Of a DNA stretch of 64,000 bases, positions 1 to 64,000 are shown one piece after another. The position numbers were made by a program, and so were the translations under genes. The notes under the pieces are model-generated. The model searched no databases. It was given only the letters and a program-made list of their open reading frames with translations, and was not told the DNA's origin. Source of the DNA: Endocalyx cinctus (lineage: Eukaryota > Ascomycota > Sordariomycetes > Amphisphaeriales > Apiosporaceae); NCBI GenBank assembly GCA_001600455.1, contig BCKC01000008.1:1027345-1091344 (forward strand), read 5' to 3'. Position 1 is the stretch's first letter. Every line of letters starts with the position of its first letter.

Positions 1-796
1 GCCTGATATTCGAACCTACAATATATTACTGTCAGCGAGCTTAACACCTCTATACCTGAGCACCACCCAGCTAGAATCACGTTGTTCCGCACAGCAGTGC
101 TCTAGCTTATTCACTGCTGTACCACCAGACCAACTGCCACCCAACTAGAGGTGCCATATGCGGACAGACCAGTCAGTATATGACAAGGCTGTACAGGAAA
201 GGTTATTAATACTAAGCATTGCCCGCCAAACGCTTAGGCCTTCACTATATGTTAGGGAGAGCTTGAGTAAGTGATGTGGGTAGGTATATATCGCTGTAAA
301 CAACTAGACACACTTATTTGAAGTATTGCCCGTACCACGTCCCATTTCCTTCGGGATCCGTTTTCTTCGCATAACTTATCTGGTGTACGAAGTATAAGTA
401 TGTATAAATATAACTGCTCAGGACCACCACTTGATTGATAAGTAGCTGAGACAGTAAAAGCGGAAAATGCGCTATCCCCGATTTGTACATCCATATGGAT
501 GGATAAATCAGTTACCCGTGCCACGCCCCACTTATCCTGAGTTCGTTTGGGACACTACAAGTAGCTTTTAAGTGCATAATAGCGATTCTATTGCATATTG
601 ATACTCAATCCCATTAATTGATCCCAAGAAGCTACTTCTATCGATAAGGATTTTTACATGAAGCTTCCAATATCCGAATGATCATTTCTGTGTTCGTGTC
701 GCGTACTCAACATTATTATTTAAGCTTATCCGACATAGAATTTTAAGAGATTCCACAAGAAAAAAATCGAATAGAAGAAAGCAGAAGAAAAACGCC
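1..796. other. AT-rich spacer upstream of PRP38, no gene seen
   Basis: No convincing gene. An open frame on the minus strand (252-524) lacks recognisable similarity and has spacer-like composition. Two imperfect copies of a short motif (near 329 CCCGTACCACGTCCCA and near 514 CCCGTGCCACGCCCCA) lie about 185 bases apart. They could be remnants of a decayed repeat or chance. The last 100 bases before the ATG are A-rich, as expected for a fungal 5' leader. Confidence 0.5.
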
Positions 797-1627
797 ATGA
801 AATCCGACACCCACCATGCCGACGAGCGGCGCTTCCTGGACGAACGGGGCGGCAACGTCGAACTGGCGCCGAACGGGCTGAACCCGGCGACGATCATGGA
901 GAAGGCGGTGCGTGAGCGGATCGTGGACAGCTACTTCTGGAAGGAGCAGTGCTTCGGCGTGAACGAGGCGGACATAATAGACCGGGTGGTCGACCACGTC
1001 AGCTTCATCGGCGGTACCTACGGCGTCTCGCAGAAGCCGACGCCGTTCCTGTGCCTCGCCTTCAAGCTGCTGCAGCTAGCCCCCGGCGACGACGTGATCG
1101 AGGAGTACCTGCGGTTCGGCGGCGACAAGTTCAAGTACCTGCGCGCGCTCGCGTGCTTCTACGTGCGGCTGACGCGCCGCGCCGAGAACGTCTACAAGAT
1201 CCTCGAGCCTTTTCTGCAGGATTATCGGAAGCTGAGGAGGAAAGGTCGCGCGGGTACCAGCTTGACCTTCATCGACCAGTTCGTCGACGACTTGTTGACC
1301 AAGGACCGCGTCTGCGCCACTAGTCTCTGGCAGATGACCAAGCGCGAGATATTGGAAGATCTAGAGGTCTTGGAACCACGCGAGAGCCCGCTGGGCGACA
1401 TTGAGGAACTGCTGGAGGAGATGGATGATAATGCCAAGGACGAGGTTATGGACGACGTCCGTGAGGGTAGCAGTGATGGCGAGGTGGTGGAGAGAGAATC
1501 GGATAGAGAACGTCGACCATCGACGTCGGGATCGAGCGACAGACGAGATTCATTCTCCGGTGATCGTGACAAATCGCGAGATCGGATGGATGTGGACCAG
1601 AGCGATAGTGATGATTCAAAGAGATGA
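797..1627 (+). CDS. PRP38: Pre-mRNA-splicing factor 38 (PRP38 family)
   Basis: A single-exon gene for a 276-residue protein. Residues about 10-180 form the PRP38 domain, with the family signatures VRERIVDSYFWKEQCFG, FIGGTYG, PTPFLCLAFKLLQL and GGDKFKYLRALACFYVRLT. PRP38 is a U4/U6.U5 tri-snRNP component needed for spliceosome activation. The C-terminal 75 residues are acidic and Ser/Arg/Asp-rich with no fold, which is common in fungal PRP38 (RS-like tail). The ATG lies in a good context (AACGCCATGA) and is the first Met of the conserved N-terminus. The conserved domain uses strongly G/C-ending codons, while the tail and flanks do not. It is convergent with gatA, whose stop is 290 bases away. 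The domain assignment is secure from family knowledge; the exact role in this organism is inferred. Confidence 0.95.
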   Translation: MKSDTHHADERRFLDERGGNVELAPNGLNPATIMEKAVRERIVDSYFWKEQCFGVNEADIIDRVVDHVSFIGGTYGVSQKPTPFLCLAFKLLQLAPGDDVIEEYLRFGGDKFKYLRALACFYVRLTRRAENVYKILEPFLQDYRKLRRKGRAGTSLTFIDQFVDDLLTKDRVCATSLWQMTKREILEDLEVLEPRESPLGDIEELLEEMDDNAKDEVMDDVREGSSDGEVVERESDRERRPSTSGSSDRRDSFSGDRDKSRDRMDVDQSDSDDSKR

Positions 1628-1917
1628 TGCAACTAAAAAGATGGTTTTATCGACATCTATAATCCGCGGGCAAGCACGGCTACCCCGATCTACCTCATGG
1701 GGTGCTATGGCTATTACATACAGGTATGTTTGCAAATTCGAGGAGCAATTTCTCTTTTTGAGCGTCATCGCTTATTATTGCGGTGTATCTTCATATTTAC
1801 ATAAGGATTATGGAGTCTCCCTAGGCCATTCAACTAATATACACGGGTCTTCAGGCTAAATCTTCGTGGGCTAGATTAAGCCTAACTTATGATAAGGATT
1901 CTACGAACACTAAGAAA

Positions 1918-3520
1918 TCAAATTTCGTTACTCATGTGCCTCGAAACATGGCCCGAGAGAGTCTCGGCGATAGATAGTACTCGAGCATCATCCCAGTATT
2001 GCCCGATCACTTGCAAGCCCCCAAAGTCGAGTAATTTTTCCTCATCTTTAGTCGGGTCAACAGGGATATCCATAGGTATGCTTATCGCGGGAAGTCCAGC
2101 CAAACTAGCGGGCACTGTGAAAACATCATTCATGTATGAGTCTAGTGGTGTTTGCTTTAGGACATTTTCGAGTAATGGCGGTGGGGTTGGTGCCGTGGGA
2201 CAGAGGAGGAAATCGATCTGTGGCGGTCCAAATTTGTTCTCCAACTCAATGGAATCGTCCATATCACTTAGATCAAACGCCTGCTCATCGTGGAGCGGAT
2301 TCGAGAGTCGGAAGACCCTGTCGAAATCCTTTCTGACGAGCCGGCGTACCTTTTGGGCTTGGATGAAATAGTTGTCTATAGCTTCAGAGCTTAGGGTATA
2401 GGAACCAAGTAATATGCGACGTTTTACCTCGCTGCCGAAACCGCTTCCTCTTGTGCCAGCGTACAGAACACCGTCTAGGGAGTCACTCTTGTTTTTGCTA
2501 TCTCGACGGCCGTAGCGAATTCCGTCGTACTTGGAAAGATTAGATGCCGCCTCGGCCGGGGCTATCACGTAGTAAGCCGAGAGGGCATTCTTCGTCGAGG
2601 GAAGGGATACGGGCACTACCCGAGCGCCGAGGTTTTTGGCCTTTTCAATAGCCCACAGCCATCCCTGATGCACGCGAGGATCGAGCTCACTGATGTTATA
2701 CTCCAACGGAATACCGAAGGTAATCCCACGTAACGCTGAACTGGGCGTCCAAGATGAATACCCTTGTCTCTGAGAGGTACAGCGCTCCCGCACCTGAGTT
2801 GGGATCGAGGTAGGGTCTTGGGGATCATGTTCCCGATACAAGCCTTGTTCTATAATGGCGGCGCCAATGGGCCTCACGGTTTTCGCCAGCAACCCGACGG
2901 TGTCCAACGAGTTAGCGTAGGGAAGGACGCCCCAGCGCGATAGCATTCCGTACGACGGTTTGAACCCCACGGTTCGCGTGTATGCGGCCGGCATGCGGAC
3001 CGATCCGCCCGTGTCGGTCCCCAGAGCTAGCTCCGCCTTTCCTTCCCGCACCGAGACGGCACTGCCTCCCGAACTTCCGCCGGCCGAGTACTTCTCGAGA
3101 GGTGGTACGTTGCGAATCGTTTCGAATGCGGATGTCGTAGAGTGCGTTCCCATGCCGAACTCGTCCATGCCCGCTTTCGCGACGACGTCGAAGTTCCGTC
3201 GCCTCAGCTGCGTCACGATGGTCGCCTCGAAGGGTATTTCGGTGTTGGCGAGGATATTGGATGCGCATGTTGTAGGATGACCTTTGGCGGAGATGTTGTC
3301 CTTTACTGCAAGAGAAATACTCTCTCCGACCACGTCTGTCAAATAATTTAGCGATTTGTTGGGAAAGGCTTGTCCTGCGAATAAAAGCTCCGTGAGACTT
3401 ACTGCTATCATGATTTTGAGCTTGGTGAAGGGATCGGCGATGAACAATACCGGCCCTCCATTGGGTGAGTATCACCCTCTGGGTGGCTTTGATATATGTA
3501 GGTCTAACATGTGTAGACAT
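1918..3520 (-). CDS. HER2: Glutamyl-tRNA(Gln) amidotransferase subunit A, mitochondrial (amidase signature)
   Basis: Proposed exons are 3520-3403 and 3335-1918, with a 67-nt intron (GTAAGT...GACAG, branch-like GCTAAAT), giving 511 residues. GatA hydrolyses glutamine and passes ammonia to misacylated Glu-tRNA(Gln) in mitochondria. The amidase Lys-Ser-Ser triad is visible: Lys in AVKDNIS, Ser in TDTGGSV and the nucleophile region SAGGSSGGSA. PTTCAS, DEFGMGTHS and the C-terminal AGLPAISIP also match GatA. The start is the weak point. The catalytic Lys falls near residue 51, earlier than is typical (about 60-80), so an N-terminal segment is short or missing and another upstream exon could exist. 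The long frame beginning at 3447 starts on TTG, not ATG, and would translate the proposed intron. It is divergent from the phosphoesterase gene across 422 bases. Confidence 0.85.
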
Positions 3521-3942
3521 GTAGACCGAATGTGTATTATTCTCTAGCTCTGTGCTGCTCTAATGGGAATTTCAATTAATCCCTAAACTGCATCTTTTCC
3601 ATCACCAATTTCTGAGTAGTGTAGAAGCATAATAGCTTTCTTTAGGTACATAAAAATGTATAACTCATTTATTGCATAAAGCATATTATAAAATGCTACA
3701 CTAATGCAGGTGTGACGTGTGACGCAATGGTTAAAGTGATCTATTTCCGTACCGGGTAGGTATTTACAAACAGCTTCTTGGGTTCTGTCTCAGATATTAG
3801 AGCTTTGACATGATTGGTAACGGCACTCGGTTGCCTGACTGATAGCTTGTCAAACATACACTTGTCAATAAATACTCATTCTTACAACAACTTTATTGAT
3901 AAAATAGACTTCAGATTCACCGTTTCGTTATTGCAGTCCACC
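3521..3942. promoter_or_regulatory. Shared divergent upstream region (gatA / phosphoesterase)
   Basis: This is 422 bases of AT-rich sequence between two divergent start codons, with no coding potential. It must contain the promoters of both genes. I see no unambiguous TATA box. The last 15 bases before the phosphoesterase ATG (GCAGTCCACC) form a good initiation context. Confidence 0.4.
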
Positions 3943-5866
3943 ATGATTACCGAAGCTATTCTCTTCGGCGCATCCCTAGCAACAGTTGCTAGGGGAGCTC
4001 AGCCAGGCGCTCCAGCTCCTGTTGCTGCTCCTATGCGAAACTTAGAATGGGGCCAGATCAACTTTCTTCACACAACAGATACTCATGGCTGGCTCGGTGG
4101 TCATATACAGGAGTAAGTGATGCATCGACGTGTTTAGATGTAATGATCTAGACTAATTCATTCTTAGAACACAGTACTCCGCTGATTGGGGTGACTATAT
4201 CTCCTTCACCGAACACATGCGAAGAAAAGCGGACGAACAAGGTGTCGACCTCATAGTTATAGATACCGGTGATCGGATAGAAGGAAACGGACTATACGAT
4301 GGTTCCGATCCTAAGGGTAAATACATTTACGATGTCTTCCGTCAACAGTCTGTCGATGTCTTATGTACGGGAAACCACGAACTATACCACGAAGATGCTG
4401 TCACGCGAGAGCACAATACCACAGTTCCGAACTTCAAGAAATCGTACATCGCATCGAACCTCGATTACATAGAGCCGGAGACCGGTAACCAGATCCCTCA
4501 GGCGCAACGCTACATCAAATTCAAAACGAAGAATCAAGGGTACAGCGTCGTGGCGCTCGGGTTCCTATTCGATTTCGATCGTAACGCGAATAACAGCGTG
4601 GTGCAACCAGTTGAGCAAACTCTCAAGGAGCCATGGTTCCAAAAGGCCATCAAAGAGAAACCTGATCTATTCCTGGTCATCGGGCATGTTGGACTTAGGA
4701 TGAAAGAGTTTGAGCAGATATTCAAAGTCATCAGGGACCAGAACTGGTATACCCCGATTGCATTTTTTGGCGGCCACGCGCACGTGCGAGATGCCAGGAA
4801 ATTCGACGAGAACGCCTTTGCCATGGCCAGCGGCCGGTATTTGGAAACCATCGGATGGGCTTCCATCAACGGTATCAAGAAGAAATCTCCCCCAAGCGAG
4901 GTTTCCACCCAAGCCGCAGTGTCGTTCACGAGACGATACATCGATAATAACCTCCTTGGTCTCCAGTACCACAGCGGATTGAACGAGACGACGTTTCCTA
5001 CCGAGCACGGTCAAAACGTCACCAAGATGATTACGGCGGCTAGGAAAGAAATGAAACTTGACCACACATTCGGATGTGCACCGCGGGATCTCTGGATGTC
5101 TCGGGCAGAATACCCGAGCGATTCGAGCATTTTTACCTGGCTCGAGCAGAAGGTCGTCCCCGAAGCCGTTATCAACAAGAACAGAACAGGTACTCCGAGG
5201 TTGTCTATTATTAACACGGGCGCCGTACGCTTTGACATCTTCAAAGGAGCCTTCACGAAAGACTCAACATACCTCATTTCCCCGTTCACCAGCAAATTCA
5301 ACTACATTCCCGATGTTCCGTATCCCATTGCCGCCAAGGTCTTGTCCCTGCTCAACAACGGAGGCCAAGTCCTCGGCGGATCCGACCTCGACACAAAATA
5401 CCTGTCCATCCCAGAACAGGTAGCGCCATCTCCTTACCTATTTAAGGAGCCCGCGGCGGTTCCTTCAAACCTCCGCGTGTTCACCAACGGGGACCAAAAA
5501 CCGCTGAACGGGGACGAAAGCGACGGCTTCGTCGAAGGTAACGGCAATGCTATGGAGCCCGACCTCGTCAGTGGATATACCACCAAGGACGACTTCGGCG
5601 AAGACGGCGACGACGCTGTGCACTCGCCTATCCAGTTCTACGCGGTCCCCAATTGCATTCAGTCCAAGGTCGCGTTCCCGCCCGACGGCAGTGACCCCGA
5701 GAAAGTTGATCTGGTTTTCATCGACTACGTCCAGCCATGGATCATCCCCGCGCTTCAGTTCAGCGGTGGCGATTACAAGACGGACGATATCCAAGTGTAC
5801 TCGGAGGATACGTTGTCCGATGCCATGGTTAACTGGGTTCAAGAGAACTGGGGTAGCGGATGTTAG
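3943..5866 (+). CDS. Secreted calcineurin-like metallophosphoesterase / 5'-nucleotidase-like (YHR202W type)
   Basis: Exons are 3943-4112 and 4168-5866, with a 55-nt intron (GTAAGT...TTCTTAG), encoding 622 residues. An N-terminal hydrophobic segment (about residues 3-18) reads as a signal peptide. All metal-binding motifs of the metallophosphoesterase fold are present: D46-x-H48 (TTDTHGW), D92 in [10 protein letters not shown]126-H127 in TGNHE, H230 in IGHVG and H260-x-H262 in GGHAHV. The region after about residue 340 resembles the 5'-nucleotidase C-terminal domain ([13 protein letters not shown]). The order and spacing fit the YHR202W subgroup of the UshA/5'-nucleotidase family. The likely job is hydrolysis of a nucleotide or other phosphoester outside the cytosol (vacuole or secreted); the substrate is unknown. 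The start is the CCACCATG at 3943, needed to include the signal peptide and the first metal motif. Confidence 0.9.
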
Positions 5867-6778
5867 TTTATGATAGACCGTGTAAGGCTGATAGAGGGTT
5901 GACGTTCGTCCGTTTTCTTATTCTTTATTTGGGTTTGGGTTTTGTCAAATTTGGTTCTCATTCGATACGGTATGGTTTGGTTAGATAGACTTCTTGGGAA
6001 ATGGATTTTAAGGGGGCTCGGATTGTATAGGAATCGGTAAGCCAAATTGCTAAGTACCTAGATGACTATTAGGTAAAGTCTATGCTTTGTATCAAATGAA
6101 TATGTATAGTTCGATATATTTATTATCTTGAGGAAGTTGAGTAGTATAATTATAATCCTCCTGAATATGTGCCCAGTATGTACAATGACAGCACGGGTTT
6201 CTCCTTCATATTTACAATATCACCTGCACCACCAGCTAATTTGACTTGATCTTCTTCCGTCCTTTACTGCCGAATCAGGTCGAAAAAATTCGAGGCTGTA
6301 CGGCATGTACCTCGATAAAGGTTGCGATGGGTAAAGCAACCTGTACATGCAGTTTCCCTGGCTCTTTCTTGCTGTTCCTGGGACGTTTGGGTATGGTTCG
6401 TATAAATACGGGTGCACGAAATGACCTCATTCTCTCGCGGGATTTAGAGCGTTGGTCGACATAATCTCGCTAGGATTACCGACAATTGATAAACAATCTA
6501 AGTCTTGTCGTATTTCGCACCACGTCACAAACAGCCGTCCAGCTTTTGCAGTTTTTGCAATCTTTTTCTCTCTTGACCTTCTCAACTCTTATCTTGGATC
6601 GGTCAAAGAGGGAATGCGTTGGGTACATCAGTATTAGAAGGTGTAGATCGGTGTTTCGTGGAGGTGGCGACTTCTTGCGAGATAATTGTGTGTATCTGTG
6701 TTTCGTTCGTGTCCCATACGTGGAAAGAGAGGGCAAACGAACGAGTTGAAATCGGGGACGCGTGAACATGCGTCTCGC
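5867..6778. other. Tail-to-tail spacer between phosphoesterase and ISY1
   Basis: This 912-base spacer receives the 3' ends of both flanking genes. It holds AT-rich sequence with short T runs and a TTAGGTA/TACCTAG motif pair near 6053-6075. Several short open frames exist on both strands but none has a recognisable protein or codon bias. Confidence 0.5.
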
Positions 6779-7658
6779 CTACTGAATAGAATCGAGCAGT
6801 TTCCGCCGTCTCCGATTCAGCAGCTCCTCCTGTACCTCCTCCAACGTAGGCAGCACCCAACCTTTCCCGTCTCCCGTATCGCCCGGCAACGGTTCCCAGC
6901 CGGGAGGTAAAGTCGGCTCGGCGCCTTTCTTGCCTCCCCCCTTTTTCATCAGCACCTCCAAGGCTTCCTTCTCCTTCTCGGCCTCGTACGCCAGCAGGAC
7001 CTCGTCCTCCTCGTCGGGCGCGTAGCCGTAATACTTAGCGTCGACCGCTTTTCTCAGGTCGTCGCGCGTCTCCAGCGGCTTCTCGCTATCGTGCAGGCGC
7101 CTCTGGGCGGCGGCCTCGAACAGCTCCTTGACGCCGGGAAGCTCCTTCGCCCGGCCGAAGTACCGATACCCTTTCCCGCCGCCGGGGATCTCTCGGCCCT
7201 GCTCGTCGTAGATCTTGGCGCCGCCGCGCATGTAGTTGGGACCGCCGAGGTTCCGGATCTGCACCTCCCACATGTGCTTCTCGCGCATGAGCTTGTTGAT
7301 CTCGTCGTTCAGGTCCCGGATCTGGTAGTCCGACAGCGAGACGTCCTGGATCCGCGACACCTTGCGCGATATCTCCTTCAGGGTCTGGCCGCGCCATTTC
7401 TCGCACGACGGGATCGAGTCGACCTCGGTGATGTTGCGCGGTCGTCGGGCTCGTCCCGCGTCGATTATGCCGAGGTCCGCCGCTTGCGCTTCCCGGAAGC
7501 GGAAGAGCATCGATTGCGCTTTTTCCGAGTTTCGTGCCTGTGAATCATCAAGAGAGGAAAAAAGTTAGTATGGTAAATAGAGGGCGAGAAGGGAGGAGAA
7601 AACGGGGGGGAATGATATTGGGTGACAGAGGGTAGAATGGAGATACTATACATACCAT
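6779..7658 (-). CDS. ISY1: Pre-mRNA-splicing factor ISY1
   Basis: Exon 1 is just the start codon (7658-7656), followed at once by a GTATGT donor. A 118-nt intron (7655-7538) ends in CACAG, and exon 2 runs 7537-6779, giving 253 residues. The joined N-terminus reads MARNSEKAQSMLFRFREAQA, the hallmark start of Isy1. Further family blocks are ITEVDSIPSCEKWRG, SLSDYQIRDLNDEINKLM, W-x2-QIRNLGGPNY and KGYRYFGRAKELPGV. Isy1 belongs to the NineTeen (Prp19/Cwc) complex and stabilises the catalytic spliceosome after the first step. The C-terminal part is charged and includes a Lys/Gly-rich stretch. The in-frame Met at 7510 would drop the conserved first ten residues, so the spliced start is preferred. 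Confidence 0.93.
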
Positions 7659-9210
7659 TTTGAGAGATGTATTATTGAAATTGGTATATCTTTAATGGAC
7701 GGAATATCAGAAGAAATGATAATTCAGAACTTCGGAAGCAAGTTGTCTTTGAGACGATCGGCCTTGTTTATGTTGAGCGACAATGCTTTCTTTTCTTTTT
7801 TTTTCCTATCCTTGAAGGGTTATCTTTTCAGCCTCGCTCAGCATTGGAAGTTTTACCCAAAGAAAATAAAGTGGATCAGTAATAGGTATTTCTGTGGCAT
7901 TTTATTATGGGGAAATGTCCATCATTGTGGCGTTGGTTCTTTTGAGTCCCTTTAGTGAATGATACAGTGCTACCTCCCGGACGCGCTTGACTCTTATTAA
8001 TAAACCTTACAACTTAATTCTCAAACTCATCTTTACAAAAACAGTATTCATCTAATCAGCAGGATGAAATATCATAAAGAAGTAGTATGTACTTGGCTTG
8101 CTATTTAGATTATTTTGAATCATCTCTTCTAATCGACTATAGGTAAAACTTGTCAAGGTCAAGTCTTCTATAATTGCTGTCACGCGACTTTGCCAGAAGC
8201 AAAATCATCGCTGAGACAGTCTAAGCATTTCCTCATCCCTTTGTAGGAAACGGACACCATTTCAATTTTTCTATAACTCTTTTCTCTTACTTATCCCACG
8301 GGAGAGAGATTAATTGGAAATTTGACAATTAAAATTTTTTATCTACGTCAAGTGACGCGTCTTCCACACTTCTCACCAGTTTACAAGCCCACTTCAAGGA
8401 CAATATCTACATCGATATTTTGTCAGCTGTGAACCTGCTTTCTTTTTTCTTTCCTTACTCGTATCTTTTATTTATATCACTCTACTTTTGAAATTAATGA
8501 AACCGAAATCAAGCCTTCGCGATGATGAAATTTGTTGGCTCAAGCCATGGAATCCACGGTTCTCGAACCTACGGAGCATGACAAAACCTAAAGAACAGAG
8601 ATCAGAGCAAGGCAGCCACGACACCATCCAGGTTTTTACTCATCAGGCGATCACGCCAACCACAGCTATGACGACAAATTGCACATCATAGAGAGTACTC
8701 TTAGTACTCGATGAACCAGATATAGTTTTCAATCGGAGCTGTGCGGGATGTAAGCTAAAAACCGGTCGGTCAAGTGGCCAGAGACTCATTGGTTAAGACC
8801 TAATCAAAAGGTCGTAACCTTTAATTCTCTTGTTCGTCGCTTCGTTCGACGTTGCAGAAACAAAGATGCCCAGTGATGACGAATGTGTCCAAAAAGCCAA
8901 ATTTGCAGGCAGCCTGAACACACTCTAGCCTTCGGCCGGAGCGAGGGAACGGTTGTCATTGAGAACCTGAGAGCTAATCTGAGGGCCTTCACATCTATTT
9001 CTGATCTTTTACTTTGTTTGAATAAATTACTGATATAATATCAAGAAGGTCTTTTGAGAGTACCATTGTACTCCCCGGCAAGAGCGTTAAGAAGAGGCAT
9101 GCCAGAAACTCTTGGAATTTTGTACGATCTCAAAATCCAAAAGGGGAGATAATCTTCGACCAGAACTCGAAGCCCCAGATTATGAAAGATATTGCTCGAA
9201 CCGTCCGTCT

Positions 9211-9268
9211 CGGCCCATTCTTAAGCCAGATCTTTTGGGTATCTTGACGCAAGACCTAGAATGGGCCG
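9211..9268. repeat. Inverted repeat, 11-bp perfect arms
   Basis: The left arm CGGCCCATTCT (9211-9221) and right arm AGAATGGGCCG (9258-9268) are perfect complements separated by 36 bases. It could form a hairpin or be a remnant of a mobile-element end. About one such pair by chance is plausible in a window of this size. Confidence 0.5.
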
Positions 9269-11472
9269 TATTTCATACCACGTGAGCGTATGGGCTTACT
9301 CTAATAAGACCTTTCACCGTGGTCCGCCTCCTGGATGCATCGACACGACATTGATATCATGCCATGCCAGGAAGTGTATACGCCATTATTGTACTTGACT
9401 CAGCACCCCTCGCGGTAAGACGCGATCCATGCCTTGGAGTCCATCTTCGCTTTCACGTACAAGATGATTGCAGTTCAAGTTATCGAGAACAATATCTGAG
9501 TCAGCAGAGCATTCTCGTATTGATCCTGACGTTCGGTCAGACTGTGGCGGCTCGCATTATGCAGTTCAGCCGCGTCAAATGGCGATACTACTATGTACAC
9601 TACAAATGAATTTTACCGACTTTTACGTGGGTAAAAATGATCAAACTTGCAGCACTTTTAATATACTATGCTATAACGGAAACATAACTGTTTCAGTTAA
9701 AAACAAGCAACGATGTGAAGGTATTGTTTCGATGGTTCAGTATAGTCCTAAGAACTATAATGTATGAGAATGGGCCTCGTAGTATCATCAGGGCCATTAT
9801 TGGCTTCTAACATTCCAGCTATCGACGAATTCTTCGATGAACCGATCATCGTATCTATCTTGACCAATACTTCTAAGGAGGTTGGTTGCCTCGATGCGCC
9901 CTTGGCGGTCAGGGTGCGACGTCTCAAAGCCTTCACTGGTCGGTGTTTTTGAAGAAGGCCGGATCGTATTCTTCCCCGGTTTCGCGAAAGACTGCCTGGC
10001 CTAAGGTGCCAGACGCGCCAATGTGGCCTATTTACATAGAGTCCCTTGAGTTTGGCAAGCGTGGGAGTGTTCGAATAAAGCCCCGCTCCTCTTCGCATTG
10101 GTAAGGCGTCCTCGCCTAAATGCCTCCATCAAAGAGGCCAGTGGCTCACTATCGGGGATCACGTTGATCTCGTAAAAACCGTCTGAGAATAGCAATATGA
10201 TAAAGTGCTCTAATGTACCGGTGCCTACTATATTGGATAATCCTTTGAAAACGGTCTCAATCGGCGAGTGCTCCGTACAAAAACAAGCTTAGTGCTACTA
10301 GTTAGGAATAGTACCCACCGGTCTATTTCTCGACTGCTCAAAAGCCGTTTTGATGGCTGTTCTCTTATGCATAACTCATACATACGCTATACCGCTAGTT
10401 AATTACAGAGTAGCTGGGAATAGTTTCAGCCGAGCTCAAGCAAAGGCAGCAAGTAGTATTACTTCAGGGTTGTCTGCGGCACAGCACTTAGTAGAACAGT
10501 AAGGAGGTCCGTCTATACCCCTTATAGCTATCCCNCCCCCCTACACAAAAAAAAAAAAATCATGTAGCTTTTCTGAATAAATCAATCATCGACGTTTGAA
10601 CTACTCTACAGATACTCTCCATGATTCGCACAATGATATGATAGATCATTCAAAGACTAGCGCAATCGGAATATTCGCTTTAGCCGAGCCTGCGCCACTT
10701 TGTTACTCGGGTTTATCAAGAATAGAGGAATAAGAATATAAGAGTATGTTTAAGGTCCAAGCCATCACCCCCAAAGAAGTAGTAGATTATACAATGAGCC
10801 CATCTTTTGAACACGCGATAAATAGATATAGATATTATATCGCTACCACTTCTAACCTACCTCAAAATTGATCGAGTAATGTTACATGTGACTCATTCAA
10901 TTATTTACCTAATTCATAGGCAAGGTTTCTCGTATTTCTCAACCCGAATAAGCAAAACTCGCTTAAATCTTTCTACATAGTATACATTAGTGTAGGCATC
11001 CCTCGGGCCTTTTCTGTAATAAAGAAATCTAGATCTGGGATATATACCAGGTATTGAAGAATGCAAGGGCCAAGAGGTGGGAAAAACCAGACTATGGGCA
11101 AGCTGACAGGGCTGGAAATTGACAAAAACAGCAGAAAAGTGCCAATCAGAACTTTATAGAAAATCCTATTTTCTTATCCCCTGTTCCCTGCCCCTTGTTC
11201 TCCCCCCCTTTTTTTTTTCTTCTTCGTAGCGCAATTTCAAGATCGTGATAGTTTAACCTGTACGTACCCGGTCAAAATGGGGAAATTCTGCATTAAACTC
11301 CAATTTCTGCCAGTGCGGCCATGGTAGCTGAACGTTGCGATGAACTATTATTAGGGTGACTAATTTACCTAAACATACCAAAGGACTATTCTGCCTAGAG
11401 ATGAAATAAAGCATTAGGAGTTTTCATGTGGCACAGCAGTTCTACGAGCCTAGAGAATATCAACTTCCTACG

Positions 11473-11483
11473 TATATATAAAG
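11473..11483 (+). promoter_or_regulatory. TATA box of the small secreted protein gene
   Basis: TATATATAAAG lies about 170 bases before the ATG at 11654. It is followed by a CT-rich leader (around 11545-11575) and a CATCATCACATTC stretch just before the start. This is a typical strong fungal promoter layout and suggests high or inducible expression. Confidence 0.55.
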
Positions 11484-11653
11484 ACGCGATGAGCTCCTCT
11501 ACTTTCGATATGAAGATCACTTCTGATCATCGCATCATCTCTCACTCGTGTTCTCTTTTCTCAAGAGTATCAGCCTTTCGTTTGAAATCATTTATAGTAT
11601 ATAAATCCTCTTAATACGTAATTAATTTACATCATCATCACATTCGTTCAACG

Positions 11654-12417
11654 ATGCTTTCCCGCGCCGCCCTCGCTTCTTCCCTCCTGGCTCTGATGCC
11701 ATCCGCCGTCCTGGCTCTCCCGGAGGTCGTGGCTCAGCCCCTTCCGGACCTCTGCTCCTCTTACCCCGGATACGACTCCACCACCGGCGTTGCCGGTCCG
11801 TGGCTTATCCAGCTCTCCGATGCCGAGAACACGGATATCGACGGGTTTGGCGATACTTCCATCTACTCCGTTAACATCGTGAACTCGCGCCCGAACTTGA
11901 GATGGGGAATGGTGAGATTTTTTTTTTTTTTTTTTTGTTTCTTGCGTAAACCAGCATATCCAAAATACCCCCATACTAACACCTCATTTTTCCTCAGATC
12001 ACCTTCCCCACGAACAACCAAATCGCCAAGACGCCCCTCCAATGCAGCAACGACACGCTGCAAGCGCGCGTCCCCACGGCCCTCACGGCGGCCGGCGCGC
12101 CCACCGACTACGCGTGGACGCCCTTGGTCGTCGCCGTGTACCCGTACGACGCGACGCTGGGGTACAAGCTGGACGGGTCCGCGCCCAGAGTGTTCGAGCA
12201 CTACGACGCCGCGACGGGCGAGAAGCTCGACGGCGTTTTCTTGGGCGCGTACGACAACACCACCGCCTGGGGCATCAAGCAGTACCCGGCCTCCCAGGGT
12301 ACCTCGGGCCTCGATTACTACTATATCCGTGTCCTCGGCCCCGATAGCGCCGACCCGACTACGGGCGAGGCTTTGAAGGACGGGGAGACGAAGACGTATA
12401 TTAAGATCATGGCTTAG
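11654..12417 (+). CDS. Small secreted protein, unknown function
   Basis: Exons are 11654-11911 and 11998-12417 with an 86-nt intron carrying a 19-T run, a perfect TACTAAC branch point at 11974-11980 and a CAG acceptor, giving 225 residues. The first 21 residues are a clear signal peptide (hydrophobic core, AVLA end). The mature protein (about 22 kDa) has two Cys (CSSYPG near the start, LQCSND in the second exon). It is rich in Tyr, Asp, Thr and Gly with no long helices, so it looks like a beta-rich extracellular fold. No transmembrane segment or GPI-type tail is seen. I recognise no named family. It could be a cell-wall-associated or effector-like protein. A TATA box and CT-rich leader upstream, and a T run with AATAAA-like signals downstream, support an expressed gene. 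Confidence 0.85.
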
Positions 12418-12950
12418 ATTTTTTTTTTTTAGTATCGTCTCGTTTGGATCTTAGCGTGAGGTTTGGGGGTGCTCGTTTGAGCATCTAGGGATCATAATAA
12501 ATATAAAATAAAGTAACATCAATTGTCTTGGGTGTGGATATCATGAGGTTTTTATTGGGATTCATGGCGATGGCTACATTTGCTGGTTGGTGCCATCTAG
12601 ATTGAAATTAGGCAGTTTAAATCAAAGCCTTCATCACAATCAACATTGAGTGCACCGCTAAGTCGTGAGACATGACCTTAAACCGTGATCATAAACCATG
12701 GTAATGGTGTTATATTGTGCAGATAGTTATAATCTTGCAGAAAAAAAGGGGGGGCGGTAGATAGGTGATACACCATTTATGAATCCCAAACGCCAGCCTG
12801 TATGGCTAATTCCTTAGTTCATATATTTTATTAAAAAAAAAAAAAAACCAAAAAAAAAATGCAAAGCTTAGTATGTATCATCTATTCGTTTATTCATCCA
12901 TCCATCTATCCAATCAAGCATGACCAGTTCTTCAAAACTTAGGGGGCCTC
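12418..12950. other. Tail-to-tail spacer with poly-A tract
   Basis: The 3' region of the secreted-protein gene starts with a T run right after the stop and contains AATAAA/AAATAAAG signals near 12495-12513. A nearly pure A tract is at about 12832-12859. No gene is seen. Confidence 0.5.
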
Positions 12951-15147
12951 TTAAGCGAGGTAATCTTTCGTAATTAATTGGACGACATCCCCCGGGGGAT
13001 GTCGAAGCATCTTGACGGAAAATTTATCCGACACCACGACATCGCCCTCCTGCGGATCGAAGTACAGGCAGACGCGACGATCCACGAGCAACGAGTTGAC
13101 GAGCGGGATCAGGTTCTGCGTCCCGTTCTCGATTCTCACGCATCCGCAACCGCAGGATCCGCACGACCTTTCCGCCCAGGAGCAGACGCAAGGAGAATCG
13201 CGCGTCGGGTGTCGCGTGATCAGCGGAAGACCGCTTGCTGCTGTCATTTGTACCTCGGGTTTCGGGTTTGGTTTCGAAATGTCTTCATCATTGTTGTTGT
13301 AACTGTGGCGGTGGTGACCGCAACGACAGGCGCAACTCCACCGGATCTTCTCCAGTTTCTTGATGTTATACGCCTGGGGTAGGTAACGAGTAAACAAGTC
13401 CGACGACGAGAAGAGCATTTTTCCGGTACCGTCGCGGGGCGTCCGTAATACGAGATACCGAGAGCGATCGTAGTCCTCTTCCTCCTCGACGACGTCCTCG
13501 AAAGCAGTATCTAATGGTTCCTCCGAAAGTAAATCCTGAGCGGTGCAAGATACCACCGCCTGTCGTTCATCTAGGGCAACGTCGCCGACGAAGCCCCGGA
13601 GAACGACCGGCGAGCAGGTTTCGGCTAATTTACGAACCTTGCGCATATCCACCGCGGAAAGCGGGTAGCGGATTCCCCTGCGCGCCGCCGGTCTAATCAT
13701 GATTCCGCACGGGTACAGATACCGGAACGAGACGTCCATTGTCGCCGTCATCGAAGAACCCCAATCGAAAACGTCGGACCTCTCGCGAAAATAGCTAGGC
13801 CTACCGTCCTCGTAAATCAACTCGTGCGTCAAGGCCGGGACCGAGAGCGCGTGCGTCACGGAGACGGCGCCGGCGCCGCCCCGCACCAACGCGCCGTGCC
13901 AGGGGGTCATGACGACCTCGTTATCCTGGGGGACGATCTTGATCGAGACCTTGGTGACGTCGTCGGACGGGTGAATCGACAACCTCACGGCGCGCGGGTA
14001 CCGCGTCCTGACTGTCTCGGCGAAAGCTTTCCCTCTAGCGATCATAGCCTTCGCGATCTCAGCGTTTTCCCTCTCCATCTGGGACCGGGATCGCCCCCCC
14101 TCGGAAGCCCCTCCTCCGCCTCCTCTCTCGGAGTTGAGGAATTTCTTGTATCCCTTGTACGTCTTTAGCGTGTCCGGATCGTTCGCGATCCCGTCGAGGA
14201 CGTCGAAATCGGGCGGCGCGTTGCCTTCGAGGAGACGTCGGTACGAGGGTACGTTGCTCAGGTACGACGACTTCTCGTCCGGCGTTTCCTGCTTTTCGCT
14301 CGCTTCGTCCGCGGGCAGGCCGACGAGGTCCCGGATGCGCGAGAACCGAATCCGGTCGCAGCCGTTCCGTTTCGCCATCGCGCGGAGCTCCTGCCCGTAC
14401 TCCCATACCTCCTCGTCCGAGACCCCGAGGATGTCGCTATAGGTGATGCCGTCCGATACGATGGTCAAAACGGCTTCGGATCCGGTGGCGTCTTGGATTG
14501 CGTGGCAGAGGCCGTTAAGGTGGACTGCGCGTCATAACGACGAATTGTTAGTAAGTAATCATGTTTCACTCCCTTTTGGATGCCCAGTGCTTATTTTGAT
14601 TTTTCATCATAAAGTGAAATCACCAAAAACTACGTGCCATAAATGCATCACGTGCGCGATGGGATGGAAACTCACGAAGAGAAAACCGTTCCGCTTCATC
14701 GGGAAGCTGTCCCAGCACTTTCTTCGTCCGGTTGGACGACTTGAAGGGAAACGCGGGCAGGACGAATTCGATCGGCGCCTCTTTTTCCAGCGCTCTTTGT
14801 ATCCGCTCCTGGGACGCCAGGATCGACCCCGGAACGTCCCAATCGTTCCGGTACTCGATGCGGTAGCGGTTGAGCACCACCGAGGCCTTCCGGGCCTTCT
14901 CCGCGATAGACTTAAGACGAAGGTGCGTCGGGTTGGCGTCTGGCGCTTCGACGATGGCCTCCTGCGCGTTCGATTTTATGGCCGCTAGGTTGACCTCCTC
15001 GGGCGATTGCCTCGGGAGAACTTCAGTAATCGTAGGTTCCGTGACCTTCGCCGCTTGACTTCCCCGCCTAAGAAGCACGGGAAGGGCTTGCAGCCTCTCT
15101 CGCCTGTCGGCCGTATCAGCGTCAACCTGAACCAAAGTCACGGTCAT
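12951..15147 (-). CDS. Isocyanide synthase, DIT1/PvcA family, with shortened TauD-like C-terminal region
   Basis: Exons are 15147-14676 and 14524-12951 with a 151-nt intron (GTGAGT...CGCAG), giving 681 residues. The join restores LLHLNGLCHAIQD, typical of the family. Conserved DIT1/PvcA blocks are IEFVLPAFPFKS, TIVSDGITYSDILG, RLSIHPSDD and MTPWHGALV. The family turns an amino acid (Tyr or Trp in known cases) plus ribulose-5-phosphate into an isonitrile. After about residue 440 the sequence resembles the TauD-type dioxygenase fused in many fungal homologues (PVVLRGF, GKMLFSSSDLF, DRRVCLYFDPQEGDVVVSDKFS). However, the segment that should hold the HxD iron ligands is replaced by a short acidic stretch, and the protein ends soon after VVVSD. 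An insert rich in Cys/His (CACRCGHHRH, CGSCGCGC) is odd. No P450, NRPS or transporter adjoins it. The isocyanide synthase domain call is firm; product and fate are unknown. Confidence 0.88.
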
Positions 15148-17212
15148 ATCGAGGATGCGATTTCAATGTTCGGTTCGAGTAGACTTTTTCTTCTTTCTTA
15201 TTTTTTTTTCTCTTGGTCAAGATAAAGCGATAGGTGAAGGAGAAAAGAAGGGTTTGTCCTACGCACCATCGAGTTTTTGTCCTCGTGGCGAGGGGTCCTT
15301 ATGCGGCAATATATGTATCATTCATCTAAAACTCTTGGAATAAGCGATGATCCGTCACAATACAAGAGATCTCGCTTCGATTTCATGGACCATTCGGGAG
15401 GATATACGAAGGGCCGCCTAGCGTCGCTTTGTTTACCTCGAGTCCCTTTGTCTGATCGATATTCCAGGCGCCAGTAACCCTAGCCATATCGAGCAACATT
15501 AACCTAGGTGGCGCACCCGGCTTTGAAAGAAGTCCTAAAGAAGAAGAAGAAAAAGGTGAAGAGGTCACCTGAAGAAATAAAGTACTACCGAAAGTAGTGT
15601 CCAAAGGTATGTCATGACGTGCCCGCATCTATAGCCTGTACTTATTCGAGCGGGTAATATCCGTCCATGGCAATGCGACGTCTACCCAATCTATGTTGCA
15701 CGCGGGGGTAAACATCATTAATAGTTAAGTGGCAAACTGCTTTGACTAATGTTTTAGGTATCATAGATCTCACCAATAATGTGAGATTTCGTAGTAATCT
15801 ATCACCGATACTTCAATGGTTGGAGGCTCAAAGGTCGGTGCTCTTCATCCAGCAGGTAGTCCTTGATGCCTCTGCATGGTGTAGAAGGGCTGGGGGATTG
15901 ACATCGTACCAAACAGCTGGTGTACGTATAAGGTTTATACCTGTTTGAGATGGTTGTAAATATCATCCCCTATAGTCGTGACGGTCATATCAATTCTTAA
16001 CTATTACACACTATATTTCCAGAATTCATTATAATCTCATTAGATAAGAGCGAAAATCGCAAAATGAAAGCCGAGTTCCGTGCTAGCTCCGAGGAGTATA
16101 TATATCCACATAGGCTGGGTATATACAGTTTAAAGTCTCAAAATTCATGATGGCAGTTTCCCGCGACTACCCCAAACTGATGAAATTATCCTTCCTCCGC
16201 TCTTGTTAGACTTCACTAACTTTCGGCTGGTGTTCTTAAGAACCATCTTGAGCGTATCCCTCTACGGTAGCATCTTTACCTTTTCGTCGCTCCTATGATA
16301 TTTGCTCCTGGAGCTGATTCATATCACTTCGCTGCTTAGTGATTACCCAGGAACATTTTGATAGGAGTCAAGTTGTAATAGGTCGTCGAGCCTCCTATAC
16401 TCCCCTGATTCTATAGCATCTCCCGGCGCATTTGAAAAATTCTTTCTCTCGTAATCGAAATTCACCGCAGTTGGTCTTGGAGGATACCTTTTCTGTTTCT
16501 GAGGTTGACTCGCCCCGACGTATTAGAATTTTACACTACTCAGTAAACAGATGCAGTGAACGCACAGGCTGGCCCGCTACCTGTTATTGTCTCTACAGAC
16601 TCTTCATTCTCTATTGCTTTATGCCTATCTATTTATGCTTGGGTTTGCCCATAAAATCTAGTTAAAAGAACACTTCAAAGCTTACAAATTGCGTATCTTG
16701 CTTGACTCAAACTTTGATGTAGTCACCGACGACTTCACAATAGACATATTAGGGGGAAAAAGAGACGCGTATGTAGGACATTGCCATACTCGAGCTGTGT
16801 CAGACATTGACAAAAATCATATTGAATTGAAAGGAATGTGGGTATTGTACGTAGGAACTTAAGAAAATACGAGCATAGAATCAACAAGCTCTTAAGGGGA
16901 ATCATAAAGGAGGGTACTTCCTGCCATCAACATGAGACATCATCTATCCGACAATCCTCCACGCGTATATGCACAACTCGCGTTTCACCTCATCTAGGAG
17001 GTCACGTGTGTAGCTAACAATACAGAGACAACTTGAAGGGAAAAAAGTAGGATGGTTCCATTCGCCATTTTCTGTCTTTTTTTTTTCTATCTCCATTTTC
17101 CCGTATTCAGTAATTGATACAAGTGATATTTATACTCGATCATCATCGGGTGAAACGATGCTCGATAGGTTTTGACCGACGATGGCTGGTTATTTTCGTC
17201 TTAGAAAATACT
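15148..17212. other. 2-kb AT-rich spacer
   Basis: No gene recognised. It includes the upstream region of the isocyanide synthase (T-rich stretch 15190-15215 on the plus strand) and the 3' region of the DUF7728-like gene. Short open frames (for example 15742-15948, 16432-16665) show no family resemblance or coding-like composition. Confidence 0.5.
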
Positions 17213-18368
17213 TTAAGCCTCGTTCTCAGGTTCCTTCACGTCGACAACGGCAACGATGACGTCCTCTACGTAGGCAGGAGGGGCCTCTACTTCTTCTTCG
17301 CGGGCCATCAAACCAACTTTCTCATCATCGACGAGCGCTTCGGCGTGAGCGGCCTTAGAACGACGGCCACGGTGGCGCCGGGAGCTAGAAGAGCGGCGGA
17401 CAAGTTTGCGCCATAGGAAGACGATGAAGGTACCAACCATCATGCCGAGACTACAAATCAAATTAGCGAGACGTCACGAATTAGAAAGAAAGGTTGCGGG
17501 GATAAAAAACTTACATGCTAGCGGTGATACCGGCCATGATGCCGATGAGAACAGGCAGGAGGATGTGGGCAGCAACATTCCTAAAGAGATGGCCCCAACG
17601 ATGCTGCTTGTGCATGCCATGTGGGTGAGAGTGGTTTGGTCTCATGGCGTGGCCGCGGAACTTGCCGCAACCATGAGCACGAAGCTTGCCGAATTTCTCC
17701 ATAATCATCTTCTGGTATTCGCAGAACACGGTGGAGCATTCTTCCGTCTTGGTAGGCACCTGTTCCTGTTCCTTGACTTCGACTTCGGCGATCATTAGCT
17801 TGCCGAAGCCGGTCTTGATGAGCTTGATCTCGACGGTCGGGATGCTGTCGACAAACTGGTTACCGACTTCGATGATCTGGAGCTCGAGAAGAACCAACTC
17901 GAGGTCTTCGTCGTCGGTAGTAGCTATGGGCCGGGTCTGCAAGCCGTAGCCGAGAGGTTGGGGCTTCCAGAACGGTCGCACGTTGCCCTTGGAGAGGCGA
18001 TGCTTGGTGTTAGGCACGAGGGCGGCGGTGAGGGTGTTGGTAAAGGGATCGGGGTTAGGGTATAGTTCGTATCCGTTCAACCACAACTTATCAGCCTCGT
18101 TGGAGAGTTCGACGTTGAAGTTTAGATCGAGATGGGTGGGGACCATGTTATCCGCCACCTCGGCATCATGGTTAAGGGAGCATCCGGGGCAGGCCAACTT
18201 AACGCTGGCAGTATCGGCGAACTGAATAATATCGACGTCGACTTCGTGAGGAACGGGAAGTGTGGTGATGATATCGTCGTCAGACATGGGGATGTCGGGA
18301 GGTAGCATAAGTGCATTGGTAGTGGAAGCCGCCAGGCCAGCTGCGGCGATGATTGATGCTAACTGCAT
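17213..18368 (-). CDS. Type I membrane protein of unknown function (DUF7728-like) with PPAY tail
   Basis: Exons are 18368-17515 and 17450-17213 with a 64-nt intron (GTAAGT...TTGTAG), giving 363 residues. An N-terminal signal peptide of about 20 residues is followed by MLPPDIP and a 240-residue extracytoplasmic region with CPGC, LNGYELYPNPDPF and LELQIIEVGN, then Cys-containing helices and a His-rich stretch (HSHPHGMHKQH). One transmembrane segment (about 269-298) follows, then an Arg-rich stop-transfer stretch and a cytosolic tail of about 60 residues with a PPAY motif at 342-345. PPxY motifs bind WW domains of Rsp5/NEDD4 ubiquitin ligases. The overall pattern matches a family widespread in Pezizomycotina that I recall as DUF7728; the number is from memory. 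Function is unknown; an adaptor or receptor-like role is inference. Confidence 0.85.
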
Positions 18369-20378
18369 ATTGTCGGAGGGGTTGGTTTTGGAGTCCGCTC
18401 TCTCTCAATACTTAGATGAAGGTTTAGTTTCTCATCAATCAATGATGTAGTTGATGATTTGTAGGATTTAGTAATAAAAACCGGTAAATAATAAAAAGTT
18501 GAGATGTTTCCGGATTGCTCGGGTTAAAGAAAGAGAGAAGAAAAAAGAGAGGGAAACTAGAAAGGAGAAGGATTTGGTGGTGTGATGATGAGAGGCTTAC
18601 ACAGTAACCCAACGTAGAAGTGATGTTGTTGTTTGTTGTTGGGGGCAAAAGGGTGACGAAGAGTACACCCTGTTTCCCCTCTATTTGGTAGAATTGATTG
18701 GTCAAGTGGACAAAGCGGCTCATTGGGGCTTCTTGCTTGTTGTACGTTACAGTACTTGATGCACTGTAATAATATCCACAGCAGCCCACAGTAGTACTAC
18801 TTAGGCAGCTAGGCAGCTAGGTACGTACTACTCTGCGGTGCGCATACCCGTGGACATGACCAACCTACAGGGAATAGCCTATTGCCTACTTAGGTAATAC
18901 GCTATACTACCGTACATATACTGTAGCTGTGTACTGCGCAGTAGGTACATTCTGTAGGTACCATACTACACTATCGTTTCAGGGGTTTAATAACTCCATT
19001 TAGGGTACATACGTGCAGTACCTCAAGGTTATTCCTCTATTTCTTTATCTGCATTATCACGTCATATTACATACTACCTGAAGTATTTACATATATTATC
19101 GATATAGCTTCAAATAACTACAAATGAAGTTTCGCTTTGCTTTGCCATTTATCAAACCTGCTTAAATATACTACACCATCAGATAGTTGATGACTGTTGA
19201 CGTTGACCTTAACTTTAGTAATGCGACGTTGCTAATACACGATATAAATGGGATATAAAATAGGCAACCCACCTCAAGGATCGGCGACCGCGGCGACCGA
19301 ATCCCTCGGTTCAAACCTTTTTCACTCTTCGGATTTAATTATTTGAGTATTGCGAATGTTCATGTTAAGGGAGATCAGTATGGCGAGAGACTTTCTATTA
19401 AACCATGATCTACCCTATTGTATATATGATTATTAACTTTCATTAATAGGGGCGAGTAGTGTGGTTGCTACTTATATAACAAGCTCGCCGACCCTCGAGT
19501 TCATTCGCTCGTCAACGTCGAGATGACTAGATTTTGACGAGAAACCGAGATTTATGTTGATGCAATTGGGCTATTCAGATCACTTGATTGACTTGATCGC
19601 GCAATATTCTAACCTAACGATATTCACGATACCTCTACCGGGAACCCCAGTGTTTTTTTTTTTTTTAGTCCACCTATCGTGTCTCCTACGCAACGATGTT
19701 TACCATCATTTAGTAAGTGAAAAAACAGACTATAAAGATGACAGACACTATTATATCATACGAGGGGGGAGCTAGTCCAAGAACTCGTCAAGTTGTCCAT
19801 ATTCGATCGCTGTCTACCAGTAGATTTCCTATCCGATTTGGAATAATATTGTCAGCGTGGGACCTGATTATAAATTAGCTACCTACGGCGACGAATGGAT
19901 CGAGATGAAGATGTCGACGAAGAATGAGTAGCCTGGACGGATTTGACATTCGGAATTGTATAGTAGTGCGGCAACTCCGTCGTCCTTGTCGACTTCGATA
20001 AGTCCTTGGTCGCCGGGGCCTGGTGCGTTGAAGGATTACCTAAATGAGTTAGAGAGATCACGCCCCCAGGCCCCCTATACATCACCGTCCCCGAACAAGC
20101 CTGTTCCGACGGCGACGGAAAGAAGAATATTGGACAGTCCCTAGTGAGAGCGCCCTCTTGGCTACTCTCAAAGCCGGGGGTACCAAAGAGATCACGTTAT
20201 TACATCCGGGCTGCGATGAGAATAAACAGAGTTGTTCGTTCGTTATTCTTTTTTTTTCCTCTTATTTTTTTTTTCTAAAGTGATTTATACAAACGAATAG
20301 AAATCCGACATTCTATATAGAGAGCATTAATATAACACGGATATAAAAAAGAAAATCCCAGCTCAAGCAAAGTACCGA
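18369..20378. other. 2-kb AT-rich spacer with TAGGTAC/CAGCTAGG motif clusters
   Basis: Between about 18795 and 18980 the motifs CTTAGGCAGCTAGGCAGCTAGGTACGTA and further TAGGTA copies recur within 200 bases. The frame around 19956-20144 (TTG-initiated, 62 codons, ending before 20145) has fairly coding-like third positions but no Met or recognised homologue, so it may be a gene relic. A T run sits at about 19651-19664, and T-rich stretches near 20250-20275 precede the next gene. Confidence 0.45.
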
Positions 20379-20798
20379 ATGTCCACCCACGCCCTTCTCC
20401 CCTGTTGCCGCTTCTTCTGTTTTGACCGACAAGAAACCTTGCGAGTTTATCCAAGGCAAGGAACTGCCACCCCTCGCCTCGTCGTGTACGACCGGATGGA
20501 AAGGGTTGTCAAATTGGACGTGAGCATCTGCCACGTGACAAAAGATCCCGAGCTGACCAACTCCATCCGCGAAGTGAACATCCTCCAACCGCATAAACCA
20601 CAGGGAACCAAATCCATCTATTTGATCCACGCTTGCTTAACCGAGAGTCGTTTCTGGTCGAATGATGATATCAAGCCCCAATTGACTAAGGTGAGTTGAT
20701 ATTGTCGCCGTCGAGGTCATGAATTTACTTTTGTGGGGAGGTTGGCGCATCGGAACTCCAAGCAGAAAAAGAAGCCTCATCATCACCATCACCAATAA
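20379..20798 (+). CDS. Small hypothetical protein with oligo-His C-terminus
   Basis: Exon 1 is 20379-20690 (104 codons), ending exactly at AAG before a GTGAGT donor. With the acceptor at CAG (20765), exon 2 is 20766-20798, giving 114 residues that end in KKKPHHHHHQ. An alternative AAG acceptor three bases earlier would add one Gln. Third positions favour C and G as in neighbouring exons (for example GTC GTG TAC GAC CGG ATG), and the frame stops only inside the intron, supporting a real gene. The protein is mixed alpha/beta in character, has no signal peptide or membrane segment, and I recognise no domain. Its stop lies five bases from the stop of the convergent gene on the minus strand. Confidence 0.5.
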
Positions 20799-20803
20799 TC
20801 CAA

Positions 20804-21054
20804 CTATTTCGTGGGAGCAGGGCCACGTCGGGGTCTTTTCGTAGGTGTCAGCAATGATAGATCACTATTTTAAAGGGGTCATATATATATAATAAATGAA
20901 CTTACCCGCAACCTTGCGGTGTCACCACACCGAACGGGCAGTCGCCGCTAACCTTGGCCACGATTTGGTCGTCGAAGATAGGGGTGATGACTACAGCGGC
21001 GCTCGCGAAGGAGGCGAGCATGGTGATGAGAGTAGCGAATACGGCGGTCTTCAT
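20804..21054 (-). CDS. Very small secreted protein (59 residues)
   Basis: Exons are 21054-20906 and 20834-20804 with a 71-nt intron (GTAAGT, branch TGCTGAC, AAAAG acceptor). The joined product is 59 residues. Residues 1-20 form a strong signal peptide (MKTAVFATLITMLASFASAA). The mature part is about 39 residues with two Cys (SGDCPFGV, QGCGP) that could form one disulfide, and a basic C-terminus (PRRGPAPTK). It is too short for most automated gene calls. A TATA-like element lies at 21171-21177 on the minus strand about 120 bases upstream of the ATG. No family is recognised; a secreted peptide or effector-like role is plausible but unproven. Confidence 0.7.
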
Positions 21055-22505
21055 TTTGAATGATTTTGTTTTTCTTGAGAAAATGAAAAGAAATAGTAGT
21101 CCTTCGGTGACGGGATGAATCGATTCGAAAGCTGATCGCGATAGTCTACTGCTGGAGTACTGTATATCCGGTTTATAATGTTCGTATATATATCAAAGAA
21201 TGTCGTTCGTTTGTATATAAAATGTTGGTATACAGACCAGCTGAAAAAAAAAGTAATAGTATATAATTAAATAAGAGTAATTAGTTTAAAGAATCGAATA
21301 CGCTGCCAAAAGAGTTAAAATAAAATAACGTAGATCACGGATCTTCACGAAAAGAAACAAGAAAGAGAAGAAGAAGGGAGAAAAAGGAAAAGTGAGTAGA
21401 AAAGAGACAGGCCAACAAAATGTTGGCTGACTGGATCTCGTGGAGGGGGCCGCTGTGGTACGATGAAAAAAAATAAGGTGGGTAGCAGCGGTGAGGTGAG
21501 TGGCTGCGACGTTCTCCGTCGCAGGGGTGGGAGATCCTTAGTTTCAGGAACGTATAGTCCAATCATTTTTGGTCCCTTTCATTACTTGCAGTATTTAAGC
21601 GCGTATATGATTATTTTTATATATCCTTCTCGTATTTTGAACTTTGATTTCATTTTATCTCGTTTATATCTACATATTTGTTTAAATTGATTCTTGGGAT
21701 AGAATATAGAGAGAATTCCATCTCATCATTCGTAAAAGAAGATGATCAGATGAAAGATTTGTAAAAAGAAGAGGCTTAATGAAAATAAGGTTGACGATTC
21801 CGAATAAGCGTGCTGACTAAATTATCTAAGCCAAATTGGCTTAGTCTAAGGAGCCTGGGGGAGTGGGGGAATAAGGTGAGGCAATGAGAACGGCCCCCCT
21901 TTGTATCGGGTTTGACAGGGGGTTAAAGCTTGAAAATTGGCTCCAAACCAGCCTGACCAGTCACCGATATTATATACGAAGTAAGTACATGCTATTTGAC
22001 TGTGTACGTAGTAGTAACTACATGATAATATCTAGAGCCACTTTATCATTCACTTTATATAAACTACTATCTAAGTCAAATCTGATGACTTTAAAAGTCT
22101 AGATAATCTGATCGATATGTTTAAGTTATCTCAAAATACAGTAGGTTGTTGTAAGTCGAAATGATCAGGTTGTACCCCTTAGTACGTACTCCTCAATCCA
22201 TTCCTTGTTCTTTAGAGAAACCACTTCGTTTGAAAAATCGCAAGGTCCCCCTCCCCTAGTGTGTCTATAAAGTACCTAATATACACATTTATGCACAAGG
22301 CTATAGCTACATAGGATAGTGAACACAGACATAAATGCAACACTGAACTGGGTAGACAGGTCGAATAGATGTATTTATCTTGTTTTTATTTATTTAAATA
22401 CACACAGATACACATCAATCGATCCCGCAGATTAGATAAGGGGTATGATGACGTGTAGATCCTTCTATTATTATACAAGTATTATTACCTATATTCTGCT
22501 TCTTT
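21055..22505. other. 1.45-kb AT-rich spacer
   Basis: Upstream region of the small secreted gene (TATA-like TATAAAC on the minus strand at 21171-21177) and 3' region of the transporter gene. No other gene is recognised. Short open frames at 21335-21566 and 21884-22102 look random. Confidence 0.5.
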
Positions 22506-24289
22506 TCATTTAGGCCCTGCTAATCTCCATGCCCTTAATGGTAAGCTCTGGAGGATAAGCACCTTTTTGCGGATGTAGAACGCAAATGTCAAGACACCAA
22601 CGATGACACACAGTACGTTCACCGTGTAATATCCATCGCGGAGTGTTTGGCAAGTTCCGCCACCGTACTCGCATCGTTCCCTCTCGGCCTGGACAGCGCA
22701 TGAAAACGCTTCCGTTACGAGGGGTCCTTTGAGTAATGACGCGTCCATCTTCTCCGAAGGAGGGTGACACGTAGCTTCTGTAAATGCATCCACTAGTCGT
22801 AACACAAAGTATTTAGGGAATGTACCGCCCAAGTTGGAGACACTGATTATCGTAGTTAAGGTTAGCATCGTATTACATAAACAAAACATCGAAATTAGTA
22901 ATAAATTGGTTGAACTTACGTTGCAAGCAAGGTCATGTATGTACCACCAATGACCGGGTCGGCAACTTGAGCGTGGAACGCCGAAACAGCCACGAACATG
23001 ACTGTCTGCGTGAATGTCGAAAATACGTGCTCCCCGATAACGAGGAGGAGGTACCAGGGCTGAACCCCGTTGGCGGGGAAAATACTGACGGTGAACTGCG
23101 CAAAGACGGCGGCGACGAGACGGCCTACAAAACCCCAGCACCAAAGGCGCATCGGCGTGTATTCCTGCGACCATTTGCCGGCGTAGTACCCCAGCCCTAT
23201 CTCAAAAGGAAAATCGATTAACACCGTCAAGGCCATGTTTTCCTTGCCGAATCCCTTCTCCAGCAATTTCAGGTTGGTGACGCCGTCGTTGGCTTGGAAA
23301 CCGATTTTGGAAATAAGATGAACAATAATGATGGTTTGAATGTTTCGTAGCTTCAACACGTCCCACATGATTTTGTACACGTCCCAAATCCCATCCTCGT
23401 TTTTCGTCTTCTCTTCTTTCTTCAACAAGGCCAGACCAAGGGTAATGGCAAGATAAGCCCATCCCCAGAAGGTCAGATAACCGCCCAGGCTCATGAGTCC
23501 TTCCTCAGATGGGGTGGAGCGGAAATAATGATTGGCGAAGTCCTTCGAGTTGAATGCTAAGAATACGGTATAAGAAAGGAACTGGCCAGCCGTAAGGCCG
23601 ACAGTCTGGGCCGTTGAGGCGTAGGAAACATTTCCGGGCGTGAGAAGCGTCAGAGCCCAGCCGTCCACCGCGATATCTTGGGTGGCGCACATGAAAACAA
23701 GAAAGAACCACCATCCCGTAAAGTTCCAGATGGTCGGTCCTCCCGGTTTACCCGTCATTTGCATGAGTTCCTCGATCCTGGATCCTAGGTATAGCATACC
23801 AATACCAGATAGTAACTGAATAGGCAAGATCCAGCTCTTTCTGCGCCCAACCCTAGGACTCCACATCGCATCGACTATGGGACTCCAGAATAACTTCAAA
23901 GAATACGGATACGATGCCAAGCTAAACACACCAATTTCACCGAAGGATAAATGTTCCTTAAGGAGGAACGGCACAGATCCACTTGCCAAACCCATCGGGA
24001 CTCCTTGCAAGAAGTATAGCAGGACAAGTAGCATAAAATTACGCTGGTCATGACGAGGCAGCTCGAAAAATCCATGGTTATTGATCGTCGGGGTTTTAGG
24101 CACGTCGTTATCCAGGGTAAAAGAGTCGCGAGATATAAGGTTGGCGGTTAGGCGAGCCGAGTCGTGAGGTGTCGCATTTTTGCGCCTTAATTCCACGTTG
24201 TTCATGGCGCCGTCTGCGTGGCCGATATCGCGGCCACTCGACGACTCCTTTCGGCTTGGGGATTTCGAGCGGCGAGTTTTGACACCCAT
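22506..24289 (-). CDS. Acetyl-CoA transporter, SLC33A1/AT-1 family
   Basis: Exons are 24289-22920 and 22842-22506 with a 77-nt intron (GTAAGT...AATCAG), giving 568 residues. A polar N-terminus of about 80 residues precedes about 12 hydrophobic segments. Family blocks include LLVLLYFLQGVPMGLASGSVPFLL, LASYPYSLKLFWSPIVDA, VGRRKSWILP, ATQDIAVDGWALTLL and, across the splice join, TYMTLLATVSNLGGTFPKYF. These are the signatures of the SLC33A1 acetyl-CoA carrier, which imports acetyl-CoA into the ER/Golgi for lysine or sugar O-acetylation. Length matches the family (about 550). The join at residue 457 falls within a strongly conserved motif, which supports the model. Confidence 0.93.
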
Positions 24290-25217
24290 TCGTAATGCGG
24301 TAAAGGGGGAAAACGGGAATTTGAGTCAAGCAGGCTAGACAAGCTTCGCAACCGTGAAGAACAGGGGATCTTCTTTCGCAATAAATCGATGATAGGAACT
24401 TCTCGCAGTATATGTCGCGGTATGAGCGTGGCGTTGAATTGAGGTTTAGTAGCTAAGTAGTACTACCGTTGGCTTACTAGCAAGGGGGGAATTTGAAGAG
24501 GATGTAGGCAGACAACACAATCAACTTAGTTGATACAATATGGCGTTACAATGACAGTACAAATAAAGTAAAATCTAATAAATAATTATCTCTATCAAAA
24601 TAAAAAGAAGTAATAGTAGTAGTCACTACAATAGTATGTCAAGTTTGCGGTACAGCAACCGTGGCCTTTGTATATGTCAAGCTTATATGTATAAGGGTGG
24701 CAAAGTGAAGCTTACGAACGGAAGTGATGCAATAGATCAAAATGACGATGACTTATAAAGTAGGAATAAAATGGTAACAAAGGATAGAATGCGAAATTAT
24801 AACGTATGTAAGATGAAATCCCCTTGCCCTCAGGCCATAGTAGACCATAGAGCTTTTTGTTCGTGGGTTGAAAATATTTTGGATCAACAAGAAACAGAAA
24901 TGTGTTCAAAGTAGAATTGTAGCCTCAGCAAAGTAGGCTAGTCGGCTAGTGTTAGCCTAAGAGAACCCCTAACAGTATCAACCAATTAGGACCGATAGAA
25001 CCTAGTAGATCTATTAAGATCCCCGCCAAGAGCAAACCTTATTCAATCTAACTTATCTAATCAGTTTTTTGTCCCTAGAGCTGACTACTCGCGTCTAGAA
25101 TACGCGTCAAAATGCAATATGAATAACTTGAAGCCAAATTAATAGCATTACAACAACAGCAACAGAAAAAGACGATTATTTCAACACTATTGATTTAACA
25201 TCGCCGATTAAATCAGA
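24290..25217. other. Divergent upstream region (transporter / CENP-O)
   Basis: 928 bases between divergent starts, AT-rich, with no recognisable gene. It carries the two promoters. Short CAA/CAG runs sit at about 25150-25165 before the CENP-O start. Confidence 0.45.
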
Positions 25218-26229
25218 ATGGTATCTCGTGAAAGTTTATCCCCAGATCTCTCCATCGCGGATAAATTAGATAATGAGATTGCAAATTTGAGAGCTCAAGG
25301 TATATATACTACGTATCAGCGTAAATAAATAAACACTAAGTTAAAATACTAATATAAACGAACCAAAAGTTGAATCCTTAAAAAGAGATCTGAAATTACA
25401 GACGGCCACATTACTCACGTCAGACTCGACGAGGGAAATTCTCAGCAAAAATGACGACGAGAACAAATCCTCGTCGCGAACCCGAGATACGTCTCGTCGG
25501 GATCTCAAGAAGAAGCTGCTAGCGCGCGCCGAGGAGCACAGCGCGCGCAAGCAGCAGTGCCTGTATCGCGCGTGCGCCTCCATTACGACCTTCAAGATCC
25601 GCGATCCCGACCCGAACGCGGTCGACGGCGGGAACGTGCTCGGCCTGCGCTTCGAGATCATGTCCAAGGGCCGGTTCCTGCGCCCGTATTACGTCATGCT
25701 GAACCGGCCGTACGCGAGCTCGCGCCGGCACCTGCGCGTGCACAGGCACACCGTCCCCCAGGCGGTCCCGCTCGCGGGGTTGGCCGCCCGCTACCTGCCC
25801 GCGCCGAAGGCTTCGAGCGATGGTCGCCATCGCGACGACGACGAGGGCAAACTCGACGATAAGGCTCAGGACCTAAATCAGTTCGCGCGCTGCTTGAGGA
25901 GGGAGCTGGTCAGGTATCACAATCGGAACGCCGTGGTAGGCGACCTCAGGAAATCGGCCGGACTGGATCCCAAGAATAGCCAATCTCGGTCGTCCACCGG
26001 ATCGGACGACTTACCTATCGTCGATATCAGCGCCGCCGACGCCCAGATGAAGCAGATTAGGGTAGAATGGAGCGACGGACGATCCGGGCGACTGATCATG
26101 AACGATGATGGCGAGATCGTGAAGATGGCGGTCCAGGGAGAGAACGGACAGGATAGGGAGACGGTCAGGCAGTTCTTAGGAGGGAGCGTTCGCGTAGAAG
26201 AAGTAGCGAAGAGACTCGAGACTACCTAG
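25218..26229 (+). CDS. MCM21: Inner kinetochore protein CENP-O / Mcm21
   Basis: Exons are 25218-25299 and 25370-26229 with a 70-nt intron (GTATAT...AAAAG), giving 313 residues. The N-terminus is a short coiled coil that runs across the splice junction (LDNEIANLRAQVESLKRDLKL). The RWD-type domains typical of CENP-O follow, with LGLRFEIMSKGRFLRPYYV, HRHTVPQAVPLAGLAARYLP, FARCLRRELVRYHNRNAVVG and a C-terminal VEWSDGRSGRLIM block. CENP-O pairs with CENP-P (Ctf19) in the COMA/CCAN complex at centromeres. The start ATG is the only one upstream of the coiled coil, and the 5' exon matches the family's short first exon. The GC-rich central region contrasts with AT-rich flanks. Confidence 0.9.
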
Positions 26230-27144
26230 AAAATAAATGGAAGCTTGGTCGGGTACTCATTGGATGAGAAGAAGGTACGGCTTCAACTCTAGAAGCGATG
26301 TAACTTTCGTGTATCCATTTCCCCAGCTATTGGTTGAGCGCAGGGAAATTGGTATTTATCACACTTGTCTTGTAAGAATTATACCCAAGTATTACCCTGT
26401 ACTTTGATATATACCCTAGGATATGGGGTATGTGCGGATTTTCCGCTCCAATACATTATGTACATACTTTCTCTAGAGCTCGAATGCGCCTACAATGTGT
26501 CTCAGATGCCGGGAAGCCTTTCTCCTTGTCACACACGATACTTCGAATATATCCGAGCAAATAAAATCTGGAAGATCAAGCCTCAATGCACATGCCTGGG
26601 AGATTGGACTACGATGGTGTGAATGTGGAGGGCAACATTTGGAGATGATGATACCAACACAATCTATACTTCTGAATCCTCAACGTTGAATAACGCTGAC
26701 TGTTAGCATGATATGGATAGGAGTCCACCTTCTTGTACATGGCTGCATAGCTTATACTTTAAAAAAGAAAAAGAAAAAGACCATAAAACTCGACGAGGAA
26801 TTGAATATATAATACAGAATACTATTCACGGAACAAATAAAAATTTTAGAAAATTAAGTGTATTTCCTCGAAACATTGGATTGTACCATCATCACCATAA
26901 CTTTGGTGACCTCTTGGTGATCTCTTGGTGATCTAGTAGTGGAAGCTGTAGCACTATAGGCAGATAGACAGCCCTATTACCAGTGTACTTATGGTGATTA
27001 GGACATATGTGTAGGCAAGACCAGTCTGTAAGTACTATTTAGGAAGTCACCCTTTGAGGGGTTATAAATTAAAATAAAGCCTCTGTTTTTCAAGAAGGTA
27101 GATCCAGTCTTTCATGACTGCCTGTTCTGACCGTTGGGAAGCAG

Positions 27145-27203
27145 CCTTCGGGTAGTTCGTGTTTGTACTAGGACCTTCGGGTTCAGTTCGCACTTGTACT
27201 TGA
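27145..27203. repeat. Imperfect direct repeat, two copies of about 28 bp
   Basis: Copy 1 starts at 27145 (CCTTCGGGTAGTTCG then TTTGTACTA) and copy 2 at 27174 (CCTTCGGGTTCAGTTCG then CTTGTACTT). The copies are directly adjacent and differ at a few positions. They lie just before a long T run. Confidence 0.6.
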
Positions 27204-27213
27204 GCTTCCTCCC

Positions 27214-27262
27214 TTTTTTTTTTTTTTTTTTTTTTTAATGATGAATATATATATATATATAA
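27214..27262. repeat. Poly-T run followed by TA microsatellite
   Basis: 23 consecutive T (27214-27236), then a short AATG interruption and alternating TA to about 27262. Length is likely variable between strains and prone to sequencing error. Confidence 0.85.
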
Positions 27263-28402
27263 TATGTATCCATCTGTATATATCGTCTTTTACTTTTTAT
27301 TTCTATATTATTATATAGGCACGTCGTTTTATTCATTTCTTTTTCTTTTTCTTCTTATCCCGCTCATGCACCACCCCCATCATCCCTTCAAACGCTCGAG
27401 TCACACACCAAGGTATCAACTACTACCGTCTTCTAGGTCTAAACTTGGTATCAAGAGTTCTACATATCAATAGCTTAAGTAACTTATGGATACTTGAACT
27501 GCTTCTTTGATGGTTGAATTTGTCTATTGGTATGCCGAAAGCATCACGAGTATCCCCGTCGAAGACGAGTATTGACATGATTTATGATTATTCCCGGGGT
27601 ATCACTGCATAATAAAGTGCTGCCGTATATATTATATGATTCACGAGCCACTACCCTAACAACAAATCGAATTTGACTTCAATAGCTACTTAATCTATGC
27701 TTTAATTACTTACAAGTTTTCAGACTGATCATACTCCCAGCCGATCAGAAAGGATGACAGCTAGATAAATGCACTTTATTATAACGAAAGTAAAGGTCGC
27801 TCTACTTAAGCAGTTCATATAATCGGGATAGTTAACAAACAAATCACCAGAATAGGAAGCGAGGGAGCTTAACAAGTTTATGTTTAGATATGGTTCTACC
27901 TGGTTCGATTCATCCTATTCCTGCAGCTATCGGCAGAACTGCAAGACTTAAATTGAGTGGCATGCGATACTTCTAAGGTCGCACACAGCGTACCACGACG
28001 CCACGCACATATCGACGGTCCTCAGATACCCTCCTCTTCTCTCTATATGCCTTCTCTCACTCATACGGCTCGCGCAATCCCTTAAGTTGAAGAGTTTACC
28101 ATTTCCCGTCGACGCGGATCGAGATCCTGCGCGTGGCGAGGACTTGCTTGAAGTCTAAAGATCAAGTGCGAGATTATGCCATAGAGGCCTTGCGAATCAA
28201 CATTCGCTGGTCAGTACAAGGTTGACGTCTACAATCAGCAAGGGATACATAATATATCGTAAATTCTTTTCCCTATATATTTTGAAACCAACGTGACTAA
28301 TATTCATTATCCCATTAAAAACTTAAGATTTCACCACCAAAAAAAAAAAATTCCTTTCTGGCAGCACGACATTTGCAACAAAAACTATCCCAGTTCCCGC
28401 CT

Positions 28403-29335
28403 TTACTCGTCATAAAAGATCAAACACCTAACCTCGATACTCTGCCTCGGCGGCGCATCCGCCGGCGTATCCGGGTCCACAAACGCCGTATGCGGCGTCC
28501 TCACCGCCACGCCCTCCCGTCCCAGCGGCTGACCCTCGCCGCGCGAATCGTAGCACTTGAGCAGCAGGACCTCGTCGGGCGTCATGTCCTTCTGGTAGTA
28601 GAACCTATGGTTCGGGTTCGGCGCGACGCTCATCGTCTCGCCGCGGACCTCGTACCCCTCGGTCGAGCCGAGCGTCGAGTCTTCCGGCCTCACCTCTTTT
28701 CCCCTGTCGTCCTTATCGTCCTCCTGCTCGGACGCGAACCCCGAATCCTTTCGCGTCGGGTACAGCAGGTCGACGGGGACGAAGTCGGCCGGCTCGGTCG
28801 ACCGCCAATCGACGACGGCGAGGGGATGATCCGACGCCGGGGCGCCGATCGGCCGCCAGACGTTGACGATCTGGAACCGCCTCTTGATCAAGGGCTCGGC
28901 CTCGCCGGCCGGCAGGTGCCGCCGCACGCGCGCCTCGGCCGCCCGCGGCGTCTGGTCCACGTGCACCTGCTGCACGGGCGCGCGGGCCGCGTCGGGCGTC
29001 CGCCGCCGGATCGTGTGGTCGAAGATGACCACCTTATCGATGCGGTCGCCCGCCGGCATGAGCTTGCGGAGGAGCGCTTCTACCTCGTCGTAGTAACCCC
29101 CGCGCACGGCCTCGTCGGAGACGAACTCCTTCTCGGTCGCCGGGGACCGGTGTACCGAGAAGCCCGACGTGTCCGTCGTGAAGGCGGACGGGTCCGGGAC
29201 GGAGCGGAGGTCGTGCACGGGTCGCGAGTACCCGGTGACCTGGAAGGAGCTCGCGTCCGCGTCTACTTTCACCCACGGTCGCTTACCGTCGGCGAACGCG
29301 GCGGGGTCGATGTGTCTGAATGTGGCGGTCGTCAT
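28403..29335 (-). CDS. Fe(II)/2-oxoglutarate dioxygenase-like protein, CmcJ/AsaB/GA4-desaturase family
   Basis: Single exon; from the ATG at 29335 it encodes 310 residues. Family order is clear: a conserved N-terminal segment (GYSRPVHDLRS), VVIFDHTIRRR, VHVDQTP with the HxD iron pair, RFQIVNVWRPIGAP, DHPLAVVDWRS, NPNHRFYYQKDMTPDEVLLLKC, PHTAFVDP with the distal His, and RQSIEVRCLIF with the 2-oxoglutarate-binding Arg. Members hydroxylate or desaturate secondary metabolites (cephamycin CmcJ, gibberellin GA4 desaturase, aspergillic acid AsaB); the substrate here cannot be told. The frame stays open upstream to 29617. An in-frame ATG near 29550 would add about 72 Ser/Thr/Arg/Leu-rich, nearly acid-free residues resembling a mitochondrial presequence, so the start is uncertain. 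No other biosynthetic genes adjoin. Confidence 0.88.
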   Translation of the reverse strand: MTTATFRHIDPAAFADGKRPWVKVDADASSFQVTGYSRPVHDLRSVPDPSAFTTDTSGFSVHRSPATEKEFVSDEAVRGGYYDEVEALLRKLMPAGDRIDKVVIFDHTIRRRTPDAARAPVQQVHVDQTPRAAEARVRRHLPAGEAEPLIKRRFQIVNVWRPIGAPASDHPLAVVDWRSTEPADFVPVDLLYPTRKDSGFASEQEDDKDDRGKEVRPEDSTLGSTEGYEVRGETMSVAPNPNHRFYYQKDMTPDEVLLLKCYDSRGEGQPLGREGVAVRTPHTAFVDPDTPADAPPRQSIEVRCLIFYDE

Positions 29336-30215
29336 GTTGGCTTCGTTACGTGTTAATGATGGGGATGTCTGTATCCGTGTATCAGAACCGGTATTGAAGA
29401 ATTGAGGATGATGTAACAATATGCGGTGAGTGTTAATAGTTGATGTAGGTAGAAGAGAGTTTCGTGATAATGCTAATATCGACGACGATGTCTGGAATCT
29501 GGCGTGGGTAAAAACACTTCGAACAGCCGAACTTAATGCAATTGTCATAACAAGATAATAAAACCTTATGGTACATACATATCCCTTCGATATAAAATAG
29601 AAAACAAATGGACTCACCTCAATCTCTTATATACTTATATGTATCTCGATGTTTTCAAAAAAAAAAAAAAAAAAAACGTAATTTCGTTAACCGTCTTATT
29701 TTTAATACATACAACAAAAAAAAAAGAGAAAAATTGCATCATCGACCATCGGCTTACTTACAAATTGGTTCTCGACTGATTCGAATAACCCGGCGTATTC
29801 GACTTGGGTTAGGTATTATTAATCGAATTGCGTGATCAAACCATTCCTACTATTTCCTGTTTACTTCTACCAATAATAACCGATGCCGTGACTCCGCACG
29901 CCGAGTCTTCTCCATTCTTCCGTGCTCGACCTTTTCTACCCCCGTAGGTTGAACCCAAAATCTATAAAATCTAGTGATTATTGATTCGATTTAGTGGGGG
30001 TATTATCAATACTATGATCGTCGAAAAGTATATTGCAAAAATTTTCTTCTACTATGTATACATATCTAATTTGTCATAATCGTTTTCCTCTATACCATTG
30101 GTCATGCTCCAAACTTTGTATCTTCCGTGGCAAGGACGTCTAGAGTTTTAGCTCCGAGTGGGTTATAGTCTTCTTCTTTCTATCGTCTCAACCTCGAGTG
30201 ATCGGAAAGATACGA
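29336..30215. other. Upstream region of the dioxygenase, with 20-A run
   Basis: 880 bases without a recognised gene. A 20-A run lies at 29657-29676 and a second A run near 29716. The first 215 bases may encode an N-terminal extension of the dioxygenase (see that entry). Confidence 0.45.
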
Positions 30216-32936
30216 TTAATAATCCACGAATTTGATCTTAGATCTCATCTCTTCTGGGAAGTCCTCTAACTTCACCAGCCCCAGAAGCACGCAATCGCCC
30301 CAGAAAAACATTGCTCTTTCCTGAGCGTACGCTAGGTAGTCAAATTCGCCTGATTCTGCCTCTTCTTCCTCCATCGCCGTTTGTGTCGCATCTGCCGCTG
30401 ATGGTTCCTCTTGGGAAGGAGACGTCGTATCTGCGCCCTGCTCGTCGAAGCCCGGCACCTTGGCTTGCATTATACCCCATGCGATCCACTGCGCGCTATT
30501 GGCTACGCGCCACAGTCGGGTTTCTTCCATGAGAGCTGTTATTTGCTCTTCGATCACCGCCTCTTGGCGTTTTTCTTCCTCTTTCCATCCGCCTGGCGGC
30601 ACGCGAGCGTCGAGCATAAACTCCGAGATGGAGTTAGTCGAACCCGAGACAGCTGTTGGGTTCGTTCCCGGCGTTGTTGGTCCCAGCGTAGGCGTCGCGA
30701 GGGGCGTAAGAATTGGCGTGGCTTCTGGATGAGGAAACTCCGGTCGATGGTTCACGTATGCCTCGATAAAGCGGCGCTGCTCGTCCGGCGTGGGGTACAG
30801 AGAAGTTTGGCATGCAAACGATAGTTCTTCGTCGTGGTAGTTGTAACACCATTCCGTGAAATGGTTCGCAAATTCAAGTCCTCTCGTGTTCGCCGCGGCA
30901 TATTCGAAATCTATGACAACCAGCTGCTTGTGCTGATAGTTCGGCTGTAGTAGAGGTGACTTCTTGTCATCGGGCCGAACACGCAAGATATTACCGTATT
31001 GCGTCTGATACGAGTTAGTTTCCTGATTAGGGTTAACGGCGTACGGATTGATGACTTACATCGTTGTGCGCAAAGATAAGATTCTTGCGCAGTACTTCCT
31101 TACCCCCGTATTTATCGTTTACATGTTGGCGATATTTGTCCACGGTCGACTTAAAAGCAGACCACTGGAGTCCGCATACGAGACCTCGCTCCTTCCAGGC
31201 GTCGGACGCATTCTTAACGGGGCTAACGTTTCCGGAAAGGATAATATTATCTAGGTACGTCACCACCTGCGAGACTCTTTCGAGCCAGTGATCCCAATTT
31301 TTCCACACTGCGGGTCCGCCGTCCCTCTCGTGCGCCAAGACCTCGATACCGTCGTGGAGCTCCCTCATTCTCTTGGCAATCTTCTTCGACGTATCTGCGT
31401 CTTTTAGTTCTTCCGACGTCAGAGCAGTGGCGTTGAGATATTGCTCGAAGCGACCGTTGGTGAACGTGCCTAGAAGACGAGGCCCTATCTTCTTACGAGC
31501 TAGCCGTCGTAGAACATCTAGTTCATTCTCTCTGTCGATGATGTGTTCGACGTTGGGGCCGTATACTCTGAGAAGTAGCTTGGCAGGCGTCTTCTTGCTG
31601 CGATCGGACTTCTCCGCCAGATCGGCCGGCGGAGAGACGACATAGACCGCATTCGTCAAAGCTCCGCTCAGGCGCTCGACGGCAATGGAATCGGCTGCGT
31701 CAAAAGGTACGCGTCGCCATCCTTTAAGTTTAAGAGTATGCGACAGTTTGACAATATCAAGCTTGAAACTAGCCCAGGCTTTGCGTTCCCTCTCCTCCTT
31801 TTGAGTAGCGGACGCGATAAGATCGTCGGTACTGGTTGCCTGCCCGCCAGAGTAGCTGAGTGTTTTGGAATTGTCTAGGATGGCCTCGCAACCGGGAACG
31901 AAGACATCGCCGTCGACATAGTCTGTGTCAGAAGATGCCGCTCGCATCAAGGTCGCAGATCGTTTTCGGTGGTGGAATTTCCTGCCTAGTTTCGAGCTGT
32001 AATGAGGGATAGTAGCCAGGCCTAAAGAGCTCATACTATCGTCGATAATCCTCTGAAGCCTATCGAAAGACACGTCGCTACCCTGTGAGTCGATGGAATA
32101 GGTCCTCTGACGGCTAGATGATTGGGGTTCCCCGCCTTCGTCTTCGTCCTTGTGAACTCGTCGTCTAGAAGAGTGCATCCCTCTTGATTTTCGGGTGTGC
32201 TTCTTCTGTCGCTCATGTTCGAGCCATTCGGACACCTGGGCGATAAGTCTCTCGCCGACATGGCTGCGCAGGTGGTGTTGGTGAGGCTGGACATTCCCCT
32301 GACCACCGTCGGGCGATGTTTGATGAGTAGGCTGAGCACTGCTAGCATAGCTGCTCAAGGCCTCTAAGCTTTGTTGGGTGACAAGGGATGGTCTAGACAG
32401 ACTCGGGGGTGTGATGGACGGGCGACCACTTAAACGTCTAGCGATACCGGCGGAGAATTGCTTCTTCGGTAAGACCTCATCTAGGCTAGTTGGTTCCGGT
32501 TCGGGTTCGGCGATTTGCACGGCTACATAATCAAGTAAGCTTTGTAAGTCCTCGGATGAATTGCGACGCTATGATACGGTTTCCTCCAGGAAGATGCAAT
32601 AAGCCTCGACTAAAGTAGTGGCTAACGTCTATACATATATATATATATATATATATATAACATTGAATACCATTCATTGCGGATAGTTGTAGTTACAAGC
32701 TTGGGTTGGAACCTAGTTGGGACTGTTTCATCACGTGGGCTGCAACTAAGAAAGGATATAATGACGAGATTATGGATTATCATGATGGAATAAATTATTG
32801 GCTCACCTTTCGAGCTTGGCGACCTCGGCAGGGATGGTCTTTCGCCGTCATCATCCTGTTTTAAAGCAGAACGAAGGGGTTGGGATTGTTGTTGACCGTC
32901 GCCTGAGAGAGGCAGGTTTGGCGCTGAGTTAGACAT
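30216..32936 (-). CDS. CKI1: Choline kinase (phosphatidylcholine Kennedy pathway)
   Basis: Exons are 32936-32807, 32522-31060 and 31004-30216 (introns 284 and 55 nt), giving 793 residues. It phosphorylates choline with ATP, the first step of CDP-choline synthesis. Residues 1-290 are a Ser/Arg-rich, largely disordered extension (RKSRGMHSSRRRVH, HHRKRSATLMR). The kinase domain follows, with LTNAVYVVSPP, LLLRVYGPNVEHIIDRENEL, the Brenner motif HNDTQYGNIL (H529, D531) made by the second splice, and VVIDFEYAAAN (D563) with GLEFANHFTEW. A further insert of about 80 residues (Pro/Thr-rich) interrupts the C-terminal lobe. The N-terminal Ser/Arg-rich tail suggests regulation by phosphorylation, as known for yeast Cki1. 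Intron 1 is long and contains an (AT)n microsatellite, and a small extra exon inside it cannot be excluded. Confidence 0.93.
32636..32660. repeat. (AT)n microsatellite in choline kinase intron 1
   Basis: About 12 AT units, inside the first intron of the choline kinase gene. Confidence 0.9.
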
Positions 32937-34303
32937 GGGATGATACAGTTGATAGATGATATGGTTAATTTACATATAAAGGAAAGATATGAAATATGAA
33001 AAGATAGAAGGGAAAAAAAAAGGAGGGGCAGTTTTTTTTTTTTTTTTTCTTTCTTAAGAGACTAAGTACTTCTAGGTCAGATTAAAAAAAGAAATAGAAC
33101 CTTCTTTCTGTAACGCCTTATCTTTCTTTTTTTAAAAAAAAAAAAGTATGGTATGATTCGTGGGCACAAATTCTTATGCACGAATCTAAAGGATTGGGTA
33201 GGCTCTCGTTGTGTGGCGGTGAAGTAAATAAGAAGGATGATTTTACCTGTCGAGTTCGGCTTGTGATAATGAGGGAGCTGATCGATGACTGGAGGGGCTT
33301 TTTTTTTTTCTCTCTCTCGTTTGGTTTAGGTTAGGAGATAACTTGGGCCTAGGCTTATTAAGTTAAAAGTCCCTGAGCTAAGTTAGATACTATCGACGGG
33401 TATTATGGATAGGTAATATGTATGTAATTATGTATTAGGTTAAGTAAATACGCAAATATGTATTGGATGTATTGGATGTATTTAAGTATACTACTGTAAA
33501 TACCTACATATAGATAGTATTATGTACGTATATGTATGTAGAAGCAAGGCAAAAACGAAGCAGAATCTGTAAGCAGAACTGGCAGATAAGGTGATCGAAT
33601 GATCCACCCTGATGGATATGCTGTGACGTATTACCGACCCTCGCAGTGTAACAATGATCACGGGTACGTACAGTACAGTACTGTCCACGGGTAGTGGACC
33701 TCCAGACCAGTATAGCGTACCTAGCCTGCTAGTACACGCTTCTCTACTAACAACATTCAGCTCGTCAATTGCAGTAGTACCCTGACCTAGGTATATACTT
33801 ACATACGTGCTTAAATACTACGTAGAAAATGGAAATATCCAAAATGATGCCAAGGTTTTATTTATATTCCCATATGTATATGTAAGTAGGTACAGTATAC
33901 GTAGTATATATGTATGCACGGGTAGTGTAGCCGTAGTTGTTGAAGAACAAGGTTGGGATGGAATTTTAGTCATAAGTATACTAAATACGTAATACTCACT
34001 ACGGAGTATGTAGGTACTAGGTAGTAGGTCTTGATATATATATATATATATAATATACATGTACTGCACATATACCATTATATACTCAAAGAGGGAGTGT
34101 TGAATCTTACAGGCCACGACTGCTAATCCAATAAGATCCCATAAATGACATATTACCTACCTAGGTAAGGACACTGTATTATGCCGAACGAATAGAATAC
34201 AGTTATCAAAGCACGACCTGTTTCCTCCAACATCTCCCGATTCTGACGTTCCTTTTTTCTTCTTTTTTCTGCTATTCCCCATTTTATACCACAATCCACT
34301 TAA
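32937..34303. other. 1.4-kb spacer rich in homopolymers and TACCTAGGTA motifs
   Basis: T or A runs sit at about 33033-33050, 33129-33145 and 33299-33309. A perfect TACCTAGGTA palindrome is at 34158-34167, with close variants near 33785 and 34005-34025. No gene is recognised; short open frames (33491-33688, 33818-34117) are low-complexity. Confidence 0.5.
34034..34052. repeat. (AT)n microsatellite
   Basis: About nine alternating AT units in the spacer between choline kinase and the HAD hydrolase gene. Confidence 0.85.
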
Positions 34304-35799
34304 TCATGACCAATTCTCTCGTTCCAGCGCCCACTCAACCGCCTTCTTAACATCCACCGCCGTAGCGTCGGGCTTCAAATGAGACTCGAAATTAGCTACG
34401 TGTTCTCTCGCGGGGCTCCAGATGCCCGTCTCGACCAATATCGATACCCAGGGTTCGCGTATTTTGCTTTGGTTGGCGCCCGATATGTCGCTCCAGGGGT
34501 TATCGCCGACCATGTAGATGGATTGCAACCCCGGCGGACCTTTCTTCCCCGCCTCCTCCCCCCCTTCCTCCGAAAGTTCAGCTAGTAACCGATTCCGGTG
34601 CTTCGTCAGAACCTTGTACGCGTAATCGTAAGCCACCTTCTTGGGCTTGCCGTAGTAGAAGCAAAAGTCGGACCACCGACCCCTGTGTATCCCCGAATAG
34701 GTGCCCTTCACGGCCCTGACGAAGGAGCCCTGTCCTAATCGCGGGTACGGGTGCGACGCTTTCCATTGCATGTCTACGTTGGAGAAGTATAGCCGAGGCT
34801 GGTCCGCTTGCAACGAAACCTCATCTTTCCTGCCGTAATTCCTCATGCCCATAGTGATCCTATTGGGCGAGTACGTGCCCAGCACACCCCCCTCCGACAC
34901 GAGCACGTCGGTGATGATCTGGATGTCGAGCGCCCAATCGCGCGGGTCGTTGAACACAAAGATAGCCTCTATCTTGGGCGACGGGTTGCCTCCCGGTAAC
35001 GGTCTCGCCGTGCGCTCGTATACCTCCTTCTGGAGTGTTTCGAACGGATATATGGTCGGGTAGGCCATGAGGATATCGGCCGGCGTGATGACGTTGCGGA
35101 AGCCGTATTCTTCCGCTATGGCACGGCACTTCTCCGGATCAGACCCTGTGACGAGGATGTTCTTGTCCGCTAGTGGCCTCTTCGGATCATGTACTAAGTC
35201 TTGGAATGGCGTATGGGACTGGGCGAAATTCTCCGTCGTTATCTCAACCCCGAGTATCTCACTCAGCTCCGCTACTCGCTCTCTCTCGTGCTTGCCGCCT
35301 CCGTTGGTAAGTAGGATAAAGGGGATAGAGTTCTCTTTCAGATATGCCAGCGTCTCCGTGGCTCCTGGAATTGGCTGCTTCCCGTGCAATAACACCCCAT
35401 CGATACTTTTATTTTATTCCAGTCATTAGCGCAATGTTCATTTCTTCTGATAACTTTTAATCTGATAACAAGCATACTACTGCGCAGCAAAGAAAGTATA
35501 ATCAAAAGCCGAGACGGGAAGAGACCTACTTACTCAAAAGCGAAGGCGAATGAACTCGCTTTCTTTTTAGAAGGCTTCTGACTGAGATCAATACTAAAGG
35601 ACCTTGAAAATGCCGCGGCCGGTCGACCATATTGCTGGCGCGGCGATTGTACGAGAAGGTGGCTCTGTCCAGCTGCTGCAACCCGACGAGATAGGCCTGA
35701 GGTCCGGGCCCGAAACATTTGATGATAACAGGAAGAAGAGAATGATGACGCGGGGCCGACGCGCGACATGGCCGAAATATGAGCTCCTTTAATAACCAT
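34304..35799 (-). CDS. HAD-superfamily class IIA hydrolase, CECR5/YKR070W type, probably mitochondrial
   Basis: Exons are 35799-35534 and 35405-34304 with a 128-nt intron (GTAAGT...AAAAG), giving 455 residues. The splice recreates the catalytic motif I, FAFDIDGVLLHG (nucleophile D89, acid/base D91). Motif II is FILLTNGGG and motif IV is MVGDNPWSDISGAN. Length, the subclass IIA cap and the GQGSFVRAVKGTYSG and FYYGKPKKVAYDYA blocks match the eukaryotic CECR5/YKR070W group. Residues before the catalytic motif are Arg/Ser/Ala-rich with almost no acids (FRARTSGLSRRVAAAG), a likely mitochondrial presequence; yeast YKR070W is mitochondrial. Substrate is unknown. Alternative ATGs at 35769 and further in would shorten the presequence only. 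Confidence 0.92.
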
Positions 35800-36631
35800 A
35801 TTTTACCCTCTCCTCTTTTGGCTTCTAGTGACTCAAAAGAACAGTGAAAGGTGAAATGGTCCTTTTTTTATAAATCGTATATTCTACTTTGATCAAAGTG
35901 GAAAAGAAACCCGAGACAAGAGACTTGAGGATCAGCGAGACTGATATAATAAAAGCGAAGTGAGTACTAAGTGGAACTATACATCTAAGCTCCACCCAAT
36001 CTACCCTTGCCAAACAGCTCCTGAGATCTTTATTTATTTTTTTTTCTTTCCTCTTGGGATTGATTCGACTCAGAATAGTTTTATTGTTTTAATGAAAAAT
36101 ACGGAATTCAAGAGGTATAAAGTTTAGGGAATACGTGTACACGTATTAATTCCCTCGAGAAATTGGGGAACTCAATTTGGTCGGACCAGATATTTTGAAC
36201 TGACTAGATAATAGCTAAGCTAAGCTGGTTTATCTTATCTTATCGCAACCGAGCTCTTATCAACATATGCGCGTCTGCCCGTGCTACTTCAAATATCCAT
36301 AATTTATATGCATGATTCTACAAACCCCTTGAACATAGTCCAAAGAAGATGAAGAAAGAAGGTAAAAAGAGAGAACTTGTCTTATAACATGACGTCTTAA
36401 ATTGAATATATATCTATGGGTATAAATAAATATGTATTTATTACAAGTTGACTATACCTGGTTGTCTACTAATAATTCATTGATTTACAGGAGCAGCGTG
36501 AACTATATTATTGAAGCGTAATCTTTTCCGTACATAATTGATAGATCACAACAACATATGACTAATTTTTTACATTTATTTTTTTGTTTGTTTCATCTTT
36601 CAATGATTCATTCGATCTTCGTTACCTTCCC
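35800..36631. other. AT-rich spacer between HAD hydrolase and SCO1
   Basis: 832 bases, upstream of the HAD gene and downstream of SCO1. No gene, RNA or notable repeat is seen beyond T-rich stretches near 36036 and 36575. Confidence 0.5.
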
Positions 36632-37679
36632 TCATTTCCTGAATTCCCCTCTCCAATCCTTGACGTGATCCAAGATCAGCTTCGCCCCGGCGTCGGGGCT
36701 ATGCTGCCGCCCCAGGGCCTCGACGAAGTCGCCCTCGGGGTCCATGAGGTAGAAGTAGATGCTGTGGTCGACCAGGTAATCCTGGCCGGGCTTCACGTCC
36801 TTGGGCGTGCTGAAGTAGACCCGGTACGCCTTGCAGACGTCCTTGATCTGGTCGTACGTGCCCGTGAGGCCGACGAAGCCCGGGTGGAACTCGGCCAGGT
36901 ACGATTTCAGGATCGCCGGGTCGTCCCGCGCCGGGTCACACGTGATGAATATCGGCGTCACCGCGCCCGGCCGCTCCGCTTCGACGATGTCGAACATGCG
37001 CGCCATCTTGTCGAGCTCTTCGGGGCAGATGTCGGGGCAGTGCGTGAAACCGAAGTAGACCTGGTTAGTTGGTAATCGTTAGTTTATCATAAGTTGATAA
37101 TTAGTTTTATTTTTCGCGTAACCCCTCCCAAAAATAATAAATAACAAAAAATCAATTCCGATCAATCAACAAGAAGAAGCAAAAAAAACTTACGAGTGAG
37201 TATCGTCCCTTCATATCCGCGCTCGTGAACGGCCTCCCCTCATGATCGACCAGCTGAAAGGAGCCTCCGACCTTCGGCCTGCCGATCCCCTTGGTGCTCT
37301 CGGCGATGCGCTTGCGCTGCATGCGCTCCTTTTCGCTCTCGAAGTACCAAGCCAAGCCCGCGGCCGTCACGACGAACAGCAGGCCCGCCTTCCACGAGAA
37401 GGGCCCGGTCCTGTACCGGCTCTTGGCCTCCTCGATAGTCCGACCGCCCCCGCTCTTATACCGACGTTGTTGTTGTTGTACATGCTGCTGCTGTCCGGCG
37501 TGCGGTCTAGAAAAAAATATAGTATTTTGTGACGAGGGAGTTATGGGAGAGGTCGTCGTCGTGGTCGTACAGGTCGGACGTGTCGAGAGAAAACGGCGGC
37601 ATGTCGACGATTGCCGTTGCCGGGAATGCGCCTGGAGGGATCGCAATAGCGATCGCGAGGGGGCGAGGGGGCGGGACAT
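36632..37679 (-). CDS. SCO1: SCO1-type copper chaperone for cytochrome c oxidase
   Basis: Exons are 37679-37194 and 37060-36632 with a 133-nt intron (GTAAGT...CTAACCAG), giving 304 residues. Sco1 delivers copper to the CuA site of Cox2 on the outer face of the mitochondrial inner membrane. Residues 1-75 form a Ser/Arg/Thr-rich mitochondrial presequence with a Gln-rich stretch (QQQHVQQQQRR). One transmembrane helix spans about 97-112 (AGLLFVVTAAGLAW), followed by VGGSFQLVDHEGRPFTSAD. Copper ligands are intact: C170 and C174 in THCPDICPE and the distal H261 in LVDHSIYFYL. The splice gives RYSLVYFGFTHC as in the family. A T-rich stretch ending in CTAG inside exon 1 (near 37507-37520) resembles a splice acceptor, so part of the presequence could be spliced out. 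Confidence 0.94.
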
Positions 37680-39062
37680 TGCCTAGTTAAGTGATAATTT
37701 TCTGACCCTAGTACTCCGGTACTCTGAAATTGAAAGTCTCTACTCCCTATTAGAGAGACTGGATGTTGTAAACGTAATTTCGTTCGCCTCGTTCACTCTA
37801 CGTCAATGGTTCGACAATCTGATGATAGGTAGGCTTGTCTGCAAATAGAAAAATTGTCTTAGGCACACTAGAATGGACTACTTGCTGACATATCCACTTG
37901 CTCGTGCCACATGTGGCAGCTTCAGCCACATTTGGTATACACTTCAGGCTCTATCTATCACCAGATCCTACCCTGCGACAACCAATGATATGTTTATTTG
38001 CTTCAGAAGGCTGTGTGAATTATGATTATGTCTGTTTGTCCGTTAAATACGAAGGACCACGTAGCAGTTATGAACAACTCCTTTTTTGGGATAGGGGACA
38101 CCAATAAACGTCATCTACTCGTAATTGGCATGCAACTCGCCTCTTCTGAGAATGTTTTCTAGCCATAACTTAACCACCACGTAGTGTACTCATTGACCTA
38201 CGTCCGCATATGCACATGTAGGTAGGCGTTTCAGTCAAACTTAAATGTTACCTCGCGTTCTATTGGACAGGTCCAGAATGTGGCACAATGTAATTTTTTT
38301 TTAATTCTCTGGAATGTGGGCTTGTACTCCCTGCCATCCTACTTTTAACTTAGTATTACATACATTGTCCTCCGTTCGAGATTCATCTGCGGAAAAGATG
38401 AATCCGACACACAGTCATTAACAGTGGCCTTCCCACCAAAGTGCCCTCACTCCTCTTTCTTGTTCTTCCTCTATTATCATTCTCTTTGCCCGAAGGCCAG
38501 ACGCCAAACACCCTCTCTACTCAAATCCACGCCTGAATCCTCTCTTTTATCGAGATCTCTTCGTCCATGTAGAGAGACGAGGGGAATATTGTTTAGGAAA
38601 AACAGAACATGTGTAATGCAGTTGAATACGCAAATGCCGCCGAATGCCACCGAGATGCTTTCCCCCCTTCCGTGCTTGCTAAAAACCGTCGTCGTTCAAA
38701 TGATGACACCCTACCCTTAATATTAAAAGAAACCCTCGAAAGTAAAAAAAAAAAGTATGTCGCACCCATTTCTCTATGACCGCAAAGTAAAAAAGAATTC
38801 CATAATACGCCTCGCCACGAAAAGTCCTTTTCTTTGTAAAGGACAAAAAAAGCTTATTTGTTGCTGTTGCGAACTAAACTGTTGACGTGAAAAGGCGTTA
38901 AGGCGTAAAAGGAAGAAAGAAACGAAATTCACAGATTGAACTTCAACATTATATGAAGTATCTGTATCACACACTATGTGAGCTAGGGCTCACGTAACCA
39001 CTGAAATTTTCGACCCGTATTTACGATCGTCGTCTTATAGGAAGTCTTCGTCAAGGAAACGA
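37680..39062. other. 1.4-kb spacer
   Basis: The open frame at 38424-38720 (98 codons) has no recognisable family. The sequence is mixed AT-rich with CT-rich stretches near 38450-38520. I see no RNA gene. Confidence 0.5.
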
Positions 39063-41273
39063 TCAGCCTCGGCTAACTTGACTCTGACTGGCGCTAGTGC
39101 GGCTGCGTTCTTCCTCTTCCTCGAGGACATCACTTAATCGAGTTGGGTGGTGATGGCGAGGCTGCATCTCTTCCCAACCACTAGATGAAAATCCGGAGCC
39201 GCTGTAGTCCGGAGCCGCCGAGTACGGGGGTTGGTGAGCGCCAGAGGTGCCCGGTTGGTATGCGCCGGGGTTAGTCGCCGGGGTCTCAAATTCTTCTGCT
39301 CTATTGTTAGAATGATGCAAGGAGGGTGCAAGGGAGGGAACGTTTTGTCCGCGGGAGTCTCGAACAAAGCTTCCCAGTTCATCAATGATATACTCACCTT
39401 CGCTGTAAGTACCCTCAGAACCGTAACTCTGCTGATGATGAACGGACGAGGGGGTCTGGTAAACGGGGTTGCTACCGGCAGTTGTGGTTACTGGCTGAAC
39501 GGCAGGAGCCTGGGTGTACTCAGGTCGTGCAGAACGAGAAGGCGATTGAGCATATTCGGACTGTTCCTGCTGACTATATGCACGGGGATCTCGCTGACTT
39601 GCACCGCGGCCAAGGCCTTGGGTCATAGGGACGACCTGGACTCCACCTACGATGGTAGGGTGACCGAGCTGAAGAGATGTAGTACGGTCACGCTCTTCCT
39701 GTTCGCGCCGGCCTAACTCTTCCCAGGCACGTCGGGCTTCTTCCTTGGAAATAGCTAGCTCCTTGCGCATTTCTTCTAGCTGTTTCTTCATCTTCGACTG
39801 CCCCTGCTCTCGCTCAACCGCACGTCGGATCATGTCTTCTCGGTTTCGTCGTTCTTCGTTAAGCGCGCCCTCTAACATAGCAGCCACCTCTTGGCTGCGT
39901 TCTAGCTCGGCACGCGTCTCGAAAAACCAACGCTGGAATTTACGTTCCGAAGAGGCCCGAAGGCGCTGCAGTTCGACTACAGCATGGAAGAGATTGGCAC
40001 CGGCGGATGAAAGATCGGTGACCTGTCGAGAAAGCTGCTGAGAAAGTGGATCCTGGTTGATTTCCTGGGCATTCTGTTCAAGTCGGCGGATCCAAAAGCT
40101 AGTCAGACCCTCCCAATGAGCAGATAGAGTTTCCCAGCGCTCGAATGCATGAGGAAAAGAATTTCTACTTCGTCCCCCTCCCGCGGACGGCTCTGCGGGC
40201 TGGTTCTGGGAGGCCGGAGCACCTTGGCCGGCGCCCGTAGCAGCCCGCGCGGGACGTGTGCCCTGAGAGGCCTGTGCTTGGTCAGTTGTGCGTCGGGTCT
40301 GCTCAGCAGCGGCTGCACCGTTATCAACATTTACGCGACCAGAAGCGGACTGCGCTAATTTTCGGCGAGTTTCCGTACCAGCGCCAGCAGATGTACCGGG
40401 TCCAGCTCCAGCGCCAGCAGCCGGATTGGCCCGACGTTCTGTCTCTTTTCGCGTCGCCTCTTCTTGCCGACGGACCTCCGCCTCGGCATGCTCACGATCC
40501 AATCGTGCTCTCTCCTCTCGCTGTCTAGCGGCCTCGCGTTCTATGCGCTGCTGCATGATGATTCGAGGTCCTCTAATCCCAGAAGGCGAACCGACGGCAG
40601 TGCGTTCCGCCAAGGGTCGTATCGACGAGGCACCGTTACCGTTCGAGGTAGCCGGACCCGATCCACCGGTTAAGTCAGCCATCGGAGCGTACAGTTCGAC
40701 TAGATCGTCAGAAATCTTGTGCGGACCGCGCAGTGTTTCCTCAAGCGCGTAAAGGATGGCGCTATGAGTATGTTTAGAGATTCGAACAGCCGGGTGAGGA
40801 CTGGGTCTGTTTAGACTAAAGGACGAGTGAGTTGTCCGATATTGTTGAGAGGATGTGCGTGTCGAACTTGTTCCAGAATCTTCACTGAGACCACCTTGCG
40901 AAAGTTTTCTTCTCGGTTTACGTCGTTCGATTCCACTCTTAAGGTCGGGGTCGGCAAGTACGTAGCGTCCACGTGGACCGAGAGTGACGGTGACGCGACC
41001 TAAGGGATCGGGTGCAGAAGTTACCTCCGGTCGAGGACTAGGAATTCCTGAAAATCGTGAAGTCCGACGAAGTCTACGTTGCGAAGAAGATATGGACCGT
41101 TGATCTGGAGTAATCAATTGAGAAGACTGCGAAAGCCTGCGCTGCTGGCGCTGGTTATGTAGAGGGGTAGAAGGGTCGTTAATGTCGTAACGGTCGTTAA
41201 ATGGTGTGGTAGAACGCGGTTCCGTCACCTTCGCAATTACCTCAGGAATTTGGGCTGAAGCCGAGGTAGACAA
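39063..41273 (-). CDS. Large coiled-coil protein, conserved in filamentous fungi, function unknown
   Basis: An open reading frame of 736 codons. The 5' end is not settled. The first codon of the open frame at 41273 is TTG, no in-frame ATG precedes the conserved region, and TCTACCTCGGCTTCAG just inside looks like a splice acceptor (exon from 41254), so a short 5' exon is probably missing. The N-terminal 190 residues are Ser/Arg-rich and disordered. HTHSAILYALEETLRGPHKISDDL is a compact conserved block. A charged helix follows (about 260-300, REERARLDREHAEAEVRRQEE). Then FPHAFERWETLSAHWEGLTSFWIRRLEQN leads into a coiled coil of about 150 residues. The last 190 residues are Gln/Ser/Pro-rich. The HAFERWE and HWEGLTSFW blocks recall an uncharacterised Pezizomycotina family. 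A structural or scaffold role is inference. Confidence 0.8.
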   Translation of the reverse strand: MSTSASAQIPEVIAKVTEPRSTTPFNDRYDINDPSTPLHNQRQQRRLSQSSQLITPDQRSISSSQRRLRRTSRFSGIPSPRPEVTSAPDPLGRVTVTLGPRGRYVLADPDLKSGIERRKPRRKLSQGGLSEDSGTSSTRTSSQQYRTTHSSFSLNRPSPHPAVRISKHTHSAILYALEETLRGPHKISDDLVELYAPMADLTGGSGPATSNGNGASSIRPLAERTAVGSPSGIRGPRIIMQQRIEREAARQREERARLDREHAEAEVRRQEEATRKETERRANPAAGAGAGPGTSAGAGTETRRKLAQSASGRVNVDNGAAAAEQTRRTTDQAQASQGTRPARAATGAGQGAPASQNQPAEPSAGGGRSRNSFPHAFERWETLSAHWEGLTSFWIRRLEQNAQEINQDPLSQQLSRQVTDLSSAGANLFHAVVELQRLRASSERKFQRWFFETRAELERSQEVAAMLEGALNEERRNREDMIRRAVEREQGQSKMKKQLEEMRKELAISKEEARRAWEELGRREQEERDRTTSLQLGHPTIVGGVQVVPMTQGLGRGASQRDPRAYSQQEQSEYAQSPSRSARPEYTQAPAVQPVTTTAGSNPVYQTPSSVHHQQSYGSEGTYSEGEYIIDELGSFVRDSRGQNVPSLAPSLHHSNNRAEEFETPATNPGAYQPGTSGAHQPPYSAAPDYSGSGFSSSGWEEMQPRHHHPTRLSDVLEEEEERSRTSASQSQVSRG

Positions 41274-42024
41274 TATGATGGTTCACCACGTAAGGTGGTG
41301 TGGGAAAAAAAAAAAAAAAAAACAGAAATGAGGAGGAAAAAGTTAGGCAGAGGGTGTGGGTGAGTTGGTAATATGAGTAAATGTAGTCCAATTACTTCAA
41401 GGGAAGAGGCAAATCTGAAGTAGGATACACGTGGGGGGGCAGTGTTGAAGAATAAAACTAGTACAAAATATTGAAATGATGTACTGATGGAATTTTTAAG
41501 TGGTCAGCCTTTAAAAAAAGAAAAAAAAAGGCCAAGAAAATTGGAGTACCACAAACAATTCGATCAAAATCAATATTTTGCTATGATTTTGATATGAAGT
41601 TTTTTGTGGTGATGTATGAAATATGTTGTAGTGTATCTACACAAGATAGTATGTAGAAACACTGGTGAGAAGTGTATGTAGAGGTGTATGTACGTGTTGT
41701 TGTACGTGTTGTGCGTGTTGCGTGTATGGTATGTATGAGTACATGTAAAGTGGGAGGTTGGGCCTGTGTTGTAGTAATTGGGATGGCTGGGCTACCGGGG
41801 CAATGGTCTAAGCTTGAAAATTGTTGGAAGGACCAAGTAAAAAATAAAATATGATATGGTGAAAATAAAAAATAACAGCCGCTTATGTGAGCGAATAAGT
41901 TGTTGTTCTCGGCGATGAATCTTTTTTTTTAATAAAGGGGGGAAAAAAGCTGGCAGCAGATGGAGTTTGCATGTATCGTGACTATCATCACTTCTTAGAG
42001 TATGAGATCACACCCAACTGCCAA

Positions 42025-42080
42025 CGCAGACCGAACTGCGCCAGCAGCGCAAAGCGCCGACAATGAAAAGAATTGTCGGC
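42025..42080. repeat. Cluster of three small hairpins
   Basis: Hairpin 1 is CGCAG (42025-42029) with CTGCG (42036-42040). Hairpin 2 is GCGC-AAA-GCGC (42047-42057). Hairpin 3 is GCCGACAAT (42056-42064), a 7-base loop, then ATTGTCGGC (42072-42080), a perfect 9-bp stem. Hairpins 2 and 3 overlap by two bases, so they are mutually exclusive at their edge. The block is GC-rich inside AT-rich sequence. Role unknown. Confidence 0.6.
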
Positions 42081-43249
42081 AATTGTGATAGCGATCATAA
42101 GTTGAAGTGAAATTTTATTATTTCATGAGTTGTTTTGCATATACTCATAATATATCACCTCAATGGCATTTTTAAGGATTGGTGTTCGCGATGATTCCGA
42201 TGCGCCAGAGATGTAAGAAGAAGTACAAGCTGAACCCTTTTACTTAACAAATACCTAGGTATGTAGAGTAATAGGGCAGAATAAGAAATCTTGGTAGGGC
42301 GGTGAACAAGCAATTAAAAATAAAAGTAAAAAAGTAAAAGTACAGTAACTTTTAAAAGATTTCCTACTGTTAAAAGGGGATAATTATCGGCTGATAAGGT
42401 TAGATCGGGCGCACGGTCCAACTCTCTCCATCTTAATCCTTTTCAAATCAAGACATATTCAGTTTCTTTCACTTCCTTGAATCTTTGCTACATATATTAT
42501 ATAGGTTCGGTAGTTCATAAATCTTTTACTATGGTAACTACTTTTAATTAATCGATTTCTAAAGAGTATTGAGGAGGTTGGGAGACTTGATATTGGTATA
42601 TATTCTAATTATACATGGTTGATCCTACTATCCCAAATTTCAAGTTGACCAAGCTTAAGCAGAAGCTAACACGCCTCACGATCTACAGGTGCCAGCTAAG
42701 TCAGATCTAGTGTATGTACTTGGTATTAGTTATAGCTAGTTGCAGCTCCTAAACACTATGTATCAGATATTCTATACTACTGCTTGAGATACAGGATGCA
42801 TCTACTTAATTATGCATAGAAGGAAAAAAAGAATAGATATGAGATACTAAGAAGGCAAAAGAAAGTTGTTGAAATATAAAGAAAAGAGAAGCATTTGTTT
42901 ACGTGCAGCTCCGTAGGTACCTAAAATACATAGTTATAGTAAACTCCCAGTAGTAGATAAATACATTAGGTACATACCTAGGCAGTAAATGTATTGTGAA
43001 GGACAAAGCTTCTCAGCACCGATACACTATCTCTACCTGTAGAGTAGGCCTACTGTACACGTAGAGTAGTGCTGATGAAATATCACAGTGCGAGGGAGGG
43101 TATAATTTACCTGTAATTAATTGAAGGCTGGTACTTTTTTTTTTTTTTTTTTGCAGTCCTTGGGCCCCTAAAAATAAAGTACATACAAATTCTATATAAA
43201 ACAAGAAGAAAGATTAGTATACGTAGTGTAGTATAAAAAAGGTACGTAC

Positions 43250-43489
43250 CTATGCGTTGGCACCATTATGACGAAGCACTCTGGCTCTTCCCGAGTATTC
43301 CCTGCTTAGTTTACTGAATTCCTTGTGTTTTAGCTCCATAAAACCCCTTGGAGTAGATGGTTTAGCGGTCCCAATCACCCGGGAAGAGCTGGAAGGGTGT
43401 GCCACACTAGAACCAATTTCCCTCTGAGTGGAACGCCGGGTACCAGAACCAATTACACGTGTAACAGGGATCTTAACGCGGTATTGCAC
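43250..43489 (-). other. Weak open frame, possible gene relic
   Basis: 79 codons, opening on GTG. Contains repeated RVIG elements (TRVIGSGTRRS, SRVIGTAKPS). Codon use is more even than in the spacer around it, but no Met start, no family and no splice sites could be matched. It could be the end of a decayed gene or chance. Confidence 0.25.
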
Positions 43490-44303
43490 CCATTACAGCA
43501 TCCCTATCCCATCCCATCCCATTTTCATATGTACAGTATCCCATGGTCACTTTTAAGCATGGAATATTGAAGAAAAGAAGGGCAAATACGAGAGATAAAA
43601 ACTCCATTCTCCTTTTTTTTTTTTGTCCAGCGCTAAAACCAAGCCTTGATTTTTTGTCCCTGAAGATCTAGACTTAGATCTTTACTTTTGAGAAACTCCA
43701 TCGTTAGAATTAATTACACTAATTAGTTAGCATTTTTCAGGGACATTTTTGTGCGGCCGCCCTGCACGCTACTTTAACGTTAGACTTTCAAGGTTATATC
43801 GCTTTCCAGTAAGTCTACCAGTAGCCTCAGGTCATGGGATATTAGTGCGGCGCGAATAAATCGAATCATTTCGATACTGTTCCTAACGTTCGTCGTTCGA
43901 TTTCGTGTCAGGAACCTAAGGCAAAGACGCGTACGATATAAAACCCCCCAGACCGTAGTATTAATCCATTTAAATTTTTTATGGGAACTGTACCGCGGTT
44001 AAAAGAACCCCTCCTCTTCCCCACTCATTTGAGATCATGCCGAGATAATCTTGATGATCGTACTTGAACGTTGATACGCGCGACGAATCGCGTAAAATAG
44101 TTTTATATTATCTCGCGTTTCCAGAATTCAATCTTATAAGTAGTCTTCAGGGATAGCAGGTCGAGAAAAAGTTCTCTCTCCTGAAGAGGGGGATGAGAGT
44201 CTTTCTTAGCAATTACCGACATGGAAAATCAAGGGAACAAGGAGGCATCAAATAGCGAACCTGTCCAATCGCTCCCTTGACTTTTTCTCCCAAGTGCCTG
44301 ACG

Positions 44304-44660
44304 CTAGACGAGAAATCTCCGAAGCGTATCTATCGGCTTCGCTTTCTCGCGTTGATAACGCGTAGGGATTGATTGGTGTCGCTTCCGGCCAAATATATAT
44401 TGATGTACCTCAATACGAAAGCTACGACTCCACTCTTGTTGAGCACGACACTCTTGAAGGTTCGACCCCCAAGCTCTGAGGATCTTCCATGACGCTGATT
44501 TCTCAGCTCGGTACGTACATAGTACACCTGCGTTGGTAAGAACAGGAGCGACAAAAGTCCCTAGATTCCGGACGGCGTCGCGGGACAGCGGCGTCTCACT
44601 TCTTTTTTGCACGGGAGGCATTTTATCTACCTGACGAAATAAAGTCGCAATGTGAATCAA
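44304..44660 (-). other. Possible small or decayed gene with two overlapping frames
   Basis: A Met at 44622 opens PPVQKRSETPLSRDAVRNLG in one frame. About 35 codons on, a second frame (44554-44330) becomes the more protein-like one (VRTELRNQRHG, KSVVLNKSGVVAFVLRYINI). This looks like either an unrecognised short intron or a frameshifted relic. No homologue recognised. Confidence 0.3.
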
Positions 44661-47152
44661 CGGGACGGAAAAGTCTTCCCGAATAGAGGAGATGAGGAAG
44701 AGGCAGGTATACGGGGGATTACGTTACTATATTGTCAGCCATTTTCAAGACGTGGCTGAGAGGCTATTTTCATAATACGTAAACGTAAACATCTTCAAAC
44801 AAACAGCCTATCCCAAGTCTTAGCCACGCGGGATATTTTTAATACAGGGGGATTGAAATATGATACTTAGGGTAAAAATAAGCCTCATGAATTATAATCC
44901 TGTAGGTTTCAGACTTTTCTCCTAGCGCCGAGATCAGTTCTCATAAATGACAACGCAAAAAAAATATCAATCAAGAAGAACATGCAGCACAATAGTTCTA
45001 TGTAAGAGCGTTAATCCTTTTTTATTTATTTATATACATATATACGCTTCCTCGTGAAACAACTCGCCTCAATATATAGTGTAACCGCTGTTGCAGTTAT
45101 ATACTACCTACTATGTATGTAATTGCACAACCTCATGTTCAGAGAATCCAGATCGTATTGCAGGTGTAATCGTGTTTGTAGGATCACAAACACTCCAGTA
45201 AACAATTTTTGTTCCAGGCAGCTGCGTTTCTTTTCTTTTTTCCCTCTCTTATAATTACCGGGAATAGGAAATGGGACGCTGCCCATTTGCCGGATCGGAG
45301 AGATGCTGACGTCTAGCTATGTCGATCAACCAGTACCCTGGAAATATCCATCTCCCCTCTCCACCTCCCATCCACCCCTTAAGTCGCGAAGGGAGAAATG
45401 CAACCTCGACATTTACATAGTACTGTATTAGAATGGACAGCATAGCATAATTTAATCATGACGTCTAAGGCGGAAATAATTGTCTCGGCTCATCGGAGAC
45501 AGTAAAATATTCTCTCTTTTTGTATCGGTTACAACTTCTTTTTCTTTTTCTTCATACCGTATAACTTATAGACTGTGTGTCTTTTTTTTTTCTCCTCTCA
45601 TTGAGTAAATCTCTCCAATTCTTCCCACCAAACAAACGTGATACAAACACGATTTTGGGCGTCGGTTACACTTAAACGTAGTTTTCTTTCCTTTGTAGCA
45701 CAGCACATGTGCCCGAGGGCATCTCCGAAGAAGCCTTTTTTTCGTCGAGCTTTGCTTCCTTATGCGGTATCCTCATGCATCCCTATTATTTAATTGACCT
45801 GTCAACTCGAATAGAGGTTTCACGGACGTGTGCCTTGCACATAAGTTTTGTTTTGTTTTCACTAGTAACAATAAGTAGGGCCGAACTACCTCGTGGTTCA
45901 TTTTTTTTTTGGGATTTATTTATTTTCATTATTTTATTTCTCTTGTAATGGAATGGTAAGATAATAATTATATTTCCCACGCATTCTTACCTGTAAGATT
46001 TCCCTCTCTTCGATATTTCTCTCGTTGCCAAAGTGAAAATCCCTTCCGAGGAAGAAAAAAAAAAGACAGAGCTCGATCTCCCCTGTTGTCGTTTGCGAGG
46101 TCTAGAGTAGACTATCGCTTCTAGCTGAGATCCCAGATTAGACGGGATTACTATCCAGGGTTGTGGAAAGTATTACACAGCCGCGATGGCAGCAGAAGCA
46201 AGAAAGGGGGCTGCTCTCGCCTACCTAGAACCCGTATTACTTGAGCACATTCTTTTTTTTTTTGTCCCTCTTCCCCATTGTAGTACCACCATTCTAGTAG
46301 ATGGCGCCACGCGTATGTGCGGTCCCTATAGCCACTCGCATCTCGTCACTTTTCTTTTGTTCTATTAGTATAGACCCGCGTTTGTTCGCCTTCTCTTCCG
46401 TAACCCGCGCCTCTGTATTAGCGCAATTGACGATTTCTATGCCGCACTTTTCTTATATATAAGAAATAATAATAAAAAAAAAAAACTTACTGTGGCGTTG
46501 AGTTGTCCATCGTAAGTGAAAGGCACGAATCGGATGGCAGATATAAAACGGATCTAATACACAGTTCGATTGGAGAGACTGTGTGAAAAAGAAGAGGAAA
46601 GGTAATGCGGCATATGCATTGGAATCCCCCTTGCTCCTGTAAAATGGCACACACCACACAAACATTACATTTGGTTATTTTTCTCTCTCTCTCTTTTCTC
46701 TCCCCGGGCTCCTCCACGTTAACCAGATCCATCTAGGAGGTTCTTTTCTCCTTAATGAATCTCATAATGCCAAATGCCAATCCCTCGAACTGGCCCATAT
46801 ATATCTGTTGACGTGTGTCACATTCTGGACACAGATCACCCCGCTTGTCTCGTCTCTCTTCTCTCCATATATTTCACTGTTTAGGTATATTTAGTCTACC
46901 AATTCTGCCCTGAAGATCAAGATCTGCGTGAATCAATCTCAATCCTCCCTCATTTCCCCAGGTTCTCTCCCCCCAACTTGGTACTATCTTTCTTCGCCGA
47001 AGGTAGCAACTTTGTCTTGGGGGCTTAGTAGGGTTTGATCTATCCCATCCTTCTCTTAAATACCATTTCAAGTCGTCATCATTTGATCTTGGATCTCGAT
47101 TTCTTGATCGATCTCTCGAAAATCGAAAAACAAAGCTTCATCCATCACGATC

Positions 47153-48859
47153 ATGAATTTTACCAACCCCTTCGATAGCACTCGCCAGACTCAGGTGTCG
47201 TCAGAGGCTGCTACTAGCAGTACGAGACAGTCAAGGAAGTCGAGTCTTGGCTGGAACTTTTCTTACCCTCGACCGGGGGACGGACAGGTGACGGTGATGA
47301 TGACGGCTAGTGGTAGTAATAGTAGCAATAATCGACACGAATCGAGCGATAGTCGATCGTCTCTAGCCTCCAATGGCTCCTCGGTGCCGGGGATGATGAC
47401 AGACTCGTCAGCCGAGTCTGACGTTTCTTTCGAGGATGACTGCCACTACAACACCTCGGCCAGCGAGCTCTGGGATAGCTTCTTTCCGGAGAACACGTTC
47501 TCTCCAGACCAGGAGTATCCGGCCGTTCTAAGGACCTCTCGGAACCGTGATTATTTCAACTTCAGCGTCAATTCCTCCCCTTCTTCCACTTCAAGTCAGC
47601 GCCGGTTGTCGTCTCAGGATAATAACCAGAACGCGGAGGACGATACTATCCAGATATCTTCCCTGGTAAATCAAAATATCAGGACGACCAAGATTGCCAC
47701 CGCGGAGCTCGCGGCAGCAACAACAAGAACAATAAAAACGATAACAGCGACAGACCGAGAAGGCGTGGTGGTCGCCTCATCTTCATCCTCTCCACCGCGG
47801 CATCCGACCCGGAAGGCCCCGGTGACGTACTCGGTCTACCCAAAACCGTCTCTCACGGACCTGAGACGCGCGCCTCTACCACCTCGGACGTCATCGCTAG
47901 GTACCGCGGACCCTCCCTCACCACCCCGGCGACTCCATCTTCTCCGGGGTAGCAAATCAAGCGCGGCCCTCAGGTCCAACAACAGCAACAAATCGACACT
48001 GCTTCAGCCGCTATTCATCCCCCCGCCCCCGATATTCTCCACCTCATCTAAAACAACAGCAGCGACAAACTCGACGTTATCCCCTCCGCCGTCGGCAAGC
48101 ACGTCCTCGTCTTTCGGAACCGGAAGGACATCGACTAAAGCGTCTACATCCGTACCGGTATCGCCGGTCTACCACTACCCAACATCGGGTTCAAGACCGA
48201 CGCGGGTTAATAATAGTAATAATCCCAACAACAACGTCGGGACACCGCGCCAACAACTGCGACCGCAGAAGAGCCAACCCAACCTAAAACTCTCCTCGGC
48301 CGTCTTCCGCGCCAACAGCAACGTCCACCCGCCGTCACCCCCGCGCCCGCAGGCCAGAGCGCCGACGTCGGCCGCCAACCTCGCCGTCTCCCACAACCCG
48401 ACGCCGCCGCTCACGCCCCTATCCCCGCCCCCTCGCTACCTCGAGCCGCTCGCGGACCGCGCGTCCCCGCCGTCCCGGCCCGCGCGCGCGCCCGTCTCGG
48501 TCTTCGACTTCGACGACTCGGACGCCGAGGGCGGCGGCGGGCCGAAATTCGCGAGGCGGTTAGCGAGGGGTTTGCATCATCGGAAGAAGAGCGGCAGTCG
48601 AGAGCGGGAGCAAGAACAGACCCAATATCAATATCAGCAGCAGCATAAACGCAAGACGTCTAAAGCCGACGTCGTATCCGGGAGTATAAGCCAGGGCCAG
48701 AGCGCTAATAGCAGCTTCTGCGACGAGGGGAATTTGGGAACGGGCGCATCGACGTCGGACGATAGGGAGGTCGACGAGAAGAATGGTGGGAGCGGCGAGA
48801 GTCCGTCTCGGAAGCGGGGTGGGAGCTTGGGAAGGATTTTTGGGCTGATGAGTCGTTGA
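47153..48859 (+). CDS. Ser/Pro/Asn-rich, largely disordered protein, function unknown
   Basis: Single exon, 568 residues, with ATG after a long CT-rich leader. No signal peptide or membrane segment. The N-terminus holds RKSSLGWNFSYPRPGDG and an acidic patch (SAESDVSFEDD) with SASELWDSFFPENTF. The middle is Ser/Thr/Pro-rich with many SPPP and RxxS elements likely to be phosphorylated. Near the C-terminus is a conserved-looking block, PVSVFDFDDSDAEGGGGPKFARRLARGLHHRKKSGS, then a Gln/Tyr run (QTQYQYQQQHKRK) and a basic end (SRKRGGSLGRIFGLMSR) that could be an amphipathic helix. The third-base GC content climbs sharply between 48300 and 48560. Function unknown; a signalling or cell-polarity scaffold is only a guess. 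Confidence 0.75.
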   Translation: MNFTNPFDSTRQTQVSSEAATSSTRQSRKSSLGWNFSYPRPGDGQVTVMMTASGSNSSNNRHESSDSRSSLASNGSSVPGMMTDSSAESDVSFEDDCHYNTSASELWDSFFPENTFSPDQEYPAVLRTSRNRDYFNFSVNSSPSSTSSQRRLSSQDNNQNAEDDTIQISSLVNQNIRTTKIATAELAAATTRTIKTITATDREGVVVASSSSSPPRHPTRKAPVTYSVYPKPSLTDLRRAPLPPRTSSLGTADPPSPPRRLHLLRGSKSSAALRSNNSNKSTLLQPLFIPPPPIFSTSSKTTAATNSTLSPPPSASTSSSFGTGRTSTKASTSVPVSPVYHYPTSGSRPTRVNNSNNPNNNVGTPRQQLRPQKSQPNLKLSSAVFRANSNVHPPSPPRPQARAPTSAANLAVSHNPTPPLTPLSPPPRYLEPLADRASPPSRPARAPVSVFDFDDSDAEGGGGPKFARRLARGLHHRKKSGSREREQEQTQYQYQQQHKRKTSKADVVSGSISQGQSANSSFCDEGNLGTGASTSDDREVDEKNGGSGESPSRKRGGSLGRIFGLMSR

Positions 48860-48886
48860 ATACGATTTTGGGATATCTTTCTCTTT

Positions 48887-48900
48887 CCCCCCCCCCCCCC
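48887..48900. repeat. Poly-C run (14)
   Basis: 14 consecutive C 28 bases after the stop of the preceding gene, in its 3' untranslated region. Confidence 0.85.
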
Positions 48901-49807
48901 TTTACGTTCGTTTGTATTTTTTTTTTCGATTCTCTAACCGGTGTCTCTCACTTTATTTTTTTTTCTGTTATGTGTATGGCTTGTATGATTTGGATGAATT
49001 ACTATTTGGACTCGATGATGGATGAATGCGGTTTTTTTCTTATCGTTTTGAGAGGGGGTTTGGGACGAAGTAACGAAACGGGGATACGAGAGAAAGGGAG
49101 CATTGATGTTAACATACGTTGGACGACAAGTTTAGTCGCCATGTCACGACGGGAGGGAAGAGAATTGTGAACGGGTGAAACGTTCAAGGAATCTCTTTTT
49201 TTATGTAAAACCAACGGCAGGGAAAAAAAGGGTACAAGGAGTATCAATCTGCGAGCTTCTTCTTCTTCTTTTTTTTTTTTTGCTCTCTAATACTTTCTGT
49301 TTCTTTTCTCTACATTGTATAGATATTATCATATCTGCTTCACCAACTGGGTATCAAGAAAAAATGGTAGAAAAAAAGGGGGGGTTGTATAGATAGAGGG
49401 TTGCAAGACCCTGAAAGCTTGTCTTGAGTTAAAAAGCCGGCTGAGGGTGGAAAATAGTTCCAGCAATGGACTGGTAATTGTTCACATTTAACTAAAAGGC
49501 AAATAGAGAAAAGCAAAAAAGCAATGATTTCACCATTTATATCTCGTCTCTTTCGGAGAGGAGTAGAACAAGTGTCACAGTCCAGATAATTAGAAAGTCA
49601 ATCATGTGAAATTACTAGAAGTTCAAGCTTCCATTATAATCATTAATCCATATCGCATCGAATCTCGTTGAAAACAGCTATATAAATAACACCATCCAAA
49701 TTCCATATCTCATGTAATAGAGTAATTTTCAACGCCGCAGTGATAAAACTCCTAATCAGCCGCGCGGCATACAAATCAATCTATCTCGTAACCCATTAAA
49801 GTTCTTT

Positions 49808-49828
49808 GATCCGTGATCCGTGATCCGT
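49808..49828. repeat. Tandem GATCCGT, three copies
   Basis: Three perfect 7-bp copies, followed by a partial copy (GATTACCG). Confidence 0.85.
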
Positions 49829-50109
49829 GATTACCGTTTGACCTGTTTATCCATAAATCCATTAATATTTTTTCTCTCTCTTTTTTTCTTTTAAAGAACC
49901 ATAAATCCATAAGTTGGTATGTTTCCGATTTCTCCGTTTTTCGTTTCGATTAATACACGTGTAAATATCCATGCGTCGTTATCATATAAAAAAATATCGT
50001 TCACCCTTCTTCTGTCGCGATTATTACGAGTGAATGTTTTTATACAACAGTCGTCGAATATGGAAGAGTGTGAGAAGAAGAGAAAAAAAAAGGGACTCGA
50101 AGGATTCTC

Positions 50110-52878
50110 TCAACGACCAAAAAGTGAAGCGCTATCCTTAGGCAAAGGCAGCGAGATGAACTTTCCTCTCACTTTCTGGTCGTACTTCTTGAGAACCGAG
50201 TTATTGACGGTATACTTGCTATAACGTTTGATACCGAGGCGTTCGTCCCCGACGTTTCCGCGTCCGAAGGTCCACCGACCCTGCCTGTGCCAGTCGCGGC
50301 CGAAGTCGAGCTGGCCTTGGAGGTCACGGCGACGGCCGACCCGTTCGAAATCGAACGCGCGGTCCGTCCGCAGCTGCTCGTTGCAGCAGAAGCTGATGAT
50401 CTCGGCGAGGCAGGTCACGGCGTGCGGGAATCGGAATTGATCCCTTCCGGGCACGAAGGAGATCAGCGCGGCGACGTATAATACGAGCAGCGTCAAGATG
50501 ATGGCGAATACCGGCACGTTGGGGTAGACGCGGACCACGCCGGTGTTTGGCGTCAGCGCCATGAATAATCCACCGCCCAGGACGGGCAGCAGAACGAATA
50601 TCGGCGACAGAAACGTGATGAGCGCCACTCTCCAGTGCTTAAGCTTTATCGCTTTGTAGGTCGACTCCCAAGGGAGGCACGCGGCGTAATCTAGAAGAAG
50701 CGATGTCTCCGCCCTCGACCCCTCGGGCCGTGCGAGTTCGCCCCACGGGGCTAGAATCCGCAGGTGCATGTCGAGGGATTGGAATGAGAGGAAAAGCAGC
50801 AGGCCAAGCAGCGAAGGGAGAAAAGAGTAGAGGAAATCGGCGGGCGAGAATGCGCCAGCAAGAGGAGCGGAGCTCAACCCAGGGAGAAAGCCGCGCCGCA
50901 AATCCGTGGCGGGCGCGAATGAAACCGCGAACAAAACAATCAGTAAGACTGCCCCTACCACGGCGTAAAAGATGACCTGGTTATCTCGGAAACACCAAGG
51001 TAGGTAGCGGTAGCGTACATTTGACGCACCCGATCGAGAGTCTGGACGTAATGGTGCATAGTCCTCATCATTCTTTCTCTTTTCCGCCCAAACTTGCCTG
51101 TCCAACTTCTCCATTTCAATCTCGTCGTCGGTAGTCGGTACGCCGATTCCGTAGAACAGGTTGTTTAGGGGCTCCTCGGGAGTAGTCCAGAAACCAAGTC
51201 TCTCGGCATTTCCGTCAAGCACCTCGCGCATCGTCTGCCGGCTGGCTGCGGTTTCGAGGCCGCGATATTGCGGCAATGAGTTGCTTTGCGACACGAGGAA
51301 GATGATATCTGCCAGCGTTCGGAGATCCCAGTCTTCCATCATGCCCGTCTTCCTATGGCGCCAGTGGACAAGTAGGACAACGACGGAGAGGACGAACGAA
51401 ACATACAGGGCAACCAACGTCCAAGCGACGCCTTGGACAGTTGACCAAATCCAGACTCCATCTATTAGCACAACAGTATAGAGCCCGCTCAACAGCGGAA
51501 GCGTGATGGCCATAAGCCAAAATATTAGTATCGGAACCCAGGTGTGCCAGTCGCCGAATAATTGCGGCCAGAGGAATGACTTGGGGTAGAGGGGAAGGAA
51601 TACGGCATTCCGGCGTTCACGGCGGTCGTCCGAAGCCATGGCGGAGAATGGGGTAAGCCGATGTATAGCAGCCGAAAGAGACTGCGCGTAAAAGAACAGG
51701 ATGGCCCCGACTAGTTGCGGTAAAACCCTGAAAACAAAGTATTTTCCGTCATAAATAGAACCGTAGGCGGTCAACCCATTTCGACCTATGGAATACACGG
51801 CGGAGAGGACCAAAGCCGCGACCATCAACGTACACAGAGTAGCGAACAGTAACAAGGACCGACATCGTAAAATCCAGGGTTTGTATTTTAAGGAAGGTGT
51901 GTTATGCTCTAGTTTCTCCATGTCTATTTGGGCTACGTCTTCTGGTCGAACGACGGTTTGCCAGACATCCACGTTTCTCGGCGGGCTATGTTCGAAGATG
52001 GGCATCTGTTGTACGAAGACATCGGGGTCGGGAGGGTTTTCGAAATTGAACTCAGGGAAGGATCGGACACTCCTAATATCCTTGCGGCGTTCTCTTCTGG
52101 ACCAGAGCAGATCTTCAGCACTGGGAGACTTGGAGTGAGACCGAAGCGAACTAGGAACCCTTACACTTGGCGATCTCACGCCATCTGCCGCCCTTATCGC
52201 TGACATCGGAGTAGGAGCCTTTATACTTGGCGATCTCACGCCGTCTGCTGCCCTTATCTCCGTCATCAGAGGAGTCTGAGCGGATTGCGAGATGTCCGAG
52301 CTTCGTGGACGAGGAGCTTCTCGTTGCGCTCTGACGTACGAAGAAAATCCGCCGGACGAAGGTCCTTGCGATATAGTCCCATCATCATTCTCGTGAGCTC
52401 GTGTTAAGGCGTCTATGGCGTATCGAAGATAGGGACTATCGTCCACACCGGGAGTGACCATTCCGGCGGCCCTTGCTAAGTCGTCTTTAAAATCTCTGAG
52501 GAGTAAAGGATCTCTCGGAGCAGTCATGAACATCGGCGGTGGAAATGATGACATAGAGGGAGGAGATGCTAGAGGATATGCGGCATTGTTGGATATGGTG
52601 GACTGGTTACCGTACAATCGATCCGGGCCATACAACTCTGGTTCAGAAGGAGAAGAAGCTGTGGGAAAGGAAGGTGCTGACGGAGGTGTCGGTGCGAATC
52701 TTATGGCGGTTAGGTGAGAGGAAGAGGTTGGTAAATCCGACTGAGCACCAAATTCCCTCGATTGAGGAGGATTGTGGACGACGGTGGCTTGAGAACTAGT
52801 GGGGGGATGTTCGGTGGTAGATCGGTCATGTCTACTAGATGGTAAGGTTTCTAAGGATGTTAATGTTGAGTCAAACAT
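50110..52878 (-). CDS. DUF3433 polytopic membrane protein
   Basis: Single exon, 922 residues from the ATG at 52878 (the open frame starts two codons earlier on TTG). The first about 330 residues are Ser/Pro-rich and disordered, with a 20-residue tandem duplication (IRAADGVRSPS twice). Two related membrane halves follow. Each opens with a hydrophobic helix (LRCRSLLLFATLCTLMVAAL; VIFYAVVGAVLLIVLFAVSF) and continues with a loop and 3-4 further helices (LPQLVGAILFFYAQSL; FLPSLLGLLLFLSFQSLDM). LADIIFLVSQSN and LAEIISFCCNEQ close the halves, and W-x3-RHRKTG and GFWTTPEEPLNNLFYGIG are also typical. This two-fold layout is that of DUF3433, a fungal family of unknown function, probably at the plasma or vacuolar membrane. 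Convergent with the upstream disordered-protein gene. Confidence 0.9.
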   Translation of the reverse strand: MFDSTLTSLETLPSSRHDRSTTEHPPTSSQATVVHNPPQSREFGAQSDLPTSSSHLTAIRFAPTPPSAPSFPTASSPSEPELYGPDRLYGNQSTISNNAAYPLASPPSMSSFPPPMFMTAPRDPLLLRDFKDDLARAAGMVTPGVDDSPYLRYAIDALTRAHENDDGTISQGPSSGGFSSYVRAQREAPRPRSSDISQSAQTPLMTEIRAADGVRSPSIKAPTPMSAIRAADGVRSPSVRVPSSLRSHSKSPSAEDLLWSRRERRKDIRSVRSFPEFNFENPPDPDVFVQQMPIFEHSPPRNVDVWQTVVRPEDVAQIDMEKLEHNTPSLKYKPWILRCRSLLLFATLCTLMVAALVLSAVYSIGRNGLTAYGSIYDGKYFVFRVLPQLVGAILFFYAQSLSAAIHRLTPFSAMASDDRRERRNAVFLPLYPKSFLWPQLFGDWHTWVPILIFWLMAITLPLLSGLYTVVLIDGVWIWSTVQGVAWTLVALYVSFVLSVVVLLVHWRHRKTGMMEDWDLRTLADIIFLVSQSNSLPQYRGLETAASRQTMREVLDGNAERLGFWTTPEEPLNNLFYGIGVPTTDDEIEMEKLDRQVWAEKRKNDEDYAPLRPDSRSGASNVRYRYLPWCFRDNQVIFYAVVGAVLLIVLFAVSFAPATDLRRGFLPGLSSAPLAGAFSPADFLYSFLPSLLGLLLFLSFQSLDMHLRILAPWGELARPEGSRAETSLLLDYAACLPWESTYKAIKLKHWRVALITFLSPIFVLLPVLGGGLFMALTPNTGVVRVYPNVPVFAIILTLLVLYVAALISFVPGRDQFRFPHAVTCLAEIISFCCNEQLRTDRAFDFERVGRRRDLQGQLDFGRDWHRQGRWTFGRGNVGDERLGIKRYSKYTVNNSVLKKYDQKVRGKFISLPLPKDSASLFGR
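52149..52268. repeat. 60-bp tandem duplication inside the DUF3433 gene
   Basis: Two copies with exact 60-base spacing (TTACACTTGGCGATCTCACG at 52161; TTATACTTGGCGATCTCACG at 52221) and a few substitutions. In-frame, giving a duplicated 20-residue Ser/Pro/Arg segment in the disordered N-terminus. Confidence 0.85.
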
Positions 52879-55316
52879 TTCCAATATATGTATATATAAA
52901 AATGATATAAAAAAAATTAAGAAAAAAACAAAAATAGTTAACCTAGAAGGGAATGTTGAGATTAGTGAGACATACGATTAGAATCAACATATATGTTTTG
53001 AGAGTTCATGGTGACAATGACAGCGTCATTTGACGCTGGACGTGCAAGTATTCCGTATTCGTTGTTCGGTCGAATTGGTTGATATTTGTAAATAGATAGA
53101 CCAATTAACAGTTATGATTATGGTATCTTGCAGGAAATCTTGGGCGAGACGCATGATGGGTAGATTTGAGAAAGAAATATGGATGGAGGTTGACAGCTGT
53201 TCGTGCATATATGAGAGGCTGGATATGGGTATGAGAGGCGGGTACGACGAGAATTGGAAGGTTGGGTATAAGCCAGCCACCATTAAATTCTACATGAAAC
53301 ACGTATTTTTACTCCCATATTCATAAATAATACGGAATAAAATATATATTTATTTTCTTGATTTTTATATTTGATAATTGATAATTGATATATACTCTAT
53401 ATACTATATATTAAACTTACCAAGAGTGACTATTTTGTATAGTTTTTCATCTTGATTTTCTTAGGGATGAAAATATCCTCATATGTTTTTTTAGACGACC
53501 AACACATCCTTGCGCGGGCAGCTATAGCTGTAGCTGCGCTATAGTAGTATAAACTAGTATAAACAGGGCTACGTCGCCGTTACCAGTGGGGTAGCTTTGG
53601 AGCTGTCGCCCAGTCACCTACTAACATAAACAGCTAAGCTGATAAAGCTGCTTACGGAGTAGGTACCCACTTGACCACCTCACTAAGTCACCAAACTTAA
53701 AGTACAGTTGGTTTCTTAGCTAAACAAAGCTTAGCCTGTCGGGCCTGTCAGGCCATCTAGCTGAAAGAGAGCTGTGCTTGACAAGGTGTATTACTGTGCA
53801 TATTCACCATCTGATAGATAACTTTTTACTATTCTGACTGTCTGTGTGCCTATATCATATCCCCATGAAACTTTTATCTGGAACGAACAAGTAATATGTT
53901 TCTTAATATTCCTATATCATATAGTTATATATATTTAAGTATGCAATTATAGATGAAAGTGGGATTCCGTTGCCTGGCGACTTCCTAGGAAACCACTCAA
54001 CAATATATTGCGTAGTTACCGAATACTTAACTTAGGTAATTCATAGAGCAGAGAAGACTGTCTTGAAACTTACGATGCAAACGAAAGATTCAACACCTGC
54101 ATCAATACCCTATCATTCTCTAGCTTTATCTTCAGGTATACCGTATATGTCGAAATTTACTCTACGATAGGCCTGAAAATTAAAATAGTATATTGAGTTA
54201 AGTAACCTATCTAGCATAGATGAGTTAATTTGTCACTGCTGCGATACCACATGTGGGGAGTTCTTTACTGACGCCTTGACCTTGGCTATATGTCCTCTTC
54301 GATAATAGACGGGCTTTTGGTCTCCCCCCTTTCATCCGTTCTCTGCTTGGTCTCATACAAGCTTCAACCAGGGGCCGCTATTGGTCACGGCTGTATCATT
54401 CCATGCCCCGATATCATCATCATGATAGTTGCGAATGGTCTATTCACGGATATGACAGTACGCTCACTAGCACTGCCGATTCCTCCCTTAGTGTCTTGAT
54501 CTGGTCAACCAGTCATCTCGACGCTCTTCAAAGCGTGCTGAGGAGAGTATCCCATTACCTGTGAGCATTGCGCCTCGTGATGAATAATTAATCCTATAGT
54601 CGTCATAGATTTGATTGACTTCCTGAACATGTCTTTGAACAAGTAAACCACATTCTGCCTCCGTTTTCAGGTCAATGCGAGAAGAAGTCTGCAATAATAT
54701 CACCAATGCTTAGCCTAACCAGAGTAGACTCCATATTGCCAGATCAACTTTCATACCTGCCATCTTAATAACCTACCAGCATTGGTTCTCTGCAACAATT
54801 AGACATGGAATTTATAACGCAGTACGACAACATACCAATATTTTATTGGTGTTTTGGTGATATATACGATGCTGGAATGGATTGGCAGGAGATGTAGTCG
54901 ACAAAAGTGGTGCCCGTTTTTAGTTTCACCGGCTGTCTCAAACAACCTTATATGTAGGAACCAATCGGGATTGAAGTCGAAGGGCTTGAATGTCTCGCAA
55001 TAACGCTGCTCACTTCCGGAAGAGATAGTGTCATGGCATGTAACCCGCCTCGAGCACGATTGGATCGGCAATGTTCAACTACCATCGATTATTGAAGATG
55101 TCGATCTCAAGCTGTTTATTCGGACTCGACCAAGTAAACAAATTGTTATAAAATGTAGTCAATCGAACCTCGAAAGGATGAATCTGAATCAGCAGACTCC
55201 AGCAGAAGCAGAAGCAGAAGCAGCAGTCGCAACGGGAATCATCAGCCAAGCCCAACACAATTCATACCAGGAGCTTACTTTCCAGAGTTTTACCAAAACA
55301 AATCGTCAATTTCACG
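52879..55316. other. 2.4-kb spacer upstream of the cysteine-module precursor
   Basis: Divergent promoters of the DUF3433 and precursor genes lie here. AT-rich, with a GCAGCTATAGCTGTAGCTGC palindrome-like stretch near 53518-53537, a TTGATAATTGATAATTGATA tandem near 53371-53390, and weak open frames at 54488-54706 (-) and 54799-55071 (-) that may be relics of a decayed gene but match no family. AGCAGA repeats (55201-55226) lie in the probable 5' leader of the precursor gene. Confidence 0.45.
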
Positions 55317-56922
55317 ATGTTGAGCAACGTGGTCCTCGCGGGTTTACTCCCCCTCATCATGGCGAAGCCTATTGGGTGAGTCCCCTTCTTTCTCCCCCCC
55401 TTTCTCTCTTAGGAAGCTGAATAGGAGCAACTACGTTTCCTTTCCTCTATCTAACCTGCAATACAGGCAACGCAGCAACGAAGCCGCACACGGTCTCGCC
55501 TTTCGCAACCAAACCTCTCACATGAACAACGTCCAGAGAAGCGAAGGGGCCAAGCACGCAAAGAGGCAAGACGAAAGCGAGCCCTGGTTTCCCGATTTCC
55601 CTTCCCCCGTGGAGCCCATCCCCATCGAAACCCCCTCGGTCATGTCGTTCCCGGTCAGCACCATATTCCCCACCACCTCCCTCGAGATCGAATCCGGTAC
55701 CGTCAGCCTCTTCATGCCGACCTCGACCTCCGTCGCCATGTCCATGGTAACCGTCCACCCCACCACGGCACCCCCGATGATGGGAGGAGGAGGAGGTGCA
55801 GCCGGCGGTGAGTCGGCCACGATGTGCTACCAGGCGTGCTCGAGCAAGTGCCAAGTAGCCGATATCGGCTTCGACGTCTCGCAGTGCAAGTCCTCGTGCT
55901 CCGAATCCTGCGGCATGTCCTCCTCGAGCGGCGTCATCATCGGGGACGGGAAGAAGAAGAACAAGCGACACGACGGTGATGCTACGATCTTCCCGGCCGA
56001 CGGCCCCTCGGTCAGCGCCGGCGAGATGACCTACGAGTCCTGCATGAGCGGCTGCGCCTCCGAGTACCAGAGCGCCGATATCGCCGGCGTTATTGCCCAG
56101 GGCTCGGATGCCTGCGAGTCTAAGTGCGCGGCTTACTCCAAGTCTGGCGTTACCATCACCGGAAAGAGACACTACCCTGAAGAAGAAGAAAAAGGCGACA
56201 CTGACATGGACCTTGACGCCCCTACCGTTGGTGTTGCCGCTGGCGAGATGACCTACGAATCGTGCATGAGCGGCTGTTCCTCTGATTACCAAGACGCGGA
56301 CTTGGCCGGCCACATGGGACAAGGCTCTAGTTCTTGTGAGGCCAAGTGCGCGGCTTACTCCAAGTCTGGCGTCACCGTCACCGGGAAGCGACACTACCCC
56401 GAAGAAGAGAGCGACGCCGACATGGACCTCGACACCCCCACCGCCGGCGTCGCCGCCGGAGAGATGACCTACGAATCCTGCATGAGCGGCTGCTCCTCCG
56501 ACTACCAAGACGCGGACCTAGCCGGCCACATCGGCCAGGGCTCCAGCTCGTGCGAAGCCAAGTGCTCCTCGTACGCCAAATCGGGGGCGGCCGTTGTCGG
56601 CAAGAAGGAGAAGAAGAGGGACGTCAAGATTCCCATCCCCGTCCCCACGAGCACCCGCTCGGTCTCGATCACCTTACCTACGCCCACGAAACCCGCTTTC
56701 TCCTCCTCTTCGTCTTTGTTCGCGGTCCCGACCGGTACCCCTTGCGACTGCGCCGGCCAGTGCGCCGCCAACGCCGCTTTCCTCGACGTGCCTCTGCTGG
56801 TCAAGTGCATCGAGGAGTGTCTGAAGACCTGCGTCGCGAAGTCGATCACTACTTCTAAGATCAGCATCTCACGCTTATCTACCCCGACCCCGATCCCGAC
56901 CCCGAGCGGCCCTGTTTTTTAA
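55317..56922 (+). CDS. Secreted Kex2-type repeat precursor with five cysteine modules
   Basis: Exons are 55317-55375 and 55467-56922 with a 91-nt intron (GTGAGT, CTAAC branch, ACAG), giving 504 residues. The first exon supplies a signal peptide (LSNVVLAGLLPLIMA). Five KR sites (after residues 53, 187, 254, 328, 404) divide the chain so that every cysteine module sits alone in its segment. Modules 2-4 are close repeats (unit 74 and 72 residues, core GEMTYESCMSGC...CEAKC) of form CX3C-X19-CX3C: C212/216/236/240, C286/290/310/314 and C358/362/382/386. Modules 1 (C140-C168) and 5 (C446-C475) are 6-Cys variants (CX3CX3C...CX3CX3C; CXCX3C...CX3CX3C). The inter-module linkers are acidic, Pro/Ser/Thr-rich and begin HYPEEE after the two TGKR sites. 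CX3C...CX3C pairs recall helical-hairpin disulfide peptides. No DUF3328/UstY enzyme adjoins. Function of the released peptides is unknown. Confidence 0.82.
56026..56604. repeat. Three tandem cysteine-module repeats within the precursor
   Basis: The Met codon of GEMTYESC recurs at 56026, 56248 and 56464, a spacing of 222 and 216 bases. Copies 2 and 3 are closer to each other than to copy 1, pointing to a recent in-frame duplication. Confidence 0.85.
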
Positions 56923-57705
56923 AGAAAAACGCCACTTGACCAACCCGCTACACTCGTTTTCGAAGGACGGTTAGATACGATAGTCCTCTACGCTCGTTTC
57001 AACAATGACAAATTCTCACGGGAGGGAAAGAGGAGGAAATAATGACAAGTAATGTTTTTTTGATTGAAGTGGGATAGCAACAAGGAAAAATAAAATGGGA
57101 ATAATAATGAGTTAGCGGATGGCCGGTTTTCATTTCATCTGCTCGTGCCTCAAAACAAAAAAATATAAACCTCGGACGGTCATTTTCATCATGAACGATA
57201 AACAGCAAAAAAACGAAGAACACACGATCACTTAACGACGGATATGATACCATTCAGATACACGAAAAGAAAGACAACAAATATCATTTACACTCGCTAT
57301 CATGAGGCACGCGGATTATGAAAGGAAGAAAAGAATAATAATTAATTAATTAATATGGATGGAAATAGGATTGGATGATGATTGTTTTTGCGATGATTTG
57401 GTCTTTTGGAGGTTCGATACACGAGATAATAGAAGGATAATTGATTGCGCTAGGTTAGCTTGAAGGATTAATTAGGAATAATTTGTAATAGAGTAGTATC
57501 AGCTCCCCTAAGTTTTCTCCTCGCTCTGACCGTGTCTTGTGATGTCAACGTCGTGACTAGATGGATTGGATGGTTTAGGATCCGTTGATACAGATAATTG
57601 CAACGGTGTCGATGGAATCTATATTTACGTTAGGAAACAAGCCTAAATTTTAGCCAATGCATTTAGTCTATTGATCTAGATTTGTTATGAAGTTCTAGGG
57701 CCCCG
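56923..57705. other. Tail-to-tail spacer
   Basis: 783 bases, AT-rich, with an AATT repeat near 57338-57352 (AATAATTAATTAATTAATA). It holds the 3' regions of the precursor and the ankyrin-BTB gene. No gene seen. Confidence 0.5.
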
Positions 57706-59776
57706 TTATGCGTCTAGGTTCAGTTTCTCCAGCATGACGTCGATCTTGTCGAGTAAGACACGGTAATTAATAGCGTCTGAATCGAACTCATCCTCGACCA
57801 GCTCACCACCTAGCGTCCTTACAACACCGATAGACCCCGGTAGACCCTCTTCAGCCCCATTTGCTTGGTTAGGACGGGCTGATTCCATTGGGAGATTTGA
57901 TGGGGGCGATTGTTTTGTTACGCCACCATTTGCATCGTCCGTTCTGACCACTTGGGCATCGGAAACAGCTGCGTCGGCAGCAATGCCTTGCAGCGCTTCG
58001 ATGGCCTTGGGATCGATATCGGCGTTCTCGTCTAGCATCTCGTCCAGCCCCGCATCTTCGAATCTCAGCCTGAAGCGCTCCCCCAGATAGTAACGTATGT
58101 CGTCCAACAATTCGATCGTGTCGGTTTCCTGTCTCGCCTTAATCCTAGAAGCGCTTTCCTGAATGAGCTCGGCGAACTCGTCCTCGTCTATATAGTCTTC
58201 CAAGCGATACGCTAAGTATCGAGCAGCAAATTCTTCCAGGCGCTGTATCTTTAGATCCCATGCCGCATGAATCACGTCGTAGACGTTTATCAGCTCAACC
58301 TCGACTTCGGCTTTCTCTTCACCAGTATTGTGCGTGCGATCTACCAAGACGTTACTATTGCCACTGCCCAGAGAACTAATCACCACCGCCGCCTTATTCT
58401 TCAGCTTGTCGAGAAGCAACATGTCAGACGCATAGAGGAGATCCAGACCGAGCTCTAAAGGAACCTCTACCCTCTCGGTGTAGATGAAAGTCAAGATAAT
58501 CTCAAGGACGTCGGGGGAGCAATCTACTTTGATAATGTGGAGATGTTCCGAATCTTGAGCCTCGAGGAACGAGCTTGAGAACATCGTCTCGAAATAGACG
58601 CTCCGTATGAGCATTGCCTTGTGGACCGGATATAACACAGACTTTGGTGCTTTTTTAATACCATTCTGTTGCTGCACGGACGCTCCGGGACCCACAGGGA
58701 TGCTATTCGTGTCTTCGTGTTGCTCTTGATGCGAATCACCAACCTCTTCTTCGTCAGCTCGTAAGAGGCAGTCGGCAAAAATTGAGTTGTCGTGACGCCA
58801 TTTCACATCGTTCACTTTGCGCTTATCCACGAACATCCTGTGACCGATAACCTTTTCCTCAAAAAACTTCTCGACTTGCTTCTGAGCCCGATTCACCTCA
58901 TCTTGATGGCGTTGACGTGCTAATCGCCGGTCATTTCCCGACAGGATAGTTTCCCATAATGCAGGAATCTCCAATTGCTTGCTGATCTTATCAACGGCAG
59001 TAAGGACCTCTTCTTCCGTGTGCGCACTTCTGGGACCGACGAGATCTCTGGGTATGTCTCCTAGGTATAAGTACCGTAGTACTACCTGGAAGGACTCGAT
59101 AGGGATCGAATGTGGTAATTTCCATGTTGTGGTTTCCGGGGCTTCCGTCAGTTTTCTTCTGAAATAAGGTGATCTTGCAGATAAAATGAACTTGTGGAGT
59201 TCAAATGAATCATTGGCCTCGGTAAGGGTGATATCAGTTGTCTTCGGGGTTTGCTTTGTAAGCAAAGAACTAATATGAGCAGCCCAGGGTTGCAGGGGAT
59301 CAGTTGATTTTGAGTAGTCGTATTTCAGAAGGATGTTTCTGATCTTGTCGTTCAGGGCATTATAGATACATCGCTCCCCTTGAAAAGTATCTCGTTCGGC
59401 CAATGCGCCAGACTCCAATAATAATTCGACTAGTTCATAATGCCCACATAGACTAGCCTATAAGTAGGGAGTAAGGACTGTTAGACTCAGTAAATTCGCA
59501 CTGCTCCCGATCCCTCAACCAAAAAATCAATCAATAGGGATCGTATGTGCTCACGATGATCAGAGGCGTATAATCAAACCGATCCTTGCCATTCAAATTT
59601 ACGCCAGCGGATATAAGTTCTTGGGTACGTCTGAGGTCCCCTCTTCTACAGGCTTCAAGTAGGTCATTGAAACCTTCACTCAAATCAAGCGGGTTTTCAT
59701 CTCGAAGGACTCCGCTTTGAACAAGTTCGAGATCATCTTTGAGTTTTGCTTCTAGCTCGTGCTTTCGAAGAACCAT
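57706..59776 (-). CDS. Ankyrin-BTB domain protein (ABTB1/Btb3-like)
   Basis: Exons are 59776-59555 and 59457-57706 with a 97-nt intron (GTGAGC...TTATAG), giving 657 residues. Two ankyrin repeats come first: FNDLLEACRRGDLRRTQELISAGVNLNGKDRFDYTPLI and, across the splice, IASLCGHYELVELLLESGA. A first BTB-like domain follows (SFELHKFILSARSPYFRRKL, IESFQVVLRYLYLGDI), then a linker, then a second BTB (VHKAMLIRSVYFETMFSSSF, VLEIILTFIYTERVEVPLE, LLYASDMLLLDKLKNKAAVVI) and a BACK-like helical tail. The architecture matches S. pombe Btb3 and metazoan ABTB1, adaptors that present substrates to cullin-3 ubiquitin ligase. The C-terminal 130 residues are acidic and end in a short coiled coil. Divergent from the NIMA kinase gene. 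Confidence 0.9.
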
Positions 59777-60711
59777 GGCTAATGAATGATTGACAGGAAT
59801 GACAAGGTTAAAATTTTAAACATAAGATGCTGAATGAAACAGAATATTATCGAGACAGGGGAAGTTTTGATAACTTCCGAAACGATGACAGCACAAAATT
59901 TGAAATTTTGAAATTATCTAGAACAATCTACGAACATACTTTATATATATGATAATAATAGAAGATCAATCATGTTTGATGATACTTGTAAATTATTTTG
60001 TATCAAACTCAAATGGAAATAAATGGATGAAAACCTCAGTAGGTTCGGAGTGGTATTATATTCTACCTAATGAAATATGAAATCAGGTAGTGGCAACACT
60101 GGATTAAAGTGGATGGATGATATTAGGTAGTGAGCTGGTGAGGTAGTACCTATCCACTGCCTCCAGGGCTATATGTACAAGTAATAGGGACAGTATTAGA
60201 ATATGTTCAAAATAAAGGGTATTAAAGTATTACATAATATACATGTATATATCCGTGTATATGTGGATTATTGGATTGGCGGGGTTATTATTACCTACAT
60301 ATAACTATTACCTAGTAAAAAGCTAAGACCACCCGTTTCAAGCTGAGTATGACGCATCAAACCATGTCAACGCCCCGCTATTAGCGTTATCCACTATCCC
60401 TAAACGGTAACATTACACCGTTGCCGTGGTCACCACTGATTTTGTTGATTTATGTGATTTTACAAGGGAGACAGCTTAACAAACTACACTTATTTTTGGT
60501 GATAGCATTCACACTTGAAATCAATACCTAAACTTCAATCATCTCTTCTTTATACATTACATTTCTAGTCGCGACATTTCACCTTCACCAAACTTCTTTA
60601 ATACTACCAAACAGTTTGCAAAACATTATTTTGCTACTTCTTTATTCCCTCTTTACCAACTGATGGCATACTACTAAACACTCTTTAAACCTCACCGTGA
60701 ACTAACTAACA
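59777..60711. promoter_or_regulatory. Shared divergent upstream region (ankyrin-BTB / NIMA)
   Basis: 935 bases of AT-rich sequence between two divergent start codons. TTAGGTAGTG, TAGTACCTATCC and similar TAGGTA elements recur at 60060-60320. The NIMA leader is CT/CA-rich (60540-60710) with ACTAACTAACA just before the ATG. Confidence 0.45.
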
Positions 60712-63016
60712 ATGACAGAATCCGAGCAGTATGAAGTTTTAGAAAAGATCGGTAAGTTCAGGCTTAAGCTCTCTGTTTATTGTTGTCTTCTATTTGTTAT
60801 CCTTATGTCTCTTCACTTTAAACATGTTGCGCATAGCTTTCTAACATCAACTTCTTCTCCGTTATTCTAGGCCATGGCTCCTTTGGTGTCATCCGAAAAG
60901 TTCGAAGAAAGGCAGATGGCATGGTCATGTGTCGAAAGGAGATCAGCTATTTGAAGATGTCACAGAAAGAACGGGAACAACTACATGCCGAATTTCATAT
61001 CCTTTCATCTTTGCGACACCCAAATATTGTCGGCTACTACCATCGTGACCACCTCAAACAATCCCAAGACCTTCACCTATATATGGAATACTGTGGTAAT
61101 GGTGACCTCGGAAGATATATCCGGAATTGCACTCGAGGCAACCAATATGCTCCAGAACCATTTGTTTGGGATATCCTCTCTCAGTTGATCACGGCCTTGT
61201 ATCGATGCCATTATGGTGTTGACCCTCCCCCAGTTGATGATGAGATAGTCTCAATTGGACCTGTTTCAAAACCTAAGACACCGCCTGGTGCTGTCACGAT
61301 TTTACATCGAGATCTCAAGCCGGAGAATGGTAAGTTAAACCCGATAGGTATCCTATGAGTAAGGCTTACTAACATCGATTTTTTCCTACAGTGTTCTTGG
61401 GAGAAAATGACTCGGTCAAGCTCGGGGACTTTGGATTGTCGAAGGTGATTCAATCACACGACTTTGCCTCGACATATGTAGGCACACCGTTTTATATGTC
61501 TCCGGAGATTTGCGCCGCAGAGAGATACACATTAAAGTCCGACATCTGGTCACTGGGATGTGTTATCTACGAGCTATGCGCACGGGAGCCACCTTTCAAC
61601 GCCAAGACACATTTCCAGCTCATACAGAAAATCAAAGAAGGAAAGATTGCTTCATTACCTAAAATCTATTCTGGAGAACTGATGGCCGTCATTAAGGACT
61701 GCCTTAGAGTCAACCCAGATTTAAGACCTGACACCGTCAAATTACTCAACATTCCCGTGGTACGACTCATGCGCATGAAGCGTGCGCTACAAGAAGAGAG
61801 GGCTGCCGTTGATAGGCAGATGAAGGAATTAGAGAAGAAGGTGGCCAATATCGAGGCTGAAAAGTCCGCTGTACGACAAGATATTGACTCGCAGTTGAGA
61901 AGAGAATGGGAGGTCAAAGCGCGACTTGAGATTGACCGGATTATCAATCAGGAAGTCGAGTCGCTCCAGAGACGCTTCGAAGGCGAGGTGGAAGCCAGAG
62001 TACAAGAAGAACTGTCGAAGAAAACCATAACGTTCGGCAGTGTCGACACTCAAGAGTACACTTCACCGGTTGAAGACAAGTCAGACGAGCTCCATCATCA
62101 ATCTCTTGGCAATAGCACGGAAGACGAGTTTCCTTCGACGACAGATATTACGGAGTACTCTATTGATTCTCCCGTCGAGTCTCAACCCCAAAAGAAAGGC
62201 TCTCGGGCACCTTTCGGTCGTGCGCAAACCATGTTCGAGCGACACGGGGGAACACCCATGGATATTGACATGGCATCACCTTCGCCGGCCGCAATTGCCT
62301 CCTTATCTCTATCGCCGAGAAGGAATAACTCCACCAAGGCTCCTACGGCTAACCCACCCTCCATATTCGATGAAGTAGACGATGAAGCTCGGTGGAAGGC
62401 CAGGGATTCCGATCCAATCCTGTCAGATTCCGAAGACGACGACGATACCCCGGTAATACCATCTCCGACACGAGCACCTCGCTCGCACAAGAACCCCTTA
62501 GGTCCCAACAGGCCAATTCTCACGGCGACGAAGACGGCGCCGGCGAACCGCCTCAAGACCCAAGGTTCAGGATTCATCAGCAAGGCCGAGCCGAGCCTAC
62601 CTTCCATAGGCTCAGTGCCGGACCTCCAGATGCGGGCTCAGCCGAGCAACGGGGCGCTAAGAGAGAGGGGCAACTCGCCGAACCGGAGACTCAGCAAGAT
62701 CCCCTCGGCCGCGACCCTCACGACGTACAACGGAGAGAACGGCCTGCAGCGGAAACCGTCGCTCAACAAGAAAGATCCCGAGTCGTCTTCGCTTACCAAG
62801 ATCGCCGTCAAGAACAACATCAAGGGTCGCACCCTCGTCGAGCTCCAGCAGGCCCGGAACGGCGGCCGGACGGTCGAGAACGCGAACGTCAGCCCTAAGC
62901 GCACCTTCAAGGAGCGCGCCATCGACCGGTTCGCCGAGCCGGCCGTATGGGATCCCGAGAGGGACGAAATGCCCAGCCCGTTTCTCGTGCGTAAGAAGCC
63001 CGTTGCTCGGGTCTGA
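60712..63016 (+). CDS. nimA: NIMA-type mitotic serine/threonine kinase
   Basis: Exons are 60712-60751, 60871-61329 and 61392-63016 (introns 119 and 62 nt), giving 707 residues. The glycine loop IGHGSFGVIRKV (from residue 13) is built by the first splice and HRDLKPEN/VFL (D161) by the second. Other kinase motifs are CRKEISY (catalytic Lys), DFG at 179-181, GTPFYMSPE and SDIWSLGC. The insert before HRDLKPEN (PPPVDDEIVSIGPVSKPKTPPGAV) is typical of fungal NIMA. A coiled coil of about 85 residues follows the domain (RALQEERAAVDRQMKELEKKV onward). The tail is Ser/Pro/Arg-rich with many S/TP sites and basic clusters and lacks recognisable domains. Length agrees with A. nidulans NIMA (about 700). 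NIMA promotes mitotic entry and nuclear pore opening. The first exon is short; the ATG follows ACTAACA in an A-rich context. Confidence 0.95.
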
Positions 63017-64000
63017 GGCAGTTGTTTCTACATAAAAAGCGAAAACAAGATACTTTTGAATTTTTTTTTTTCTTTTTCATCGAAGGCGGGAAAACCTTGC
63101 GAGAAAAAGACACAATGCATAAGACGCTGAAAAGTTTTTCAGTCTCCCTAAAAAAAAACTAATCATTCCGATTGTTGCTTTTTTTTTTCTTTATTAAGAA
63201 CAAAAGAAATGAAATCGGTCTTCTTCTAGAAAGTAAGGCGAATCGGAAAGCTACGAAATAGACATGGCGGTTTGGGGCGGTTGTTTGTTTGTTTTGCTTG
63301 GGCATTCATGATGGCTTGTTACGTTAATGTTGCTTCGAGCAGTTTTTAAGCAGACAAATCTGTTTCTGAACGACGACTATTCTTTTTTATACAAAGATGA
63401 CGAGGGACGAAGAGGCGTTTTTTTCTTTTTTAAACTATTATTATTTGCGTTGGAAACACAAACCCCCGTTTTGCTTTTATGTGTAATATCATCATAGTCG
63501 GGGAAAGAGTACGGCGTCTGTTTTTTTGTTTTTCATATTTTAAACTTTTGTTTCACATTGTGTTGAGTAAATGAGAAAAGAAAAGAAAAGAAAAGAAAAG
63601 AAAAATAAAACCATGTTAATATATATTGTGGCATGTAAATACAAACCGCGTGTGTTTCCTGCAATGTGAATCAATATCGGTGTACATGACTGTCCGGCAG
63701 TCCCGATTGTAATAGGGGCTCGCACAGAAACTTGGAAAAGAAAATTCTTTTGTAGTTTTCTTTGGAACGTCAAAACGTCATTTGTCAATCTTATTCGAGA
63801 AAGGTGATGATTGTCGATGTATGACAGAATCTAGGAACTTGAACTTTATTTGGTAAGATTTCCTTATTCCTTGTTATAAAGGGATCCATCCAGTTATCGG
63901 TGTACCAATCCTGTGTAAACATACTACGTATTGCGTGACGTGTATATAAATAAAATCAGGAGTTACCCAAAAAGAAGATACCCGCTACGATGATCTATCC
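63017..64000. other. 3' region of NIMA and end of window
   Basis: No gene recognised. It contains T runs (63061-63072, 63179-63189) and an (AAAAG)5 microsatellite at 63576-63600. The open frame 63540-63788 (-) is low-complexity. Confidence 0.5.
63576..63600. repeat. (AAAAG)5 microsatellite
   Basis: Five perfect AAAAG units followed by an A-rich tail. Confidence 0.9.

Follow-up and report, generated by a model that had tools for sequence, protein, structure and literature searches.

Analysis of the window, a 64,000-nucleotide stretch of the Endocalyx cinctus genome, placed a two-exon gene for a protein of 504 amino acids at positions 55317-56922; this gene and all its features lie on the plus strand. 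Exon 1 (55317-55375) carries the start codon and the signal peptide (residues 1-19 and part of residue 20). It is followed by a 91-nt GT-AG intron (55376-55466, GTGAGT...TACAG) and by exon 2 (55467-56922), which encodes the propeptide, the cysteine modules, the linkers and the stop codon. Four more in-frame acceptors would also keep the frame open; the acceptor adopted above is the one that yields the residue numbering of the preliminary description of this locus. That description had assigned the signal peptide to a separate small first exon. Our call, made by eye and by homology, agrees with it: a leader of the exon-1 type is common to 9 of 15 family proteins including the window's own (8 of 14 relatives). 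Leader homology backs the signal exon, without fixing the exact acceptor. In all nine proteins whose model includes a signal peptide (9/9), residues 51-75 hold the first [KR]R. The models of the other six (P0001, P0002, P0003, P0009, P0011 and P0014; 6/15) have no recognisable signal peptide, and a small first exon was perhaps overlooked there.

Two protein searches, within their sensitivity, gave a single copy of the gene in its own genome (44.8 Mb, 15 contigs). Two weak own-genome matches to P0006 (L007, E 0.087; L008, E 0.54) were discarded after a six-frame pattern scan found no Cys module in them. Of eight open frames from the window that were compared with Pfam, six gave a family (DUF3433, BTB, protein kinase, DUF7728, HAD hydrolase and acetyl-CoA transporter) and two gave none. 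The DUF7728 protein (17514-18404, minus strand, E 2.7e-44) shows a hydrophobic N-terminus in translation.

The 504-residue product contains the five KR pairs reported before, with last residues 53, 187, 254, 328 and 404. The first of them, the propeptide site (55561-55566), is followed by a Pro/Ser/Thr-rich stretch of low model confidence (residues 54-139, 55567-55824) and by module 0, a 6-Cys hairpin (residues 140-168, 55825-55911). After KR187 (55963-55968) come three 4-Cys hairpins, namely module 1 (residues 212-240, 56041-56127), module 2 (residues 286-314, 56263-56349) and module 3 (residues 358-386, 56479-56565). KR254 (56164-56169) and KR328 (56386-56391) stand at +13 from the last Cys of modules 1 and 2, and behind module 3 the sequence KKEKKR (56602-56619) combines a KK at +13 with KR404. 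Module 4, a CXC-type 6-Cys hairpin (residues 446-475, 56743-56832), ends the series. The 24 Cys are divided 0/6/4/4/4/6 among the six KR-bounded segments, in accordance with the modules of 6, 4, 4, 4 and 6 Cys originally described. Both outer modules do have six Cys each, but as a pair of like modules they do not hold, since their patterns differ (CX3CX3C-X11-CX3CX3C in module 0, CXCX3C-X14-CX3CX3C in module 4). Modules 1-3 share the pattern CX3C-X19-CX3C. They had been called near-identical, which they are not: identity is 65-84% over 49 residues (17, 11 and 8 differences). Among these three repeats dN/dS is 0.04-0.16 at a dS of 0.9-2.0, which is near saturation; the low dN/dS means that the protein sequence is under constraint.

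AlphaFold2 modelled the whole chain as five separate helix pairs joined by linkers of pLDDT <50 (pTM 0.20), and no continuous fold spanning the modules of the window protein was predicted, as had been anticipated. A two-helix hairpin is therefore the predicted fold of the modules. This prediction came from the whole chain; a 4-Cys module modelled alone gave a poor result (pLDDT 54), and even in the whole-chain model the tips of modules 1-3 stay at pLDDT <50. Plant alpha-hairpinins were among the weak structural matches. Ribosomal L11 also matched the module-only model, and we took these matches as chance. In sequence, the best PDB matches of module 0 were luffin P1 (two entries) and pumpkin C2 at a non-significant E of 0.21-0.29, and profile searches returned EcAMP1 at E 5.2 and a scorpion toxin at E 6. 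The best PDB matches of module 4 were RING proteins (E 0.42-0.66), which we attribute to chance.

Three protein searches yielded at least 14 relatives: ten from Xylaria, one from Nemania, one from Xylariomycetidae sp. FL0641 and two without an organism name. The named ones are hypothetical proteins in NCBI. Judged by these relatives alone, the window would be placed in Xylariales. The initial and the profile search were limited in scoring to the 7996 candidates with the most words in common; the second of them added no new relative and missed P0005, and the region search added eight and missed P0003 and P0006. With these limits, the census of 14 is incomplete, and a restriction to Xylariales may be too narrow. 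In Pfam, none of the 15 proteins had a match at E <= 0.001 (best, TIL at 0.0014), and the window protein gave nothing significant against Pfam, NCBIfam or PDB sequences. The TIL domain (PF01826) was seen below its cut-off in 6 of 15 proteins at E <= 1 (best 0.0014) and, at E <= 10, in all but one of the 17 6-Cys modules (best 0.0017); module 0 of the window reached 10.2 of the required 24.5 bits. The weak TIL (E 0.0014, 0.0017) and C_tripleX (0.0055) matches were taken as effects of Cys composition. P0004 and P0012 bear the UniRef name of WSC domain proteins, a name we did not adopt, as there was no WSC match at E <= 1 in the 15 proteins. The literature matches listed (open-access; KEX2-processed repeat proteins, helical hairpins, twin-CX3C proteins and multi-hydrophobins) did not name the module family in their titles or abstract openings.

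A pattern scan found 78 modules in the 15 proteins. Fifty have 29 residues and four Cys, 17 have 29 residues and six Cys, four have 28 residues, four have 20 residues, and three are of the CXC type (two in P0006 and module 4 of the window protein). The 20-residue cores (CX3C-X10-CX3C), nine residues under the usual length, are the third modules of P0001, P0004, P0012 and P0013; both CX3C pairs are kept in them and the dibasic pair is still at +13. Many Xylaria members carry long YxVKTPAVxP-type repeats ahead of the lead module, and these are not found in the shorter pre-module stretch of the window protein. In the 67 modules of 29 residues, the inner Cys (core positions 9 and 21) occur together in 17 and are both missing in 50, and a single one was never seen (0). 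This both-or-neither distribution would fit a bonded pair, although it represents few independent events because lead modules account for 15 of the 17 and repeat modules of P0006 for the other two. In the order 1-29, 5-25, 9-21, the inferred disulfide pairing, the sums of the paired positions are constant, the expectation for an antiparallel hairpin. The tip of the hairpin is strongly conserved: in 52 repeat modules of 29 residues, A12 is present in 52/52, Q10 and G21 in 50 each, A15 in 49, and D17 and S19 in 42 each.

The dibasic pairs occupy a fixed place. Behind internal repeat modules a dibasic lies 13-14 residues past the last Cys in 46 of 47 cases (26 KR/RR, 18 KK, 2 RK; 1 none). Dibasics fill 53 of 126 offset-13/14 positions versus 32 of 2703 other linker positions, an enrichment whose p-value is no independent probability, the modules being related by descent. 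The 13 terminal repeat modules have KK in nine cases, RK in one and none in one, and two end there (in P0005 and P0008 the chain stops 13 residues past the last Cys of the last module, the place of the dibasic elsewhere). KR/RR at +13/+14 is thus found in 26/47 internal versus 0/13 terminal modules (p = 0.00025 if they were independent, but the modules are homologous). The 63 inter-module linkers of the 15 proteins comprise 35 with KR/RR, 19 with KK/RK only and nine without a dibasic. KR sites between the modules of homologues had been expected to be conserved, which is true in part, KR/RR being absent from 28 of 63 linkers. Fourteen of the 15 proteins have at least one linker without KR/RR, and the window protein alone (1/15) has KR/RR in every one. 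On the sequences compared, the family-wide feature is a dibasic behind each repeat module, not five KR-bounded peptides.

In the window protein itself, KR stands in all four inter-module linkers. The preliminary description had judged this match of sites to modules hard to explain by chance. Four KRs placed randomly would fall one per inter-module gap with a probability of 0.0025, which bears out the judgement. Cys-fixed shuffles with KR in all four gaps (0/50,000) add less to it; since a shuffle contains a mean of 0.33 KR, this control mainly shows an excess of KR over composition.

Published accounts of kexin sites differ over Lys at P1. In a survey of KEX2-processed repeat proteins (KEPs), KK is described as cut 'to a lesser extent' (PMC6339444); KR, KK, RK or RR are counted as KEP sites in PMC7329392, and KR, RR or KK in PMC9769878. 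Lys at P1 scores 0 in a yeast Kex2 matrix (PMC2515848), and P1 is 'almost exclusively' Arg according to the review PMC8528282. By the yeast matrix of PMC2515848, P4 is good at KR53 (H, 0.73) and KR187 (K, 0.72), and poor at KR254 (T, 0.17), KR328 (T, 0.17) and KR404 (E, 0.05). Among cut Kex2 sites there is an excess of acidic residues at P1', P2' and P4' (PMC2515848). The residues after the five KR are, in order, QDES, HDGD, HYPE, HYPE and DVKI, so that each site has at least one acidic P1', P2' or P4', two of them with the P4' Glu alone. The same source notes for Pry proteins that a conserved KR is not necessarily cut. A P-domain, the mark of kexin-type proteases, was matched on another contig of the same genome, which suggests a putative kexin gene.

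We then compared the protein with the definitions of KEPs (PMC7329392, PMC6339444). PMC7329392 asks for three or more repeats in tandem, each 8-100 aa long, between KR, KK, RK or RR. In the window protein, three units end in KR and have lengths of 67, 74 and 76 aa, and in a repeat test similar, not identical, to the published script, 40-aa seeds from 75 start positions were each found three times at >=60% identity. Its hydrophobic N-terminus provides the signal peptide that belongs to the definition, and the repeats make up 29% of the protein (3 x 49 of 504), where Le Marquer sets a minimum of 15%. By published criteria, as far as we reproduced them, the window protein is a KEP.

We consider it probable that the window protein is indeed processed as a KEP and that its products are folded mini-proteins. 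The chain would enter the ER via its signal peptide, and each module would form an antiparallel helix pair whose Cys staples follow the ladder order 1-29, 5-25, with or without 9-21. In the Golgi, kexin would take off the propeptide after KR53 and, in the window's fungus, cut the unstructured linkers after KR187, 254, 328 and 404. The basic ends would be removed by a carboxypeptidase of the KEX1 type, and four or five hairpins would be secreted. Release by kexin is likely in this fungus and uncertain in the relatives, because no other member of the 15 matches the window protein in having KR/RR throughout its linkers. The earlier proposal of a polyprotein for secreted disulfide-stabilised mini-proteins thus stands as far as a secreted precursor, Cys hairpins, dibasics at a fixed place and the four KR linkers of the window protein are concerned. 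It does not extend to the whole family, in which only 35 of 63 linkers have KR/RR. Family-wide release is not claimed here, mainly because Arg is strict at the propeptide site and the inter-module sites are looser, with KR or KK.

The same looseness would be accounted for if the propeptide alone were removed and the hairpins remained joined in a single multivalent protein, secreted or wall-associated and comparable to polyhydrophobins, with the basic pair as the charged end of a module. Multi-hydrophobins are indeed fungal chains of Cys modules (PMC12375992). The 19 of 63 linkers with KK/RK alone and the nine without a dibasic agree with such a chain, as do the long Pro-rich stretches ahead of modules in the relatives and the persistence of KK in 9 of 13 terminal modules, where there is nothing to separate (in P0012 it stands at the very C-terminus). 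An uncut chain would explain neither why each of the four inter-module linkers of the window protein has KR nor why Arg at P1 of the +13/+14 site is restricted to internal modules (26/47 versus 0/13), and we regard it as possible yet rather improbable. In an intermediate arrangement, kexin would cut behind the repeat modules, and the Pro-rich stretch with the first 6-Cys module would be a separate part, mostly joined to the next module in relatives. The lead-to-repeat linkers speak for it: KR/RR sets off the lead module in 2 of 15 proteins (5 have KK/RK, 8 none) versus 30 of 45 repeat-repeat linkers. The two exceptions, P0006 and the window protein itself, speak against this arrangement, which we hold to be unlikely. 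Finally, a kexin-site repeat precursor could be that of a dikaritin-like RiPP, with modules further modified by UstYa-type enzymes. The genome gave 48 UstYa (PF11807) matches, some of which may be exons of one gene, and dikaritin-like clusters may be numerous in it. All 48 fall outside the 64-kb window, the closest one on this contig at a distance of about 0.3 Mb, and no such modifying enzyme was found among the eight window open frames scanned. The products would also be 65-73 aa long and carry two Cys pairs, unlike short linear cores. We hold a RiPP precursor to be very improbable.

Under the preferred reading, that of a kexin-cut precursor of mini-proteins, the hairpins would most likely be extracellular ligands or binders acting via the conserved tip, whose conservation suggests binding to one shared partner. 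The trimmed 4-Cys peptides of the window are acidic by computation (net charge -7, -11 and -10; pI 4.05-4.22), and the C-terminal peptide is basic (+3, pI 8.64). The acidity argues against simple membrane lysis; it is no family rule, as the charges of the relatives' modules range from -7 to +2. Trypsin-inhibitor alpha-hairpinins have Arg in the Cys2-Cys3 loop (PMC7191063). Modules 1-3 of the window have neither Arg nor Lys in this loop, which would argue against trypsin inhibition by them; in many relatives core position 22 is Lys or Arg.

Several known systems resemble parts of this architecture. Ole e 6-type pollen proteins and the twin-CX3C small Tims, which are mitochondrial, are CX3C helix pairs as well, but they are single-domain, unlike the window chain; module 0 matched Ole e 6 (PF09253) at E 0.26, under the cut-off. 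Trihydrophobins and pentahydrophobins likewise place several Cys-rich modules and linkers in one fungal chain (PMC12375992). Hydrophobin families gave no match in the family searches of the 15 proteins. Hydrophobins also have a different Cys pattern.

With KEPs such as Rep1, Ece1, alpha-pheromone and dikaritin precursors, the window protein shares the signal peptide, at least three similar repeats between dibasic sites and the prospect of several products. The repeat units surveyed in PMC6339444 range from 3 to 352 aa and include units >51 aa, with the 9-24 aa class generally most abundant in Dikarya. Unlike these proteins, the window protein has repeats that are Cys-paired helix hairpins, and its chain holds two other types of hairpin besides. 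The word 'disulfide' is absent from the main texts of three KEP papers, and 'cysteine' occurs there only in PMC6339444, four times, in passages about pheromones. Folded, disulfide-stapled mini-proteins as products would widen the KEP class, best known for short peptides (pheromones, dikaritins), and an uncharacterised family would gain a clear modular logic.

A further parallel is with plants. Of the alpha-hairpinin motifs (PMC11591084), the 4C form (CX3CX4-20CX3C) fits modules 1-3 and the 6C form (CX3CX3CX4-20CX3CX3C) fits module 0; module 4 fits neither. Plant alpha-hairpinin and vicilin-buried peptide precursors have a signal peptide and 2-12 modules each (PMC7191063). The differences are the fungal host, dibasic instead of plant-protease sites, a strongly conserved loop where Cys are sometimes the sole conserved residues of plant alpha-hairpinins (PMC11591084), and the lack of a significant sequence match between these and the window protein. 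The open-access literature searched had nothing on alpha-hairpinin together with Kex2. We tentatively propose, as a real possibility short of a probable one, that Xylariales independently evolved a counterpart of the plant modular precursors: a kexin-cut polyprotein of several disulfide-laddered hairpins, whose conserved tip would bind one shared extracellular target, whose inner disulfides would be switched on or off as a pair, and whose cleavage strength would be tuned by KR versus KK. Such a protein would be a fungal parallel to the precursors of plant seed defence peptides, and the KR/KK differences among its relatives would offer a natural test of how the type of dibasic controls processing.
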